Part shown: piece after piece, positions 1 to 64,000 of the stretch | Layout of the letters: the number at the start of each line of letters is the position of its first letter | Numbering within the stretch: position 1 is the stretch's first letter | Origin: Prosthecobacter debontii | Lineage (GTDB): Bacteria > Verrucomicrobiota > Verrucomicrobiia > Verrucomicrobiales > Verrucomicrobiaceae | Assembly (NCBI GenBank): GCA_945869675.1 | Contig: CAMBPS010000005.1 | Location: forward strand, 1 to 64,000 | DNA length: 64,000 nucleotides | Direction of reading: 5' to 3' | Made by a program: the position numbers and the translations under genes | The notes under the pieces: generated by a model | Told to the model about the DNA's origin: nothing | Database searches by the model: none | What the model saw: only the letters and a program-made list of their open reading frames with translations

Positions 1-38
1 CTGCCATTCTGCGCGCATCATCACCGCCCTTTGCCGCT

Positions 39-1058
39 ATGCTTTCCCAACTTGATTCCCTGAAAACCGAGGCCCTCACCGCCCTCGACACCCTGTCTGA
101 TGAAGCCGCCCTGGAGGCTTACCGGGTGGATTATTTGGGTAAAAAGGGCAAGCTTACAGCTTTAAGTGGTGGCATGCGCGAAGTGCCGGCTGACCTCAAA
201 AAGGAAGTCGGAGCCAAGCTCAATGAGGTTCGTGACGCCATCACCAGTGGCCTGACGGTGCGCCTGGAGGCTCTGCAAGCGGCGAAAGATGCCTCGGCCG
301 TGGCAGGTATTGACATCACGCTTCCCGGCAGGCCGGGAGCAGGCGTCGGCTCTCTCCATCCACTGACACAGATCCGTGATCTGGCCGTGCGCACTCTGCG
401 CCGCATGGGCTTCACCTTGGCTGACGGACCTGAGATTGAAACGGAATGGCATTGTTTTGATGCCCTGAACACTCCAACGGATCACCCGGCCCGCAATGAG
501 AGCGACACCTTTTACATGCCTGACGGCAAACTCCTGCGCACTCACACCAGCAGCGTGCAAGTTCGTACCATGGAAAGCGCCAAGACGCTGCCTGTCCGCA
601 TCATTGCTCCTGGAGCAGCCTATCGCCGTGATGAGATCGATGCCACCCACCTGAGTGTTTTTAATCAAATCGAAGCGCTCTATGTCGATACCGACGTCAG
701 TCTGGCCGATCTGAAAGGCACCTTAGAATATTTCTTCCGCGAGGTCTTCGGTCCGACCACAATCGTTCGCTTCCGCCCACATTTCTTTCCTTTCACTGAG
801 CCGAGCTTCGAGATCGACGTGAAGCTGGAAGCCAAGGGCAAAGAAGCCCGCTGGATCGAGATCGCAGGCTGTGGCATGGTCGATCCGGCCGTCTTTGCCG
901 AGATCAGCAACAAGCGTGGAGACAACCTTTTTGATCCTGAAAAAGTCACCGGCTTTGCTTTTGGCATGGGTCTGGACCGCCTGGCCATGATCATGCACGG
1001 CATTTCAGACATCCGTCATTTGATCGAAAACGACGTACGCTTTTTGCAGCAGTTCTGA
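39..1058 (+). CDS. pheS: Phenylalanyl-tRNA synthetase alpha subunit
   Basis: Full-length 339 aa; class II aaRS motifs (HPLTQIRDLAVRTLRRMGF, GMGLDRLAMIMHGISDIR); followed by pheT. Confidence 0.97.
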   Translation: MLSQLDSLKTEALTALDTLSDEAALEAYRVDYLGKKGKLTALSGGMREVPADLKKEVGAKLNEVRDAITSGLTVRLEALQAAKDASAVAGIDITLPGRPGAGVGSLHPLTQIRDLAVRTLRRMGFTLADGPEIETEWHCFDALNTPTDHPARNESDTFYMPDGKLLRTHTSSVQVRTMESAKTLPVRIIAPGAAYRRDEIDATHLSVFNQIEALYVDTDVSLADLKGTLEYFFREVFGPTTIVRFRPHFFPFTEPSFEIDVKLEAKGKEARWIEIAGCGMVDPAVFAEISNKRGDNLFDPEKVTGFAFGMGLDRLAMIMHGISDIRHLIENDVRFLQQF

Positions 1059-1074
1059 GGTCTTAGACACCCCG

Positions 1075-1177
1075 TTTGACAGAATTAACAAGAGAACAGG
1101 AAGATTTAGATTTCAGCTCCTTAAAACTCATTTCTGTTAATCCTGTCCTTCTGTAAATCCTGTAAAAACAGCCCCGA
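1075..1177. repeat. Degenerate inverted-repeat copy (short or empty version of the GxxExxY cassette)
   Basis: Left arm 1075-1101 tttgacagaattaacaagagaacagga resembles the 1261-1300 arm; right arm 1131-1177 tttctgttaatcctgtccttctgtaaatcctgtaaaaacagcccc resembles 1743-1789. Confidence 0.7.
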
Positions 1178-1260
1178 AAACCGCTCTATAAACTCAGCAC
1201 AAATCACGCACTCCTAGCTCACGCCTACACTCAATTTCAGCTTACAGAAAATCGTCAGAT

Positions 1261-1300
1261 TTTTTCACAGGATTAACAAGAGGACAGGATTAACAGAAAC
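1261..1300. repeat. Left inverted-repeat arm flanking the GxxExxY gene
   Basis: tttttcacaggattaacaagaggacaggattaacagaaac; its reverse complement closely matches 1743-1789. Confidence 0.85.
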
Positions 1301-1315
1301 AAGAAGAGTCAGATC

Positions 1316-1735
1316 ATGACCATGCAGGAACTCACCAAAACAGTCATTGATATGGCTATCGAGATTCATCGGACGATGGGACCTGGGTTTAATGAGTCGA
1401 TTTATCATCGTTGTTTGGAAATCGAACTGGCTGCTGCTGGGATTGATTTCGAATCCAAGGTTCCCATTGATGTTTTCTACAAAGGTAAACTGGTTGGCAA
1501 GTTTGAGGCCGACATGATCCTCATGGTCATCGACAAGCGGCTCTTAATCGAACTCAAGTCCTGCGAGGCAATCTCAAAGTCACACGAAGCGCAAACCGTG
1601 AACTATTTAACTGCCACTAATATTGACGACGGTCTCCTCCTCAATTTCGGGGCACCGTCTCTCGAAATCAGGCATAAATACCGTCTCTACACTCCACGAT
1701 CTGTTAAGGATGTTGCTCCCTTCGATCTTCATTAA
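1316..1735 (+). CDS. GxxExxY protein (PD-(D/E)XK nuclease-like family)
   Basis: GFNESIY (GxxExxY) motif and FEADMI...LLIELKS nuclease-like core; 139 aa, flanked by repeat arms. Confidence 0.92.
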   Translation: MTMQELTKTVIDMAIEIHRTMGPGFNESIYHRCLEIELAAAGIDFESKVPIDVFYKGKLVGKFEADMILMVIDKRLLIELKSCEAISKSHEAQTVNYLTATNIDDGLLLNFGAPSLEIRHKYRLYTPRSVKDVAPFDLH

Positions 1736-1742
1736 AAAAAGA

Positions 1743-1789
1743 AAATCCTGTTAATCCTGTCTTCTTGTTAATCCTGTCAAAACAGCCCT
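1743..1789. repeat. Right inverted-repeat arm flanking the GxxExxY gene
   Basis: aaatcctgttaatcctgtcttcttgttaatcctgtcaaaacagccct; inverted relative to 1261-1300, direct relative to 1131-1177. Confidence 0.85.
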
Positions 1790-1811
1790 CAAATTTCGTC
1801 CACCTCCCTTT

Positions 1812-4214
1812 ATGCAAGTCTCCCTCAATTGGCTCCAAACTCACATCGATCTCAGCAGCTACACGACGCCGCAGCTCTCGGATCTGCTCACTTTCGCGGG
1901 TATCGAAGTGGAAGGGATCGAGGTCAAAGGTCTGGCCACAGACAAAGTGATCGTCGCACAGATTCAGTCCTTTGAGCAGCACCCAAATGCAGACAAGCTC
2001 AGCGTTTGTCAGGTCGATGATGGCTCAGGCTCGTTGCGCCAGATTGTCTGTGGGGCTAAAAACTTCAAGACGGGTGACAAGATTCCCTTAGCTCTTCCGG
2101 GAGCCGCACTGCCGGGCGGCTTTGAGATTAAAGAAGGCAAGCTTCGCGGCATCGACTCCAATGGCATGATGTGCAGCGGCAAGGAACTTGGCATTGGCGA
2201 AGACACCGGCGGGCTGTGGATTCTGGATGCCGATCTGCCGATCGGTAAACCGATCAATCAGATTGTCGAATCTGACACACTGCTGGATCTGGAAATCACC
2301 CCAAATCGTTCTGATCTACTCAGCCATCTTGGACTAGCACGTGAACTGGCAGCTTTGACCGGCTTGCCGCTGAAAGGCATACGCGATCACGTCAAAGCAA
2401 GCTCCACCACCCGCACCGCCAAGGCGGATGAGGTCACTCTGGCTGCTACAGATGGCTGCCCCTACTACACGGCCCGAGTCATCAAAGGCGTCAAGGTCGG
2501 TCCAAGCCCGGCTTGGCTGAAATCACGTCTCGAAAGCATCGGCCTGCGCCCAATCAACAACATCGTGGACATCACGAACTACGTGATGATGGAGATGGGA
2601 CAATCTCTGCATGCTTTTGACCTGGATAAACTGAGCGGCGGCATCGTGGTTCGTCGGGCTAATGAGGGCGAAAAAATCCTCGCTCTTAATGGCCAGGAAT
2701 ACGCTCTACTCACGGAAGATCTGATCATCGCCGATCACCAGCGTCCTCTAGCCATTGCTGGGGTCATGGGTGGTGAGACAACGGGTGTCATCGAAGGCAC
2801 TACCAACATCCTTTTAGAAAGCGCTTACTTCACCCCATCCGGCGTGCGCCGCACCTCACGCCGCCTCAGCCTGCATTCGGATTCCAGCTATCGTTTTGAG
2901 CGTGGCATGGATCCAAAACAAGTGCAGGGCGGCTCCGATCTGGCGATCAAGCTCATTTTGGAAATCGCTGGAGGCATTGCAGAACCAGAATTGTGTGTCG
3001 CGGGTGAAGCGCCAACTTTAGTCAGCGCCGTGGAATTGGATGAAGTGCGCACGCATCGCCTGTTAGGCATCCCTACGCTCACGACTGGGGATGCTCATGC
3101 CATTTTAGAGAAGCTGGGGCTCATCAAACAATCGGCCAACGCCGAAAAAAGCCTCTGGACCATTCCGAGCTATCGTCTCGATTTGCATCGCAGCGTGGAC
3201 CTCGTGGAAGAAGTCGCTCGTGTCATCGGTCTGGATCGTGTGCCTTCTAAATTCACCGCCACCTTTGCCTCGGGAGATGCAACGGATCGCCACTACGATC
3301 ACGCCATGCAACTCCGTCAGGCACTGGTGAATCGTGGCTACAATGAAGCTCAAACCTTGCGTTTGATCTCGACACCGCAGATCGAAGATGCTCTAGGCAA
3401 TCCACTGGCTCAAGCAGGGGCTGCCATGCTGAAAAATCCGCTCAGCGAAGATCTCACCGCGCTGCGTCCGAGTCTGATCCCTGGCCTCCTTGCCAGCGCT
3501 GCACTCAATATCCGCCAAGGTGCCTCACGCCTTCGTTTGTTCGAAGTGGGGCGCGTTTTTCTGAAAATGCCAAATGGCATGGTGCGGGAAGAAGAGCGGC
3601 TTGCCATTCTCCTCAGTGGTCCGGTTTCACCCAGCTCATGGCATGGTCGTGTCACCGCAGCTGCGGATGTCTTTGATCTGCGTGGTGTCGTGGAATCACT
3701 TCCAGGCGTTTCAGCTTTAGAAACGAAGGCACTTAAAGACAACGGTACCTTCCTGATGCCTAGCGAACTCAAGATCGGCAATCGCGTGCTTGGTTGGATC
3801 GCCCAGGTGCATCCAGCCCGCGCTCGTCAAATCGATGCACGTCAGCCAGTCTATGTGGTCGAGCTTCTGCTCAGCGCTCTGCGTCAGGGCAGCACGGGTC
3901 CTGCTAAGTTCACGGACCTTCCGCGCTTCCCCGGCATGACTCGAGACGTGGCCTTTGAGCTTCCGGCAGAGGTCTCTCACAGCCAAGTCAGCGCCTTTTT
4001 TGCCAGCCTCAAAGAACCGCTGCTCATCAAGTCCGAACTGTTCGACGTCTTCACCGATCCCACAGGAACCAAGCTGCCCATGGACCGTAAATCCACCGCC
4101 TGGACTTTGACTTACCGGAACTCCGAAAAAACGCTTGAGACAGCCGAAGTCGAAGCCGCCCACGCCCGCATCCTAGCTGCTTTACAAAAAGCGCTGCCTG
4201 TGACGATACGGTGA
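1812..4214 (+). CDS. pheT: Phenylalanyl-tRNA synthetase beta subunit
   Basis: 800 aa; N-terminal tRNA-binding domain (VIVAQIQSFEQHPNADKLSVCQVD), B3/B4 and C-terminal anticodon-binding regions. Confidence 0.97.
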   Translation: MQVSLNWLQTHIDLSSYTTPQLSDLLTFAGIEVEGIEVKGLATDKVIVAQIQSFEQHPNADKLSVCQVDDGSGSLRQIVCGAKNFKTGDKIPLALPGAALPGGFEIKEGKLRGIDSNGMMCSGKELGIGEDTGGLWILDADLPIGKPINQIVESDTLLDLEITPNRSDLLSHLGLARELAALTGLPLKGIRDHVKASSTTRTAKADEVTLAATDGCPYYTARVIKGVKVGPSPAWLKSRLESIGLRPINNIVDITNYVMMEMGQSLHAFDLDKLSGGIVVRRANEGEKILALNGQEYALLTEDLIIADHQRPLAIAGVMGGETTGVIEGTTNILLESAYFTPSGVRRTSRRLSLHSDSSYRFERGMDPKQVQGGSDLAIKLILEIAGGIAEPELCVAGEAPTLVSAVELDEVRTHRLLGIPTLTTGDAHAILEKLGLIKQSANAEKSLWTIPSYRLDLHRSVDLVEEVARVIGLDRVPSKFTATFASGDATDRHYDHAMQLRQALVNRGYNEAQTLRLISTPQIEDALGNPLAQAGAAMLKNPLSEDLTALRPSLIPGLLASAALNIRQGASRLRLFEVGRVFLKMPNGMVREEERLAILLSGPVSPSSWHGRVTAAADVFDLRGVVESLPGVSALETKALKDNGTFLMPSELKIGNRVLGWIAQVHPARARQIDARQPVYVVELLLSALRQGSTGPAKFTDLPRFPGMTRDVAFELPAEVSHSQVSAFFASLKEPLLIKSELFDVFTDPTGTKLPMDRKSTAWTLTYRNSEKTLETAEVEAAHARILAALQKALPVTIR

Positions 4215-4274
4215 TCTCGCCTTGGCACTACAGCCAAGTCATTTCTCACGGTGCTCCGGCCTGCATCATCGAGG

Positions 4275-4880
4275 CTAGGCTTGGAGCTTTTCTGTCAGCC
4301 AGGTTTGCATTTCAGCCATGGCTCTAGCGCGATGGCTCAGGCTGTTTTTCACTTCAGGAGAAAGCACCCCAAACGTGTCCTCATAACCCACTGGCTGAAA
4401 CAGAGCATCATAGCCAAAACCACCCGCGCCCTGTTCTTCCAATCTCAAATGACCTTCCACAGCACCCTGAGTGACATGCAACACCTGCTCATCTTTGACC
4501 AAGGCTAGACTGCAGCGGAAACGCCCCGTGAAGCCAGTGCTAGGCTGCTCCAGTGCCCCCAAGGCCGCTTTGAGCTTTTGCCGATTGTCCGCATCCGTCG
4601 CCCCCTCCCCTGCATAACGGGCAGACCACACGCCGGGCTCACCTTTGAGAGCATCTACTTCAAGTCCCGAATCATCAGCCAGAACTAGCAGACCTGGTAG
4701 CGCGGCGCTCGCCCCCTGAGCCTTGAGGATCGCATTGGCCGCAAACGTCGTCCCGGTTTCCTCTGGCAAAGTAACACCAGGAAAGGCACTCAAGCTATGC
4801 ACCTGCCAACCGACTCCCAGCATGGCAGCGATCTCTTGAGTCTTATGGGCATTGGAAGTGGCAACGAGAAGTTCAGACAT
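4275..4880 (-). CDS. rdgB: RdgB/HAM1 family non-canonical purine NTP pyrophosphatase (start trimmed to MSELLVATSN)
   Basis: LLVATSNAHKTQEI, LADDSGLEVDAL, GVWSARYAG, GFGYDALF motifs. Confidence 0.95.
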   Translation of the reverse strand: MSELLVATSNAHKTQEIAAMLGVGWQVHSLSAFPGVTLPEETGTTFAANAILKAQGASAALPGLLVLADDSGLEVDALKGEPGVWSARYAGEGATDADNRQKLKAALGALEQPSTGFTGRFRCSLALVKDEQVLHVTQGAVEGHLRLEEQGAGGFGYDALFQPVGYEDTFGVLSPEVKNSLSHRARAMAEMQTWLTEKLQA

Positions 4881-5077
4881 GGTTAGCGATAGACAAAAGC
4901 AGGCGCCGCTAGGGCTCAAATCGAATTCTCACCTTTCTCAAGACAGCTCTCCAAATTCCTTGCGACCAGAATGATTAACCAGCAGCCCAGCGCATCCTCC
5001 TGCCGAAACCCCTTTTCTGAGCAGACGAGGCATTGCACGGTGCTCTGACTCACGTATAAGGAAGATCTTCCCCTGAC

Positions 5078-6208
5078 ATGCCTTCTGACTTTTTGCCCAT
5101 TCTTGATGCTCTGCCTGAGCGTAAATCGCCGCTGATGGAGCGGTTTTGGTCGCTTCTGGAGGTCAAGTCACCCTCCCAACTCGAAGCGATGGCGCGTGAA
5201 GCGCGGGCGATCACGAGACGGAATTTCGGTCGGACGATGCGTATGTTTGCGCCGCTGTATGTGTCGAATGAATGCGTCAACAACTGCTCCTATTGCGGTT
5301 TCTCACGGGACAATGCCTCCATCATGCGAGTGACGCTAACGATTGAGCAAGTCGTCAAGGAAGCGCAGCATCTGGTAGCGCAAGGCTTTCGAAACATCCT
5401 GCTGGTGGCGGGCGAACATCCAAAATTTGTCAGTGATGGCTATCTGGAAGAATGCATCCGGGCGATCCGGGAGTTTGTGCCGACCATCGGGATCGAAGTG
5501 GGACCAATGGAGGCACCGGAGTATGCGCTGATGGTGAAAGCGGGTAGCGAGGGGCTGGTGGTCTATCAGGAGACCTATGATCGGGCGATTTATGCAGACA
5601 TGCATACCGCTGGACCCAAAAAAGATTTTGAATGGCGCATGGCCTGTCCCGAGCGCGGCTATGAAGGTGGGTTCCGCCGGATTGGTATTGGCGCTTTGTT
5701 TGGTCTGAGTGATTGGCGACTGGAGGCCCTGCGTTTGGCCGCGCATCTGGAGCATCTGTATAAACACTGCTGGAAAGCCAGCTTTACGGTAGCCTTTCCA
5801 CGTCTGCGTCCTGCCGCAGGTGGTTTTGCGCCCATGACCGGTTTTCCCGACTGGGCACTGGTCCAGACGATTGCCGCCTTTCGGATTGTTTTCCCTGAGG
5901 TGGGAATCGTGCTAAGCACGCGAGAGCCTGCACCGCTGCGGGATGCGCTGGCACCACTGGGTATCACGGTCATGAGCGCCGGTAGTCATACCGAACCCGG
6001 CGGCTACACCGGAGCCGGCAGTGAGGATCTGCATCAGACGGTCAAAGGTCGCCGGGTGGAACTGACGACGAAAGACGAATCAGCCAAGGCTGAAGGGCAA
6101 TTCGGCATTGCCGATGAGCGATCACCAGCGGAGGTAGCCGCGATGCTTAAAGCTCAAGGACTCGACGCCGTCTGGAAAGACTGGGACCCAGCGATTCTGG
6201 CAGCCTGA
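5078..6208 (+). CDS. thiH: 2-iminoacetate synthase ThiH (radical SAM)
   Basis: Radical SAM CVNNCSYCGF motif; 376 aa with ThiH-type architecture. Confidence 0.93.
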   Translation: MPSDFLPILDALPERKSPLMERFWSLLEVKSPSQLEAMAREARAITRRNFGRTMRMFAPLYVSNECVNNCSYCGFSRDNASIMRVTLTIEQVVKEAQHLVAQGFRNILLVAGEHPKFVSDGYLEECIRAIREFVPTIGIEVGPMEAPEYALMVKAGSEGLVVYQETYDRAIYADMHTAGPKKDFEWRMACPERGYEGGFRRIGIGALFGLSDWRLEALRLAAHLEHLYKHCWKASFTVAFPRLRPAAGGFAPMTGFPDWALVQTIAAFRIVFPEVGIVLSTREPAPLRDALAPLGITVMSAGSHTEPGGYTGAGSEDLHQTVKGRRVELTTKDESAKAEGQFGIADERSPAEVAAMLKAQGLDAVWKDWDPAILAA

Positions 6209-6209
6209 T

Positions 6210-7166
6210 TCATTGGGCCCAGCCAAGATCGATGATTTGAGCACGGTGATCGGAGCCGACATCGGGGCCGATTTGGCGACCAGTGATGCGCAGCGATTTC
6301 GTGGTCAGTGCATGATCAATCGGGATCGCGAATGGCGAATTGAGCCGCCAAGTAGGTTGCCAAGCATTGGCAGCCAGACGCAGGCCACTGCTGCGAGTCA
6401 GGCTCGACATGGCATGAGACCAGGGGCTGGCATTAAGGTCTCCGATGACGAGTATGGGTTCCTGAATGGTGGAGACCCAATCAGGGATGGCGGAAAGTTG
6501 CTGATCACGACTCGCAGCATAGTAGCTGCTGATCGGCGGCAGCGGATGGGTGCCGAGCAGTCGAAATTCGCGACCCGCGTGCTTGATCAAAACCTGCAAC
6601 GAAGGCACCGAGGATCTCAATTCGTCCGTCAGAAGCGTGATTTCTTGCAAAGGCACTCGGCTATACATGGCGAGACCAAAATTATCCTGTCGGACATTTT
6701 GCCAGTGGTGAGGATGAGTCTTGAGAAGCGGCCTAAGCGCACTGATCCAGACATCATCGACTTCCATGAGGAAAATGACATCGGCATGGGTCGAATGAAG
6801 GAAGTCGATCACCGCATCATGATCGTCATTGGAGGTCAGCACGTTTAGACTCACCACCCGCAGCTTAAAATCAACGACTGAGGTGCTGGTGCGGCCGGAG
6901 CTTGGCTGACCGATGAGCCAAGCATTCAGCATGAGTGTGGTCAGGCCAGCGAGCTTGACCAAGGTTCGTTTTCTCCAAAAAGCCCAGGCAACAGCGAGGA
7001 TGCAGACGAACAAATACTGCCAACGAAAATGACTGAAAAGATCCAGCACCCAATGCCAGCGCCCGAGCTGGCCAAGCCATGAACCGATGAGAGATGAAAG
7101 AAAGATGACATCGATCATGCCCTCTAGATGGACACTGCGTGAAATAAAGGCGGGACTTTGAGGCAT
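6210..7166 (-). CDS. Endonuclease/exonuclease/phosphatase family membrane-anchored protein
   Basis: LRVVSLNVLTSN, ILVIGDLNASPWS, GSDHRAQI motifs; N-terminal hydrophobic segments. Confidence 0.85.
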   Translation of the reverse strand: MPQSPAFISRSVHLEGMIDVIFLSSLIGSWLGQLGRWHWVLDLFSHFRWQYLFVCILAVAWAFWRKRTLVKLAGLTTLMLNAWLIGQPSSGRTSTSVVDFKLRVVSLNVLTSNDDHDAVIDFLHSTHADVIFLMEVDDVWISALRPLLKTHPHHWQNVRQDNFGLAMYSRVPLQEITLLTDELRSSVPSLQVLIKHAGREFRLLGTHPLPPISSYYAASRDQQLSAIPDWVSTIQEPILVIGDLNASPWSHAMSSLTRSSGLRLAANAWQPTWRLNSPFAIPIDHALTTKSLRITGRQIGPDVGSDHRAQIIDLGWAQ

Positions 7167-7257
7167 GAGGGAAAGGTTGACCTAGTCTTACGATGGAGTG
7201 TTCGATTCATCATGAAAGAACTGGGCATCTGGACTCAATCGATTTAAAGTTGTAGCC

Positions 7258-7722
7258 ATGTCACTTAACGATCCTCGCATTGAAGTCAGCATTGGCACCC
7301 AGCGCTTAAAGTTCTGGGATGGGCACAGGCTGGTGATGGATGTCCCCTGCTCGACCTCGAAATTTGGCCTAGGTACGCAGCTTGGGAGCAACAAGACACC
7401 TCTGGGCAGCTTTAAAGTGCAGGAGAAGCATGGCGCGGATGCTGCCAGCGGCACCATTTTTAAATCCAGACAAAACGTGGGTCAGTGGCTGCCCGGTATG
7501 GAAACGCAGAGTGATCTGGTGCTAACGCGTATTCTCTGGCTGGGCGGCACCCAGCCGCACAATGCCAATACCTTTGAACGCTACATCTACATCCACGGCA
7601 CCAACGACGAAGCCCGCATCGGTCGCGCCATGAGCCATGGCTGCGTGCGCCTGAGAAATGCTGATGTGATCCAGCTTTTTGATCTGGTGCCTCTGGGAAC
7701 GGCGGTGTGGATCTCTGAGTGA
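7258..7722 (+). CDS. L,D-transpeptidase (YkuD) family protein
   Basis: YIHGTNDEARIGRAMSHGCVRLRNADV catalytic motif. Confidence 0.93.
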   Translation: MSLNDPRIEVSIGTQRLKFWDGHRLVMDVPCSTSKFGLGTQLGSNKTPLGSFKVQEKHGADAASGTIFKSRQNVGQWLPGMETQSDLVLTRILWLGGTQPHNANTFERYIYIHGTNDEARIGRAMSHGCVRLRNADVIQLFDLVPLGTAVWISE

Positions 7723-7777
7723 TGAAAACGCATTCCGCCTTTGCACCGGAGCGCGGCCCCGACATGGTGAGCGGCTC

Positions 7778-9784
7778 ATGATTAGCATCCTCGATCCCTC
7801 AGAAGGCAGCCACGGTGGCCCCACACTCGTGGAGAGGATGCATTTGGCTTTTTCCAACGATGGAAAGTTGGCGGGATCGCCTCAGTTCGAGTATCGCTCG
7901 CAGCAGCAGCACATGGCTGAATTGGTCGCTGGGGCGCTGGAGAAAAATCGGGCGCTGATCGTGGAAGCCGCAACGGGAGTCGGTAAGTCTCTGGCCTATT
8001 TGCTGCCAGCCGCCACCTTTGCGCTGGAACAAAAGCGGAAGGCGATCATCTGCACTCACACGATCAATTTGCAGGAGCAGTTGATCCACAAAGACATCCC
8101 CATCGTGAAAAAGGTGGTGGGGGATTTTCATGCGGAGTTGCTGAAGGGCCGAAATAACTATTTGTGTCCGACCCGGCTGAAGAGTGCGTTTTCGCAGACA
8201 GGCGATCTCTTCAGCAGCAGCGAGGCGGCAGAGCTTCAATTGATCGAGGAATGGCACCGTGAGAACCCAACGGCGACGCTCAGTGAGATGGACTTCACCC
8301 CGGGCGCGCGACTCTGGTCCATGGTGCGCAGCGAGCCTCATGCTTGCACGCCACGGCGTTGCCCGCCTGGAAGTGGCTGTGTTTACCAAGACGTGCGCCG
8401 GCGCATGGCCGCAGCCGATCTGCTGGTGCTGAATCACACGCTTTTCTTCACTCTGATGGCCTCAGCCGAAGAGACTCTGGCAGATGATGCCAATTTCATC
8501 TTTCCGCGCGATTTTGTGATCTTGGATGAGGCCCACACGATCGAAAACATCGCTGCGCAGGCCTTTGGCATTCATGTCAGCGAATCGAGTGTGCGCTTTG
8601 AACTAGGGCGACTCTACAATCCGAAAACTCGCAAGGGCTTCTTTGCCAGCGTGGGGGATAGCGACGCGATCCGTGATGTGGTGCAGGCGATTGCCATGAC
8701 GGAGACGTTTTTCCGCAATGCCGAGGCCGTCTGTAAATTCACGGGGACCTATGCCAAAGAGTTCCGCATCCGTGAGCCGGGTCTTGTGGAAAATGAGCTG
8801 GCACTGCCGCTGCAACGCGTGGCCAACTTTGCCCTCAAGGCGGGTGATGCCGCCAAGAGCGAGGGCCAGCGACTCGAGTTGCACGACATCGCCAAGCGGC
8901 TCGGTGGACTGCGCACGAACCTGAGTGCCTTCCTAGATCAAACGGAGGATGGGCATGTTTATTGGGCAGAGCGTGGCACGGGAGATCATCGCAGTTTAGC
9001 CCTGCATAGCGCCCCGATTGATGTGTCACCAAAGCTCGAAGAAATCTTTTTTGGCGGCGGCAAGGCCTGTGTTTTCACCAGTGCCACGTTAAGCGTCGGA
9101 GATGACGAACGGCTGAATTACTTCCGCAATCGAGTCGGTGGGCAAAAGGCGCAATCGGCCTGCATTCACAGTCCGTTTGATTTCAAAAAGCAGATGCGTC
9201 TCTATTTAGTGAAGCGCATGCCCGAGCCGAAAGATGAGGCCTACGGAGATGCCATGCAGGATAAGATTTCCCATTTCCTGGGTTTATCTCAGGGGCGAGC
9301 GTTTGTGCTCTTTACCAGTTATACCCAAATGACCGCCATGGCGGATCGGTTGGAAGATTTCTGCCTCGACAATGGCTGGCGTTTGCTGGTTCAGGGTCGC
9401 GGCATGCCACGCCATCAGCTTTTGGCAGAGTTCAAAAAAGACGTGCACAGCATCCTCTTCGGCACCGACAGCTTCTGGACCGGTGTGGACGTCCCTGGCG
9501 AGGCCCTGAGCAATGTGATCATCACTCGCCTGCCCTTTGCTGTGCCAGATCATCCACTCACCGCAAGCCGCATGGAGCACCTGGAAGAACAAGGCATCAA
9601 CAGCTTCAGCGAATACAGCGTGCCCGAAGCCATCCTGAAACTCCGCCAAGGCGTAGGTCGCCTCATCCGCACACAAAAGGACCAAGGCATGGTCGTCATC
9701 CTCGACAACCGCATCCTCTCCAAGCCCTATGGCCGCGCCTTCCTAGCCTCCCTTCCCGATTGCCCGACCGAGATCGTGGCCTGA
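7778..9784 (+). CDS. DinG/XPD-like ATP-dependent DNA helicase (start estimated)
   Basis: Walker A VEAATGVGKSLAYLLP; ILDEAHTIENIA; Cys cluster CTPRRCPPGSGCVY; RQGVGRLIRTQKDQG. Confidence 0.93.
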   Translation: MISILDPSEGSHGGPTLVERMHLAFSNDGKLAGSPQFEYRSQQQHMAELVAGALEKNRALIVEAATGVGKSLAYLLPAATFALEQKRKAIICTHTINLQEQLIHKDIPIVKKVVGDFHAELLKGRNNYLCPTRLKSAFSQTGDLFSSSEAAELQLIEEWHRENPTATLSEMDFTPGARLWSMVRSEPHACTPRRCPPGSGCVYQDVRRRMAAADLLVLNHTLFFTLMASAEETLADDANFIFPRDFVILDEAHTIENIAAQAFGIHVSESSVRFELGRLYNPKTRKGFFASVGDSDAIRDVVQAIAMTETFFRNAEAVCKFTGTYAKEFRIREPGLVENELALPLQRVANFALKAGDAAKSEGQRLELHDIAKRLGGLRTNLSAFLDQTEDGHVYWAERGTGDHRSLALHSAPIDVSPKLEEIFFGGGKACVFTSATLSVGDDERLNYFRNRVGGQKAQSACIHSPFDFKKQMRLYLVKRMPEPKDEAYGDAMQDKISHFLGLSQGRAFVLFTSYTQMTAMADRLEDFCLDNGWRLLVQGRGMPRHQLLAEFKKDVHSILFGTDSFWTGVDVPGEALSNVIITRLPFAVPDHPLTASRMEHLEEQGINSFSEYSVPEAILKLRQGVGRLIRTQKDQGMVVILDNRILSKPYGRAFLASLPDCPTEIVA

Positions 9785-9790
9785 GTTTGC

Positions 9791-10579
9791 TTAGACTTGA
9801 CTCAAGTCACGTTCGACGATGGCCCAGGCGTTGTGGTTGTGAATGGACTCGTAATTGACGGCCTCAACACGGAACCATTTGATCTGAGGGTGTTTACCGG
9901 CTTTGACGGCAATGTTGCGGACGAGGTCTTCGACAAAAACGGGATTGTCATAAGCGCGCTCGGTCACGGCTTTTTCGTCGGGACGTTTGAGGACGCTGTA
10001 AAGCTCGCTGCTGGCGCTGGATTCGATGAGTTCGATGAGATCCTCGATCCAAATCGGCTGGCGGAAGCGGACGGAAAAGGTGACCAGACCGCGCTGGTTG
10101 TGGGCACCGCGCTCGCTGATGGCTTTGGAACAAGGGCAAAGAGTGGTGACTGGCACCTCGAGAGTAACAACAAAGTCGATGGAGTCGGCTTCTGCATTGA
10201 CTTCAAAAACCACGCCGTAGTCGAGCAAGCCTTCGGCTTGGGTGACAGGAGCCTTCTTGCTTCGGAAATAGGGGAAACGCAGCTCTACATGGGCCTTTTG
10301 GGCGTGCAAACGGGTCAGCAACTCGGCGGGAATGGCCGCAATGCTGGCGACGGTGAGTTCACGACCATGGGCATGCAAAATTTCGACAAAGCGGCTCATG
10401 TGAGTGCCTTTGTATTGATGCGGCAGATCGACCGCCATGTTCACCGTGGCGACGGTGTGCTGGGTTAATTGGTCGCGGTCACGAATGCGGAGCGGAAAGC
10501 GGACATCTTTGACGCCAACGCGATCAATGGCGATTTGGCGGTCATCGCTTTCATTTTGCGTGTCTTTTAGAGGGGACAT
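9791..10579 (-). CDS. folE2: GTP cyclohydrolase I type 2 (FolE2)
   Basis: VPVTTLCPCSKAISERGAHNQRG FolE2 signature; start trimmed to MSPLKDTQ. Confidence 0.95.
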   Translation of the reverse strand: MSPLKDTQNESDDRQIAIDRVGVKDVRFPLRIRDRDQLTQHTVATVNMAVDLPHQYKGTHMSRFVEILHAHGRELTVASIAAIPAELLTRLHAQKAHVELRFPYFRSKKAPVTQAEGLLDYGVVFEVNAEADSIDFVVTLEVPVTTLCPCSKAISERGAHNQRGLVTFSVRFRQPIWIEDLIELIESSASSELYSVLKRPDEKAVTERAYDNPVFVEDLVRNIAVKAGKHPQIKWFRVEAVNYESIHNHNAWAIVERDLSQV

Positions 10580-10584
10580 GGGGG

Positions 10585-10624
10585 AAATAAAAATTCCCAC
10601 TGCCGCAGCGAGCAACAGTGGGAA
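10585..10624 (-). terminator. Rho-independent terminator downstream of rpsR
   Basis: 9-bp perfect stem ttcccactg/cagtgggaa followed on the minus strand by a T-rich run (gggaatttttattt). Confidence 0.75.
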
Positions 10625-10655
10625 GGGTGAATTTTACGTCACTGCAGCTGCCAGA

Positions 10656-10895
10656 TCAAGGCAGGAGGTTGATAGCACGGGCACGCTTCACTTCGCGTGT
10701 CACTTTGCGGTGCAGCCAAGCTGGCAGACCGGTGACGCGGCGCGGGATGAGTTTACCCGTTTCGCTCAGGAAGCGTTGGAGCAGCTCAGGATTGGTGTAA
10801 GTGAGCTTGTCCACCGGGATATCCATGCGGCGGCGTGGCATCCTGCGGTTATTTTTACGCAGGGAAATGAGGCGTTCGGTCGTCTTAGGTTGCAT
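10656..10895 (-). CDS. rpsR: 30S ribosomal protein S18 (Cys-lacking form)
   Basis: PELLQRFLSETGKLIPRRVTGLPAWLHRKVTREVKRARAINLLP; no N-terminal Cys motif. Confidence 0.95.
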   Translation of the reverse strand: MQPKTTERLISLRKNNRRMPRRRMDIPVDKLTYTNPELLQRFLSETGKLIPRRVTGLPAWLHRKVTREVKRARAINLLP

Positions 10896-10916
10896 GAGAG
10901 TGTGCGGGGTTGCGGA

Positions 10917-11090
10917 TTAGCGAATCTCGCGGTGCAGGGTGCGGCGCTTGAGGAAGTGATTGAACTTCACTTTCTCCAGACGGCCTGGGGTACGTGGGCT
11001 TTTTTTGTTACGTGTGGTGACGTAACGGGAAGTAGGACTGCCCTCGGCCTTAGCCTCCGTGCATTCAAGGATGATGATTTCGCGTGCCAT
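10917..11090 (-). CDS. rpmG: 50S ribosomal protein L33 (Cys-poor form), missing from the ORF track
   Basis: Manual minus-strand translation [57 protein letters not shown], 57 aa. Confidence 0.93.
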
Positions 11091-11114
11091 AAAATTTGGG
11101 GTGGTGAGGCTAGG

Positions 11115-12281
11115 TTACTCTTTGCTAAAGTCAAGCGACTCATTACCATTGTTATTTTGAGAGGTCGTTGTTTCCTCCTCATCCTTCTCATCGTCAGAGT
11201 CTTCGGCAGAATCATCCAAGCCGAAAAGTGACCGAACAGGGCGGTTCCAGCGGCCTCCGCGCTGCTCTCCTTCGATCCTTGCTTGGCAGGCGACGGTAAA
11301 CCGAGTGAAGGGCAAAGCCTCCAGACGTTCTTCAAAAATGGTTTCGCCAGACATCTCACAAATGCCGTACGTGCCAGCATCGATGCGAGTCAGAGCCTCA
11401 TTGATTTCATAAATAGCGTCTTGTTCCTTGGCAAGGAGACTGAGAGCAAAGTCACGGTCATAGGCATCACTGCCAGCATCGGCTTGATGCATGCCGAAAG
11501 CGGATTCGTTCCCACCATTGTTACGCAAGCTATCATTGGCCACGCCTTCAGCAGCGTTCATGTAGGCTTCACGCAACTCGATGAGGCGTTGGCGTTGTTT
11601 CTTCAAGAACGCGGCAGGAAGCACGGGCTTTCTCGGCCCTGAATCCATGGTGATTCCTTCGTCATCAATGTTGGTGGTGCGCTTGGCATTGACGATCTTG
11701 ATCAAGGGTCCAGTTATTTTAGCTGCAGTGACAGCTTTCGCGGCAGGCCCTGTAGCCGTTTTGGCTGGCGCAACAGGCTTGAGCGCTAGGGCCGGGGTTT
11801 TGACAGCGGGCTTAGCTGCCGGAGCTTGCACGGCTTTTTTGGCTGGCGCTGGAGCAACCTTCTTTGGAGCTGGTGCGGCTTTTTTGGCTGGCGCTGGAGC
11901 AACCTTCTTCGGAGTTGGTGCGGCTTTTTTGGCTGGCGCTGGCTTAGCAGCTGGTTTTTTGGCTGGGGGGGCAGCTTTGACAGGAGCCTTCTTCACAGCA
12001 GGCTTTTTGGCGGGAGGGGCAGCTTTTTTAGCAGGAGCTTTCTTCACAGGGGGGGATTTCTTGGGGGCGGGTTTGGCCGCCTTACTCACGGGCGCTTTCG
12101 CCTTAGGCTTGGTCACTGGAGCTGCTTTGACCGACTTCTTTGGGGCTGGCTTAGCAGGCGCAGCTGGCTTATTAGGCGCAGGCTTCGCCGGCTTGACCTG
12201 CTTTTTGGAAGCTGGTTTCGCGGGTGCTTTTTGGGTGGATTTAGCCGGGGCTTTGGGCGCTGTTTTCTTTTTCGCAGGCAT
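11115..12281 (-). CDS. TraR/DksA family protein with long Lys/Ala/Pro-rich histone-H1-like N-terminal tail
   Basis: C-terminal DAGSDAYDRDFALSLLAKEQDAIYEINEALTRIDAGTYGICEMSGETIFEERLEALPFTRFTVACQ; N-terminal KAPAKPA/PAKKAAP repeats; start trimmed to MPAKKKTAPKA. Confidence 0.9.
   Translation of the reverse strand: MPAKKKTAPKAPAKSTQKAPAKPASKKQVKPAKPAPNKPAAPAKPAPKKSVKAAPVTKPKAKAPVSKAAKPAPKKSPPVKKAPAKKAAPPAKKPAVKKAPVKAAPPAKKPAAKPAPAKKAAPTPKKVAPAPAKKAAPAPKKVAPAPAKKAVQAPAAKPAVKTPALALKPVAPAKTATGPAAKAVTAAKITGPLIKIVNAKRTTNIDDEGITMDSGPRKPVLPAAFLKKQRQRLIELREAYMNAAEGVANDSLRNNGGNESAFGMHQADAGSDAYDRDFALSLLAKEQDAIYEINEALTRIDAGTYGICEMSGETIFEERLEALPFTRFTVACQARIEGEQRGGRWNRPVRSLFGLDDSAEDSDDEKDEEETTTSQNNNGNESLDFSKE
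11831..11942. repeat. 45-bp in-frame tandem repeat (about 2.5 units) within the DksA-like gene
   Basis: cggcttttttggctggcgctggagcaaccttcttyggagytggtg at 11831 and 11876, partial copy at 11921; encodes a 15-aa PAKKAAPxPKKVAPA period. Confidence 0.9.
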
Positions 12282-12506
12282 AGCTCGTGAGGTTGGACGG
12301 TGGATCGCGGTTTTTTGGTTGTCGCCGGTTGGCGACAGAAAAAGAGGCGCGGAGTGTGGACCCTTCCTCAGAAATGGCAAACAGAATTCCCAAGGCGTTG
12401 CTGGTTCTCACTCTGTCGGCATTTGAGAGCCGTTTGGGAGATCCTGGAATCGGTCCTTGAGAAACCCAACAATGGAGACGATGAAGGCCGCCCGCTTTTC
12501 CTAGCC

Positions 12507-14126
12507 ATGTCTGCCGCATCCGAAGTCGCCCGTCGCCGTACCTTTGCCATCATCTCTCATCCAGATGCTGGTAAGACCACTCTCACGGAGAAGCTCCTCC
12601 TTTATGGCGGGGCCGTTCAGCTGGCCGGAAGTGTCACTGCCCGAAAAAATCAGCGTGCGACAACGTCTGACTGGATGGATCTGGAAAAACAGCGTGGAAT
12701 TTCCGTCTCATCCACCGTTCTCCAATTCGAATACAAGGACTGTGTGGTGAATCTACTAGACACGCCCGGACACAAGGATTTCTCGGAAGACACCTATCGC
12801 GTGCTGACCGCTGTAGACGCAGCAGTGATGGTGATCGATGCGGGTAAAGGGATCGAGACCCAGACGCTCAAGCTTTTTGAAGTCTGCCGTCGCCGAGGTG
12901 TGCCGATCTTTACCTTCATGAATAAGCTGGACCGCCCATCCCGTCCACCGATGGAACTGCTGGACGAATTGGAGCGTGTGCTCGGCATTGCTGCGTATCC
13001 GATCAATTGGCCACTCGGTGATGGCGTGGATTTTAAAGGGGTTTATGATCGCGAATCCAGTCAAGTCCACCTCTTTGAGCGAACTGTCGGTGGGATGTTT
13101 CGTGCACCGGTCAAAGTGAAGGGAATCGAAGACGACAGCGTGCGTGATGCTCTGCCGCCACTGGTTTATGCTCGTGTCTGCGAGGAACTGGAACTGTTGG
13201 AAGGTGGTGGTTCACCGTTTTCTTTTGAAGAGATCCGCCGTGGTCAGTTAACACCTGTATTTTATGGCAGTGCGATGAATAATTTCGGGGTTCAAATGAT
13301 GCTGGACCGCTTCCTCGAACTGGCCCCGCCACCGGCACCGCGCATGAGCGGTGATGAAATCATCTCTCCTGACACGACAGGATTTAGCGGCTTTGTTTTC
13401 AAGATTCAGGCCAACATGAATCCACGGCACCGAGATCATGTGGCGTTTATCCGCGTGGTGTCGGGCTGCTTTCAGCGGGATATGAGTGCGATCAATACGC
13501 GGACCGGAACACGCCTGCGACTAGGCAATTCTCAACGTCTTTTCGCCCAAGAACGCGAGACGGTGAATGAAGCCTGGGCGGGTGATGTGGTGGGCCTTGT
13601 CGGAAATTACGACTTCTTGATCGGTGACACGCTGGCAGAGGACGCGAAGGTCAAATTTGATGAGATGCCGCGCTTCACCCCAGAGTGCTTCGCGTATTTG
13701 CACAATGAAAATACATCCAAGTTTAAGCGCTTCCGTGATGGCTTGGATCAGCTTTTGAAGGAAGGTCTGGCACAGCCTTTCGAACTGCCAGACGCAGCGG
13801 TTAGAGTTCCATTACTGGGCGTGGTCGGCACCCTGCAATTTGATGTGCTCAAGTATCGCCTGGAGACCGAATACAATGCCGAGGTCAGGCTGGAGTTTGC
13901 TTCCTGGACGATTGTCCGCTGGTTAAAAGAGAAGCAGCTGGCTGAGACGCCAAAGCCTGCTAAAGGCGGCATCCTTCCACGCCCGAATTTGGTGGCCAGC
14001 TACGATACCACCCTAGCACTCGATTCCGCTGGCAACTGGGTAGCTCTCTTCAGTGATAAGATCAGCGCGGGCTACTTTGAGACGAAGAACGCTGAAAAGT
14101 TCGACATTAGCAGCTTCCCGTTTTGA
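12507..14126 (+). CDS. prfC: Peptide chain release factor 3
   Basis: RRRTFAIISHPDAGKTTLTEKLLLYGGAVQLAGSV; start trimmed to MSAASEVARRRTF. Confidence 0.96.
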   Translation: MSAASEVARRRTFAIISHPDAGKTTLTEKLLLYGGAVQLAGSVTARKNQRATTSDWMDLEKQRGISVSSTVLQFEYKDCVVNLLDTPGHKDFSEDTYRVLTAVDAAVMVIDAGKGIETQTLKLFEVCRRRGVPIFTFMNKLDRPSRPPMELLDELERVLGIAAYPINWPLGDGVDFKGVYDRESSQVHLFERTVGGMFRAPVKVKGIEDDSVRDALPPLVYARVCEELELLEGGGSPFSFEEIRRGQLTPVFYGSAMNNFGVQMMLDRFLELAPPPAPRMSGDEIISPDTTGFSGFVFKIQANMNPRHRDHVAFIRVVSGCFQRDMSAINTRTGTRLRLGNSQRLFAQERETVNEAWAGDVVGLVGNYDFLIGDTLAEDAKVKFDEMPRFTPECFAYLHNENTSKFKRFRDGLDQLLKEGLAQPFELPDAAVRVPLLGVVGTLQFDVLKYRLETEYNAEVRLEFASWTIVRWLKEKQLAETPKPAKGGILPRPNLVASYDTTLALDSAGNWVALFSDKISAGYFETKNAEKFDISSFPF

Positions 14127-14131
14127 GGTGA

Positions 14132-14536
14132 TCAGTCCGTGATGACATCGTAAACCAGAAGCTTTGCGGCCAACGGTTTTAGCACTTCGTTCACCGCCTT
14201 CACATGCATCGGATGTTTTTCATAGGCACTCAAATCGGCCTGATTGGCGAAGCGCATGACCAGCCCAACATCAAAGCTGTCGTCCACGACAGGGCGCTCG
14301 CTGGCTAAGGGTTGGCCAACACTGAAATGCTCAATCTCTCGGATTTCCTTAGGGAATCTTTGGGCCGCGCTGATTGCTTTGGCGCGGTCTGCGACATTGC
14401 CTGGCTTCTTGAGCCAAATGAGAACGACATGCTCGACCTTACCCTTAGTGGTCGTTTTGCAACCCATGGGGCAAGTGCTGCATGAGGCGAGCAGAGTGAG
14501 GACAGCGAGAGAAAAGATGGTGATGGCTTTTTGCAT
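14132..14536 (-). CDS. Dabb (stress-responsive A/B barrel) family lipoprotein
   Basis: Lipobox-like LLASCSTC; VEHVVLIWLKKPG...HPMHVKAVNEVLKPLAAKLLVYD Dabb pattern. Confidence 0.82.
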   Translation of the reverse strand: MQKAITIFSLAVLTLLASCSTCPMGCKTTTKGKVEHVVLIWLKKPGNVADRAKAISAAQRFPKEIREIEHFSVGQPLASERPVVDDSFDVGLVMRFANQADLSAYEKHPMHVKAVNEVLKPLAAKLLVYDVITD

Positions 14537-14556
14537 GGTGATGAATAGTCTGCCGA

Positions 14557-16053
14557 ATGATGAAGCAAGCGTCGAGACTGTTTTTTTACCTGAGTTTATT
14601 TTTTGGAGCTGTCTGTGCCGAAGAGGCTCAGACGTTTGATCGCCTGACCTTTCATGCGGCACCGAAGCCCCCGTCCCAAAAAGCAACCTGGGAGGATTGG
14701 CCGCGTGCGCTGGGACCGCATGACGACGGAAGCACGGAGGAGGCTGCTCTTCTAAAACAATGGCCTGAATCTGGGCTGAAAGCGGTCTGGGAAGTGAAAA
14801 CAGGGGAGGGCTACACGTCACCCATCATCAGTGGGGATTACTGCGTTATTTTTCATGCTCTGGAAAAAATGGAAACGGTGGAATGCCTACACCGTGAAAC
14901 CGGAAAGCGTTATTGGATCAAAGATTATCCCATCGAATATCAGGACCGCTACGGCTTCGGCAACGGCCCACGAAGCAGCCCAGTCATTGCGGATGGCGTT
15001 GTCTTAACGCTGGGAGTGACCTCCATGCTCCATGCCTTTGATCTGAAGACAGGCGAGGAACTCTGGAAGCATGATTTACGGAAGGATTATCACGTGCCGC
15101 AGGACTTCTTTGGCGCTGGCTCATCTCCACTGGTTCTGGATGGCAAAGTCATTGTTAACGTAGGAGGCAAAGCGGAGGCTTTTGATGGCTTTGAGGGCAA
15201 GCAAGATCGCGCACGAAAGCTGGCATTAAAAGGAGTCAGTGTCGCCGCGTTCGATTTGAAAAACGGAGCGCTCATCTGGAAGGTGGAGGACGAATGGGGG
15301 GCCAGCTATGCTTCCCCAGTGCCAGCCAAACTTCATAATCAGATGAAGATCTTGATTTATGCTGGCGGCGAGAGCGACCCGGCTATTGGTGGGCTTCTTT
15401 GCATTGATCCTAGGACTGGCGCTGTTCATGATCGCTTTCCTTGGCGTGATGAAGAATACATCCAGGCGACCGGTAGCAGTCCGGTCGTGATTACAGAAAA
15501 AAATCGAGCTTTTATTTCCACTTGTTACCCAAAGAACAAACCGATCGGAGGCGTGATGGTGGAGTATGATTCCAGCTTCAAGGCTAAGGAAGTCTGGCAT
15601 AGTCCAAAAATCGCCTGTCACTGGATGACCCCCCTTTATCAAGATGGACATCTTTATGCCATCGACGGTGAGCGAGAAAATAACAGCCGACTGGTTTGCG
15701 TAAATGCTGAGACTGGCGCAGAAGTCTGGACAAAGAACATCGAGTGGGAAGACGCTGCCCTGGCAGAGTCTCAGGGCCGCTCAAAACCTGTCCGGCTAAG
15801 CATCCTGCGCGCCAGCCTACTCAAAGCCGATGGCGCCGTGCTTTGTTTGGGTGAAATAGGCAGCCTGCATTGGCTGAAGCTGACACCGCAGGCTTGTGAA
15901 GAAGTATCCCGCACTCAACTGTTTTATGCCCTCAATACATGGAGCCTGCCAGCCCTAAGTCATGGCCTGCTTTATGTGCATCAGCAGGCCGAGTCTCTGG
16001 ACCGCAAAAGTGGCACGCGAGTGATCTGTTACGATTTACGAGCAGAACAATGA
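14557..16053 (+). CDS. PQQ-binding-like beta-propeller repeat protein, secreted
   Basis: Signal peptide and repeated W-type propeller motifs (AFDLKTGEELWKHDL, CVNAETGAEVWTKNI). Confidence 0.85.
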   Translation: MMKQASRLFFYLSLFFGAVCAEEAQTFDRLTFHAAPKPPSQKATWEDWPRALGPHDDGSTEEAALLKQWPESGLKAVWEVKTGEGYTSPIISGDYCVIFHALEKMETVECLHRETGKRYWIKDYPIEYQDRYGFGNGPRSSPVIADGVVLTLGVTSMLHAFDLKTGEELWKHDLRKDYHVPQDFFGAGSSPLVLDGKVIVNVGGKAEAFDGFEGKQDRARKLALKGVSVAAFDLKNGALIWKVEDEWGASYASPVPAKLHNQMKILIYAGGESDPAIGGLLCIDPRTGAVHDRFPWRDEEYIQATGSSPVVITEKNRAFISTCYPKNKPIGGVMVEYDSSFKAKEVWHSPKIACHWMTPLYQDGHLYAIDGERENNSRLVCVNAETGAEVWTKNIEWEDAALAESQGRSKPVRLSILRASLLKADGAVLCLGEIGSLHWLKLTPQACEEVSRTQLFYALNTWSLPALSHGLLYVHQQAESLDRKSGTRVICYDLRAEQ

Positions 16054-16267
16054 GGTTAGACGGCATCGTTGACTGACTAAGCAAAGCATAGAGCACACGA
16101 GTGGACCTTTATGGAAACACCCATCACGCCACCAGAAGCCTGCTTTGCGCCATCGCCTCTTCTTTCATCGACTCCAGCGCTTTCTCGCATGGATTCAGAA
16201 GCGCAAAGCTTCATCGCTGCCAACTGTAGGTTCTTTTGAACAAGTAAACTGACCAGTGCAATCATTT

Positions 16268-16304
16268 AAATAGCTCAGTGAATTTCACCGAGCTATTTTT
16301 TTTA
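16268..16304 (+). terminator. Rho-independent terminator
   Basis: aaatagctcagtga-att-tcaccgagctattttttttt hairpin plus T run. Confidence 0.75.
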
Positions 16305-16332
16305 AAGCGTAATTTTTTCAAAAATAAGGCGT

Positions 16333-18780
16333 ATGAAGTTCATCATGTCCCCTCGCATCTCTCTATTCGCTCTAACTTTTGCACTCAGTTTCCCGACTGT
16401 GCAGGCTGCTTATCCCGAATTCTCGACAACCATTCCTAACGGAGGCCAGAAGGGCTCGGACCTGAAGCTTACCGTCACCGGAAAAAACTCGGAGGATTTC
16501 GAAAGCCTCATGTTTTTCTCCCCTGGGTTCACGCAAAAGAGCGTCGATAAAGTGGAAAAGAATAAGGTCCAGGTGACGATCGCGATTGCCGCAGACGTGC
16601 CATCAGGAAATCATCTGATCCGCCTTCGTACGAAGTCTGGGATTTCCCATGGCCGCAGGCTTTTCGTGGGGCCTTTCCCAAATGTGGAGGAAAAGGAACC
16701 CAACACTGAATTTGAGGCGGCTCAAGTCATCCAACTCAATCAAACGGTCGAAGGCGTCGTGCTCAGTGAAGACGTCGATTACTACAAGGTCACTGTTAAA
16801 AAAGGTCAGCGTATCAGCGTCGAGACAGATGGCCTGTGTCTTGGCTATACGCCTTTTGATCCCTACATTGCCATTATCGACAAGGACCGCTTTGAAAAAG
16901 CTTTCTCGGATGACACGATTCTGCATCGTCAGGACGGCTATTGCTCCTTTGTCGCCGAGTATGATGGGGACTATTACGTGATGATGCGAGAATCCTCCTA
17001 TCGCGGTGGCGGTAATAACTATTATCGCCTTCACGTTGGCAGCTTCCGCCGCCCGGACGTAGTCTATCCGGCGGGTGCGAAACTTGGCTCTGCAACCAAG
17101 GTGCGCTTCATCGAGAAAGATGGAACCTTTGAAGAAGATGCTCAGATCCCTACGGAGGCTGATCCAGGGTTCATGATCTACTCCAAAACGCAGGAAGCTG
17201 CGCCATCTGGAAACCCTTTCCGCCTTGTGCCCTTTGATAATGTGTTGGAAGTCGAGCCCAATGAAGATCAGAGCAAGGCTACAGTCAGTGCAATCGGTGA
17301 GCCGATCGCCCTCAACGGCATTATCGAGAAACCCGGTGACGTGGACTACTTTAAAGTTCAGCTAAAAAAAGATCAGCAAGTCGTCCTTCAGACCTTCGCG
17401 CAGAGCCTCGGCTCACCTCTGGATTCGGTCGTAAACGTTTACAATGCCAAAGGCAGTGGTCTTGGCGGGAATGACGACGGCGGTGGTTGCCGCAGACTGG
17501 ATAGCAAGCAGACGCTGAAAGTGCCTGCCGATGGTGATTATTATGTGCGCGTGACCGATCATTTGGAGCGCGGAGGCCCCAATTTTGTTTACCGCATTGA
17601 AATGGTTGCCAGCCAGCCTGACATCACCTTTGCCTCACCGAATTACTCCGTCAATGATTCGAACTACCGCCAATTCATGGCTGTTCCTCGAGGCGGACGC
17701 ATGGCTTTGCTGGAAAACTTCACACGCAGCAATGTCAGCGGCGATTTCAAATTTGAAGCTCCCGGTTTACCACCCGGCATCAAAATGCTCTCTGATGTCA
17801 TCCCCAAAGACCAACCTGGGATGCCTCTTGTCTTTGAAGCTGCAGCAGATGCTCCGCTTGCACATGCCGTTGTTGCAATGCAATTAAAGCCTATCGATCC
17901 AGCGCAGAAAGTTGTGGGTAAAATGCGTCAGGATTTCGATATTGTTCGTCAGGGAAATACGATCTTTCTCACAGACATTGAGGATAAACTGCCCGTAGCC
18001 GTTGTGGAGGAGGCTCCTTACTCGCTGGAAATTGTGAAACCCACTGTTCCGCTGGTGAACAATGGTATCGTCAACTTAAAGGTAGTCGCCAAACGCAAGG
18101 AAGGTTTCAAAACTGCCATTCGCGTGCTGATGGTCTGGAAACCATCGGGGGTCAGCACCCTTGGTGAGCAAACCATTCCGGAAGGACAAAATGAATGTAC
18201 TTTTGTGCTCGATGCCAATGCCAATGCGCCAGCTGGCACTTGGAAATTTATCGTCATGGGGGAAGCCGACGTTGGCAATGGCCGTATCTTTAATGCCTCC
18301 CCATTCTGTGAGGTCACGACTGCGCCCGCTTTTGTCAATGCACCAGCCATTCCGCTGACAGCCGTCGAACAAGGAAAAGAAACTTTGATGGTGGCAAAAC
18401 TTGAAACACTCCAGCCATTTATTGGCGAAGCCGTTGCCCAAATTGTCGGCGTACCAGAAACCATCCCGATCGAATCCGCCAAGATCACCAAGGATACCAA
18501 AGAGGTAAGCTTCAAGGTGAAAACAACGGATAAGTCGCCGATCGGTAAGCAGAACAATTTGTTTGTTCAAGTCGAGGTGCCTGTTCCGGGCGGCACAACG
18601 ACACATCGCATCGCGCTGGGATCTGTGCTGCGAATTGATGCACCGCGTAAAGTCGTCACACCGCCAACGTCAGCCCCCGTCATTGCAGCAAACAAGCCCA
18701 AAGAAGAACCCAAGCCTGCTGCCCCAAAAGTACTTTCACGCCTAGAACAACTCCGCCTAGAGGCAGCTGCAGGTAAATAG
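16333..18780 (+). CDS. PPC (pre-peptidase C-terminal) domain-containing secreted protein
   Basis: Two PPC-like segments (EEKEPNTEFEAAQVIQLNQTVEGVVLSEDVDYYKV; EVEPNEDQSKATVSAIGEPIALNGIIEKPGDVDYFKVQL); signal peptide. Confidence 0.88.
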   Translation: MKFIMSPRISLFALTFALSFPTVQAAYPEFSTTIPNGGQKGSDLKLTVTGKNSEDFESLMFFSPGFTQKSVDKVEKNKVQVTIAIAADVPSGNHLIRLRTKSGISHGRRLFVGPFPNVEEKEPNTEFEAAQVIQLNQTVEGVVLSEDVDYYKVTVKKGQRISVETDGLCLGYTPFDPYIAIIDKDRFEKAFSDDTILHRQDGYCSFVAEYDGDYYVMMRESSYRGGGNNYYRLHVGSFRRPDVVYPAGAKLGSATKVRFIEKDGTFEEDAQIPTEADPGFMIYSKTQEAAPSGNPFRLVPFDNVLEVEPNEDQSKATVSAIGEPIALNGIIEKPGDVDYFKVQLKKDQQVVLQTFAQSLGSPLDSVVNVYNAKGSGLGGNDDGGGCRRLDSKQTLKVPADGDYYVRVTDHLERGGPNFVYRIEMVASQPDITFASPNYSVNDSNYRQFMAVPRGGRMALLENFTRSNVSGDFKFEAPGLPPGIKMLSDVIPKDQPGMPLVFEAAADAPLAHAVVAMQLKPIDPAQKVVGKMRQDFDIVRQGNTIFLTDIEDKLPVAVVEEAPYSLEIVKPTVPLVNNGIVNLKVVAKRKEGFKTAIRVLMVWKPSGVSTLGEQTIPEGQNECTFVLDANANAPAGTWKFIVMGEADVGNGRIFNASPFCEVTTAPAFVNAPAIPLTAVEQGKETLMVAKLETLQPFIGEAVAQIVGVPETIPIESAKITKDTKEVSFKVKTTDKSPIGKQNNLFVQVEVPVPGGTTTHRIALGSVLRIDAPRKVVTPPTSAPVIAANKPKEEPKPAAPKVLSRLEQLRLEAAAGK

Positions 18781-18838
18781 TCCGAGACTAGTATTGCAAT
18801 ATTTCATCAAATCCTCATAGGCAGTTTTAACCCTTATC

Positions 18839-21715
18839 ATGTCAGTTCCCATGGCACGCTCTTATCACACCCACTTTTTTTTGATTGGCTTTAGTGCCTT
18901 GTCACTGCTCGTCCAAGCGCAGACCCCGACACCTGTTGTGGCGCCAACTCCGGTTGTGACTGCTGCACCTTCCGGTGTCGATTTCAGTCATGTTCAGGCC
19001 ATTTTGGAAACCAAATGCCTGGAGTGTCATAACCCCAACAAGGTTAAAGGCAAGCTCCTCATGGACACCGCTGAAGCTCTGCTTAAAGGCGGCGAATCAG
19101 GCCCTGCCCTTGTGGCTAACAAACCGGATGAAAGTGAGCTGATCAAGCGTCTTGTTCTGCCTGCTGATCACGATGATGCCATGCCTCCCAAAGGTGGCCC
19201 TCTGCCAAAAGCAGACATCGACCTGCTGAAACGCTGGATTGCCGAGGGCGCCAAGTGGCCGCAAGGCTTGGTTGCACACTACAAATCTCCCGAGGAAGTG
19301 AAAGCTCTAGCAGCACTTCAGGAAAAGTTGCCGGCTTTGACCAAACTGGAAGTTTTCCCAGACAAGTTTACTCTGGAAAGCAAGCGTGACTTCCATCGTG
19401 TCGTCGTTATGGCTACCTTCAATGATGCCACCACACGCGACGTCACTCGATTGTCCAACCTTCGCGTCACGGATGGAAAAGTTGCCAAATTAGACGGTGA
19501 CACACTTTTACCTTCCTCAGACACAGGCAGCACTGAGCTCGTCGCCAACTTAGGCAATCAAAGCGTCAAAGCTTCCGTAGCGGTTAAAGACGGCCATAAA
19601 GACCGCCCTGTTTCCTTCCATCTCGATGTTATGCCTGTCTTCCTTCGTGGAGGCTGTAATCAAGGAGGATGCCATGGCGCTGCTCGTGGTAAAGATGGCT
19701 TCCGCCTGAGCCTCTTTGGCATGGACCCGGACGGGGACTACACTCGCATCACTCGTGAACTCGTTGGCCGCCGAGTCAATCTAGCAATACCAGAAGATAG
19801 CACCCTAGTGGAGAAAGCCGTGGGAGCGGTTCCTCACTCTGGCAACCAATGCTACGCCCCTGAGTCCACCTACAATCAAGTCGTGCTCGAATGGATCAAA
19901 GATGGTGCTGTTAGTGATAAGCCAGACATCGCCAAAGTCACAGGCATTGAAATCTTCCCCAAACAAATCGTCCTAGAAGGAGTGGGCAACACCCAACAGA
20001 TCACGGTTCGTGCAACGTATTCCGACGGAACCGATCGTGACGTCACTAAGCTCGCTTTGTTCATGTCGAATAACGACCCTACAGCGACCATTAACAAAGA
20101 CGGTCTCGTCACCAGCGGAGAGCGTGGAGCCGCCTTTACCTTGGCTCGTTTTAATGTTTACAGCGTTACCGCCCAAGTTCTAGTCATTCCTGCCAAGCTC
20201 CAGTATGAGCGGCCAAAATTGGCTGAAACCAACTACATCGATACTTTGGTCGATGAGAATCTCCACAAGCTCCGGATTCTACCCAGCGGTCTCTGCACAG
20301 ATGAAGAATATGTCCGCCGAGTCTATATCGATGTCATCGGCGTTTATCCACAGCCGACAGACATCCGCAGTTTCCTTGCCGACGCCAATCCCAAGAAGAG
20401 GGAAGCCTTGATCGACACCCTGACTCAGCGCAAGGAGTTTACCGAGCTTTGGGTCATGAAATGGGCTGAGCTATTGCAGATCCGCTCTGGCATTGCAGGC
20501 AATAACAACGTCCCGCCATTCTACAAAAACGCTCTGCTTTATTACAATTGGTTGGCCGAGCGGATCGGAAAAAACATCCCACTTGATGAAATCGTCACAG
20601 AACTACTTTCCTCTACAGGTGGAACAGTCTCCAGCCCAGCGGTCAATTTTTACCAAACAGAGCTAGACCAGCTCAAACTGACTGAAAACGTGGCACAAGT
20701 CTTCATGGGCATGCGTATTCAGTGCGCTCAATGCCACAACCATCCTTTTGATCGTTGGACCATGGATGACTATTATGGTTTCAAAGCCTTCTTCTCCCAA
20801 ATTGGTCGCAAAAATACGGACGATCCACAGGAGGTCATCATCTATAACAGCAAAGGCGGTGAATCGAAGCACTTCCTCACCCAAGCCGTGATGAAGCCCA
20901 AATTCCTCGGCGGAGAAACACCCGAGATCAAACCAGGTGAAGACCGCCGAAAAATCTTGGCCGAGTGGATGGCTTCCCCCAAAAACCCCTTCTTTGCCCG
21001 TAACATTGCCAACATCACTTGGGCTCATTTCTTTGGTCTAGGAATCGTCGATCCCGTCGATGACGTGCGTGTCTCCAATCCGCCTTCCAATCCTGAGCTG
21101 TTAACGGCATTGGCCAAGAATCTGACGGATTATAAATATGACATGCGTCGTCTAGTGAAAGATATTTGTAGCTCTATGACTTACCAGCGCAGCACGAAGG
21201 TCAATGAAACCAACGCTGGCGATAAAAAGAACTTCTCGCATGCCCAAGTCCGCCGCGTTCGTGCTGAAATCCTGCTGGATGCCATCTCTCAGATCACCGA
21301 CACGCCCAATAAATTCCAAGGCCTGCCATTGGGTGCCCGTGCCGTCCAAATCGCTGATGGTGCTGTGAGCAATTATTTCCTCACCACCTTTGGAAGAGCC
21401 AAGCGTGAATCCGTCTGCTCCTGTGAAGTCAAGATGGAGCCAACCCTTTCTCAGGCCCTTCACCTGATGAATGGAGACGCCGTCAATGATCGCATTAAAC
21501 AAGGCAAGGTCGTTGCCACCATGATTCAGGAGAAAAAGACGGACCACGAAATCGTCACGGATCTCTACCTGCGTGTCTTTGGCCGTGCCCCCGTTGAAAA
21601 AGAATGGGCCACCATTCAACAAACTCTCGCTAATGCAGCCGACCAGCGCCAACCCGCCCTCGAGGACGTGTTCTGGGCACTGATGAATGCCAAGGAGTTC
21701 TATTTCACCCATTGA
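18839..21715 (+). CDS. Planctomycete-type cytochrome c (PSD1) with Ig-like, DUF1549 and DUF1553 domains
   Basis: CLECH and CAQCH heme motifs; LDTLVDENLHKLRILPSGLCTDEEYVRRVYIDVIG (DUF1549); NPFFARNIANITWAHFFG (DUF1553). Confidence 0.9.
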   Translation: MSVPMARSYHTHFFLIGFSALSLLVQAQTPTPVVAPTPVVTAAPSGVDFSHVQAILETKCLECHNPNKVKGKLLMDTAEALLKGGESGPALVANKPDESELIKRLVLPADHDDAMPPKGGPLPKADIDLLKRWIAEGAKWPQGLVAHYKSPEEVKALAALQEKLPALTKLEVFPDKFTLESKRDFHRVVVMATFNDATTRDVTRLSNLRVTDGKVAKLDGDTLLPSSDTGSTELVANLGNQSVKASVAVKDGHKDRPVSFHLDVMPVFLRGGCNQGGCHGAARGKDGFRLSLFGMDPDGDYTRITRELVGRRVNLAIPEDSTLVEKAVGAVPHSGNQCYAPESTYNQVVLEWIKDGAVSDKPDIAKVTGIEIFPKQIVLEGVGNTQQITVRATYSDGTDRDVTKLALFMSNNDPTATINKDGLVTSGERGAAFTLARFNVYSVTAQVLVIPAKLQYERPKLAETNYIDTLVDENLHKLRILPSGLCTDEEYVRRVYIDVIGVYPQPTDIRSFLADANPKKREALIDTLTQRKEFTELWVMKWAELLQIRSGIAGNNNVPPFYKNALLYYNWLAERIGKNIPLDEIVTELLSSTGGTVSSPAVNFYQTELDQLKLTENVAQVFMGMRIQCAQCHNHPFDRWTMDDYYGFKAFFSQIGRKNTDDPQEVIIYNSKGGESKHFLTQAVMKPKFLGGETPEIKPGEDRRKILAEWMASPKNPFFARNIANITWAHFFGLGIVDPVDDVRVSNPPSNPELLTALAKNLTDYKYDMRRLVKDICSSMTYQRSTKVNETNAGDKKNFSHAQVRRVRAEILLDAISQITDTPNKFQGLPLGARAVQIADGAVSNYFLTTFGRAKRESVCSCEVKMEPTLSQALHLMNGDAVNDRIKQGKVVATMIQEKKTDHEIVTDLYLRVFGRAPVEKEWATIQQTLANAADQRQPALEDVFWALMNAKEFYFTH

Positions 21716-21727
21716 TTTTGACTTTGC

Positions 21728-21749
21728 TCTAGGGGGACACTCCCCTAGA
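21728..21749. repeat. Perfect inverted repeat tctagggg...cccctaga
   Basis: 8-bp stem just after the DUF1553 gene; no T tract. Confidence 0.5.
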
Positions 21750-21844
21750 TCTCTCCTAGATCTGAATACCTCTGACCCGTGGCAGGAGGTGGCAATAGAG
21801 CTCCTCATTTGAATACCACGGAATTTGCCGAATGAGTCTTTTGT

Positions 21845-22471
21845 GTGTTTGATTGTGCTCTCCTCACTTTTACGCTCATGCAGATGCCTCCCTCCATCGC
21901 CGAAGACATGTCCAAGCTGAAGACGCTTTTGCATGATTCGATCTCTCCCCATCTGTCGCCGGCGGTGGTGAAGGGCATGCGGATTTTAAACCTAGCCTGC
22001 GGGCGCTGTGATGAGGCAGAGACTCTGATCAAGGTCGGCTCAGAACTGACAACAGGAGGTGATGTCGAGATGATCGGAGCGGACATTCGCATTCGGGAAA
22101 TCCGTCAAGCTCGCGAAACACATGGGCATTTGCCCGCTAAGTTTCTGATCGAAGACGCCACCAAGATCGACCAGCATCAGGAGTTGGGAGATGATTTTAA
22201 TATGGTCTTTTTGCGCCATCAGAACTTTTGGCATGGACAGGAACTCTGGAAAAAGATCTTCGATCAGGGAATCGCCAAACTACGACCGGATGGCATGTTG
22301 GTGATCACCAGTTATTTCGATGTCGAGCATCGCCTAGCGCTCAGAGCGCTGGAATCCCTTGGCATGGAAGTCGTCAGTAATACCCGCAATAAGCAGAGCC
22401 GTGCTCTTGCTGACGCGCCTGGAAAATCTGTGGACCGCTGGGTGGCTGTGCTGAAGCGTCGCGGGACTTAA
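21845..22471 (+). CDS. Class I SAM-dependent methyltransferase-like protein
   Basis: MRILNLACGRCDEAETLI motif I-like; DFNMVFLRHQNFW; start may be 21878. Confidence 0.7.
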   Translation: MFDCALLTFTLMQMPPSIAEDMSKLKTLLHDSISPHLSPAVVKGMRILNLACGRCDEAETLIKVGSELTTGGDVEMIGADIRIREIRQARETHGHLPAKFLIEDATKIDQHQELGDDFNMVFLRHQNFWHGQELWKKIFDQGIAKLRPDGMLVITSYFDVEHRLALRALESLGMEVVSNTRNKQSRALADAPGKSVDRWVAVLKRRGT

Positions 22472-22565
22472 GAAACTAGGCTCAACGAACATATTGTGAC
22501 AGTCACCTGACAAAGACGGAGTTCCGTGCTTAGTTTTGCGCTTCTCGTTTTTCGTCACTCTTTTC

Positions 22566-24233
22566 ATGGACCCCATTTACGTCATCGGTCACCGCAATCC
22601 AGACACGGATGCGATCTGTTCAGCCATCGGTTATGCCGCTTTCCTGCGGCTTGTTCGTGAGGATGAGGTGATCGCTGCCTGTTGCGGAGAGATCAATGCA
22701 CGGACAAGCTGGGTGCTGAAACTCGCAGGGCTGGAGCCACCCAAGCTACTGCTCGACGTGCGCCCCACAGCTGCAATCGTTTGCCGCCGAGAAGTGATGA
22801 CGGCCGCGCCAAACGAGACTTTTTTGTCCGTGTATCGGAAAATGATGGAGCATAGTTTCCGCTCCATTCCCGTGGTGAATGCCGAACATCGGCTGTTGGG
22901 AATGCCGACGATTCAGGAAATGGCGCAGCTCTTTCTACCGAGTGATGAGACGCACAGCGCAGCCAATCGTGAGGTGCGCACGAGTATCCATAACATGAAT
23001 GCGGCACTCGGCGGCGAGCTCATCGGTGATACAAGTGATGTGGATACAGTCGGGGATCTGGTCCTCGTCGTCGCCGCATCCAGCGTAGAAACCTCACGAG
23101 ACCGCGCGCGCCAATTTCCGCCACGTCAGGTCGTTTTAGTCACAGGGGATCGGCCAGAGATCCATGCCCTAGCAATGGAACTTGGAGTCCGTTGTTTAGT
23201 CGTCACAGGCGGCTTCATGCCTTGGGAAAGCTTATTACAACAGGCCAAGGACAAGGGCGTCAGTGTCATCTCAGCACCGCAAGACACCGCAAGCGCCTCC
23301 CAGCTTATACGTTTTTCCCGACCGATTGCCGAGGCACTGATCCATGATTTTCACAGTTTCACCAGTCGCACGCCTTTGCGTGAAATCATCCATGTGGTGC
23401 AAAACGAACATCAACCACTTTTCCCTGTAATCGATGAGGAATCAGGCCGCCTTGAAGGAGTTTTTTCCAAGTCAGACCTTGTCGAAATACCGCGCACTCG
23501 ACTGGTTTTAGTGGATCACAATGAATTTTCTCAAGCCGTCGCAGGCGCTGATGAGGCGGAGATCGTCGAAGTGATCGACCATCATCGACTCAGCGGTAAT
23601 CTACGAACCAAGGAGCCCGTGCGTTTCATCAATGAACCCGTGGGTAGCACCAGCACGATCGTCGGAATCATGTATCGGATGCGCGGCCTGACACCGGATA
23701 AATCTACCGCCATCTGCCTCTGTGCAGGTTTGATCTCAGACACCTTAAATCTCACCAGCCCCACCTCCACCAAGACAGACCGAGAAATCTTGGAATGGCT
23801 AGCCAAGGTCGCTGAGATTGATGCTGCCGAGTTTGTGAAAGACTTCTTTGCCGCTGGCTCCCTGCTTCGTGAGGCTACTCCCGCACGCGCGATCGAAGGC
23901 GACCGCAAAGTCTTTGAGGAAAACGGCTGGCGCATCAGCATCAGCCAGATCGAGGAAATGGGCCTGGAGGAATTCTGGAAAAAACAAGCCGAGCTGCATG
24001 CAGCGCTCGTCTCTCTCTGTGCCGCACACAGCCTGCACTTTGCCTGCCTTATGGTAACCGATATTACCTCTCATTACAGCGTGCTTTTGATCGCCGGAGA
24101 TAAGCGAGTCGCCACCGCCATCGACTACCACGAGCGTAGCCCGCAGGTCTATGAAATGCCGGGGGTGGTCAGTCGCAAGAAACAACTTTTCCCGTATTTG
24201 AGCAATCTTGTGAGCAAACTCACACCTCCTTAG
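22566..24233 (+). CDS. Putative manganese-dependent inorganic pyrophosphatase (DHH family) with CBS/DRTGG domains
   Basis: VIGHRNPDTDAICSAIGYA, LVLVDHNEFSQA, EVIDHHRL, GSTSTIVG motifs; inserted CBS/DRTGG region. Confidence 0.93.
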   Translation: MDPIYVIGHRNPDTDAICSAIGYAAFLRLVREDEVIAACCGEINARTSWVLKLAGLEPPKLLLDVRPTAAIVCRREVMTAAPNETFLSVYRKMMEHSFRSIPVVNAEHRLLGMPTIQEMAQLFLPSDETHSAANREVRTSIHNMNAALGGELIGDTSDVDTVGDLVLVVAASSVETSRDRARQFPPRQVVLVTGDRPEIHALAMELGVRCLVVTGGFMPWESLLQQAKDKGVSVISAPQDTASASQLIRFSRPIAEALIHDFHSFTSRTPLREIIHVVQNEHQPLFPVIDEESGRLEGVFSKSDLVEIPRTRLVLVDHNEFSQAVAGADEAEIVEVIDHHRLSGNLRTKEPVRFINEPVGSTSTIVGIMYRMRGLTPDKSTAICLCAGLISDTLNLTSPTSTKTDREILEWLAKVAEIDAAEFVKDFFAAGSLLREATPARAIEGDRKVFEENGWRISISQIEEMGLEEFWKKQAELHAALVSLCAAHSLHFACLMVTDITSHYSVLLIAGDKRVATAIDYHERSPQVYEMPGVVSRKKQLFPYLSNLVSKLTPP

Positions 24234-24260
24234 TTGAAGGCCAGTGGCCAGACTGCCAGC

Positions 24261-25271
24261 CTAATGCCTTGAAGAGACCAAGGATAAATTGGGATCGACA
24301 TCAGCTTCGAGGGGTGAAGTTTGACCTAATTGAAAGCGCTGCATAGCTGCGTAGGCAATCATTCCAGCATTATCAGTGCAAAGCTCAGGACGCGCCAATA
24401 GAAGCGTCAAGCCCTCCTTTTCACAACGGGCAGTAAGCCTCTGTCGCAAACCGCGATTGCAACTGACGCCACCACTGACGGCAACGAGCTTTTCCCCACA
24501 TTGCTTTGTTGCTAGGACAAGCTTTTCCACAAGCACTTCCAAAATGGCTTCCTGCACGCTCGCGCAGACATCGGCCAAGACTTGGGTATGCGTCAGATCA
24601 AGCTTCGGCAGTTCGTAGAGCACGGCGGTCTTGAGTCCACTGAAGCTAAACTCCAAACTCTGCCCATCTAAAAAGCTGCGTGGAAAACTGTAGGCATCCG
24701 CGCGACCTTGCGCGGCTAGCTTGTCGATCTCAGGCCCGCCCGGGTAGGGCAGTCCGATCATTTTAGCAATTTTATCAAAGGCCTCACCTGCGGCGTCATC
24801 GCGTGTCTTGCCCAACAAACGATACTGACCGACACCCTGCATATGCAGCAGCATGGTGTGACCACCACTGACAATGAGTGCCACGCAAGATCGGGGCGGC
24901 CCATTGCCTGCCATGAAAGGAGACAGCAGGTGCCCTTCCATGTGATTCATGGCCAGAAAGGGTTTGTTTTCAGCCACCGATAGCGCCTTGGCCATGCTGG
25001 TGCCGATGAGCAATGAACTGACAAGACCCGGTCCTGTCGTGGCGGCAAAAGCCTGCATATCGGTGAGCTTGAGACCTGCTTCGGCCAGCACTTGTTCGAC
25101 CAGCGGCTTTATATGCAGGATATGATTGCGAGAGGCCACCTCTGGCACGACACCGCCAAACTGACGGTGAATTTCAATCTGTGAAGCAATGGCGGAAGCC
25201 AGCAATTCACCATCCCCATTGCAGATAGCGGCAGCTGTTTCATCACAGGAAGATTCGAGGGCTAGGAGCAT
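24261..25271 (-). CDS. tsaD: tRNA N6-adenosine threonylcarbamoyltransferase
   Basis: LALESSCDETAAAI, NHMEGHLLSPF, VSGGHTMLL, VSGGVSCNRGLR motifs. Confidence 0.97.
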   Translation of the reverse strand: MLLALESSCDETAAAICNGDGELLASAIASQIEIHRQFGGVVPEVASRNHILHIKPLVEQVLAEAGLKLTDMQAFAATTGPGLVSSLLIGTSMAKALSVAENKPFLAMNHMEGHLLSPFMAGNGPPRSCVALIVSGGHTMLLHMQGVGQYRLLGKTRDDAAGEAFDKIAKMIGLPYPGGPEIDKLAAQGRADAYSFPRSFLDGQSLEFSFSGLKTAVLYELPKLDLTHTQVLADVCASVQEAILEVLVEKLVLATKQCGEKLVAVSGGVSCNRGLRQRLTARCEKEGLTLLLARPELCTDNAGMIAYAAMQRFQLGQTSPLEADVDPNLSLVSSRH

Positions 25272-25356
25272 GATGTTATTTAAACAGGAGAAAGCAGAGG
25301 TAGCAGAGAAAAAACAAACCAGACCTCTGCTCTCTCTGCTTCCTCCTGTTCAAAAT

Positions 25357-26364
25357 TCAAGGATTAGTCATAAGCTGGATGAAGCGCAGCCCTTCGACGG
25401 TGATTTTGCCGCTGTTGCTGATCAAACCACGGGTCGCATAATAATGGGGCACATTGCTACCTTTGATCCAAGTCAAAGCAGGAGCGCTCACTGCTTCCGT
25501 CCCAGCTTTGATGGAAACGGGCAGCCCCCAGCGTGTACAACGAATATGCCAGGATGGCGCAGTCGGAGCAGTGCCTTCACGCAGCCACGGGTGGGTTTTC
25601 ACGACCTCAATCCTGGCACTTCCAGGCACTGCGATTTCAAATTCGACCTCCTGACTGCGCCACCAGGAGCGGAGAGTCAGAGCAGGGTCTTTGGCCTGCG
25701 CCAAATACAAGCCCTGCAGGTCCAAGCCTAGCAGATTCATGCCATTGTAAATGCCATGATGATTCGGCGTGCTGAATCCCGCGTTATGCCAGAGCTCAAA
25801 GTCAGGATTCAACATGACATTCAGCTACACATGCAGATGCGCCCGCCGCTGATCGATCCCGCTGCCCGTGTAACCCATCCGCGCCACCACCTGACCCAGC
25901 GTGACCTTGGTTCCAGCGGTGACGAGTGCTTCTTTCAAATGCGCATACAGAGAGTAAAACGGCCCCTCACCCCAATCATGTTTAATGACGAGATAGCTGC
26001 CGTAATTACTCTTTCCTGAAGGTGTCACATAAACGACCTCACCTGCCAAGATCGCCTTCACTTCATCCAGCGGATTACCCTTCGCGTCCCGCTGTAGCGG
26101 CTTCACATCCATGCCTTCATGAAAACGCGCATAGGCGATGCCGCTGCCCACCCGCCGAGGATCACGCCAAAAACCAAACTGGCCTCCTTCCCAAGGCGTC
26201 GTCTGCTGCCCTTCAAAGTTACGATCCACAAACTGAAAATAACCCGCCCCATCCCCCTTCAACAGCGCCTCATTGCCCGTCGGCAAATGCAGATCGAGAG
26301 CATAGATCGGTCCGTTGAGAGCAAGGATAAGGTAGAAGAGACGCATAAGAACTGCGGAAGACAT
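25357..26364 (-). pseudogene. M23 family metallopeptidase interrupted by in-frame TAG (25825-25827)
   Basis: Minus-strand frame runs continuously through ...SGIDQRRAHLHV-TAG-LNV-MLNPDFELWHNAGF...; upstream ORF 25825-26364 has FHEGMDVKP, YAHLKE and HLH zinc motifs. Confidence 0.8.
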
Positions 26365-26379
26365 TCAGCATTAAATCAT

Positions 26380-27900
26380 TTATCTGCCCAGCGGAATCCC
26401 CACTCCTTGAGGCAGCTTCGGCTCTGCGGGCAAAGGCAGGGCTTTGGGGACATTCGGCGGGGCTTTGATGACGGCGGGCTTGGGCTTCGGTTCTTCTTTG
26501 GGACGGAAGGATTCAAAGACGAGGGCTCCTTTGAGGACATCGACGGCGCGCTCGAGTTGTTTGTCACCAAGATTGGCGATCTCAATGGCGGCAACCTCTC
26601 CACTGCCGTGATTGTTTCGCCACTTGGAGACACGAAGTTCTTCGTCGGTGGTCAGGGTGGAGACGATGTTTGGCTCGACCCCGTGCTCGTGAATCGTGCG
26701 ATGACTTGGCGTGTAGTATTTGGCGATGGTGAGGCGCATGGCCGCTCCATTTTTCATCGGCAGAATGCTCTGCACGCTACCCTTCCCAAAGCTGGTGGTG
26801 CCGACAATGATGGCGCGTTTGAGGTCTTGTAGAGCGCCGGCAGTGATCTCGGCAGCACTGGCACTGCCGTGATTGATCATGACGGCCATGGGATAACGGC
26901 GAGGCTTGCGGCCATCGCGACCTGGGGTGCGGTAAGGAGGCGGATTCTGGGAGGCGACGCGGCCCTCGGTGGTGACGACCACTGTGCCTTCAGGCAAAAA
27001 TTCACCACAAACAGCAATGGCGCTATCGAGCAGACCGCCAGGGTTATTCCGCAGATCCAGGATAAAAGCGGACATGCCCTGTTTTTCTAATCCATCCAGC
27101 GCCACACTCAGATCATTGGCTGTAGCCTGCGTGTATTGGGAGATGCGGGCATAGCCGATTTTATATTCACCGGCCATCCTGGGCACCAGCAGCATGGCAT
27201 CATGCACGGAGGTCTCGCTCAAGGTCTCGCGCACAAGATTAAACTCTAAAAACTGTCGCGTCCCAGGGCGGCGCACGGTGATCTTCAGACTTTCGCCAGC
27301 TTTTCCTGTGAGCAGCTGGATCGCCTCGGCCACACCGACACTGTCGGTCAGCACATCATTGATCCGCACCATCTGATCTCCAGCCAAGGCCCCTGCCCTA
27401 GCCGCAGGGCCATCTTCACGCACGCTGATGATGGTCAGAGTTCCTTCACGTAGAGCGACGCTGATACCGACACCTTCCGATGTATCGCTCTGTTCGCGCT
27501 GCATGTCCTCAAAAAGCGACTTTCCCATATACTCGCAGTGCGGGTCTAGACGACGGAGCATGCCTTCCAAAGCCCCTTCGACGAGCTGCTCATAGCTGAT
27601 TTGAGATTCATCCACGTAGCTCTGACGGATCGTCTCCATGGCCCGAGTCAGCAGTTCCATCTGCTTGTAGGCATCTTCTGAAGGCGGATTTGCCACAGGC
27701 TCCTTCGGTTTTTCGGTAACCGATTTTCCGGGGGCTGAGTCATCCTTGACCTTCGGCTTTGAAGGCGTCGACTTTGGGGCAACCGTTGGTGCCGAGGCAG
27801 GAACAGGCATAGCTGCCGGACTGGCCGCCCGGAGAGCGGCTCCAGCGACCAAATAAAAACTGAGGGCCATAACGCAGCGCATGCTCAGACAGTGCATCAT
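26380..27900 (-). CDS. S41 family C-terminal processing peptidase (start uncertain; ORF extends to 27990)
   Basis: PDZ GVGISVALREGTLTIISVREDGPAARAGALAGDQMVRIND; FILDLRNNPGGLLDSAI; GSASAAEITAGALQDLKRAIIVG. Confidence 0.94.
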   Translation of the reverse strand: MMHCLSMRCVMALSFYLVAGAALRAASPAAMPVPASAPTVAPKSTPSKPKVKDDSAPGKSVTEKPKEPVANPPSEDAYKQMELLTRAMETIRQSYVDESQISYEQLVEGALEGMLRRLDPHCEYMGKSLFEDMQREQSDTSEGVGISVALREGTLTIISVREDGPAARAGALAGDQMVRINDVLTDSVGVAEAIQLLTGKAGESLKITVRRPGTRQFLEFNLVRETLSETSVHDAMLLVPRMAGEYKIGYARISQYTQATANDLSVALDGLEKQGMSAFILDLRNNPGGLLDSAIAVCGEFLPEGTVVVTTEGRVASQNPPPYRTPGRDGRKPRRYPMAVMINHGSASAAEITAGALQDLKRAIIVGTTSFGKGSVQSILPMKNGAAMRLTIAKYYTPSHRTIHEHGVEPNIVSTLTTDEELRVSKWRNNHGSGEVAAIEIANLGDKQLERAVDVLKGALVFESFRPKEEPKPKPAVIKAPPNVPKALPLPAEPKLPQGVGIPLGR

Positions 27901-28077
27901 TCCCGCAAGAGCAACAGGGCAAAATGCAGATACCTGAATCTGATAGCCTGTTTTACAGCTACCTTGAGGTGATTTCACCCGCTGAAACATGACCCCTGCG
28001 CTTCAAGAGTTGCCAGCGTGTCGGAAGCAGTTAGTTTCTAACCCGCTCCTTGCTAGGTAAGCGTATCCTCCACCCCC

Positions 28078-29619
28078 ATGTCTGATCTGGAAAACCCCTT
28101 TGAAGAAACGCTGCTCCAGCGGCACCGCGCAGAACCCTGCACCGTCGTCATCTTTGGCGCTACGGGTGACCTGACCAATCGCAAGCTCATCCCAGCCTTC
28201 TACAATGTCGCTGCCTGCGGGGACTTACCTCCGCAGTTTAAATTGGTGGGTTTTGCCCGTCGTGAAAAAACCGACGAAGTCTTCCGCAAAGAACTCGAAG
28301 AGGGAAATCGCAAAAACTCCCGTCAAGGTCATAATGACGAGCTCTGGAACAGCTTCTCCCAGAGTATTCACTACCACCGCAGCGAGTTCGAAGATCCTGC
28401 TGGGTACGTTCAGCTAAAGCTCCTACTCGATCAGTTCGACAGAGAGCGCGGCACGACTGCAAACCGACTTTTTTACCTAGCCTCCGCACCAGAGGCGTTC
28501 AAGCCGATCCTGGAGATGCTGAAAGCCGCTGGTTTGAATCACGGCGTGGATGGTAAATGGGCGCGTGTCGTCTGTGAGAAGCCCTTTGGTAAAGATCTGG
28601 CCACCGCCCGTGCACTCAATGCTGCCGTGGCTGATACCTTCGAGGAAAAAGACACTTACCGAATCGACCATTATCTGGGCAAAGAAACTGCCCAAAACAT
28701 CATGGTTCTACGCTTTGCCAATGCGCTCTTTGAGCCCAATTGGAACAGCAAATACATCGACAATGTCCAAATCACCTGTGCGGAGAATCTCGGCATGGAA
28801 GGTGGCCGTGGCGGTTACTACGATACTGCTGGCGCCCTGCGTGACATGGTGCAGAACCATCTCTTTCAGCTCCTCAGCCTCGTCGCGATGGAGCCGCCGA
28901 CCGACCTGAGTGCCGACAGTGTCCGCGATGAGAAGGTCAAAGTCATCCGTGCTCTGCGTCCGCTGATCGGCCCTGAGGCCGTCGGTGCCAATGTCATCCG
29001 TGCCCAATACACCGCTGGCAGTGTCGATGGCGTTTCTCGCGTTGGTTACCGACAGGAAGATCGCGTGAATCCTGAGTCCCAAACGGAGGCCTACGTGGCC
29101 TTGCGCCTTTTCATCGATACTTGGCGCTGGCAGGGAGTGCCATTTTACATTCGTGTGGGAAAGCAACTGCCGAAAAAAGCCACCGAGATCAGCATCCACT
29201 TCAAAAAACCGCCACAGGTCCCCTTTGCTACGGCAAGACTCCCCGGCAGCAGTGAAAACACCCTCGTCATCCGCATTCAGCCAGATGAGGGCATCGCCCT
29301 GCGCATTCTCGCCAAACAGCCCGGCCAAGCTCTCTCCATGCAACAAGTGAAGATGGACTTCCGCTACAGCAGCAGCTTTGGAAAAGCCAGCCCTGAGGCC
29401 TATGAACGCCTGCTTTTGGATGCAATGGCCGGAGATGCCACCCTCTTTGCCCGGCGCGACGAAGTGGAAAGCGCCTGGAAGTTCATCGACGAGATCGAGC
29501 ACGCCTGGCATCGGTCCGCCACCCCACCGCCAATGTGTGAATACCCTGCCGGAAGCTGGGGTCCCAAAGAAGCTGACGACCTCCTCCGCCAAGACGGGCA
29601 CGCCTGGAGATTGCTGTAG
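28078..29619 (+). CDS. zwf: Glucose-6-phosphate 1-dehydrogenase
   Basis: VIFGATGDLTNRKLIPAFYN; YRIDHYLGKETAQN; 513 aa. Confidence 0.97.
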   Translation: MSDLENPFEETLLQRHRAEPCTVVIFGATGDLTNRKLIPAFYNVAACGDLPPQFKLVGFARREKTDEVFRKELEEGNRKNSRQGHNDELWNSFSQSIHYHRSEFEDPAGYVQLKLLLDQFDRERGTTANRLFYLASAPEAFKPILEMLKAAGLNHGVDGKWARVVCEKPFGKDLATARALNAAVADTFEEKDTYRIDHYLGKETAQNIMVLRFANALFEPNWNSKYIDNVQITCAENLGMEGGRGGYYDTAGALRDMVQNHLFQLLSLVAMEPPTDLSADSVRDEKVKVIRALRPLIGPEAVGANVIRAQYTAGSVDGVSRVGYRQEDRVNPESQTEAYVALRLFIDTWRWQGVPFYIRVGKQLPKKATEISIHFKKPPQVPFATARLPGSSENTLVIRIQPDEGIALRILAKQPGQALSMQQVKMDFRYSSSFGKASPEAYERLLLDAMAGDATLFARRDEVESAWKFIDEIEHAWHRSATPPPMCEYPAGSWGPKEADDLLRQDGHAWRLL

Positions 29620-29631
29620 CGGAGTAACGCC

Positions 29632-30693
29632 TTGCCTAATCCCATGCCACTCTCTGAAGACACCCTAGCCTGCCTTGGCACAGAAGTCCCACTCGCTAAG
29701 ATCGACCGAGCTCTCAAGGAACTTTGGGATAGCGATGTCGCGAAGACTCGTGCCTCGCTCATCAACCTTGCCATTTACAGTGAAGCGACGGAATCATTGA
29801 TCGAAAATAACCATCTGCTGGCCAAGATCACGGCCGAAAATGCCTGCCGGGCACTTTTGATCACGTGCCTGCCAGAGGTCAAACCTCAACGCGCTCGCGC
29901 TTGGATCAATGCGCTCTGCCGTCCCTATCAGGGAAAGCAGATTGTTTGCAGCGAGCAGATTTCCTTTGTGCTTGAAGGAGGTGACGCCGCTCAGGTTCAA
30001 AACGTCGTCTTTGCCCATCTTGATTCAGATCTGCCACTCATCGTCTGGTGGCAGGGAGAACTCACGAAAAACTTCGAAGAACGCTTTTACAGCCGAATCG
30101 GCACACTCATCATCGACAGCAGCACTTGGGATGATCCTCGTCGCGAGTTCGCCAGTCTAGGCGCTGCAAAAGCGGCCGAAACATCCCACTTCGATGTCCG
30201 AGATCTGAGCTGGACGCGCAGTCACTTTCTGCGCACCGCTTTAGCCAATGCCTTTCAGGATATCAAAGCGCGCGAGCACTTGCCAAAGCTCCAGTCCATC
30301 GAGATCACACACCTGAATACCGAACGCTGCGCTGCTGTGCTGCTCGCTGGCTGGATCACTCAAAGACTGGGTGCCGTTCTCGATGAAGCTCAATCCGGTC
30401 TAGTCTTTCAAAAGACTGACGGAACCAGCCTTCGCGTCACTTTGATCGAAACCCTTTCTGGATGCGCTCTACAATCGCTGCGCCTCATAGCACCGTGCCT
30501 AGAAGTCAGTGTCACTCGTGATGGCCTCTCAAGCTTTGTGCGCGTGAATGCCACCTGTGAAGGTCATAGCCATGAAGAACTTCTTCCTGCAGATGTCGTC
30601 AGTGATGCCGAACTCATCAGTGAGCAACTCAGCCGCTCCGGCGGAAGCACCCATTACTCGAAAGTACTGCCTCTGATGGTGAAGATGTTGTAG
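29632..30693 (+). CDS. opcA: OpcA-like glucose-6-phosphate dehydrogenase assembly protein
   Basis: Directly downstream of zwf; CSEQISFVLEGG...LDSDLPLIVWWQGEL OpcA-like motifs. Confidence 0.85.
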   Translation: MPNPMPLSEDTLACLGTEVPLAKIDRALKELWDSDVAKTRASLINLAIYSEATESLIENNHLLAKITAENACRALLITCLPEVKPQRARAWINALCRPYQGKQIVCSEQISFVLEGGDAAQVQNVVFAHLDSDLPLIVWWQGELTKNFEERFYSRIGTLIIDSSTWDDPRREFASLGAAKAAETSHFDVRDLSWTRSHFLRTALANAFQDIKAREHLPKLQSIEITHLNTERCAAVLLAGWITQRLGAVLDEAQSGLVFQKTDGTSLRVTLIETLSGCALQSLRLIAPCLEVSVTRDGLSSFVRVNATCEGHSHEELLPADVVSDAELISEQLSRSGGSTHYSKVLPLMVKML

Positions 30694-30750
30694 CTGCCTG
30701 CGCCAGCAAGTGGAACCTCGATATCATCCCCCATGCCTTGACCTGCACGG

Positions 30751-32700
30751 CTACCTCATCGTCTCAGTCTGCGCCAGCACATCGGCAAAGGGAACTTTCT
30801 CCAGCATTCCATACGCTTCATTCCGCGTCAGACGCTCACGGATTGTCGCTGGACTGGACAAGCCACAAAGAAAACGCGCCAGTTGTCTTGGTGTGCGAAG
30901 AGAAGCATGGCGCTCATCCATCAGTGCACGGATCGCCGCGACATCTTCCATGGTGATCTCAGGAATCGGCGACTGCGGCAATAAACGCGGGGTTTCATCA
31001 GCCCCACCTTTAGCCTGCTCCTGACAACTCGTGCAGGTGCCGCAATCCTCGATCATTTCTTCCCCAAAGTAACGCAACAACCAGCGCGTCAAACAACCGC
31101 GATGCCCAGCCAACTCTAGCACCTGATGAAGCCGCTTGACATCACGCGCCTCTCGATTGATAAAAAGTTGCTGCATCTGCACACTGATCGGGCCTGGATC
31201 ACGCTCCGCAGCATTGTCACAGAGTCGATAGCGCTGCCTAGCCTTACTCGGTTTAAGTTCGATTTCTCCTGACTCCTGCAGCCAAGTCAGCGCTTTCATG
31301 ACCCGCTCACGTGGCTCTTCGATCTGTTCCGCCGCCTCATCTGGATTCAGCGCAATCCATTTGGTCCCACGCTTACCGGCTGAAAAAACACGCTTCAAAA
31401 ACGCTTGTCGCTCTGGTTGATGGCCTGACAAAATTCGCGCCTCAGGCTGAAGAAAACGGAATTGATAACTCGAATAAAATGACCCTAACGGACGCACCAC
31501 GCCGGTGAGCTCTAAATTGGTTAAAACGGTCTCAATGACCAGGGGCCGAATATCCGTGGACTGAGAAAGCTCGTAGAGAGAGAAATCGAACTCCTGCCCC
31601 TGACGCAACAAATGATCCACCAACTGACGCAATGCCTGTGGCGTCGGCGTGTCACCGAATGTGAAGTTTTCTAAGACAATGCAGTCGTCTTTGCAGGCCA
31701 ACAACTCACACACGGAAGGCTTTCCATCACGCCCGGCACGGCCCGTTTCCTGCATGTAGTTTTCCAGCGTCTTGGGCAGATTGTAGTGATATACGGCCCG
31801 GATATTTGCCTTATCAATTCCCATGCCAAAGGCAATGGTCGCCACGATCACGTCTAGTGTGCCGTTCATAAAGGAATCCTGCGCAGCATGCCGGTACTCG
31901 TCTGGCAGACCGGCATGGTAAGCCAGCGCATTTACGCCATTGCGTTGCAGAAAGGTTGCCACCTCTTCCGCCGTGTTTTGCAGCGTCACATAGACAATAG
32001 AGGCCCCTTTCCGCTTAAGCAGAACCTTTGCCAAATACTCCTTTCGCTTTAGTGCAGGGCAGGGCGTGATACGGTAATGTAAGTTAGACCGATGAAACGA
32101 CGTCTGCACATGATCTTCTTCGGCGATGCCAAACGCCTTTCGAATATCCCGCGCTACGTCAGGTGTCGCCGTCGCCGTCAGCGCCAGTAATGGATGAATG
32201 CCAAGCTCCTGCGCCATCAGTGCTAGACGCAGGTACTCTGGGCGGAAATTGTGTCCCCATTCCGAAATACAGTGCGCCTCATCCACCGCCATCATAGCAA
32301 TTTTTACCTGCTTGAGTCGTTCAATAAAGTTCTCATTCATCAGCCGCTCTGGCGCGATGTAGAGCAGCTTCAAAAGCCCTGACTTCATGTCGTCAAACAC
32401 CCGCTGGGACTCTTCTAGCGATAAAGAAGAATCCAAACGTGCCGCCGCAATCCCGCGCGCTTTCAGCGCCTCCACCTGATCCTTCATCAACGCGATCAGA
32501 GGTGAGATTACCAGCGTCACCCCATCCATCAGCAGCGCCGGAAGCTGATAACACAGGGACTTCCCTGCACTCGTCGGAAACAGCGCCAGTGCACTCCGCC
32601 CAGCCAGTAGCGACTGCATCACTCGCTCCTGCCCCGGGCGGAAAGCCGCATGGCCAAAGTGTTTTTTGAGTGTGGCATGAAGGTCCGTAGGCATCTCCAT
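30751..32700 (-). CDS. recQ: ATP-dependent DNA helicase RecQ
   Basis: FRPGQERVMQSLLAGRSALALFPTSAGKSLCYQLPAL; AVDEAHCISEWGHNFRPEY; QETGRAGRDGKPS. Confidence 0.96.
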   Translation of the reverse strand: MEMPTDLHATLKKHFGHAAFRPGQERVMQSLLAGRSALALFPTSAGKSLCYQLPALLMDGVTLVISPLIALMKDQVEALKARGIAAARLDSSLSLEESQRVFDDMKSGLLKLLYIAPERLMNENFIERLKQVKIAMMAVDEAHCISEWGHNFRPEYLRLALMAQELGIHPLLALTATATPDVARDIRKAFGIAEEDHVQTSFHRSNLHYRITPCPALKRKEYLAKVLLKRKGASIVYVTLQNTAEEVATFLQRNGVNALAYHAGLPDEYRHAAQDSFMNGTLDVIVATIAFGMGIDKANIRAVYHYNLPKTLENYMQETGRAGRDGKPSVCELLACKDDCIVLENFTFGDTPTPQALRQLVDHLLRQGQEFDFSLYELSQSTDIRPLVIETVLTNLELTGVVRPLGSFYSSYQFRFLQPEARILSGHQPERQAFLKRVFSAGKRGTKWIALNPDEAAEQIEEPRERVMKALTWLQESGEIELKPSKARQRYRLCDNAAERDPGPISVQMQQLFINREARDVKRLHQVLELAGHRGCLTRWLLRYFGEEMIEDCGTCTSCQEQAKGGADETPRLLPQSPIPEITMEDVAAIRALMDERHASLRTPRQLARFLCGLSSPATIRERLTRNEAYGMLEKVPFADVLAQTETMR

Positions 32701-32765
32701 TCATCGCACAATCGAGCAACTTCATCATTCCTTTTTCTTGCTTGCTGCGTATCAGGTGAATTCTC

Positions 32766-33233
32766 ATGTCTCACTGGCTACTCAAATCTGAACCTGACGT
32801 TTTTTCTTTCGATCACCTCAAGGCACGTCCAAAGAGGACGGAACCCTGGAATGGGGTGCGGAATTATCAGGTGCGGAACATGATGCGGGATCAAATGGCG
32901 CTGGGAGATCTGGGCTTTTTTTATCACTCAAGCTGCCCCGTACCAGGAATTGCCGGAATCGTGAAGATCGTCAAAGAGGCTTATCCTGATCACACGCAAT
33001 TTGATCCTGCTTCGGAATACTTTGATGCAGGTAGCAAACTTGAGGAACCACGCTGGCTGATGGTGGATGTGAAGTGGGAGGCAGACTTCACGACGTTTGT
33101 GACCTTGGACATGCTGCGTGCGGAGCCCAAGCTGGCGGACATGCTGATTCTTCGCCGAGGGAATCGCCTTTCCATCACTGGGGTCCAGCCTCAGCACTGG
33201 GAGCTCATTTGCAAACTTGGGAACGAAGGCTAG
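32766..33233 (+). CDS. EVE domain-containing protein
   Basis: MSHWLLKSEPDVFSFDHL...WNGVRNYQVRNMMRDQMALGDLGFFYHSSC. Confidence 0.95.
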   Translation: MSHWLLKSEPDVFSFDHLKARPKRTEPWNGVRNYQVRNMMRDQMALGDLGFFYHSSCPVPGIAGIVKIVKEAYPDHTQFDPASEYFDAGSKLEEPRWLMVDVKWEADFTTFVTLDMLRAEPKLADMLILRRGNRLSITGVQPQHWELICKLGNEG

Positions 33234-33271
33234 GCCTTTGGCCGCTGACAGGCGGGCAACAAGCCTTCCCG

Positions 33272-33306
33272 TATAACAAAACACCCGACCTTGTGGGCCG
33301 GGTGTT
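33272..33306 (-). terminator. Terminator for the DUF1501 operon
   Basis: 8-bp stem aacacccg/cgggtgtt with T-rich minus-strand downstream gttttgttat. Confidence 0.65.
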
Positions 33307-33331
33307 GAATTTAGAGGCTGTCGATTCGGGA

Positions 33332-34630
33332 TTAAGCGAAGATGTCGATCACTGGCACGCCTGTATTGCCCACGGTGAATGGGCGATTGGAGGGTGACAT
33401 GACGACTTCTTCAACAGGGAGGCCCATGGCGTGACCGATGGTGGCCAGGAAGTCCTCAGGGCTGGTCTGCTTATCAGCAGGACGACGACCTTCTTTATCC
33501 GAAGCACCATAAGCGAAGCCGCGTTTGGCTCCGCCGCCAGCAAGGACGGTGGTGTAGGCGAGAGGGTAATGGTCGCGACCATCATTCTCATTGATGTCCG
33601 GCGTGCGTCCGAACTCGGAGCCTAGGACAACCAAGGTGGAATCCAAAAGACCTTTGGCTTCAAGATCGAGCAGCAGGGCTGAGAAGCCTGTGTCGAGCGT
33701 GTTACCATTGTTGGTCATGGCGTTGTCGATGGTGTTGTGCATATCCCAGCCGCCCATCTGAACTTCAACAAAGCGGACACCGCTTTCGATGAGACGACGA
33801 GCGAGCAAGCAGCCTTGGCCAAAGTTGTTCCTACCGTATTTCTCACGAGTTTCTGGGGTCTCGAGAGTGAGGTCGAAAGCCTTGAGGTCTTCGCTTTTCA
33901 TGAGCTTGAGAGTTTCATCATAGAACTCGGAATACGCTTTCACATCTTCGCTCTGGAACTTCTTGCGGAACCCAGAGTCAAACTCATTCATGAGCGAGAT
34001 ACGCTTGCTGAACTGGGCATCCGAGGTGGTTGGCTTAATGTTTTGAAGGCCGGTCTCTGGATTGGAGATCGGGATCGGAGACATGGCAGGCGGGAAGAAG
34101 CCTGCGCCTGGATAGGCACTGCCGCTATTGACGACGACGCTGTCTGGGAGTGTGACGTCTTTGATGCGCCCAAGGAAGTGAGAACCCCAAACACCCATCG
34201 CTGGGTGAACGATGGTGCCGCGTGGCTCATAGCCCGTCTTCATGATGTAGGTTCCGGCTTCATGCACACCCGTCTTGGAGGACATGGAGCGGATGAGGGA
34301 CAACTTGCTGGCGTTTTCAGCCAACTTAGGCAGATAACCACCGAGGTAGTCGATGCCGTCAGCTTTGGCCTTGATGCGATCACCGAAGCCTTTGGTAGCA
34401 CCTTCTTTTGGATCGAAGGTATCGATGTGGGTCATGCCGCCACCCATCCAGAGATAGATGACGTGTTTGGCTTTACCAAAGCCAGGAGTGCCAGGGCCGG
34501 AGGCGCTAGCAGCCTTAGCCATCTTGGAAGAAAGACCAGGAAGGAGGGTGACGCCGAGGACCGTCTTTGCGGTATTCAGCATGAACTGACGGCGATTAGC
34601 GTCGTTGAGGCGGAGGAGTTCTGATTTCAT
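33332..34630 (-). CDS. DUF1501 domain-containing protein
   Basis: KAKHVIYLWMGGGMTHIDTFDPKEGATKGFG; LVVLGSEFGRTPDINENDGRDHYPLAYTTVLAGGG; N-terminal NRRQF Tat-like signal. Confidence 0.93.
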   Translation of the reverse strand: MKSELLRLNDANRRQFMLNTAKTVLGVTLLPGLSSKMAKAASASGPGTPGFGKAKHVIYLWMGGGMTHIDTFDPKEGATKGFGDRIKAKADGIDYLGGYLPKLAENASKLSLIRSMSSKTGVHEAGTYIMKTGYEPRGTIVHPAMGVWGSHFLGRIKDVTLPDSVVVNSGSAYPGAGFFPPAMSPIPISNPETGLQNIKPTTSDAQFSKRISLMNEFDSGFRKKFQSEDVKAYSEFYDETLKLMKSEDLKAFDLTLETPETREKYGRNNFGQGCLLARRLIESGVRFVEVQMGGWDMHNTIDNAMTNNGNTLDTGFSALLLDLEAKGLLDSTLVVLGSEFGRTPDINENDGRDHYPLAYTTVLAGGGAKRGFAYGASDKEGRRPADKQTSPEDFLATIGHAMGLPVEEVVMSPSNRPFTVGNTGVPVIDIFA

Positions 34631-34670
34631 AGTTTTAAAAGTTGAAGTTAAAAAGTGATTGAGTTCGTGA

Positions 34671-36887
34671 TTACTGTACAAACATGAATTCGCGGGTATT
34701 GATGAGCGCCCAGATCATATTGGCGTAGCCATCGTCACCAGCGCCGAGCACACGCTTAGCGATGTCTTTTTCATTCATCGTTGGCTTACGGTTCATGATG
34801 GTCAGGAACATGCGCTCAACCTTTTCAGAAGGGTCACGCACGGATTCCATATTACGGAAGATGAGTGAATCTGGGCTGGTGAGCATCTTCTGCGCCTTGC
34901 CGTTCATGATGGTGAGCACCTGTGGGACGTTGCCGACCTTGGTGCTGCCGTCGATGAGCATGCGTGGGGATTGACCAAAGTCGGTCAAGAAGTGACCACC
35001 AGGAGCTGGCTGGACAATTTCTGAAGCACGCATGAGATTCATGCCTTCATAGCTGAGGACCTTATCAGGACCATCATTCATGGCGGTTGCCTCTGGTTTC
35101 TTGGTGGATTTGGAGGCTTTTTCTTCCATCATCATATCACCACCAGCCATCTCGAGACCGCCACCCATGAGAGCACGTTCTTTCTGCTGGATCTTGCGGT
35201 AGGCATCATACTTGATGAGCACTGTCTGTGGATCCACGGTTTCGAGATTGAGGTCGATGGACTTGGCATACAGATCCTGGAGAGGAGCTTTGTAGCTGTC
35301 TGGTTTACCGAGCACGAGGGTCATGTAGCTGTCCCAAGCCTGCTCAGCAGTCATGCGGCGGAGCATAGGGCCTTGGAAGTAGTACTTCTCACCCATCACG
35401 ATGTTTTCTGTGGTAGCTTCCGATTGGTAAGCGCGGGTATTATAGACGATGCGCATGAACTGCTTCAGGTCGAACTTCACACGGACCATTTCTGCGGCGA
35501 GGTGCTTGAGCAACTCAGGATTCACGGATTGAGCTGGATCGTCAATGTTGGTGACAGGCTCAGCAACGGCAGCACCAAAGGCACGCTTCCACATGCGGTT
35601 GGCGACGGTCATGGCAAAACGTGGGTTTTGCGGATGAGTCATCCAGTTAGCGAAGGAAACACGGAGCTTTTCTTCGTTCTTTTTGCTTTGCTTGTAAGCT
35701 GGATTGCCTTTGTCAGCGGGGCTCCACATGACGAATTTTGGCTCAACGGCATCACCTGGCTTGCCATCTTTGTATTTGTAGTCATGAGGCAATTTCATGC
35801 CGTTCATGTCGCGATCTTTAACAGCGTTCTGGTTAGCGCGGATGTAGTTTTGAATGCCGTTGCGCAGACGCTTGATGTCTTGGCCGGATTTTTCAACCAT
35901 GGGCTCGATGCCAGCCATGAGGCGTGCCATCGGGTCAGTGCCGCCCAGATCTTTGCCATTCAGGCGGGTCGTGGTAGCACCAAAGAAAGCGGCCATTTCA
36001 TAGAATTGCTTCTGGGTCCAATCAGCAAACGGATGGTCGTGGCATTGAGCACAGGCGACGTCGGTGCCAAGGAAAACAGTCAGCGTATTGGCCAAATTGT
36101 CCAGAGGCATCCCAGAATCGCGGAGAAGGTAACCAGCTGCGCCATTGTAGGTGCCGTCTGGTTTTTTATCCCACATTTTACCTGTGGCAGTCATCATCTC
36201 ATAGACCATCTCATTCCATGGGCGGTTCATGGCGATTTGTTCTTTTAACCAGCCGATGTACGGAGTGCCACGGACGTTGTCTGCTTCAAATTCGTTCTTC
36301 ACACGCAGCATCTCGGCGAAGTAGTTATAGAGCGTGGTTTTGTAACCTTCAGAATCCAGCAACATGTCGATGAGCTGGGAGCGCTTGGCTTTGTCGCTGC
36401 TTTTGATGAAAGCATGAGCTTCGTCATAGTTTGGGATACGACCTGCGATGTCGAGATACACACGGCGTACGAACTGCTCGTCGTTGGCCATCGGATTGAA
36501 GCTCTTGATCGGTCCTTTACCTGCTGTGGCACGTTCAGGATTGGCCTTGATCAGGCCGTTGGCCACAAGTTGGTCCACCTTGGCTGCAGCCTGAGCCACC
36601 GTTGCATTGGCTAGCATTGATGGAGCCGATTCGGCACCCGCTGCGGCTGCAGCTGGCTTGGCGGCCTTTGCAATCGCCTGATCTTCAGGGGAAAGGCGCG
36701 TTAAAGCGAACTGATGCATGGCTCCGTCTGCGGTTTGCAGAACGATGTCTCCGCCTTCGATTTTGACGAAGGAGGCGTTTACTTGGCGGCCAGCGACGTC
36801 AGTCCAGGTGCGGGCTTCTGCGTAGGCAGAACTTGCACAAAGACCAGCGGCTAAAAGGCCAGCGAGCAGTGTTTGGGTGGTTTTCAT
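34671..36887 (-). CDS. DUF1549/DUF1553 protein with N-terminal SHD1-like domain
   Basis: ARTWTDVAGRQVNASFVKIEGGDIVLQTADG; DEQFVRRVYLDIAGRIPNYDEA; CAQCHDHPFADW; NPRFAMTVANRMWKRAFG. Confidence 0.9.
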   Translation of the reverse strand: MKTTQTLLAGLLAAGLCASSAYAEARTWTDVAGRQVNASFVKIEGGDIVLQTADGAMHQFALTRLSPEDQAIAKAAKPAAAAAGAESAPSMLANATVAQAAAKVDQLVANGLIKANPERATAGKGPIKSFNPMANDEQFVRRVYLDIAGRIPNYDEAHAFIKSSDKAKRSQLIDMLLDSEGYKTTLYNYFAEMLRVKNEFEADNVRGTPYIGWLKEQIAMNRPWNEMVYEMMTATGKMWDKKPDGTYNGAAGYLLRDSGMPLDNLANTLTVFLGTDVACAQCHDHPFADWTQKQFYEMAAFFGATTTRLNGKDLGGTDPMARLMAGIEPMVEKSGQDIKRLRNGIQNYIRANQNAVKDRDMNGMKLPHDYKYKDGKPGDAVEPKFVMWSPADKGNPAYKQSKKNEEKLRVSFANWMTHPQNPRFAMTVANRMWKRAFGAAVAEPVTNIDDPAQSVNPELLKHLAAEMVRVKFDLKQFMRIVYNTRAYQSEATTENIVMGEKYYFQGPMLRRMTAEQAWDSYMTLVLGKPDSYKAPLQDLYAKSIDLNLETVDPQTVLIKYDAYRKIQQKERALMGGGLEMAGGDMMMEEKASKSTKKPEATAMNDGPDKVLSYEGMNLMRASEIVQPAPGGHFLTDFGQSPRMLIDGSTKVGNVPQVLTIMNGKAQKMLTSPDSLIFRNMESVRDPSEKVERMFLTIMNRKPTMNEKDIAKRVLGAGDDGYANMIWALINTREFMFVQ

Positions 36888-37073
36888 GGGTAGATGAGAG
36901 GTGCTGAGTGAATGACTCCGGCTGGAGAACGGTCCAGATTGGAAGGAATTAGAACAAAATTATCATAATTTACTGTTTCCGGCATCTTTTTTTCAATTTT
37001 CACCGGATTGGAGGAACTCATCCAGCCTGCGAACGACCTTGCACACGGCTGTGATTATGGCAAAGGGCAGGCC

Positions 37074-37595
37074 ATGTTGAAGCTTCTTTCCACTGCATGG
37101 CAATTTGTCCGCCAGAATGATCTACCCACGATCTGGTGTGCGTTAATCAGTCGCGAGGCGCATCCATTAGTGCAATTCATTAAATATGGCTGTTGCGGCG
37201 TGGTGGCCGCCATCACCCACAATGGCATTCTCACGATCCTATCCCTGACCCTTTTCCCTGCCGTTCAGGGGATGCTGGTGGACGGACAGGTGCTGGATGA
37301 AACCCTGCGCGCCAAGAACCTCGTGATCAACAATGCCATCGCCTGGCCCTTTGGCACCTTGATCGCATATTGGCTGAATATCCTCTTCGTCTTCACTCCC
37401 GGTCGCCACAGCAAGTTGACGGAGTTGGTCATGTTCTGGATCGCCAGCGCCATCGGCTTCTTTCCGGGCGGCTTTGTAGCGCATTGGCTTGCCGCCGGTT
37501 ACCACTTACCCTCATTGATCGCTCAATTGGGCTTCGTGGTCACCTCAGTCATGGTAAACTTCCTCTGCCGGAAGTTTGTGATTTTTAAAAATTAG
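37074..37595 (+). CDS. GtrA family membrane protein (ORF opens at 37008)
   Basis: FIKYGCCGVVAAITHNGILTI plus four hydrophobic segments, C-terminal FLCRKFVIFKN. Confidence 0.85.
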   Translation: MLKLLSTAWQFVRQNDLPTIWCALISREAHPLVQFIKYGCCGVVAAITHNGILTILSLTLFPAVQGMLVDGQVLDETLRAKNLVINNAIAWPFGTLIAYWLNILFVFTPGRHSKLTELVMFWIASAIGFFPGGFVAHWLAAGYHLPSLIAQLGFVVTSVMVNFLCRKFVIFKN

Positions 37596-38629
37596 CCCAG
37601 ATCACTGATGGCCACAGGCTTGCCACCTTGCTCAGCGCTCTTGTCAGAGGCAAAAATGACCTCAAAACTGCGCAGAGATTCTGGGAAACTGGTGAGCGGC
37701 ATGTCTTTCCCCTCATCCAGGGCATCAAAGAAAGCTTGGAATTGAGTCTGGTAAGGATGATCGCTGACATCGCCTGAATCCAGCATCTGCATGGAAAGTT
37801 GGCCCCACTCTTTCTTATCGCTCTTCAGCTTGTTGGAGTGCAGTTTATTGTCCAGCAAGCTGCCCTGACTGCCGACAAGATGGGTGTGGAAGTAATAAGG
37901 CTGGAGGCAATCGACCACCGCCGCCGTTTTCCCGACGGCTCCATTCTTGAATTTCACCAGTGTCACGCTCGTTGTGTCATATTCATAAGGGGCAAAGATC
38001 TCGCTCTTCGACTTCGTGCTGAAACTGGTCACACTTTCCACCTCACCCGGCATGACCATGAGCAGCGCGTCTAAAGCATGGCAACCAGCCGTCAGCAGCG
38101 CACTACCACCATCTTTTTTACCCACATTCCAGCGAAACTGACCATACCAGGGACCGATACCGTGGTAGTAGTCCACCTCGCCGTAGTGAATCTCTCCGAG
38201 CAGTCCTTCATCAATGATGGCCTTCGTGGACTGGAACTGACCCGAGAATCGGCACTCGAAGCAGACGCAACCCTTCACGCCATTCGACTTCGCCGCCGCC
38301 ACGATCTCACGCACTTCTTGCAGCGAGTTCGCCATCGGCTTTTCTAAAATGATGTGCTTTTTCGCATTGGCCGCCGCGATGGCCTGATTGCGGTGCTGAC
38401 TCGGGTAACTGGTGATGTCCACGATATGGATGTCTGGATCAGCCAGCATCGCATCAATATCCTGATAAGCCTTAATCTTCCCACCATGCTTCGCACTCAA
38501 CTCTGCCTCATCTAGTGGACGTGAGGAGTAAACGGCCGTCGCCTGCGCCTGCTTGGTCTTATTGATTGCTTCGATGTGAGCAGTCGCTGCCCAGCCATAT
38601 CCGATGATGCCGACGTTGTATTTTTTCAT
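37592..38629 (-). CDS. Gfo/Idh/MocA family oxidoreductase
   Basis: KYNVGIIGYGWAATAHIEAINK; HIILEKPMANSLQEVREIV. Confidence 0.93.
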   Translation of the reverse strand: MKKYNVGIIGYGWAATAHIEAINKTKQAQATAVYSSRPLDEAELSAKHGGKIKAYQDIDAMLADPDIHIVDITSYPSQHRNQAIAAANAKKHIILEKPMANSLQEVREIVAAAKSNGVKGCVCFECRFSGQFQSTKAIIDEGLLGEIHYGEVDYYHGIGPWYGQFRWNVGKKDGGSALLTAGCHALDALLMVMPGEVESVTSFSTKSKSEIFAPYEYDTTSVTLVKFKNGAVGKTAAVVDCLQPYYFHTHLVGSQGSLLDNKLHSNKLKSDKKEWGQLSMQMLDSGDVSDHPYQTQFQAFFDALDEGKDMPLTSFPESLRSFEVIFASDKSAEQGGKPVAISDLG

Positions 38630-38785
38630 GAGAAGAAGGTCAGATGCTCCACAGCGGGAACATTGAGTCAAACACATACCGATTAGTCCAGAGTCGCCTT
38701 TCAGAAATTCCATGAGTTGCATCAAAACTTGCACACCGCCAATTCAGGCTCACAATCTCGTCCCCAAACTTAACTCATTCATCTT

Positions 38786-39748
38786 ATGGCCGACATCTCT
38801 ACCAGCGCTGCTGACAAAAAAGACAAAGAATATTTCGCCGACGTGCCTCAGGCCGCCCCTGGCTTCTTCCTCAAGGGCTGCCATCAGTATGATTGGGGTC
38901 TCAAAAACCGCCTCAGCAAGGTCTTCAATCCAAAGGACGGCCGCACGGTGATGCTGGCCTTTGACCACGGCTATTTCCAAGGACCAACCACAGGCCTGGA
39001 GCGTGTGGACCAAACGATCCTACCCCTCGAACCTTACGCAGACTGTCTCATGCTCACGCGTGGCATTCAGCGCAGCGTGATCCCAGCTTCCACGACCAAA
39101 GCCATCGCACTACGCGCAAGCGGCGGCACCTCGATGGTCAGCCAGTTTGAAGAATGGGAAGGCGAAATCGACGGTAAGAAAGCCAAGTTTGGCCGCCCTG
39201 GATTTGAGCCTCTTTCCAATGAAAGCACCGCGCTCAACATCGAAGAAGCCATCCGTCTAAACGCTAGTGTGCTGGCCGTGCAGGTCTTCATCGGAAGTGC
39301 CTACGAGCGTCAGTCCCTCAAAAACCTAACCGATCTTGTCGATGCCGCTAGCCGCTACGGCATCGCCGTCATGGGTGTGACCGCTGTCGGTCGTGCCATG
39401 GCACGCACCCCGCAATATTTCCGCCTGGCGACTCGCATCATGGCAGAGCTCGGAGCCAACGTGGTGAAGTGCTATTACACCGACACTGAATTTGAGACCG
39501 TTACTTCCTGCTGCCCAGTGCCAATCGTCATTGCCGGTGGTAAGAAGCTGCCAGAACTCGATGCACTGACCATGTGCTACAACGCCATCCAACAGGGTGC
39601 CAACGGTGTGGACATGGGTCGTAACATCTTCCAGAGCGATGCCCCGATCAGCATGATGCAGGCCGTCCGCGGCGTGGTGCACGAAGGGCTGACTCCAGAA
39701 CAGGGCTTCCAGATGTACAACGACCTGAAGGCCAAAGGCACGAAATAA
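38786..39748 (+). CDS. lsrF: LsrF-like class I aldolase/thiolase (3-hydroxy-5-phosphonooxypentane-2,4-dione thiolase family)
   Basis: RTVMLAFDHGYFQGPTTGLERVD...CPVPIVIAGGKKLPELDALTMCYNAIQQGANGVDMGRNIFQSDAPISMM; close to recalled E. coli LsrF. Confidence 0.88.
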   Translation: MADISTSAADKKDKEYFADVPQAAPGFFLKGCHQYDWGLKNRLSKVFNPKDGRTVMLAFDHGYFQGPTTGLERVDQTILPLEPYADCLMLTRGIQRSVIPASTTKAIALRASGGTSMVSQFEEWEGEIDGKKAKFGRPGFEPLSNESTALNIEEAIRLNASVLAVQVFIGSAYERQSLKNLTDLVDAASRYGIAVMGVTAVGRAMARTPQYFRLATRIMAELGANVVKCYYTDTEFETVTSCCPVPIVIAGGKKLPELDALTMCYNAIQQGANGVDMGRNIFQSDAPISMMQAVRGVVHEGLTPEQGFQMYNDLKAKGTK

Positions 39749-39767
39749 GACCCGTCTTCTGATTCTG

Positions 39768-39802
39768 AAAGCCGCCGTGGTTCCTGCCTCGGCGGCTTTT
39801 TT
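39768..39802 (+). terminator. Rho-independent terminator of the lsrF-like gene
   Basis: aaagccgccg...cggcggcttttttat, 10-bp stem plus T run. Confidence 0.88.
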
Positions 39803-39881
39803 ATGCCGACCTCAAAATCTAGAATGCACCTAGAGCCTTGCATTCGCGGCGGAATTCTGATTTGATTCATCAATCACCCCT

Positions 39882-40538
39882 ATGCGCACTGCCCTTTTAT
39901 TGCTTCTCCTTGGTTTACTGCCTGCCTGCGAAACCTTCAAACGCGATCCCAAGGTTCTCATCACGGTCTTTTCCCAAGGCAATGAGATGGACTCGCCCAA
40001 GAGTGTTTTCAGGCGGCCTATCGAAGGTGAAAACATGGTGTTCAAAGTCATCCCTGAATTCACCACGCAGAGCGTCGTAGCCTACCACCCATTTACCGCC
40101 AAGGACGGCACCAACGGAGTGGCGGTACAGCTCGATTTCAAAGGTGCCAATGCGCTGGAACTCGTGACCCGCATGAGGCAGGGAGAAGTTTTAATGACCA
40201 TGGTGAATGGCACGGTCGTGGATTACGTGCGCATCAACCGAGTGATCTCAGATGGTATCTTCACCATCTGGCGTGGACTGCCAGATGAACTGATCGCCGC
40301 TATGGAGAAAAAATACCCTCATATTAACGAATCCAAATCCTCGGCCGAAAGCATCGACATGATTCCGAGCACCAAGGCTGAAATGAAGGATAACTATCGC
40401 GAAGCCAAGAAAGCCAGAGAACAGAAACTCAAAGACGAGGCAGCAGCAGCCAAGCGAGCAGCTCGTGGCGAGTTTGAACCGGAGACGCCTAAAGGTGAGG
40501 CAGTGCCTTTGAGTGAGGCTTTGAAATCGGTTCAATAA
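39882..40538 (+). CDS. Hypothetical lipoprotein
   Basis: MRTALLLLLLGLLPACETF lipobox; 218 aa. Confidence 0.7.
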   Translation: MRTALLLLLLGLLPACETFKRDPKVLITVFSQGNEMDSPKSVFRRPIEGENMVFKVIPEFTTQSVVAYHPFTAKDGTNGVAVQLDFKGANALELVTRMRQGEVLMTMVNGTVVDYVRINRVISDGIFTIWRGLPDELIAAMEKKYPHINESKSSAESIDMIPSTKAEMKDNYREAKKAREQKLKDEAAAAKRAARGEFEPETPKGEAVPLSEALKSVQ

Positions 40539-40553
40539 GGAGCTCGTGGCCCC

Positions 40554-41768
40554 TCACATAAGGCCCACGGACTTGAGCGTGATGTCTGGGAAAAGTTTGG
40601 CGGATTCTGCCGAGCTCAGTCCTAGGCTACCGCGCAGCACTTCCGCAAAAACGTGGCGATAATCCGTCTCTAAATGCAGGCCACCAGGGCCAGGCGTGTT
40701 CACGTTGCCATCATCATCCGCCTGGATGGGCCAGGAACCGAGCACGTGTCCCCCCTTAACGCGATCCCCCAGCGCCATCAGAGCAAAGCCGCGTCCATGA
40801 TCCGTGCCGAGGCTGGCATTTTCATAGACTCGCCGACCAAATTCCGTGGCGATCATGATCGTGTAGTTCGCTCGGTGAGATTTCAGATCCGCTTCCAGCG
40901 CGGCCAATCCCTCAGCCAAGGTCCTGATCTTCTCGGCCTGTTGACCTGTGGCATTGCCCTGAAAAAAGTGAGTATCCCAACCGCCCAGATCAATGCAGGC
41001 CACTTGCAATCCAAGACGCGCTTTGATCAGCCGTGCGATTTCGCGCAAGCCAGTGCCAAAGCTGTCTTTGGGATACAGCGCTGCATTTTCCACCTGATAG
41101 GGCGTGCCCTGAAGTGCGCCCACTTTTTGAAACAGATCCAGCGTCTCCAGTCCACGTTCACCGAGCAGCGTCACATCCGCACCATACATGGCCCGCAGCG
41201 CTTTCACCACGCCGGCTGAGTCAGCGCCTTGAGCGGCTTTGATCGCCATGTCATCCAGCCGCTCCAGCACACTCGCCGCAGGCGCGCCGCGTAAGGATTC
41301 CGGCAGCGCAGTGCCTATCGCCACGGCGGAAAGAGGCGACTGCTTTTCACTACCGCGTATTCTGAGGAAGCGCCCCAGCCAACCCCCGCCAGCAGGCGTG
41401 CCGCTCATCGAGTCACCATGCTCCATTTGATCTTGGCATTCAAAGTGAGAGCCACTGGTGTTATCCACCCCCACCGATTGCACCGCACCGAAGCGACCTT
41501 CTTTAAAAGCAGCCTCCAGGGGCTTCAGCGCAGGATGCAGCGCATAGCGGTCATTGAGTTTGATCGCCTCGCTCGCCTTGACAGCCAAAGAGGGGCGCAG
41601 TCGATAGTATTGATCATCGGCATACGGAACCATCAAATTAAGCGTATCCGCCCCGCCGCGCAGGAAGACGTGAATCAGTGTGTGCTCCTCCCGCTGAGTC
41701 GCCGCAAGGGCTGGCGACGCAGCAAGGGCTAGCTTGGATAAAAGGGAGCGACGGGTGAGTGTGGACAT
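40554..41768 (-). CDS. DUF1501 domain-containing protein (DUF1800 partner)
   Basis: TLTRRSLLSKLALAASPALA signal; LIHVFLRGGADTLNLMVPYAD; IATEFGRRVYENASLGTDHGRG. Confidence 0.92.
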   Translation of the reverse strand: MSTLTRRSLLSKLALAASPALAATQREEHTLIHVFLRGGADTLNLMVPYADDQYYRLRPSLAVKASEAIKLNDRYALHPALKPLEAAFKEGRFGAVQSVGVDNTSGSHFECQDQMEHGDSMSGTPAGGGWLGRFLRIRGSEKQSPLSAVAIGTALPESLRGAPAASVLERLDDMAIKAAQGADSAGVVKALRAMYGADVTLLGERGLETLDLFQKVGALQGTPYQVENAALYPKDSFGTGLREIARLIKARLGLQVACIDLGGWDTHFFQGNATGQQAEKIRTLAEGLAALEADLKSHRANYTIMIATEFGRRVYENASLGTDHGRGFALMALGDRVKGGHVLGSWPIQADDDGNVNTPGPGGLHLETDYRHVFAEVLRGSLGLSSAESAKLFPDITLKSVGLM

Positions 41769-41772
41769 GCGA

Positions 41773-43254
41773 TTAACACCTTTGAAAAGCTGGGCTGGCA
41801 AGAATCAGCCCGACGGTTTGTGGATCATCTGTCGCCGTGGTAGCTTTGAATTCAGCCTCGGTCGGCTTGCGTCCGATCAAGTGAGCGAACCAAGCGGACG
41901 TCTTCTTCCCTGCATTCAGACTCTTCCTCAGGGGCCAAAGGTTCACCCTCACCCCTGGCTGATTGCCACTGGCCAGAGCCAGCCCGAAATTCCAGCGCCA
42001 CATCAGCGTTCCCATCCAGGGCAGTTCATCATCTGAGTAGCCATCAGGCGTGGGGTATTGGAACAAGCCATGCCCCATACGCTGCAAGGGCTCTAGCACG
42101 GACTTCTCAGCCTGAGTATCGGCTGCCAGGGCCCGAATCGCCGAGACCATGAATTTAAAAGGTCGCTTCAAAAGCTGCCCCTGACTGGCTTGAAACTCCG
42201 GCGAGCTCAAAAGCAGACGCAGCAGGCATTTGATGTCGCCACGCGTGCGGGTGAACTCAGCCGCGACACGCTTGACCAGTCCCTCTGGCGGCGTGGCACT
42301 GACGAATCGGCGACATAACTTCAAGGCCATGAAGGAAGCCGTGCTTGGATGGCTGCAAACGATCTCCACCAGCCGATCCAGATCCCCTGCTCCACCACCC
42401 GCCGCGATGGGTTGGCCCAGCACTGTTTTCTTGCCATCATCATGCCAGTCCGGTTTGAAAAAGGACTCACTCTGATTCATGGCCAGGAAGCGATTCCGAT
42501 CAAAGGTCCAGCCACTGAGGCAGCGCGCCGCTTCACGGACATCCTTCTGACTGTAGCCACCATGCACACCCATCGTATGCAGCTCCATCAGCTCACGCGC
42601 ATAGTTTTCGTTAGGCTGATCGTCCGTCTTTTTGCGCACCTTGTTCGTCTTGCCATCCAGATAGACCAGCATCGCAGGAGAGGTCGCAGAGGCTCGAATC
42701 AGCTCATAAAAATTCCCCAACGCATGAGCACGGATCACCTCCCGATCATCACTGGGCTTCAGATAAATGCAGTCGCCCTTTTCCAGATCAATATTCAGGT
42801 GATCCGTCCAGAACTCCACCATCACCTCAAACAACTGTCGGCGACTGTAAATCGCCCGCAGCAGCGAGTGACGAGTGATCTCATCCCGCAGGACTGGCTT
42901 GCGAAATTCATAGGCATCTCCTGCACTGAAGTACAGCGACTCAAAACGCTCAGCCCGCAGGTTACAGGCCGTATCGGCCATGGATTCAGGATGCAGTTGT
43001 TCCTCGATCCACGCAGCCTGCCCCATCGCTTTCAGCCTTTGTACATCTCCCGGCCAGGGACCAAAAGCAGCCCGGGAAAGCAGATGAAAGTCAGGGTCTA
43101 TTTCCTGCCCCTCAGGCGGATGCAGTTCAGTCGGCACCGCCTCGCCCAGAAACTCGCGATTCACCGCCGTCGTGATCCGTTCACAGGACGCCAGCGCCGC
43201 CAGTCCACAACCGAAAGCGGACGTTTTCAGCAGAGATCGACGCGACGTTGGCAT
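41773..43254 (-). CDS. DUF1800 family protein
   Basis: LLSRAAFGPWPGDVQRLKAMG; VEFWTDHLNIDLEKGD; NENYARELMELHTMGVHGGYSQKDVREAARCLSGW. Confidence 0.94.
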   Translation of the reverse strand: MPTSRRSLLKTSAFGCGLAALASCERITTAVNREFLGEAVPTELHPPEGQEIDPDFHLLSRAAFGPWPGDVQRLKAMGQAAWIEEQLHPESMADTACNLRAERFESLYFSAGDAYEFRKPVLRDEITRHSLLRAIYSRRQLFEVMVEFWTDHLNIDLEKGDCIYLKPSDDREVIRAHALGNFYELIRASATSPAMLVYLDGKTNKVRKKTDDQPNENYARELMELHTMGVHGGYSQKDVREAARCLSGWTFDRNRFLAMNQSESFFKPDWHDDGKKTVLGQPIAAGGGAGDLDRLVEIVCSHPSTASFMALKLCRRFVSATPPEGLVKRVAAEFTRTRGDIKCLLRLLLSSPEFQASQGQLLKRPFKFMVSAIRALAADTQAEKSVLEPLQRMGHGLFQYPTPDGYSDDELPWMGTLMWRWNFGLALASGNQPGVRVNLWPLRKSLNAGKKTSAWFAHLIGRKPTEAEFKATTATDDPQTVGLILASPAFQRC

Positions 43255-43258
43255 CCTC

Positions 43259-43798
43259 TTAGGCGGCTGGCGGTTCAGGTGGCAGCGCCGTTGCAGCAGC
43301 TGGCTTGAGAAACCAGGACCGCAGCACGATTCCCCAGCCCAGAACCGCCATCAACGGCAGCAGCACCGCCCAACCAACCACTGGCAGCAGAGCACAAAGA
43401 ACCAGTGTCAGTCCGCCATGCTTCATCTGCCGCCAAGGCTTCGCCTGAGGCCACAAACGTTCGCCGATCAGACCAGCAATGCCGCCCGCGCCAAGGAATC
43501 CCCAAGCCAGGAGCACCCCGCCAACCAGCACTGCCAACGCGCCCATCTTCGGCACTTTAGAAAGCACCGCGATCAGGATCGTGCCTGCCACCAGCGGCGG
43601 CAAGCCAAACAAGAAGCATCGAAATAACCCACGACCAGCCACCTCCCGGTGTTTTGCCGCCGTCTCAGGCCACAGACCCGATGACAACAACCAAAGCGCC
43701 GGCAGCGCCACCACAAAGGCCACTGCCACGAGCAGCCAAACAAGAACCGTAGAAAAGAGCATGGTGAGAAATGAAGGGGAGTGAATGATTTCGGACAT
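43259..43798 (-). CDS. Hypothetical multi-pass membrane protein
   Basis: Several hydrophobic helices; adjacent to the DUF1800 gene, same strand; start uncertain. Confidence 0.6.
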   Translation of the reverse strand: MSEIIHSPSFLTMLFSTVLVWLLVAVAFVVALPALWLLSSGLWPETAAKHREVAGRGLFRCFLFGLPPLVAGTILIAVLSKVPKMGALAVLVGGVLLAWGFLGAGGIAGLIGERLWPQAKPWRQMKHGGLTLVLCALLPVVGWAVLLPLMAVLGWGIVLRSWFLKPAAATALPPEPPAA

Positions 43799-43908
43799 CA
43801 CCCTAAACGTAGGATTCCAGCGTTGGTAACAAAGTTTCTTCGTGACTGCAGATGTCTGAACATCGCCAACCTGCAAGACACTCCTGCTGAGGGTCGTTAT
43901 CCGCGTTC

Positions 43909-46900
43909 ATGTTTCGGCTGCTGCTTACCATTCTCATCCTTCTGACCTGCCTGACTGCGCAGGCAGCGGTGGATTTTCACACGCAGGTCTTGCCAGTGCT
44001 CAAGCGGGCCTGCTTTGAATGCCATGGATCGGAGACGCAAAAAGCCGGCCTGCGACTGGATCAAAAGGCCGGTGCCCTGCTAGGTGGGAAACATGGGGCT
44101 GTGCTGGTTCCTGGCAAAGCCGATGCCAGTGAGTTGCTGCGCCGAATTTCCCTGCCACGCACGGACAAAGATTCCATGCCCCGCCGAGGGCAACCTCTGA
44201 CGATCGAGGAGATCGGGCTGGTGCGGGACTGGATCACGGAAGGAGCACTCTGGCCTGAAGCGGCAGCAGCGACAGCGCTGCATTGGTCCTACAAGAAGCC
44301 CGTCAAAGCTGCGATCCCAGAGGTGACGCTGCAGAAGTGGCCACGTAATGAGGTCGATTCTTTTGTCTTGGCTCGACTGGAGAAAGAAAAACTGCTGCCC
44401 GCGAAACAGGCCGATACAGCGACTCTCGTGCGGAGGCTTTACTTGGCCATCATCGGGCTACCGCCACCGGTCGAAGAAATCGTTCGGCTGGAAAAGCTGG
44501 GCTACCCACTGCCGCAAAAGGAGATCGAGTCTCTGGTGGATCGACTTTTAAAATCCGATGAATACGGTGTGCGCTGGGCACGCCCTTGGCTGGACTTGGC
44601 CAGGTATGCCGATTCCCATGGCTTCCAGCGCGATGATCTCCGAGAGATTTGGGGCTTTCGGGATTGGGTGGTGACGGCGCTCAATGCGGACATGCCCTTT
44701 GATCAGTTCACCATTGACCAGGTGGCAGGTGACCTACTGCCAAAACCGCGCCCTGAGCAGATCGTGGCCACGGGCTTTCACCGCTGCACGCCGACCAATG
44801 TGGAGGCGGGCACTGAGCCTGAAGAAAGCCGCATCAATCAAGTGCTGGACCGTGTGAATACGACGGGTGCCGTCTGGCTGGGATCGACGCTGGAGTGCGC
44901 TCAATGTCACAACCACAAGTATGATCCCTTTAGCCAAGAAGATTATTATCGTCTCATGGCCTACTTCAATAACACGGAAAAAGAAGCCGAACGCGCCAAT
45001 CCCAAAGTGCCTGGGAGCATCGCTTTTAAAGGCATTCCCTTTCTAATGGGTGACGCCGCGTCCAATGTCGCCCGTCAGTCGCTGATGGATCAAAGGAAGG
45101 ATCTGGAACAGCGCAGTGCAGATCTCCAGAAAGACGGTGATGAACAGTTCAAAATCTGGCTGAAGCAAGTCTCCACACCCAAGCAGGCGGAGCCCGTGAA
45201 AGAACATCTGCTGAAGGTGGTTGAGTTTGTCTCTGAAGGGGGAGCCAGCCACCGTGAACTGAAAGATGGCTCCATCCTACTTTCAGGCGAGTCACCCGAG
45301 ACGGACACCTATCAAGTGGTTCTCAAAAGCAGCGCGCTGCAAGGCATCACTGGCATCAAATTAGAAGCGCTGACAGACCCCTCACTTCCAGGTCAAGGCC
45401 CGGGCCGAACAGGCCGCAAGAACCCCAACTTTGTCCTGAATACCTTTCGGGCCGCCACACGTTTGGCCGATGCCAATGATGCTGCCGAAAAGCCCCTGTC
45501 CTTCATCCGCGCCACAGCTGACTTTCATCAAAAAAACTTCGATCCCTCCGGTGCCATCGACAGCGATGACAAAACCGCATGGGCCATCAATCCGCAATTT
45601 GGCCAACCCCACTGGGCGGTCTTCGAGTTGGAGTCTGCGCTGAATCTGCCGGCAGAAACCGAGATCGTCATCACGCTGAAACAAGACTACGGTGGAGGCC
45701 GCACGATGGGCCGCATCAGACTCAGCGCCATCACCGGTGACTTGGCCACCAAGACTTTACCGGAAGCCATCGCCAAGATCATGGCCAAAAAACCCACGGA
45801 ACGCAGCCGTGATGAGCGTGTGACTCTGCGTGAACACTTTGATGCCGAGATGCCAGCACTCGCGACTTTGAAGCAGCAAGTGAGTGCCCTGAACAAGAAG
45901 ATCGCCGCCATCAAAGCACCGACCACCGAAGTCATGCAGGAGCTGCCGCAAGCCCGGCAGAGTGCGATCTTCAAACGCGGCGTTTATACCGATCCCGGCC
46001 AGTCTATCAGCGCTGGCACACCTGCCATTTTACCCCAAAAAGACGGCATTCAAAATAGGCTCGGTTTGGCTCAATGGCTGATCTCCAAAAACAATCCACT
46101 CACCGCTCGGGTGACGGTGAACCGCTGGTGGTCGGAGTTGTTTGGCCATGGACTCGTCACCACACTGGAAGATTTCGGCATCAAAGGTGAGCCGCCGACT
46201 CACCCTGAATTGCTGGACTGGCTAGCCGTTCTTTTCATGGAGAAAGGCTGGTCCATGAAACAGATGATCCGGCTCATGACCACCTCTGCCACGTTTTGTC
46301 AGGATGCGACGATCAGCCCTGCCATGCTAGAGCGCGATGACGCCAATCTGCTCTATGCTCGTGGTCCACGCTTTCGGTTAGATGCTGAGGGCGTCCGCGA
46401 CAACGCCCTGGCCATCGCAGGCCTGCTCAGCCACCAGAAAGGTGGACCGCCGATCTATCCCCCTCAGCCGGATGGCCTCTGGCGGAAAGTCGGTGGACAG
46501 CAGTATGATTATGCCACAAGCAGTGGCGAGAAGAAATACCGGCGCGGTCTTTACATCGTGCTCAAACGTGGTGCCCCTTATCCCAGTCTGGTCAATTTTG
46601 ACGCCTCCGCCCGCATGGCCTGTGTGGTGAAGCGTTCACGCTCCAACACCCCATTGCAGGCACTGACACTGCTCAATGATCCTGTTTATGTCGAAGCCGC
46701 AGAAGCCTTTGCCGCTCGGATTCAAAGGGAGCAGGCTGGCGCTCCTCTAGACGCACAATTGATCCATGCCCACCGACTCGCTTTAGCACGTGCGCCGAGT
46801 GACGCCGAACTGTCGATCCTGCGTGAACTCATGACCACTGCCAACAATCAAGGACACGACCTCACCAAAGCCTGGTTTAGCATCGCCACGACCCTGCTCA

Positions 46901-46929
46901 ATCTAGACGAGTGCGTCACCAAAGGTTGA
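43909..46929 (+). CDS. PSD1/DUF1549/DUF1553 planctomycete-type cytochrome c protein
   Basis: CFECHGSETQKAGLRLDQKAGALLGG; GVRWARPWLDLARYADSHGFQRD; CAQCHNHKYDPF; NPLTARVTVNRWWSELFGHG. Confidence 0.94.
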   Translation: MFRLLLTILILLTCLTAQAAVDFHTQVLPVLKRACFECHGSETQKAGLRLDQKAGALLGGKHGAVLVPGKADASELLRRISLPRTDKDSMPRRGQPLTIEEIGLVRDWITEGALWPEAAAATALHWSYKKPVKAAIPEVTLQKWPRNEVDSFVLARLEKEKLLPAKQADTATLVRRLYLAIIGLPPPVEEIVRLEKLGYPLPQKEIESLVDRLLKSDEYGVRWARPWLDLARYADSHGFQRDDLREIWGFRDWVVTALNADMPFDQFTIDQVAGDLLPKPRPEQIVATGFHRCTPTNVEAGTEPEESRINQVLDRVNTTGAVWLGSTLECAQCHNHKYDPFSQEDYYRLMAYFNNTEKEAERANPKVPGSIAFKGIPFLMGDAASNVARQSLMDQRKDLEQRSADLQKDGDEQFKIWLKQVSTPKQAEPVKEHLLKVVEFVSEGGASHRELKDGSILLSGESPETDTYQVVLKSSALQGITGIKLEALTDPSLPGQGPGRTGRKNPNFVLNTFRAATRLADANDAAEKPLSFIRATADFHQKNFDPSGAIDSDDKTAWAINPQFGQPHWAVFELESALNLPAETEIVITLKQDYGGGRTMGRIRLSAITGDLATKTLPEAIAKIMAKKPTERSRDERVTLREHFDAEMPALATLKQQVSALNKKIAAIKAPTTEVMQELPQARQSAIFKRGVYTDPGQSISAGTPAILPQKDGIQNRLGLAQWLISKNNPLTARVTVNRWWSELFGHGLVTTLEDFGIKGEPPTHPELLDWLAVLFMEKGWSMKQMIRLMTTSATFCQDATISPAMLERDDANLLYARGPRFRLDAEGVRDNALAIAGLLSHQKGGPPIYPPQPDGLWRKVGGQQYDYATSSGEKKYRRGLYIVLKRGAPYPSLVNFDASARMACVVKRSRSNTPLQALTLLNDPVYVEAAEAFAARIQREQAGAPLDAQLIHAHRLALARAPSDAELSILRELMTTANNQGHDLTKAWFSIATTLLNLDECVTKG

Positions 46930-46954
46930 ACTCTCCACTCATCACTTCGCCCGC

Positions 46955-48394
46955 ATGAAGCTCCCACCCTTTGATCCATCGATCCTGAATCGCCGTAGCT
47001 TCCTAGGACGCTCAGGCTTGTCATTAGGGTCACTCAGCCTCGGCTCCATGCTGGCGCGTGATCTGCCAGCGGCTAGCCGCCTGAGCTTGGATCCGGCCGC
47101 ATCCCGACAGCCGCATTTCGCCCCCAAGGCCAAGCAGGTGATCTACCTGCACATGATCGGCGCGCCTTCGCAGTTGGATCTCTTTGATTACAAACCTGAG
47201 CTGATTCAGCGCAGCGGTCAGGCCTGTCCGCCCGAGCTCTTGAAAGGCAAAAGGTTTGCCTTCATCGGCAAAGAAAACGAACTCCAAGGCAGCCCTTTCA
47301 ACTTCAAACAGCATGGCGAAAGCGGGCTCTGGGTTTCTGAACTCCTGCCGCATCTTGCCACGGTGGCTGATGAACTTTGCATGATTCACTCTCTGCATAC
47401 CAATGAGATCAATCATGCCCCAGCGCAGATGTTTCTGCACAGTGGTTTTGGTCAAGGAGGCAGGCCAAGTCTGGGCACGTGGGTCACTTATGGGCTCGGC
47501 ACTGAGAACAGTGATCTACCTTCTTACGTTGTCATGCTTTCAGGTCCACCTGGAGGCGCAGGCACCGCGCTCTGGTCCACCGGCTTTATCCCCAGCGTCT
47601 ATCAGGGCGTTCAGTTCCGCTCAGAGGGCGAGCCTGTTCTCTTTCTCTCCAACCCCGAAGGCCACAGCCGCAATGATCGGCGTCATGTTTTAGATGCGGT
47701 CAAAGCCCTGAATCAAGAACGTCTGCAAAGCCTCGGAGATCCTGAGATCGCTACCCGCATCAGCCAGTATGAAATGGCCTACCGCATGCAGACCAGCGTG
47801 CCCGATTTGATGGATCTGACGCAAGAATCCAAAGCCACTCTGGACATGTATGGGGCCGAACCCGGCAAGGCCTCTTTTGCCAATAACTGCCTGCTAGCCC
47901 GCCGACTCGTCGAAAGCGGCGTGCGCATGATCGAACTCTATGACGCTGACTGGGATCACCATGGTGGACTGGATAAGCGACTGCCCGTCAAAGCCAAGGA
48001 TGTGGATCAGGGCATGGCCGCTCTCATTCGCGATCTGAAACTGCGAGGTTTGCTGGATGAAACCCTAGTCATCTGGGGAGCCGAATTTGGCCGCACCCCA
48101 ATCCGGCAGGGCCAGGATGGCACAGGTAAAAAAACAGGCATTGGTCGCGATCATCACAAAGACGCATACACCATGTGGATGGCCGGTGGTGGCGTCAAAG
48201 CCGGCATCACCTATGGCAAGACCGACCCCTTCGGCTTTAACGTGGCCGAGAACCCCGTCCATGTGCATGACCTCAACGCAACCGTCCTCCATCAGTTAGG
48301 CTTTGACCACGAGCGCCTCACCTTCCGCTATCAAGGCCGCGACTTCCGCCTCACCGACGTACATGGCGAAGTGGTGAGTGGGATTTTGGGATGA
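46955..48394 (+). CDS. DUF1501 domain-containing protein (PSD1 partner)
   Basis: NRRSFLGRSGLSLGSLSLG signal; KQVIYLHMIGAPSQLDLFDYKPEL; LVIWGAEFGRTPIRQGQDGTGKKTGIGRDHH. Confidence 0.94.
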   Translation: MKLPPFDPSILNRRSFLGRSGLSLGSLSLGSMLARDLPAASRLSLDPAASRQPHFAPKAKQVIYLHMIGAPSQLDLFDYKPELIQRSGQACPPELLKGKRFAFIGKENELQGSPFNFKQHGESGLWVSELLPHLATVADELCMIHSLHTNEINHAPAQMFLHSGFGQGGRPSLGTWVTYGLGTENSDLPSYVVMLSGPPGGAGTALWSTGFIPSVYQGVQFRSEGEPVLFLSNPEGHSRNDRRHVLDAVKALNQERLQSLGDPEIATRISQYEMAYRMQTSVPDLMDLTQESKATLDMYGAEPGKASFANNCLLARRLVESGVRMIELYDADWDHHGGLDKRLPVKAKDVDQGMAALIRDLKLRGLLDETLVIWGAEFGRTPIRQGQDGTGKKTGIGRDHHKDAYTMWMAGGGVKAGITYGKTDPFGFNVAENPVHVHDLNATVLHQLGFDHERLTFRYQGRDFRLTDVHGEVVSGILG

Positions 48395-48427
48395 ATCAAA
48401 CTGCTCTTAACACTCAGCCCTCAATAG

Positions 48428-48805
48428 CTAAGGCTTTATCACCTCGGGCGGGGCTTTGGGTCGGAGTTTTTTAAATGTTTCTTTTTGTTCGGGTGTCAGG
48501 TCCTTCTCGATCTGGGTCAAGGTGCGACCGACGATCTGCCAAACAGTTAGCAATGCGCCTTTTCGCAAATCACTCAGCTCGCTCACCGCTTTGTCGGTGT
48601 GGGCTTCAAAGAGCTGACGTTGGGCATCTGTGGGATGCAGCTTTTCCAGACGCTTCATGGCGCTCTCTTTCCAAAAGGCAGGATTCTCTTTCTTCTTCTC
48701 ATAGGCTTTCATGGCCAGCACTCCGAAGACAAAACCAACGCCAAGACTGAAGCCAATGACGAGAGTAAGAAGGCAGCCTGCCTTGGTTCTACGGGTTGCG
48801 ATCAT
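48428..48805 (-). CDS. Single-TM protein with CpxP/Spy-like LTPEQ region
   Basis: N-terminal TM helix; HPTDAQRQLFEAHTDKAVSEL...IEKDLTPEQKETFKKLRPK. Confidence 0.6.
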   Translation of the reverse strand: MIATRRTKAGCLLTLVIGFSLGVGFVFGVLAMKAYEKKKENPAFWKESAMKRLEKLHPTDAQRQLFEAHTDKAVSELSDLRKGALLTVWQIVGRTLTQIEKDLTPEQKETFKKLRPKAPPEVIKP

Positions 48806-49110
48806 AACCAGGATGAAAAAGGTTCAGTGAGTGGGTTCACGGATAACGGGTTTTCTAAGGCCGGAGTCTCGATGCGAAACTCATACCAATGAGCTGCCGC
48901 AAAGCTGGCACTCACCAAAAACAGGAAGGCTGTCACAAACAGTGCTCGTAGTCCGAGGACAGCGAATACCTCTGACCAAGCCTCTGTCGGTGCTTCATGG
49001 AAACGTGCTAGCAACCTTGTTGTGAAGCCATAGGGAAGATTGCCTAGCTCGTCAGGAGCTTGGCGGGCGGCTTGAATGCTGGCCTGCCAGCGTTGGTCGA
49101 AGTTATTCAT
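48802..49110 (-). CDS. Small membrane protein, putative anti-sigma partner
   Basis: One TM helix; start/stop overlaps with both the upstream sigma gene and the downstream gene. Confidence 0.55.
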   Translation of the reverse strand: MNNFDQRWQASIQAARQAPDELGNLPYGFTTRLLARFHEAPTEAWSEVFAVLGLRALFVTAFLFLVSASFAAAHWYEFRIETPALENPLSVNPLTEPFSSWL

Positions 49111-49706
49111 GAATCAGTAAAATCCTCCTTCATCCGTTCCCGGGCGATCTGCCGCAGTTTGTGCCTGGCCCGCATGGCCCGCATTTTGACCATGGGCCGC
49201 GTCCAGCCTGTGATCTGAGCGATCTCTTGCGTGCTGCGTTCTTCCAGATCCAACAAGGTCAACACCAGTCGATCTGGCGGTGAAAGCTGGGCCAATAGCC
49301 GTGTCACGACAGACTTGGCCTCGAGGGAATGCCTGGTCGGCGCAGTGCTTTGCCCCTTCATCAGGAAGTCCAGCCACTCTGCCTCTCCAGCATTCAGGTC
49401 GCTGAATCGCCATTCGGGCCGCGCTTTCTCTGCCCGCAGGGCGTCTAAGCAGGTGCGGACGGTCAAGCGGCTGACCCAATGCTCGAATGGAATGCCTGCG
49501 CGTTCTTGATAGCTGTCGAGCTTTTGCAACAGCTTCAAAAAAACATCCTGCATGAGATCTTCCTCGCTCTCCCGCCGTGGCAGATGATTCCGCACCAGCC
49601 GCTGCACGAGTGGCGCGAGATGCAGGATCAGCGAGTTCGCCGCAGCCAGATCGCCACTGCGCACTCGAGAGAGGCAATCCTGCACAGCGAAGGTCTCGGT
49701 CATCAA
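49107..49706 (-). CDS. ECF-type RNA polymerase sigma factor
   Basis: LMQDVFLKLLQKLDSYQERAGIPFEHWVSRLTVRTCLDALR; LDLEERSTQEIAQITGWTRPMVKMRAMRARHKLR. Confidence 0.9.
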   Translation of the reverse strand: MMTETFAVQDCLSRVRSGDLAAANSLILHLAPLVQRLVRNHLPRRESEEDLMQDVFLKLLQKLDSYQERAGIPFEHWVSRLTVRTCLDALRAEKARPEWRFSDLNAGEAEWLDFLMKGQSTAPTRHSLEAKSVVTRLLAQLSPPDRLVLTLLDLEERSTQEIAQITGWTRPMVKMRAMRARHKLRQIARERMKEDFTDS

Positions 49707-49774
49707 GAGAGGAAAGGTTTATGGGAAAGCGTAGCCACACGCCCACTCAAACGCACGACAATACCCATCGGTAA

Positions 49775-49810
49775 CAAAGAAAACGGCGCCCCAGTTTCCT
49801 GGGACGCCGT
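49775..49810 (-). terminator. Terminator downstream of the MFS gene
   Basis: acggcgccccag-tttc-ctgggacgccgt stem; T-rich (tttctttgtt) on the minus strand. Confidence 0.75.
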
Positions 49811-49836
49811 GAAGTGTTAAGCTAACAAAAGTCGAG

Positions 49837-51387
49837 TTATTCGTCGATCTTCACCGTTTTGTAGCCACCAATGCTCTTGAAGTAGAGGAACAAGAGAAGG
49901 TAGATCGCTGCCATCGTCATCGGAATGAAAGAATCAGCTTTGAGCGTTGCACGGTCGCCTTTTTGGTCAGCGGTCACGACAGCCAATTGCTGTGGAGTCT
50001 TTTCCTTGGCTTCTTTAGCCGCCGCCAGCTTGGTGCCGTCGAGGCCAAAGGCTTCAGTCGCAGACAAGTTAAGGAAGGCACTTGGCTTCTCAGCTTTGTA
50101 TTCAGCATACAGAGCAGCGTCAGCTTTGTTCAGTTCTTCACCTGCGAAGCGGTCCTTACAATAGCCCAAACCAGGACCACCGATAAGACCTGCCGAGAGC
50201 ATGCCAATGCCGCCCATGATGGACATAGCAACGGCACCTGTCTGCGGGTAACGGTCACCCACGACAGCCAACATGGTTGGCCAGAAGAAGGTTTTACCGA
50301 CAGCATAGATCCCAAGGGCCACAAGTGCAGTGCCAAAGGTCTGCATGCCACTGGCAAGGTTCAGACCCACGCAGGCGATGATGGAGCAAACCAACAGAAG
50401 GCCAATTGGGGAAAGCTTGAGTGTTTTTTCGATCCAGTGAGCGCAGAAACGCAGACCGAACATGATCGCTGAGGTCCAGATAAAGAGATATTTACCCTGT
50501 TCAGAAGTGAACAAGTTACCTGTGATGTTCTGAATCCAGCCATCAGTTCCGAGTTCAACAGCGCCGACGAGGGCGTGTGTAACGAAGAGAACAAAGAGCA
50601 GAATCGAACCAATTGAAAACTTAGAGACCACACCAACGGCGATCAACAGAATACCACCGATGCCATAACCAATGATTTTGGCATTGTCAGGAGAGACAGC
50701 TTTGGTGATGTCGCCAAAGAACAGAGCAAGCAAGTAACAAGCGACCAAAGCACCGAGGATACCCACTGGCTTGAACATTTGAACGAAGCTTGCACCTTTT
50801 TCAGCCGCTTCAGATTTAGGGAACTTCTGGCCCATGAACATGATCGCATAAAGGACTGTTGGGACGAGGTAGAGTGCCAATTGGATTTTCCAACCCATCT
50901 GCATCTTGTCGTCAAGCACCCAACCAGCGATAGAACCAAGCACCATCCCTGCAGGCCATGAGGCATGGAGGATATTCAGGTAATGGGTGCGGTTTTCTGG
51001 GAACAGTGTCGCGACCAGAGGATTGGCTACAGCTTCCAGTGTTCCATTGGCATATGCAAAGATGAACATGCCCCAGAAAAGGAAGTTATAAGCATTGTCT
51101 GGCGTGCTGGCACCGAAGGTGACAAATGCCGAGAGAATGTGGCAGATCACGGCAAGGGCGACTAATTTACCGTAGCCGATTTTATCAACGATGAGACCAC
51201 CGAAGATGATGCCGAAGCAGAAGCCTGAAAAACCAGCGCCACCGATGGCACCGAGTTGTGCTCCAGTGAAGCCGTATTCTTTGCCCCAGTTGTCAAAGAT
51301 ACCGCCGCGGATGGCAAAGCCAACGCCGGCAGCAAGGATGGCCATGAAGCCAGCCCAGAGGAGACGCATTCGATTATTTTCGCTCAT
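49837..51387 (-). CDS. MFS transporter
   Basis: 516 aa, about 12 TM segments, [22 protein letters not shown] motif. Confidence 0.85.
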
Positions 51388-51556
51388 AGATGATGTATTG
51401 TTAGTTGGATGGATCGGGATGGATGATGTGCCTCAATCGGAATCGCCAAAAAAGACATTCCCGATGAGCCTGCTGGTTTTAGTAGCCAACGAGAGGGGTG
51501 ACAAGATAAAAATCACTGCCCTGCGAAGGTAAAAAAATCACAATTCCCTGAAAGAA

Positions 51557-53089
51557 TCAGTGATCACCAATCTCCACGGGCTTGTAACCACCCCGACTGC
51601 GGAACCAAAGCAGCAGCCCAACATAGCAAACCAGCATGAAGCTAGGCAGGATCGCAATCGTCGTGAAAACACTGCGTTTGCTAGCTGCCTGAACGACTTC
51701 CAGTTCCTTAGTCAGATCAACAGGGAGCGCTTTAATCTTCTCCTGATCAAGCGTTGGCGCACTGCCAAAAATGCCTAGTTTGGATTCACCCTTCACCTGG
51801 GCATACAAAGCGGTGTGTTCAGTCGAAGTCAGACGCTTTTCCATGTCCAAATCCTGCTTATAGCCGATGTAGGGACTACCCAAAACGCCGAGGAAAAGAA
51901 CACCGACAGCGGATACTCCGTTCAAGGTGAGCGCTCCACCTTTGGGGAACTGCTCAGAAGTCAGGCCAAGGGTCGTGCTCCAAAGAAATGTTTTTCCAAG
52001 GGCATAAATCGTTGCCGCTCCGAGAATGGCCCAGCCAGTTGCATTCGAGAGCAACAATAACCCGATAATGGCGATGACTGAACTGACGACCAACAAACCA
52101 ATAGCCGAAAAACGATGGACGATTGGGCCAGCATAGAATCTGAGCACCGTCATGATCACCGAAACATAGACAAAAATCCAAGTCGCGAAGTTGGGGAAAT
52201 CAGGACCGCTGAGCTTCAATAGCTCAGGCATCCAGCCGTCGGTTCCGAGTTCAGTCGTCGCCAGCGGACCAATGACCACCAGCACGACAAGGAACAACCA
52301 ATTCCCCAAAGAACGAGTGTACAATCCCGCCAAAACACCCACCACGGCAGCAATGATGAACACCACGGTCCATGAAGCCTCTTGATTGAGCATCTGCGCC
52401 ATGGCTGGCGCAACGAGAGCGGTAATCATGAAGAAACCAATGGCGCCCACCTCTTTAAGCATGTCACGATAGCTCACTCCAGCCGCCACGCGCTCATTGA
52501 CTGGGAAGGTGCGTGGTAGAATCAGCAGCGCATAAATGACCACCGGGATGAAACAAAGCGCGAAACGGAACTGCCAAACGGCACCGAAGAAAAGCTTCGT
52601 CTCAGGCAAAAGACCACAGAATAAGGCACCCAAAGCCAGCCCCGCAGGCCAGCCCGCATGGAGAATATTCAGCCACTTGGCTTTCTGCTTGTTAAAGACC
52701 GTCGCTACCACTGGATTGATAAAGGACTCAACCGTTCCATTGGCTACCGCAACGAGCAGGGTACTCCAATAAAAGTCCTGATAACCTGAAGCTCTCAGAG
52801 TCAGCACCAAGGAAATCGTGTGACAAATGATCGCAAACAAAGCCACTGTTTTGTAGCCAACATAATCGATGATTAGACTAAAGAAGATGATGCTGATGGC
52901 AAACGGCCACATGCCAGCGCCATTGATCGAACCCTTCTGCTGTTCCGAAAGATTAAAGCCATCCTGCAATAAACCAATGGTATTGGCACGCACACCAAAC
53001 ACAAAAGAGGTGGCAACAAGGGCAACGAAACAAGCCCAAAACAATTTCATGTCGGGCTGAGTGGAGGTGTGTGCAGTATCAGATTTCAT
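51557..53089 (-). CDS. MFS transporter, paralog of the adjacent gene
   Basis: Shares motifs with 49837-51387 (ANGTVESFINPVVATVF, NILHAGWPAG, GTDGW, C-terminal GGYKPVEI). Confidence 0.85.
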   Translation of the reverse strand: MKSDTAHTSTQPDMKLFWACFVALVATSFVFGVRANTIGLLQDGFNLSEQQKGSINGAGMWPFAISIIFFSLIIDYVGYKTVALFAIICHTISLVLTLRASGYQDFYWSTLLVAVANGTVESFINPVVATVFNKQKAKWLNILHAGWPAGLALGALFCGLLPETKLFFGAVWQFRFALCFIPVVIYALLILPRTFPVNERVAAGVSYRDMLKEVGAIGFFMITALVAPAMAQMLNQEASWTVVFIIAAVVGVLAGLYTRSLGNWLFLVVLVVIGPLATTELGTDGWMPELLKLSGPDFPNFATWIFVYVSVIMTVLRFYAGPIVHRFSAIGLLVVSSVIAIIGLLLLSNATGWAILGAATIYALGKTFLWSTTLGLTSEQFPKGGALTLNGVSAVGVLFLGVLGSPYIGYKQDLDMEKRLTSTEHTALYAQVKGESKLGIFGSAPTLDQEKIKALPVDLTKELEVVQAASKRSVFTTIAILPSFMLVCYVGLLLWFRSRGGYKPVEIGDH

Positions 53090-53386
53090 AAGTCACAAAA
53101 GGCAGCCGCGATTACAGGGGAAACCCTGTCATGCGGCAAACTCTTTTTTAGCAAATCCAAGGATCAGCAATGCCGACACTGCTCAAATCGATGCCATTCA
53201 TGGAACCCCAACCAAGTAATTTGAGGCTGATAAAATTTTCTTGGACACCGCCTGTGATTCCATGGTTTATGACAAGGAAGAGGCCATTGGCATCCTCTCT
53301 CAGATGTAAAGCTTTCCCAAACTAGTTCGAACAACACCCATGGAAGCCATTTGCCAGAAGAACCCATTTGCGACTAACCTGAGTCC

Positions 53387-54958
53387 ATGAGTTCACGAAG
53401 AAGAAGCCGTTCTGGCAAAGGCAACCGCTGGCTGATTATTTTAATCTGCTTGGGCACTGCATTAGTGGGACTATTACTCTTGGCTCCGATACTTGTGACC
53501 AGCTGGGTGCGTGACTATCTCCAGAAAGAAACCTTTCGTGGTAAGATGGAACAGTTCTTTGGCACCCAATTACAGGGCACTGCCACGCTGGCACCTCTAC
53601 GCTGGACAGGCGATGAAGTCACCACTCAAAATGCTCAGGTAACCACCGGTAGCGGCTGGAAAGCCGAGGTTAACAGCCTTCATCTAGCTCTAGATTGGAG
53701 TGCTTTTAGGCAAGGCAAATGGCGTGTCATCAATGCAGGCGCTGATGTCCTGGATCTACAATTTAAAGCACCTGCTCAAGGGAAATCCGAAGCCGATGTT
53801 ACCGCGCCGACTCCCATTTTAAATAGTACAGCAAGCACGATCCCCGCTTGGCTTCGAGGTTATTTGCCAAGCACGACGGAAGTGGCAGGATTGAAAGTGG
53901 ATCGCTTAACCCTCCGCTATCCAGGCCCGTGGCAACTGACGGAGTCCACCCTGCGCATCGGCGCTTGGCAGCAAGGAGAGCAGTCCGTGCAGGCTGTTGC
54001 GACGGAGGGCATCATCGAGACGCCAATCCAACTGCCGGTGCAAGCACAGCCCATGAAGTTTAATCTCGTTCGTGCAACCACGCGCCTGAGCCGTGAAGAT
54101 CTGCACCTGAGTGAAGCAACGCTGCGCTGGCTGGATGAGAGCGAAATCACCCTGAACGGTCACGTGAAACCTAAAGAAGGTAGCTGGCAAATGAATGCAC
54201 AGCTTGTCGCCATTCCTTTAAAAGAGGTGCTGAGCGAGGACTGGAAACTGAGGCTGACGGGCCTGATCGAAGGTGATTTAGAGATCCAAGGCAGTCGTCA
54301 AACGACGCCGAGCGTGAAAGGTGACGTGCGCCTCAAAGACGGTGTCCTGACCGCGCTTCCCATCCTGGATAAACTGGCCACCTACACAGGCGTGGAGCGC
54401 TTTAAACGCATCATCCTCGACATCGCCAGTGCTCAGATCAGCGGCTCTGGAGAGACCCAGAAGTTTGAAAAAATCATCATCCAATCCAATGGCCTGGTGC
54501 GGCTTGAGGGAAAGCTTTCCATCCTCAACGGTCAATTAGACGGGCAGTTCTTGGTCGGTGTCACCCCTGAAACGCTGCGCTGGATTCCAGGTGCACAGCA
54601 GCATGTTTTCACCTCCACGAATCCAAGCGGAACACCTGGCCTGGTCTGGACCCCACTGCGTATCTCGGGTAGCATTGACGCACCGCGTGAAGATTTATCA
54701 GAACGCCTAATCGGAGGAGCGAGCAAAGCGCTGCTCAGTGCACCTGCAGAAGTCGTCGGCAAGACCAGTGAGATGCTTTTATCTCCTGTCCTGGGTTCAG
54801 ATCTGGGCAAAAAACCTGGAGAAGTCCTAAAGTCTGCCACAGACATCCTGACAAAACCCGGTGAGTCCGCCAAGAAAGCCACCGAACTGCCCACAAAGGC
54901 CGTCGAAAAAGGCATTGACCTGTTGAAGGGCATTGGCGGCGGTCTGCTCGGAAAATGA
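53387..54958 (+). CDS. AsmA-like large envelope protein
   Basis: N-terminal TM anchor; long beta-rich region with LTGLIEGDLEIQGSRQTTPSVKGDVRLKDGVL. Confidence 0.65.
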   Translation: MSSRRRSRSGKGNRWLIILICLGTALVGLLLLAPILVTSWVRDYLQKETFRGKMEQFFGTQLQGTATLAPLRWTGDEVTTQNAQVTTGSGWKAEVNSLHLALDWSAFRQGKWRVINAGADVLDLQFKAPAQGKSEADVTAPTPILNSTASTIPAWLRGYLPSTTEVAGLKVDRLTLRYPGPWQLTESTLRIGAWQQGEQSVQAVATEGIIETPIQLPVQAQPMKFNLVRATTRLSREDLHLSEATLRWLDESEITLNGHVKPKEGSWQMNAQLVAIPLKEVLSEDWKLRLTGLIEGDLEIQGSRQTTPSVKGDVRLKDGVLTALPILDKLATYTGVERFKRIILDIASAQISGSGETQKFEKIIIQSNGLVRLEGKLSILNGQLDGQFLVGVTPETLRWIPGAQQHVFTSTNPSGTPGLVWTPLRISGSIDAPREDLSERLIGGASKALLSAPAEVVGKTSEMLLSPVLGSDLGKKPGEVLKSATDILTKPGESAKKATELPTKAVEKGIDLLKGIGGGLLGK

Positions 54959-54973
54959 ACCCTTATTTGAACT

Positions 54974-55381
54974 GTGACACTGATCGAAAAACAAAATGAA
55001 CTCATCTCCGATCTAAATTTAATCGAAGATGCCCATGAACGCCTTTCAGCTCTAACCAGCTATGTGTCACGCACCCAACTGCCTGATGACATGAAGGGTG
55101 ACGAACTCATCGGCCCAGGCTGCATCTCCCGAGTCTGGGTCAAAGGTGAGCTACGCGATGGCATGACGCATTTTCGCTGTGCAGCCGACTCGCCCATGGT
55201 GGCCGGATTGGTCGCCCTGCTCTGTGATCTTTACAGTGGAACCACTCCAGCCGAATCCAGTGCCATAGAGCCTGATGTTTGGCAAAAATGCGGCTTTATC
55301 AAGATCCTCACCCCAACCCGTCTGAATGGACTTGCAGCGGTGCGTGCTCGCATCAAAGAACTGTCTTTGAACTGGTGCTGA
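54974..55381 (+). CDS. SufE family protein (GTG start)
   Basis: GPGCISRVWVKGELRDGMTHFRCAADSPMVAGLVALL. Confidence 0.92.
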   Translation: MTLIEKQNELISDLNLIEDAHERLSALTSYVSRTQLPDDMKGDELIGPGCISRVWVKGELRDGMTHFRCAADSPMVAGLVALLCDLYSGTTPAESSAIEPDVWQKCGFIKILTPTRLNGLAAVRARIKELSLNWC

Positions 55382-55386
55382 CTGCC

Positions 55387-56175
55387 ATGCTGTACGATGC
55401 ACACAATCATTATCAAGATACACGCTTAGACAGCGACCGAGAGATCATCCTCAAGGCCCTCCCTGAACTCGGAATTCGTGAAGCTGTCGTCAATGGCTCT
55501 GCCGAAGATGATTGGGAAGACGTGGCCAAACTGGCTCGCGAGCATGAATGGTTAAAGCCCTCCTTTGGACTGCATCCATGGTATGTGAAAGAACGAACGA
55601 CAGCCTGGCAGCTGCGACTGCGTGATTATTTGAGAGCTTTTCCAAACGCGGCTGTTGGAGAAATTGGCCTAGATCGCTGGATCGCAACTCCAGACATCGA
55701 AGCTCAAATCTCCTGCTTTCGCTGGCAGGTTGAGCTCGCCTCAGAACTGAACCGGCCCACCACGATCCATTGTCTGAGAGCCTGGGGACTCTTGGATGAG
55801 CAACTTCGAAACCTACCACTGCCAAAGCGCGGTTTTCTACTGCATTCCTATGGAGGCCCAGCAGAAATGATCCCGAGCTTTGTCAAAATGGGCGCTTACT
55901 TTTCCCTCTCCCCCTACTTTGGCCATGAGCGAAAAGCCCAACAATTAGCCACCTTTGCCGCAGTGCCCTTGGATCGACTTTTAGCCGAAACCGATGCGCC
56001 AGATATGTGGCCCCCCGATGAACTCAACCAGCATCCACTTCAGCACGATAGCAAACCGATCAACCATCCCGCTAATCTACAGGTTAGCTACGATTTGCTA
56101 GCAAAAGTGCACGCCATTCCCATGCTGGATTTGGTCCAGCAGATCGAGCAAAACTATCGAAGGTTGTTCGACTGA
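55387..56175 (+). CDS. TatD family hydrolase
   Basis: MLYDAHNHYQDTRL; FGLHPWYV; VGEIGLDRW; LAETDAPDMWP; start trimmed. Confidence 0.92.
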   Translation: MLYDAHNHYQDTRLDSDREIILKALPELGIREAVVNGSAEDDWEDVAKLAREHEWLKPSFGLHPWYVKERTTAWQLRLRDYLRAFPNAAVGEIGLDRWIATPDIEAQISCFRWQVELASELNRPTTIHCLRAWGLLDEQLRNLPLPKRGFLLHSYGGPAEMIPSFVKMGAYFSLSPYFGHERKAQQLATFAAVPLDRLLAETDAPDMWPPDELNQHPLQHDSKPINHPANLQVSYDLLAKVHAIPMLDLVQQIEQNYRRLFD

Positions 56176-56183
56176 ATTGAAGA

Positions 56184-56648
56184 TCAATCCACCAACTCAA
56201 AGATCCCTTCAATCTCCACAGCGATGCTTCCCGGCAATGACCCCATACCGACCGCACTGCGAGCGCCAATGCCATTTTCTTCTCCCCATATTTGAGCAAA
56301 CAATTCGCTGCAGCCATTGATGACCTTGGGATGATCGGCAAATTCAGGCGTGCTATTCACCATGCCGAGCAGCTTCACCACGCGCTTGATACGATCAAGA
56401 CTACCCAGTTCTTTTTGAAGCGTCGCCAACATCGCCAACCCAGTTTGTCGTGCTGCCGCATGACCTTCAGCCAGATCTAGATCCTCTCCAACACGGCCCC
56501 GAATCATCCCACCATCTGCCAAATAAGGTCCATGCCCGGAGAGATAAGCGACGTTGCCAATAACAACGACCGGCTTATAAACACCACCCTTAGGCGGAGG
56601 CTCTGGAAGGGATATACCAAGGGCGATGAGTTGGGATTCAGCGGACAT
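56184..56648 (-). CDS. RidA family protein
   Basis: YKPVVVIGNVAYLSGHGP; AARQTGLAMLATLQKELGSLDRIKRVVKLLGMVNS; ARSAVGMGSLPGSIAVEIEGIFE. Confidence 0.93.
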   Translation of the reverse strand: MSAESQLIALGISLPEPPPKGGVYKPVVVIGNVAYLSGHGPYLADGGMIRGRVGEDLDLAEGHAAARQTGLAMLATLQKELGSLDRIKRVVKLLGMVNSTPEFADHPKVINGCSELFAQIWGEENGIGARSAVGMGSLPGSIAVEIEGIFELVD

Positions 56649-56718
56649 AATCAGGCGAATTTGTTTTTTAATTCTGACAGGAACTTCTCCCAGACTCAAT
56701 CTCAAACATGACCTTTTC

Positions 56719-57717
56719 TCACCCCCCGATCGCGATCATACGCCGATTCGGCTGATAGTTATCTCGAAAGTCGTGCTCTTTGGGTTTTTTGGCGACGACG
56801 CTATAAATGAAGTCGGCGAGTTCAGTATCTGAACAGCCAGCGCGGAGCACGCTCTTGAGATCAAACTCCAGGTAACTACCTAAGCAGGGGCGTAGTTTAC
56901 CGTCACTGGTCAGGCGCAGTTTGTTGCAGCTTTCACAGAAATGCAAATTGGTCATGGCACCGATGAAACCGATCTTTTGGCCAGTGCTGGCGATCTCGTA
57001 ATAGGTCGCGGGACCGTTCGTCTTAAACTCGGGCACGGGTCTCAAGAGACCGTAGTGTTCTTCGACCATTTTCAGCGCGTGTCCTGCGGAAAGAAAACTA
57101 TCCTCTTTCAGCACTTCCTGAGTGCTCACAGGCATGAGTTCGATAAAACGTATCAAGGCATCTTTGCTACGGGCGTAGTCGATAAGCGAAACAAACTCGC
57201 GCTCAGTCTGATTTTTCATCAGCACGCAATTGAGTCGGATGGACTTCATGCCGGCAGTGATGGCTGCGTCGATACCCTCAAGCACCCGAGGAAGCAGATC
57301 CCGACTGGTCGTGCGCTGATAGCTAGCGCGGTCGAGAGAATCCATCGAGATATTGGCACTGGTGACACCTGCTTGGACAAGTCTAGAAGCCATAGTTTCG
57401 CCCTGTTCTTGTTTGGCCAAAAGGGTACCGTTGGTGGAAATACCGATCTGCTCGATGCCGGGAATCTCGGCGATTTGTGAGCAGAAATCAGCAACGCCTG
57501 GACGCGTCAGCGGCTCGCCACCTGTGACACGAACTTTTCGAATGCCCAAGCCTGCTCCCACCTGGAGAACTCGGAGCATTTCCTCATAACTGAGCACTTC
57601 TTCTTTTGGAAACCAAGCCTGCTCTTCTTCTGGCATGCAATAGCGGCAGCGCTCATTGCAGCGATCCGTGACTGAAACGCGCAAATAAGAGATAAGATGA
57701 CCGAAGGCGTCTTCCAC
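56719..57717 (-). CDS. moaA: GTP 3',8-cyclase MoaA
   Basis: LRVSVTDRCNERCRYCMPEEE; VRVTGGEPLTRPG; C-terminal CESCNKLRLTSDGKLRPCL. Confidence 0.97.
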   Translation of the reverse strand: MEDAFGHLISYLRVSVTDRCNERCRYCMPEEEQAWFPKEEVLSYEEMLRVLQVGAGLGIRKVRVTGGEPLTRPGVADFCSQIAEIPGIEQIGISTNGTLLAKQEQGETMASRLVQAGVTSANISMDSLDRASYQRTTSRDLLPRVLEGIDAAITAGMKSIRLNCVLMKNQTEREFVSLIDYARSKDALIRFIELMPVSTQEVLKEDSFLSAGHALKMVEEHYGLLRPVPEFKTNGPATYYEIASTGQKIGFIGAMTNLHFCESCNKLRLTSDGKLRPCLGSYLEFDLKSVLRAGCSDTELADFIYSVVAKKPKEHDFRDNYQPNRRMIAIGG

Positions 57718-57723
57718 AGCAGG

Positions 57724-58011
57724 CTATTCTAGCACCGGACCTTTCACAGACCAGCGCTTGGTAACGAAGCCGGTGGCGGACTTTTCTTTCCACTTAGCAA
57801 AGTGGGCAGTCTGGTAATGAGCCTCCATGGCCGCCTGATCCACATATTGCTCACTGAGCGCAAAAAGATTGGGCTGCTCAAACTGGCGGTTCACTTCAAA
57901 ACGCAGGCAGCCGACCTCCTTCACCGACTCGGCGGCATTCAGGGTAATGACTTCCAGGAACTCATCCACGCGAGCTGGGTCGATTTCGAGAATCACAATA
58001 ACATTAATCAT
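57724..58011 (-). CDS. Antibiotic biosynthesis monooxygenase (ABM)-like quinol monooxygenase
   Basis: INVIVILEIDPARVDEFLEVITLNAAESVKEVGCLRFEVNRQFEQPNLFALSEQYVDQAAMEAHYQTAHF; start trimmed. Confidence 0.88.
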   Translation of the reverse strand: MINVIVILEIDPARVDEFLEVITLNAAESVKEVGCLRFEVNRQFEQPNLFALSEQYVDQAAMEAHYQTAHFAKWKEKSATGFVTKRWSVKGPVLE

Positions 58012-58093
58012 GGTAGCTGTGACAGAGCCGATTTTGCGATAACATGCAACCTCCTGCTGCCGTATATCAGCAATCGAACCCCTTTTCCCAGAC

Positions 58094-58975
58094 ATGAAGC
58101 CCTATTTTCTATTGTCCATCCTCCTGTCTGTCAGCTCACTTCCAGCCCAGGAAGTCAAGCCAGCCCCGTCAGCCCAAGTGACGCCTAAGGCTGCAAAAAA
58201 GGCTCCCGCTGCGCTACCTGCTCCCCCGACTCCAGCCGTAAAACCTTCACCGGCCGCTCCAGCACCTGCCAAACTGCTCCCCCCGACGCCCCCAGCAGCA
58301 AAGCCTGTCTCCTTTTTCAAAGACAAAGCTTTAGAAGCTGCCGTGCGCAGACAGATCTATGCCAAACGCGACAATCAGGAAGTCCTCACCGTTGAAGAGG
58401 TCGCCAATGTCTCGATCATTGAGGCTAAAGGCGCGGGAATCACAGATCTGACAGGCCTGGAAAAATGCAAAGCTCTGGCATCACTCACACTCACCGACAA
58501 CAAGATCAGCCGTCTTCAGGCTCTTCAAGGTCTGGAGCGCCTGCAGTTTCTCGACCTAGCCAACAACCAAATCACCGACCTCTCACCCCTAGCTAAATGC
58601 ATCGCTCTGCAATACGTGGAACTGACCAATAACAAAGTCGCTGACGTCTCCGTGTTTGGCAGCATCCCTGCGATCACTTCACTCTATTTAGCAGGCAATC
58701 AAATCGCTGATATTACGGCCCTTTTCAAACTGCCTAAACTTTGGACTCTTTACCTAGATGGCAACAAAGTAAGCCATCTTCAGGGCATTGGCGAACTCAA
58801 ATGGCTGTCGATGCTTTCAATCAAAGAAAATCAAGTGAGCGATCTGACACCACTGGAGCCACTGAATGACCTGCAATTTCTTTTTCTTGATAAGAACCCT
58901 GTCACTGACCTCATGCCGCTCCACCGTATGTGGATGAAAGACAACGCAGGAGCTAAGGAGTGGGCACCGTATTGA
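58094..58975 (+). CDS. Secreted leucine-rich repeat (internalin-like) protein with Pro/Ala-rich linker
   Basis: Repeated LxxLxLxxNxIxDLxPL units after a signal peptide and PAPPTPAVKPSPAAPAP linker. Confidence 0.88.
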   Translation: MKPYFLLSILLSVSSLPAQEVKPAPSAQVTPKAAKKAPAALPAPPTPAVKPSPAAPAPAKLLPPTPPAAKPVSFFKDKALEAAVRRQIYAKRDNQEVLTVEEVANVSIIEAKGAGITDLTGLEKCKALASLTLTDNKISRLQALQGLERLQFLDLANNQITDLSPLAKCIALQYVELTNNKVADVSVFGSIPAITSLYLAGNQIADITALFKLPKLWTLYLDGNKVSHLQGIGELKWLSMLSIKENQVSDLTPLEPLNDLQFLFLDKNPVTDLMPLHRMWMKDNAGAKEWAPY

Positions 58976-59112
58976 CAGATTTTTCTTCCTGGCTGCCCGC
59001 TAAGCGAGGCATCTAAAAGCATGGTCACTGAGTTAAAAAAAGCTGGTGCACGAATCAGTCCATAAAATTCAGTGTCCGGTTTTGATCTCTACGGTGAGAT
59101 ACTATCTGAACC

Positions 59113-59646
59113 ATGAATCCGCAGGACACCCGCGCCGCTCAGATCTTTCTCAGCCACCACGACTTCGTGAAAGGGGTGGCTTTGAAGTATGCTCCATGGC
59201 CTGGACTCATGGAGGATATCTCCCAGCAAGTGTTTTTAGAATTCATGGCCAAAGAAGAACGCTGGGATCTGGAGCGTGATCTACGTCCACTCCTTGCTAC
59301 CATGACGCGACATGTCGCCATGCGTCTCTGGCGCGAACGCACGCGAGAGCGCCCGGAAGTGGTACAGAAACTAGCCGATCACATTCGCCAATTAGCCGAA
59401 GAGCGGGAGATGCCCCCACGCTACGAGGAAGAAGTCACCATCCTGCGGTCCTGCCTCACCAAGCTTCCAGACAAGAGTCGCGAGCTCATCCAGCGCTACT
59501 ACTACAGTGATTTGTCCACACCTCAGATCGCCGCTCAACTGGATATGAAAGCAGACACCATTTGCCGCGCTCTATCGCGCGTCCGAGATAAACTGAGGGA
59601 CTGTATTCAGCGTGAAATGAACCAAGGAGCTGCCGCTCATGCATGA
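59113..59646 (+). CDS. RNA polymerase ECF sigma factor (Rhodopirellula/Verrucomicrobium-type)
   Basis: HHDFVKGVALKYAPWPGLMEDISQQVFLEFM; LPDKSRELIQRYYYSDLSTPQIAAQLDMKADTICRALSRVRDKLRDCI. Confidence 0.92.
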   Translation: MNPQDTRAAQIFLSHHDFVKGVALKYAPWPGLMEDISQQVFLEFMAKEERWDLERDLRPLLATMTRHVAMRLWRERTRERPEVVQKLADHIRQLAEEREMPPRYEEEVTILRSCLTKLPDKSRELIQRYYYSDLSTPQIAAQLDMKADTICRALSRVRDKLRDCIQREMNQGAAAHA

Positions 59647-61195
59647 TCCACACTTTGATCCTGAAGTGCTCCTCCAGCATTATCTGGAAGATCAACTGAC
59701 AGAGACTGAATCGAGCGCGTTTTTACAGCTCTTACAGTCGCAGCCAGAACTCGGTGACCGTCTCCTGCAGCAACTGCATGTCGATGCCATGCTTACAGAC
59801 ATCAAAGCTGTGGCTGAGACACCAACGTCGGCTTTTCAGCTCATCGAAGGCCAAGCCAGCCCGGGAAAGAGTGCACCACGACGATTCAGCGTCGGCAATC
59901 TTTCCAGCGCGGCTGCACTGGCGGCCTGCATTACTTTAGCCTCTACTTGGGCTCTGCGCTTTTTGTCCCCAGAAGAAGAGACAGAGGCCACCACGGCAGC
60001 TGTTGCGGTCTTAGCCAGAGGCGTCAATTTACAATGGGAAGGTGAAAGTCATGCTCCTGGCAGTCCGCTGACACCTGGCTGGCTGCGCTTAAAGAGCGGC
60101 CTAGCTCAAATCGAGTTTTACCAAGGTGCTCGGGTGACTCTCGAAGGACCTGCGGCATTTCAGCTGATTTCATGCAGTGAGGCCTCATGCACCTCAGGTA
60201 AGCTCAGCGCCCATGTGCCACCTCAGGCCAAAGGGTTCCGCATTCAGACCCCGAAGGGCACCATTGTCGATCTCGGCACTGATTTTGGCTTAGACCTGAA
60301 TGATGCCTCATCACCAGTGCATGTCTTCAAAGGCGAAGTCGAATTTCACGGCAGGGACTCGCCCATGAAGTCGCTCAAAGAAGGTCAGGCGCTAGCTCTT
60401 AGCGACCTCTCGCGCAGCATGGTCGCTGATCAGTCCGCCTTTGCTTCACTTCATGAGGTGGATGAGCGCACCGCAGAATCTCAGCGCTTGGCCTTTGAAG
60501 GCTGGCTAAGCCGCAGTGCTCTTTGGAATAGTGATCCTTCCTTGCTGTTACGATTTGATTTTCAGGACAAGCGCAGCAGTCGATCCCTACAGAATCATGC
60601 GCTGAATGCCAGCCACATCCCTGCGGGAAGCATCGTTGGCTGTGATTGGACTGATGGCCGATGGCCGGGTAAACGCGCTTTGGAATTCAGCAATGTGAGC
60701 GACCGTGTTCGTCTGAATGTGCCTGGTCAATACGCCGCGCTGACTCTCAGCACATGGGTGCGCATCAGCGGACTGGATCGCAGCTACAATTCCCTGTTCA
60801 TGACCGAAGGCTATGCCGAGGCAGCCGCTCACTGGCAAATCACCCGCGATGGCATACTCCGCCTCGGTCTCGCAGGGAAAGACGGCAGACCACCTCATGA
60901 CTACGACACGTCGGCCATTTTCACGCAGGAGCGTTTTGGCCAATGGCTCCACCTAGCCACCGTCATCGATCCATCCACCCAAGAAGTGCGTCACTATTTG
61001 AATGGCGATCTCATCGCCAAGCTTGCACGCAAAGACACTTTCCCAGTTAGACTCACTGTCGCAGAACTCGGCAACTGGAATGACGGAGGCCGCCATGATC
61101 GTGTCGCCATCCGTCACTTCAGCGGCGTGATGGACGAATTTCTGCTCTTTAATCGTGCCTTGAGTGAAGCAGAAATTGCACGATTGGCTGAGTGA
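59639..61195 (+). CDS. FecR-domain/LamG-domain transmembrane protein (putative anti-sigma regulator)
   Basis: FecR-like FRIQTPKGTIVDLGTDFGLDLNDASSPVHVFKGEVEF; C-terminal LamG ALTLSTWVRISGLDRSYNSLFMTEGY; 8-nt overlap with the sigma gene. Confidence 0.88.
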   Translation: MHDPHFDPEVLLQHYLEDQLTETESSAFLQLLQSQPELGDRLLQQLHVDAMLTDIKAVAETPTSAFQLIEGQASPGKSAPRRFSVGNLSSAAALAACITLASTWALRFLSPEEETEATTAAVAVLARGVNLQWEGESHAPGSPLTPGWLRLKSGLAQIEFYQGARVTLEGPAAFQLISCSEASCTSGKLSAHVPPQAKGFRIQTPKGTIVDLGTDFGLDLNDASSPVHVFKGEVEFHGRDSPMKSLKEGQALALSDLSRSMVADQSAFASLHEVDERTAESQRLAFEGWLSRSALWNSDPSLLLRFDFQDKRSSRSLQNHALNASHIPAGSIVGCDWTDGRWPGKRALEFSNVSDRVRLNVPGQYAALTLSTWVRISGLDRSYNSLFMTEGYAEAAAHWQITRDGILRLGLAGKDGRPPHDYDTSAIFTQERFGQWLHLATVIDPSTQEVRHYLNGDLIAKLARKDTFPVRLTVAELGNWNDGGRHDRVAIRHFSGVMDEFLLFNRALSEAEIARLAE

Positions 61196-61210
61196 ATTTC
61201 ACTCAGCCAA
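61184..61210. repeat. 12-bp perfect inverted repeat overlapping the stop codon of the FecR/LamG gene
   Basis: ttggctgagtga-att-tcactcagccaa. Confidence 0.85.
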
Positions 61211-61270
61211 TGAGATCCAAATCATGCTATAACCGGCACGCTGGCTCACCCATTTTTTCAACTCCATCAC

Positions 61271-61888
61271 TCACCAGCCACGAAGTTGGACATGAACCTG
61301 AGCGCATTTACCCATGTAATGATTCATTTGGAAATCCTTGGCCGCTTTGAGCATGTGCTCTTTGGCCTGCGTGTCATCTCCCAAAGCCTCAAAGTACAAT
61401 CCCAAATACAGATGAGCGTAACAGCGATGATTTTTCAAATCCATACCCTCCCCTGACTCCGCAGCCTTGAGAACGTCTTCGACCGAGGCCTGACCCGCAA
61501 AGAGTTGATGCACCTGTTTCATCGGCACACGAGTGTCCCCTTCAATAGGAATCAAAGCCTTTCGAGCAGCCTCCACATTCTCTGCCCTAGCAACGCAGAT
61601 GAAATGCCAGGCGGCATTTTCTACATCGGCTTTGTTTACCGTCTGATGAGTCTCAAATTGCTCACGCCCAGCTTTGAAATCGCCCGTGTAGTAGAGTGAT
61701 AAACCGCGCTGCCATAGCTGCGGTTTAGAATCTGGAACGATGGTAATTAGCTTATCAAAGGCTGCAACTGACTCTATTGGCTTAGCCGCGTAAAAAGCAT
61801 CCACCCCCTTACGGAAAAGCTCGTTAGGACTGGCCTCCTGCGCATAGAGCGACAGACTCAGCAAGACAAATGGAAGTAATGGTTTCAT
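61271..61888 (-). CDS. Secreted tetratricopeptide-like repeat protein
   Basis: SNELFRKGVDAFYAAKPIESVAAFDKLITIVPDSKPQLWQRGLSLYYTGDFKAGREQF; YAHLYLGLYFEALGDDTQAKEHMLKA. Confidence 0.8.
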   Translation of the reverse strand: MKPLLPFVLLSLSLYAQEASPNELFRKGVDAFYAAKPIESVAAFDKLITIVPDSKPQLWQRGLSLYYTGDFKAGREQFETHQTVNKADVENAAWHFICVARAENVEAARKALIPIEGDTRVPMKQVHQLFAGQASVEDVLKAAESGEGMDLKNHRCYAHLYLGLYFEALGDDTQAKEHMLKAAKDFQMNHYMGKCAQVHVQLRGW

Positions 61889-63093
61889 GGTGTAGTCGTC
61901 TCAGGCACGAAATAGCGGCCCATGCTCTCTAGAATCTTTGAACGTAGTTCATCGCCATCAACAATGCCATTGTGACGATAGATAACCTCTCCACCAGGAG
62001 CGACCACGAGAGTGTGTGGGATCGGGCCAGGCCATTCAGGATCCAGCGCCTGGATGAGTCCGTTCGTATTCGATTCATTAAAAACATAGGCATTGCCTTT
62101 GCGCCCCTCGGCTTGAAGCGATGGCTTGATCTTGTCTGGCACAACAGCGTTGTATTTTTCCAAGAACGTTTTCACGTCAGACATCGTCTTCGGGTCGTCT
62201 AGGCTAATACTGATGAACTCAAACTCGCGTAGGCCAAACTTCCGTGAAGTGGCCACGAGTTCAGGAAACTCCTTCACGCATGGGCCGCACCAAGTGGCCC
62301 AGACATTGAACAGACGAATCTTCTTTGTGTCATTCTTGCGCAGTGCCGCCACACCTTTCGCGTCGATCAATTGCACCTCGACTTCACTCTTTTCCCACTT
62401 TTCGTTATCGGCCGTGACTTGGGCACGCTTTTCAATCCACTTTGTTGAACAGCCATGAGGCTTAGTGACTTCAACGGGCACTGGTTGTCCTGCTAGCAGC
62501 GCATCGATGGCATTTCGCGCATCGTAAGAGGTCACAGTGCTTTCATCCGCGTAGCGCGAATCGTCAAGACGTCCCTGGTAGCGAAGCTTGCGCTCTTTAT
62601 CAAAAAGTAGCACATGCGGCGTCGCCAGTCCCCCATAGGCTAAAGTGGTTTTCTGAGTTTCACCATCATAGAGATAAGGAAAAGTAAAGTCCTGCTCCTT
62701 GGCGTGGCGTTTCATCTCGGGAAAACTGTCATTGTAAACAGAGTAACCCAACTCATCGGCGCGTAGGGCCGCTGGATCATTAGGATTGATAGCCACCAGT
62801 TGTAGGCCTTTGCTTTTGTAGTCACTGACTAGCTTCTTAATACGGCCTTCGACCGCCTGTGAGGTCGGGCAATGATTGCTCAGAAACGCGACCATGAGGA
62901 AGTCTGCTTTCGCATATTCATGTAGAGTATGCATTTCCTCATCGATCCCTATCAATTCAAAGCTCGGCGCAGAATCGCCGATCTTCAATTCATGAAAACC
63001 TTCTGGCAGTGATGAAGCTGACTTTTTAGACTTACCCGTCGTCTGACCGTAAGCCAGCAGCGGCAGCAAGAGACAAAGAGTGAATCGTTTCAT
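61885..63093 (-). CDS. Two-domain thioredoxin-like protein (redoxin + TlpA-like)
   Basis: N-terminal redoxin region FLMVAFLSNHCPTSQAVEGRI...; C-terminal RLFNVWATWCGPCVKEFPELV. Confidence 0.9.
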   Translation of the reverse strand: MKRFTLCLLLPLLAYGQTTGKSKKSASSLPEGFHELKIGDSAPSFELIGIDEEMHTLHEYAKADFLMVAFLSNHCPTSQAVEGRIKKLVSDYKSKGLQLVAINPNDPAALRADELGYSVYNDSFPEMKRHAKEQDFTFPYLYDGETQKTTLAYGGLATPHVLLFDKERKLRYQGRLDDSRYADESTVTSYDARNAIDALLAGQPVPVEVTKPHGCSTKWIEKRAQVTADNEKWEKSEVEVQLIDAKGVAALRKNDTKKIRLFNVWATWCGPCVKEFPELVATSRKFGLREFEFISISLDDPKTMSDVKTFLEKYNAVVPDKIKPSLQAEGRKGNAYVFNESNTNGLIQALDPEWPGPIPHTLVVAPGGEVIYRHNGIVDGDELRSKILESMGRYFVPETTTP

Positions 63094-63135
63094 AATAACG
63101 AAGATTTAAACGCTTCCGACAGACAGAACGCCAGC

Positions 63136-64000
63136 CTATTTTTTCCACTGCCAAGACTCATCAAAGAAATCCGCAGCTAGGATACCACCCGGAGCTCGCG
63201 GCGTCTTGGGCTGAGTCAAATCGATCACAGCCCAATCCGGCAGCTTAGCGATTTGGCGCGCATTGTTCAGGTAATCATATTCGCGATAAGTGAAGCTGCT
63301 ATTGATGACGATGTAACGCCTTGGATTCAGCGGATTCGGATAAACCAAAACAGGCGCATGGTGAGTCGCATCATAAGTCTTGCCGTTGGCCACAAGTTTG
63401 TCCTTCGTCCACTGAATCGGTAGCTTGGCGATCACTTTAGCCAGCACCGCATTACTCTGAGGATCACCCCAGAGGATGAGATTATTGCCTGCAATGTCAG
63501 CATCGTTGATCGCGCAGTCATCCTTCGCAGGCGCATCGCCACGGAACTGCCGACGCCACTCAAACACGGCGCGCTCCATTTCAGCCTTCGACCATTCACC
63601 GACCTTGGCATTCAGTGCTGCACCTGTCGGTTTAACAAAAAGGAAGCTATCCATGAAGGCGTCATCAATAGGACCAGAAAGCCCATGCTTTTTTACCAGC
63701 TTATCATCCTCGTGTGCCTTCAGAGCCTGCTGCCACTTTCCACCGAAACGACGTAAATGCACCAGCCATGAGCGATCTGATTTGGGCCGTAGGACTTCGA
63801 TCTGAGTTCCGTCGATGATGACAGTCGGCTTTTCACGGACACTCAGCGGACAGTGGCCTGGCAGCATGTTAATGGTCAGAGCATTGGCATTTTGAGTTTT
63901 AATGGTCACCTCAGCATCGCCTGTGATTTTAGCATGAATCCGCGTGCGCTCCCAATGTTGAACCAGCTCATCCACCGTGATCCAATGCATCGTATTATAG
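63136..64000 (-). CDS. C-terminal part of a larger secreted peptidase/hydrolase-associated protein; 5' end lies outside the window
   Basis: Frame stays open to the window edge (upstream codons Y-N-T before the M at 63990); HHAPVLVYPNPLNPRRYIVINSSFTYREYDYLNNARQIAKLPDWAVIDL region. Confidence 0.65.
   Translation of the reverse strand, partial: YNTMHWITVDELVQHWERTRIHAKITGDAEVTIKTQNANALTINMLPGHCPLSVREKPTVIIDGTQIEVLRPKSDRSWLVHLRRFGGKWQQALKAHEDDKLVKKHGLSGPIDDAFMDSFLFVKPTGAALNAKVGEWSKAEMERAVFEWRRQFRGDAPAKDDCAINDADIAGNNLILWGDPQSNAVLAKVIAKLPIQWTKDKLVANGKTYDATHHAPVLVYPNPLNPRRYIVINSSFTYREYDYLNNARQIAKLPDWAVIDLTQPKTPRAPGGILAADFFDESWQWKK

Follow-up and report, generated by a model that had tools for sequence, protein, structure and literature searches.

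The window analyzed here is a 64-kb stretch of Prosthecobacter debontii DNA in which a GxxExxY nuclease-like gene lies within inverted repeat arms between pheS and pheT (Table 1). The original prediction placed such a cassette at this junction, and the open reading frame, the profile matches, and the arms all bear it out. The arms are an inverted 35-nt pair made of ACAGGATTA units, the arm core has a local score of 60, and a longer inverted pair of 50 nt (1247-1296 and 1748-1797) has a complementarity of 82%. There are 5 copies of TTAATCCTGT in the 64-kb window, compared with a chance expectation of 0.07, and all 5 are inside positions 1137-1777. A second inverted pair, which is gene-less and was overlooked in the original prediction, is found just upstream of the cassette (1075-1168). 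Based on its poor fold as single-stranded DNA, which is barely above that of shuffled sequence (z = -1.1), this element is partly decayed. An Rfam search of window positions 1000-1900 matched no known RNA element. Separately, we observed that the end of another contig (G000:C58:1-111) repeats PheS residues 1 to 37 (100% identity), and therefore contigs C58 and C5 are probably adjacent. If they are, two gene-less hairpins, L016 and L030, would be located upstream of pheS at a distance of ~4.7 kb.

Table 1. Features of the pheS-pheT region in the window
Feature	Position	Strand	Description
pheS	39..1058	+	Neighbor upstream of cassette
Gene-less element, left arm	1075..1101	-	Site matches cassette left arm of relative L170
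Gene-less element, right arm	1131..1168	+	79% identity to cassette right arm over 57 nt
Cassette left arm	1262..1296	-	+ strand reads TTTTCACAGGATTAACAAGAGGACAGGATTAACAG; iteron ACAGGAT
GxxExxY nuclease-like gene (TIGR04256 / PF13366, PDDEXK_3)	1316..1735	+	139 aa, intact ORF
Cassette right arm	1748..1782	+	Inverted copy of left arm; reverse complement TTTTGACAGGATTAACAAGAAGACAGGATTAACAG
pheT	1812..4214	+	Neighbor downstream of cassette

In a profile search, the protein encoded by the cassette scores 126.6 bits against both TIGR04256 (cut-off of 35) and PF13366 (cut-off of 22), and the latter is its sole Pfam match. The library entries for the GxxExxY family (TIGR04256 and PF13366) give no more than its name, and our literature search on the family name and the repeat sequence returned no paper on GxxExxY function or repeats, although the TIGR04256 curator text may mention repeats. 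The active-site residues E27, D66, E79-x-K81, and Q93xxxY97 are all present in the window protein, and its specificity residues (see below) are T7 and N96. Across 201 proteins of the family, E27 is conserved in 200, D66 in all 201, E79 in 195 (the other 6 have D), and K81 in 200, and Q93xxxY97 is also nearly invariant. The AlphaFold2 model of the window protein has a pLDDT of 93.1, and the nearest structures found with Foldseek are Cas4 (4ic1; E = 2e-5), MGME1, archaeal Hjc (E = 5e-4), and AddAB. These nearest solved folds have the same E..D..ExK..QxxxY active-site pattern, but their sequence similarity to GxxExxY is negligible. To our knowledge, none of them is paired with a private dispersed iteron. 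A relationship to T7 endonuclease I by sequence was also considered and is too weak for use (E = 0.63). Based on the modeled fold and the conserved catalytic residues, which agree with the initial description of the protein as PD-(D/E)XK-like, we assign GxxExxY to the predicted PD-(D/E)XK nucleases, and the protein looks like an active one. One other locus (L031; G000:C44:28622-29383) has a single ORF with two fused GxxExxY domains and CCGCAGAG-type hairpins on either side. The second of these domains appears to be dead, because it has neither the catalytic E (GLLRSAY) nor the ExK motif.

Few plasmid records contain the gene (7 of 72,556), and its phage occurrences are two records of one virus. 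The latter, Halogranum tailed virus 1 (KC292026.1 / NC_021328.1, 91528-91893), has a distant relative of GxxExxY that is annotated as a PD-(D/E)XK nuclease. A small nuclease gene with an intergenic location and a patchy presence could be an anti-phage defense gene or a toxin gene in a variable cassette, but a PADLOC search with GxxExxY matched no known defense family at an E of 0.1, there is no PHROGs match, and the gene is chromosomal with few plasmid and phage occurrences. A defense function would also leave the matched iterons described below unaccounted for, and we find it scarcely credible.

GxxExxY genes were found in 69 of the 145 genomes of the phylum that we surveyed, many of which are draft assemblies. 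Among the 136 loci with both flanks present, 78.7% have inverted arms, for which we required a pair score of 25 or more. Flanks lying another 400 nt outward reach this score in 1.5% of cases, and combining the upstream flank of one locus with the downstream flank of another yields 4.9%. Beyond the phylum, a species-genome scan yielded a multi-phylum set of 80 loci, with titles that include Planctomycetota, Bacteroidota, Chloroflexota, several classes of Proteobacteria, Cyanobacteria, Acidobacteria, Spirochaetota, and archaea of the Methanosarcinales. Arms are present at 60% of the 75 testable loci in this set, compared with 0 of 63 distal controls. A further 52 held-out loci, previously unused and taken from the genomes underlying the multi-phylum loci, have arms in 86.5% of cases versus 4.0% for mismatched pairs. 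Depending on the set, ~13 to 40% of loci have no clear arms by this test. We conclude that the gene is usually bracketed by inverted repeat arrays in many bacterial phyla and in some archaea.

The layout of these loci is constant. Starting from the outside, a T-rich end, in many cases with ACC after it, leads to ~3 iterons and then to the gene, beyond which the same order is inverted. Each iteron has a 7-nt core, and the iterons are direct repeats with a period of 9 to 11 nt within an arm. The iteron word, which we extracted heuristically (~30% of the armed loci were given no word), varies from locus to locus, and the two arms of a single locus agree. The other GxxExxY genes of the window genome are without ttaatcctgt, and most of them lie between different inverted iteron arrays (CCGCAGAG, CACAGATTT, AACCGCTAAT, and TAAAAG). 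The link drawn between this family and aatcctgt-type repeats is therefore a particular instance of a broader pattern, in which ACAGGAT is just one iteron word among many. The GxxExxY proteins within a genome are likewise distinct from one another, with a median identity of 40% and a maximum of 83% in 151 pairs sampled from the whole-genome sets.

The sequence of the arms follows the sequence of the protein. Loci with more similar proteins have more similar arms, with a Mantel r of 0.38 over 149 phylogenetically related loci and an r of 0.34 when only pairs of one phylum-set locus and one multi-phylum-set locus are used. Similar arms are seen in 1% of locus pairs at 25 to 30% protein identity and in 64% of those above 60% identity. 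Two genes of one genome usually have different iteron words (38 of 44 pairs), so the matching of arm and protein is not a genome-wide habit. For iteron base 5, the best protein column is residue 7 (distance-matched triplets 45:6; p = 9e-9), where threonine goes with G5 and serine or alanine goes with A5. Set in advance, this rule gave the right base at 26 of the 27 held-out loci. Independent pairs were also counted on a tree that left out the columns under test; they agree with the rule in 4.9 cases and disagree in 0.0, and the sign test is borderline (median p ~0.06). A second rule, which relates residue 96 to base 7, is correct at 25 of 27 held-out loci, but as an independent contact we rejected it, since on the tree it is a clade effect with very few independent changes. 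A third rule, for residue 123 and base 2, was present in training and failed on the held-out loci. At iteron positions 2, 4, and 7, most changes have no confirmed reader residue. The window protein, with T7, N96, and an iteron ending in GAT, fits the rules for residues 7 and 96. The arm surveys, the covariation, and the held-out residue rule uphold the proposal that the arms and the gene are a unit whose protein is matched to the repeat.

This covariation bears on the possibility that the arms belong to another transposase, a RAYT or a TIRYT, and that GxxExxY is only a passenger. RAYT and TIRYT genes do lie between inverted repeats that also have dispersed copies (PMC3733652), and the genomes surveyed here commonly encode Y1 transposases. 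However, when we inspected the flanks of 23 Y1_Tnp genes in these genomes, they had other repeats, for the most part palindromes rich in GC or repeats of the GGGGTCAG type, and no iteron arrays. The arms, moreover, vary with the GxxExxY protein down to the residue-base rule. Because the inverted repeats that flank Y1 genes differ in sequence from the arms, we rejected a RAYT or TIRYT as the mover, and we consider it very improbable that GxxExxY is Y1 cargo. In two genomes of one genus, we also noted Y1 transposases of ~335 aa (L432 and L433) that are flanked by GGGGTCAGTCCTAT-type inverted repeats.

Iterons matching those of the arms are also present at dispersed places without a gene, where they form short inverted doublets. 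In exact searches of the 145 genomes, CACAGAG double iterons are found in 38 of the 69 genomes with a GxxExxY gene and in 1 of the 76 without (579 versus 5 matches), ACAGGAT double iterons in 29 of 69 versus 6 of 76, and CACGAAA double iterons in 34 of 69 versus 5 of 76. Counts for the reversed patterns are mostly zero, and the Fisher tests on these counts ignore kinship among the 145 genomes. Among gene-bearing genomes, double-iteron matches are more numerous where one of the genes has the matching iteron (p = 7e-5 to 1e-4), and this excess holds after up to four own-arm matches are subtracted (p = 0.03, 0.02, and 0.0002). Gene-less matches reach 175 per genome. Two intact gene-less hairpins fold well as single-stranded DNA (z = -7.6 and -9.5).

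In the window genome, the arm sequence is also present elsewhere, with 33 two-iteron matches at ≤3 mismatches versus 0 for the reversed pattern. Most of these 33 matches sit within a larger repeat of ~250 bp. This element (CCTCCCGACTAACTTGCCCTAGAG...) has ~17 copies in the window genome (L003-L005, L008, L010, L013, L014, L017, L018, L020, and L022-L028) with ACAGGAT arms mid-element, and is composite and MITE-like. Another genome, G142, has 43 ACAGGAT double iterons in gene-less hairpins (L296 and L317-L322), with a conserved loop in several of them. Despite these 43 double iterons, no GxxExxY gene was detected in G142, which is 93% complete, and this genome counts against the explanation favored below.

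The pheS-pheT junction was compared in 23 species of the genus. The cassette is present in 8, gene-less elements or single arms are present in 6, and the junction is short and plain in 9. These six gene-less junctions (L169, L178, L179, L188, L189, and L190) carry several different iterons, most of them unrelated to that of the cassette, which indicates that the junction collects such elements. The closest relative, whose PheS is 96% identical, carries one arm but lacks the gene at this junction. The cassette gene has a median dN/dS of ~0.11 over pairs with unsaturated dS, which is purifying selection. Over seven loci, the two arms of the same locus resemble each other (47.0) more than they resemble the orthologous arms (37.4 and 36.0), and in G150 both arms have switched, to ACAGGAGG/ACAGGAAGG. 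Based on the junction survey, the dN/dS values, and the arm comparison, we conclude that the cassette is old, selected, and often lost, and that its arms co-evolve. The idea of a recent mobile insertion at this site is not supported by these results, since 8 of 23 species have inherited the cassette under purifying selection, with several losses. Neither relatives that all carry the gene at this place without repeats nor an absence of the arms elsewhere in the genome was found, the two outcomes that had been named as counting against the original prediction.

A homing-like selfish endonuclease would account for part of these observations. Such an enzyme would cut gene-free iteron arrays, and repair would then copy the cassette into existing hairpins. 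The nuclease fold, the intact active site, and the sequence match to the repeat are all in keeping with this, as are two loci of one genus (L048 and L056) that align only across the 500-bp cassette, up to and including the arms, with 88% identity and unrelated flanks. This pair suggests, from its alignment, movement of a whole cassette. Some pheS-pheT junctions in the genus are empty, but many hold other elements. In contrast, the GxxExxY copies within a genome are too distinct to be recent spreads of one gene, gene copies are outnumbered by gene-less elements, and purifying selection at a single site throughout a genus would be unusual for a cycling homing gene. Most of the gene-less elements in the six species that have them at pheS-pheT bear other iterons, and there is no sign that the junction is a homing target. 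We therefore regard homing as unlikely.

It is more doubtful still that the arms serve solely as sites to which a protein binds for autoregulation or control of expression, with GxxExxY a domesticated DNA-processing factor and the hairpins host-selected binding or cruciform sites. Vertical inheritance, a dN/dS of ~0.1, and near absence from plasmid and phage records (7 of 72,556 and 2, respectively) would be expected of a host factor of this kind. However, such a role would leave unexplained the inverted copying of the upstream arm downstream of the gene, and would explain neither the large number of gene-less matches in some genomes (up to 175) nor the high between-species turnover at one junction.

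The nearest analogue of the GxxExxY system is REPIN/RAYT (PMC3116915). RAYT transposases are distinct, are present in single copy, and are each tied to their own REP hairpins (PMC3116915). In both systems, the enzyme gene is flanked by its own repeats in inverted orientation, inverted doublets that fold as hairpins are present in many gene-less copies per genome, and distinct single-copy enzymes, each with its own repeat family, are mostly intergenic and vertically kept. In contrast, RAYT is an HUH Y1 tyrosine transposase of the IS200/IS605 group, whereas GxxExxY is a PD-(D/E)XK nuclease by its predicted fold. The repeats differ as well, since REP is a single GTAG-tagged palindrome, whereas the GxxExxY arm is a direct array of 7-nt-core iterons such as CACAGAG or ACAGGAT. 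Because its enzyme is unrelated, GxxExxY fails as a member of REPIN/RAYT, although its working mode appears similar. TIRtrons/TIRYT (PMC3733652) also have an enzyme gene between long inverted repeats and moderately abundant dispersed repeats, but the enzyme is a tyrosine transposase, and the local Y1 repeats are unrelated to iterons. MITEs and homing endonucleases share short inverted-repeat units and a nuclease inside a small cassette, respectively, but GxxExxY is without a DDE transposase and shows no sign of a fixed homing site.

Taking these comparisons together with the surveys, we favor the explanation that GxxExxY and its iterons are a repeat-and-enzyme system like RAYT and REPINs, built on a Cas4/RecB-type PD-(D/E)XK nuclease, and we believe it to be likely, with appreciable room for doubt. 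GxxExxY would be a sequence-specific nuclease dedicated to a private repeat, in which two inverted arms of ~3 direct 7-nt-core iterons each would bracket every gene and the iteron would be read by the GxxExxY protein. The probable substrate would be the arms paired as a hairpin or cruciform, which the protein may cleave. Acting in trans, the enzyme would maintain and spread hairpins that have its iteron and no gene. The gene would remain a single distinct copy with mostly vertical inheritance. The working mode would thus be like that of RAYT transposases and REPINs, with an unrelated enzyme of the Cas4/RecB type.

Short intergenic repeats for which the literature searched gives no enzyme are present in many phyla, and they are now each tied to one nuclease gene. 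It is probable that these common repeats are served by a dedicated enzyme of a previously undescribed type. Their origin becomes an experimental question that could be put with one amino acid change, at residue 7 versus iteron base 5. If our explanation is true, the REP-plus-enzyme lifestyle arose more than once, with a nuclease in place of a transposase, and the family would be a possible source of compact sequence-specific DNA-binding nucleases. The system may even be a new class, in which a stand-alone Cas4/RecB-type nuclease without a transposase uses private iterons and a residue-to-base code and propagates hairpins in bacteria and archaea, a prospect that we rate at slightly less than an even chance. 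If it is, it would explain a large share of the CACAGAG, CGCAAAG, ACAGGAT, and CACGAAA repeats in environmental genomes.
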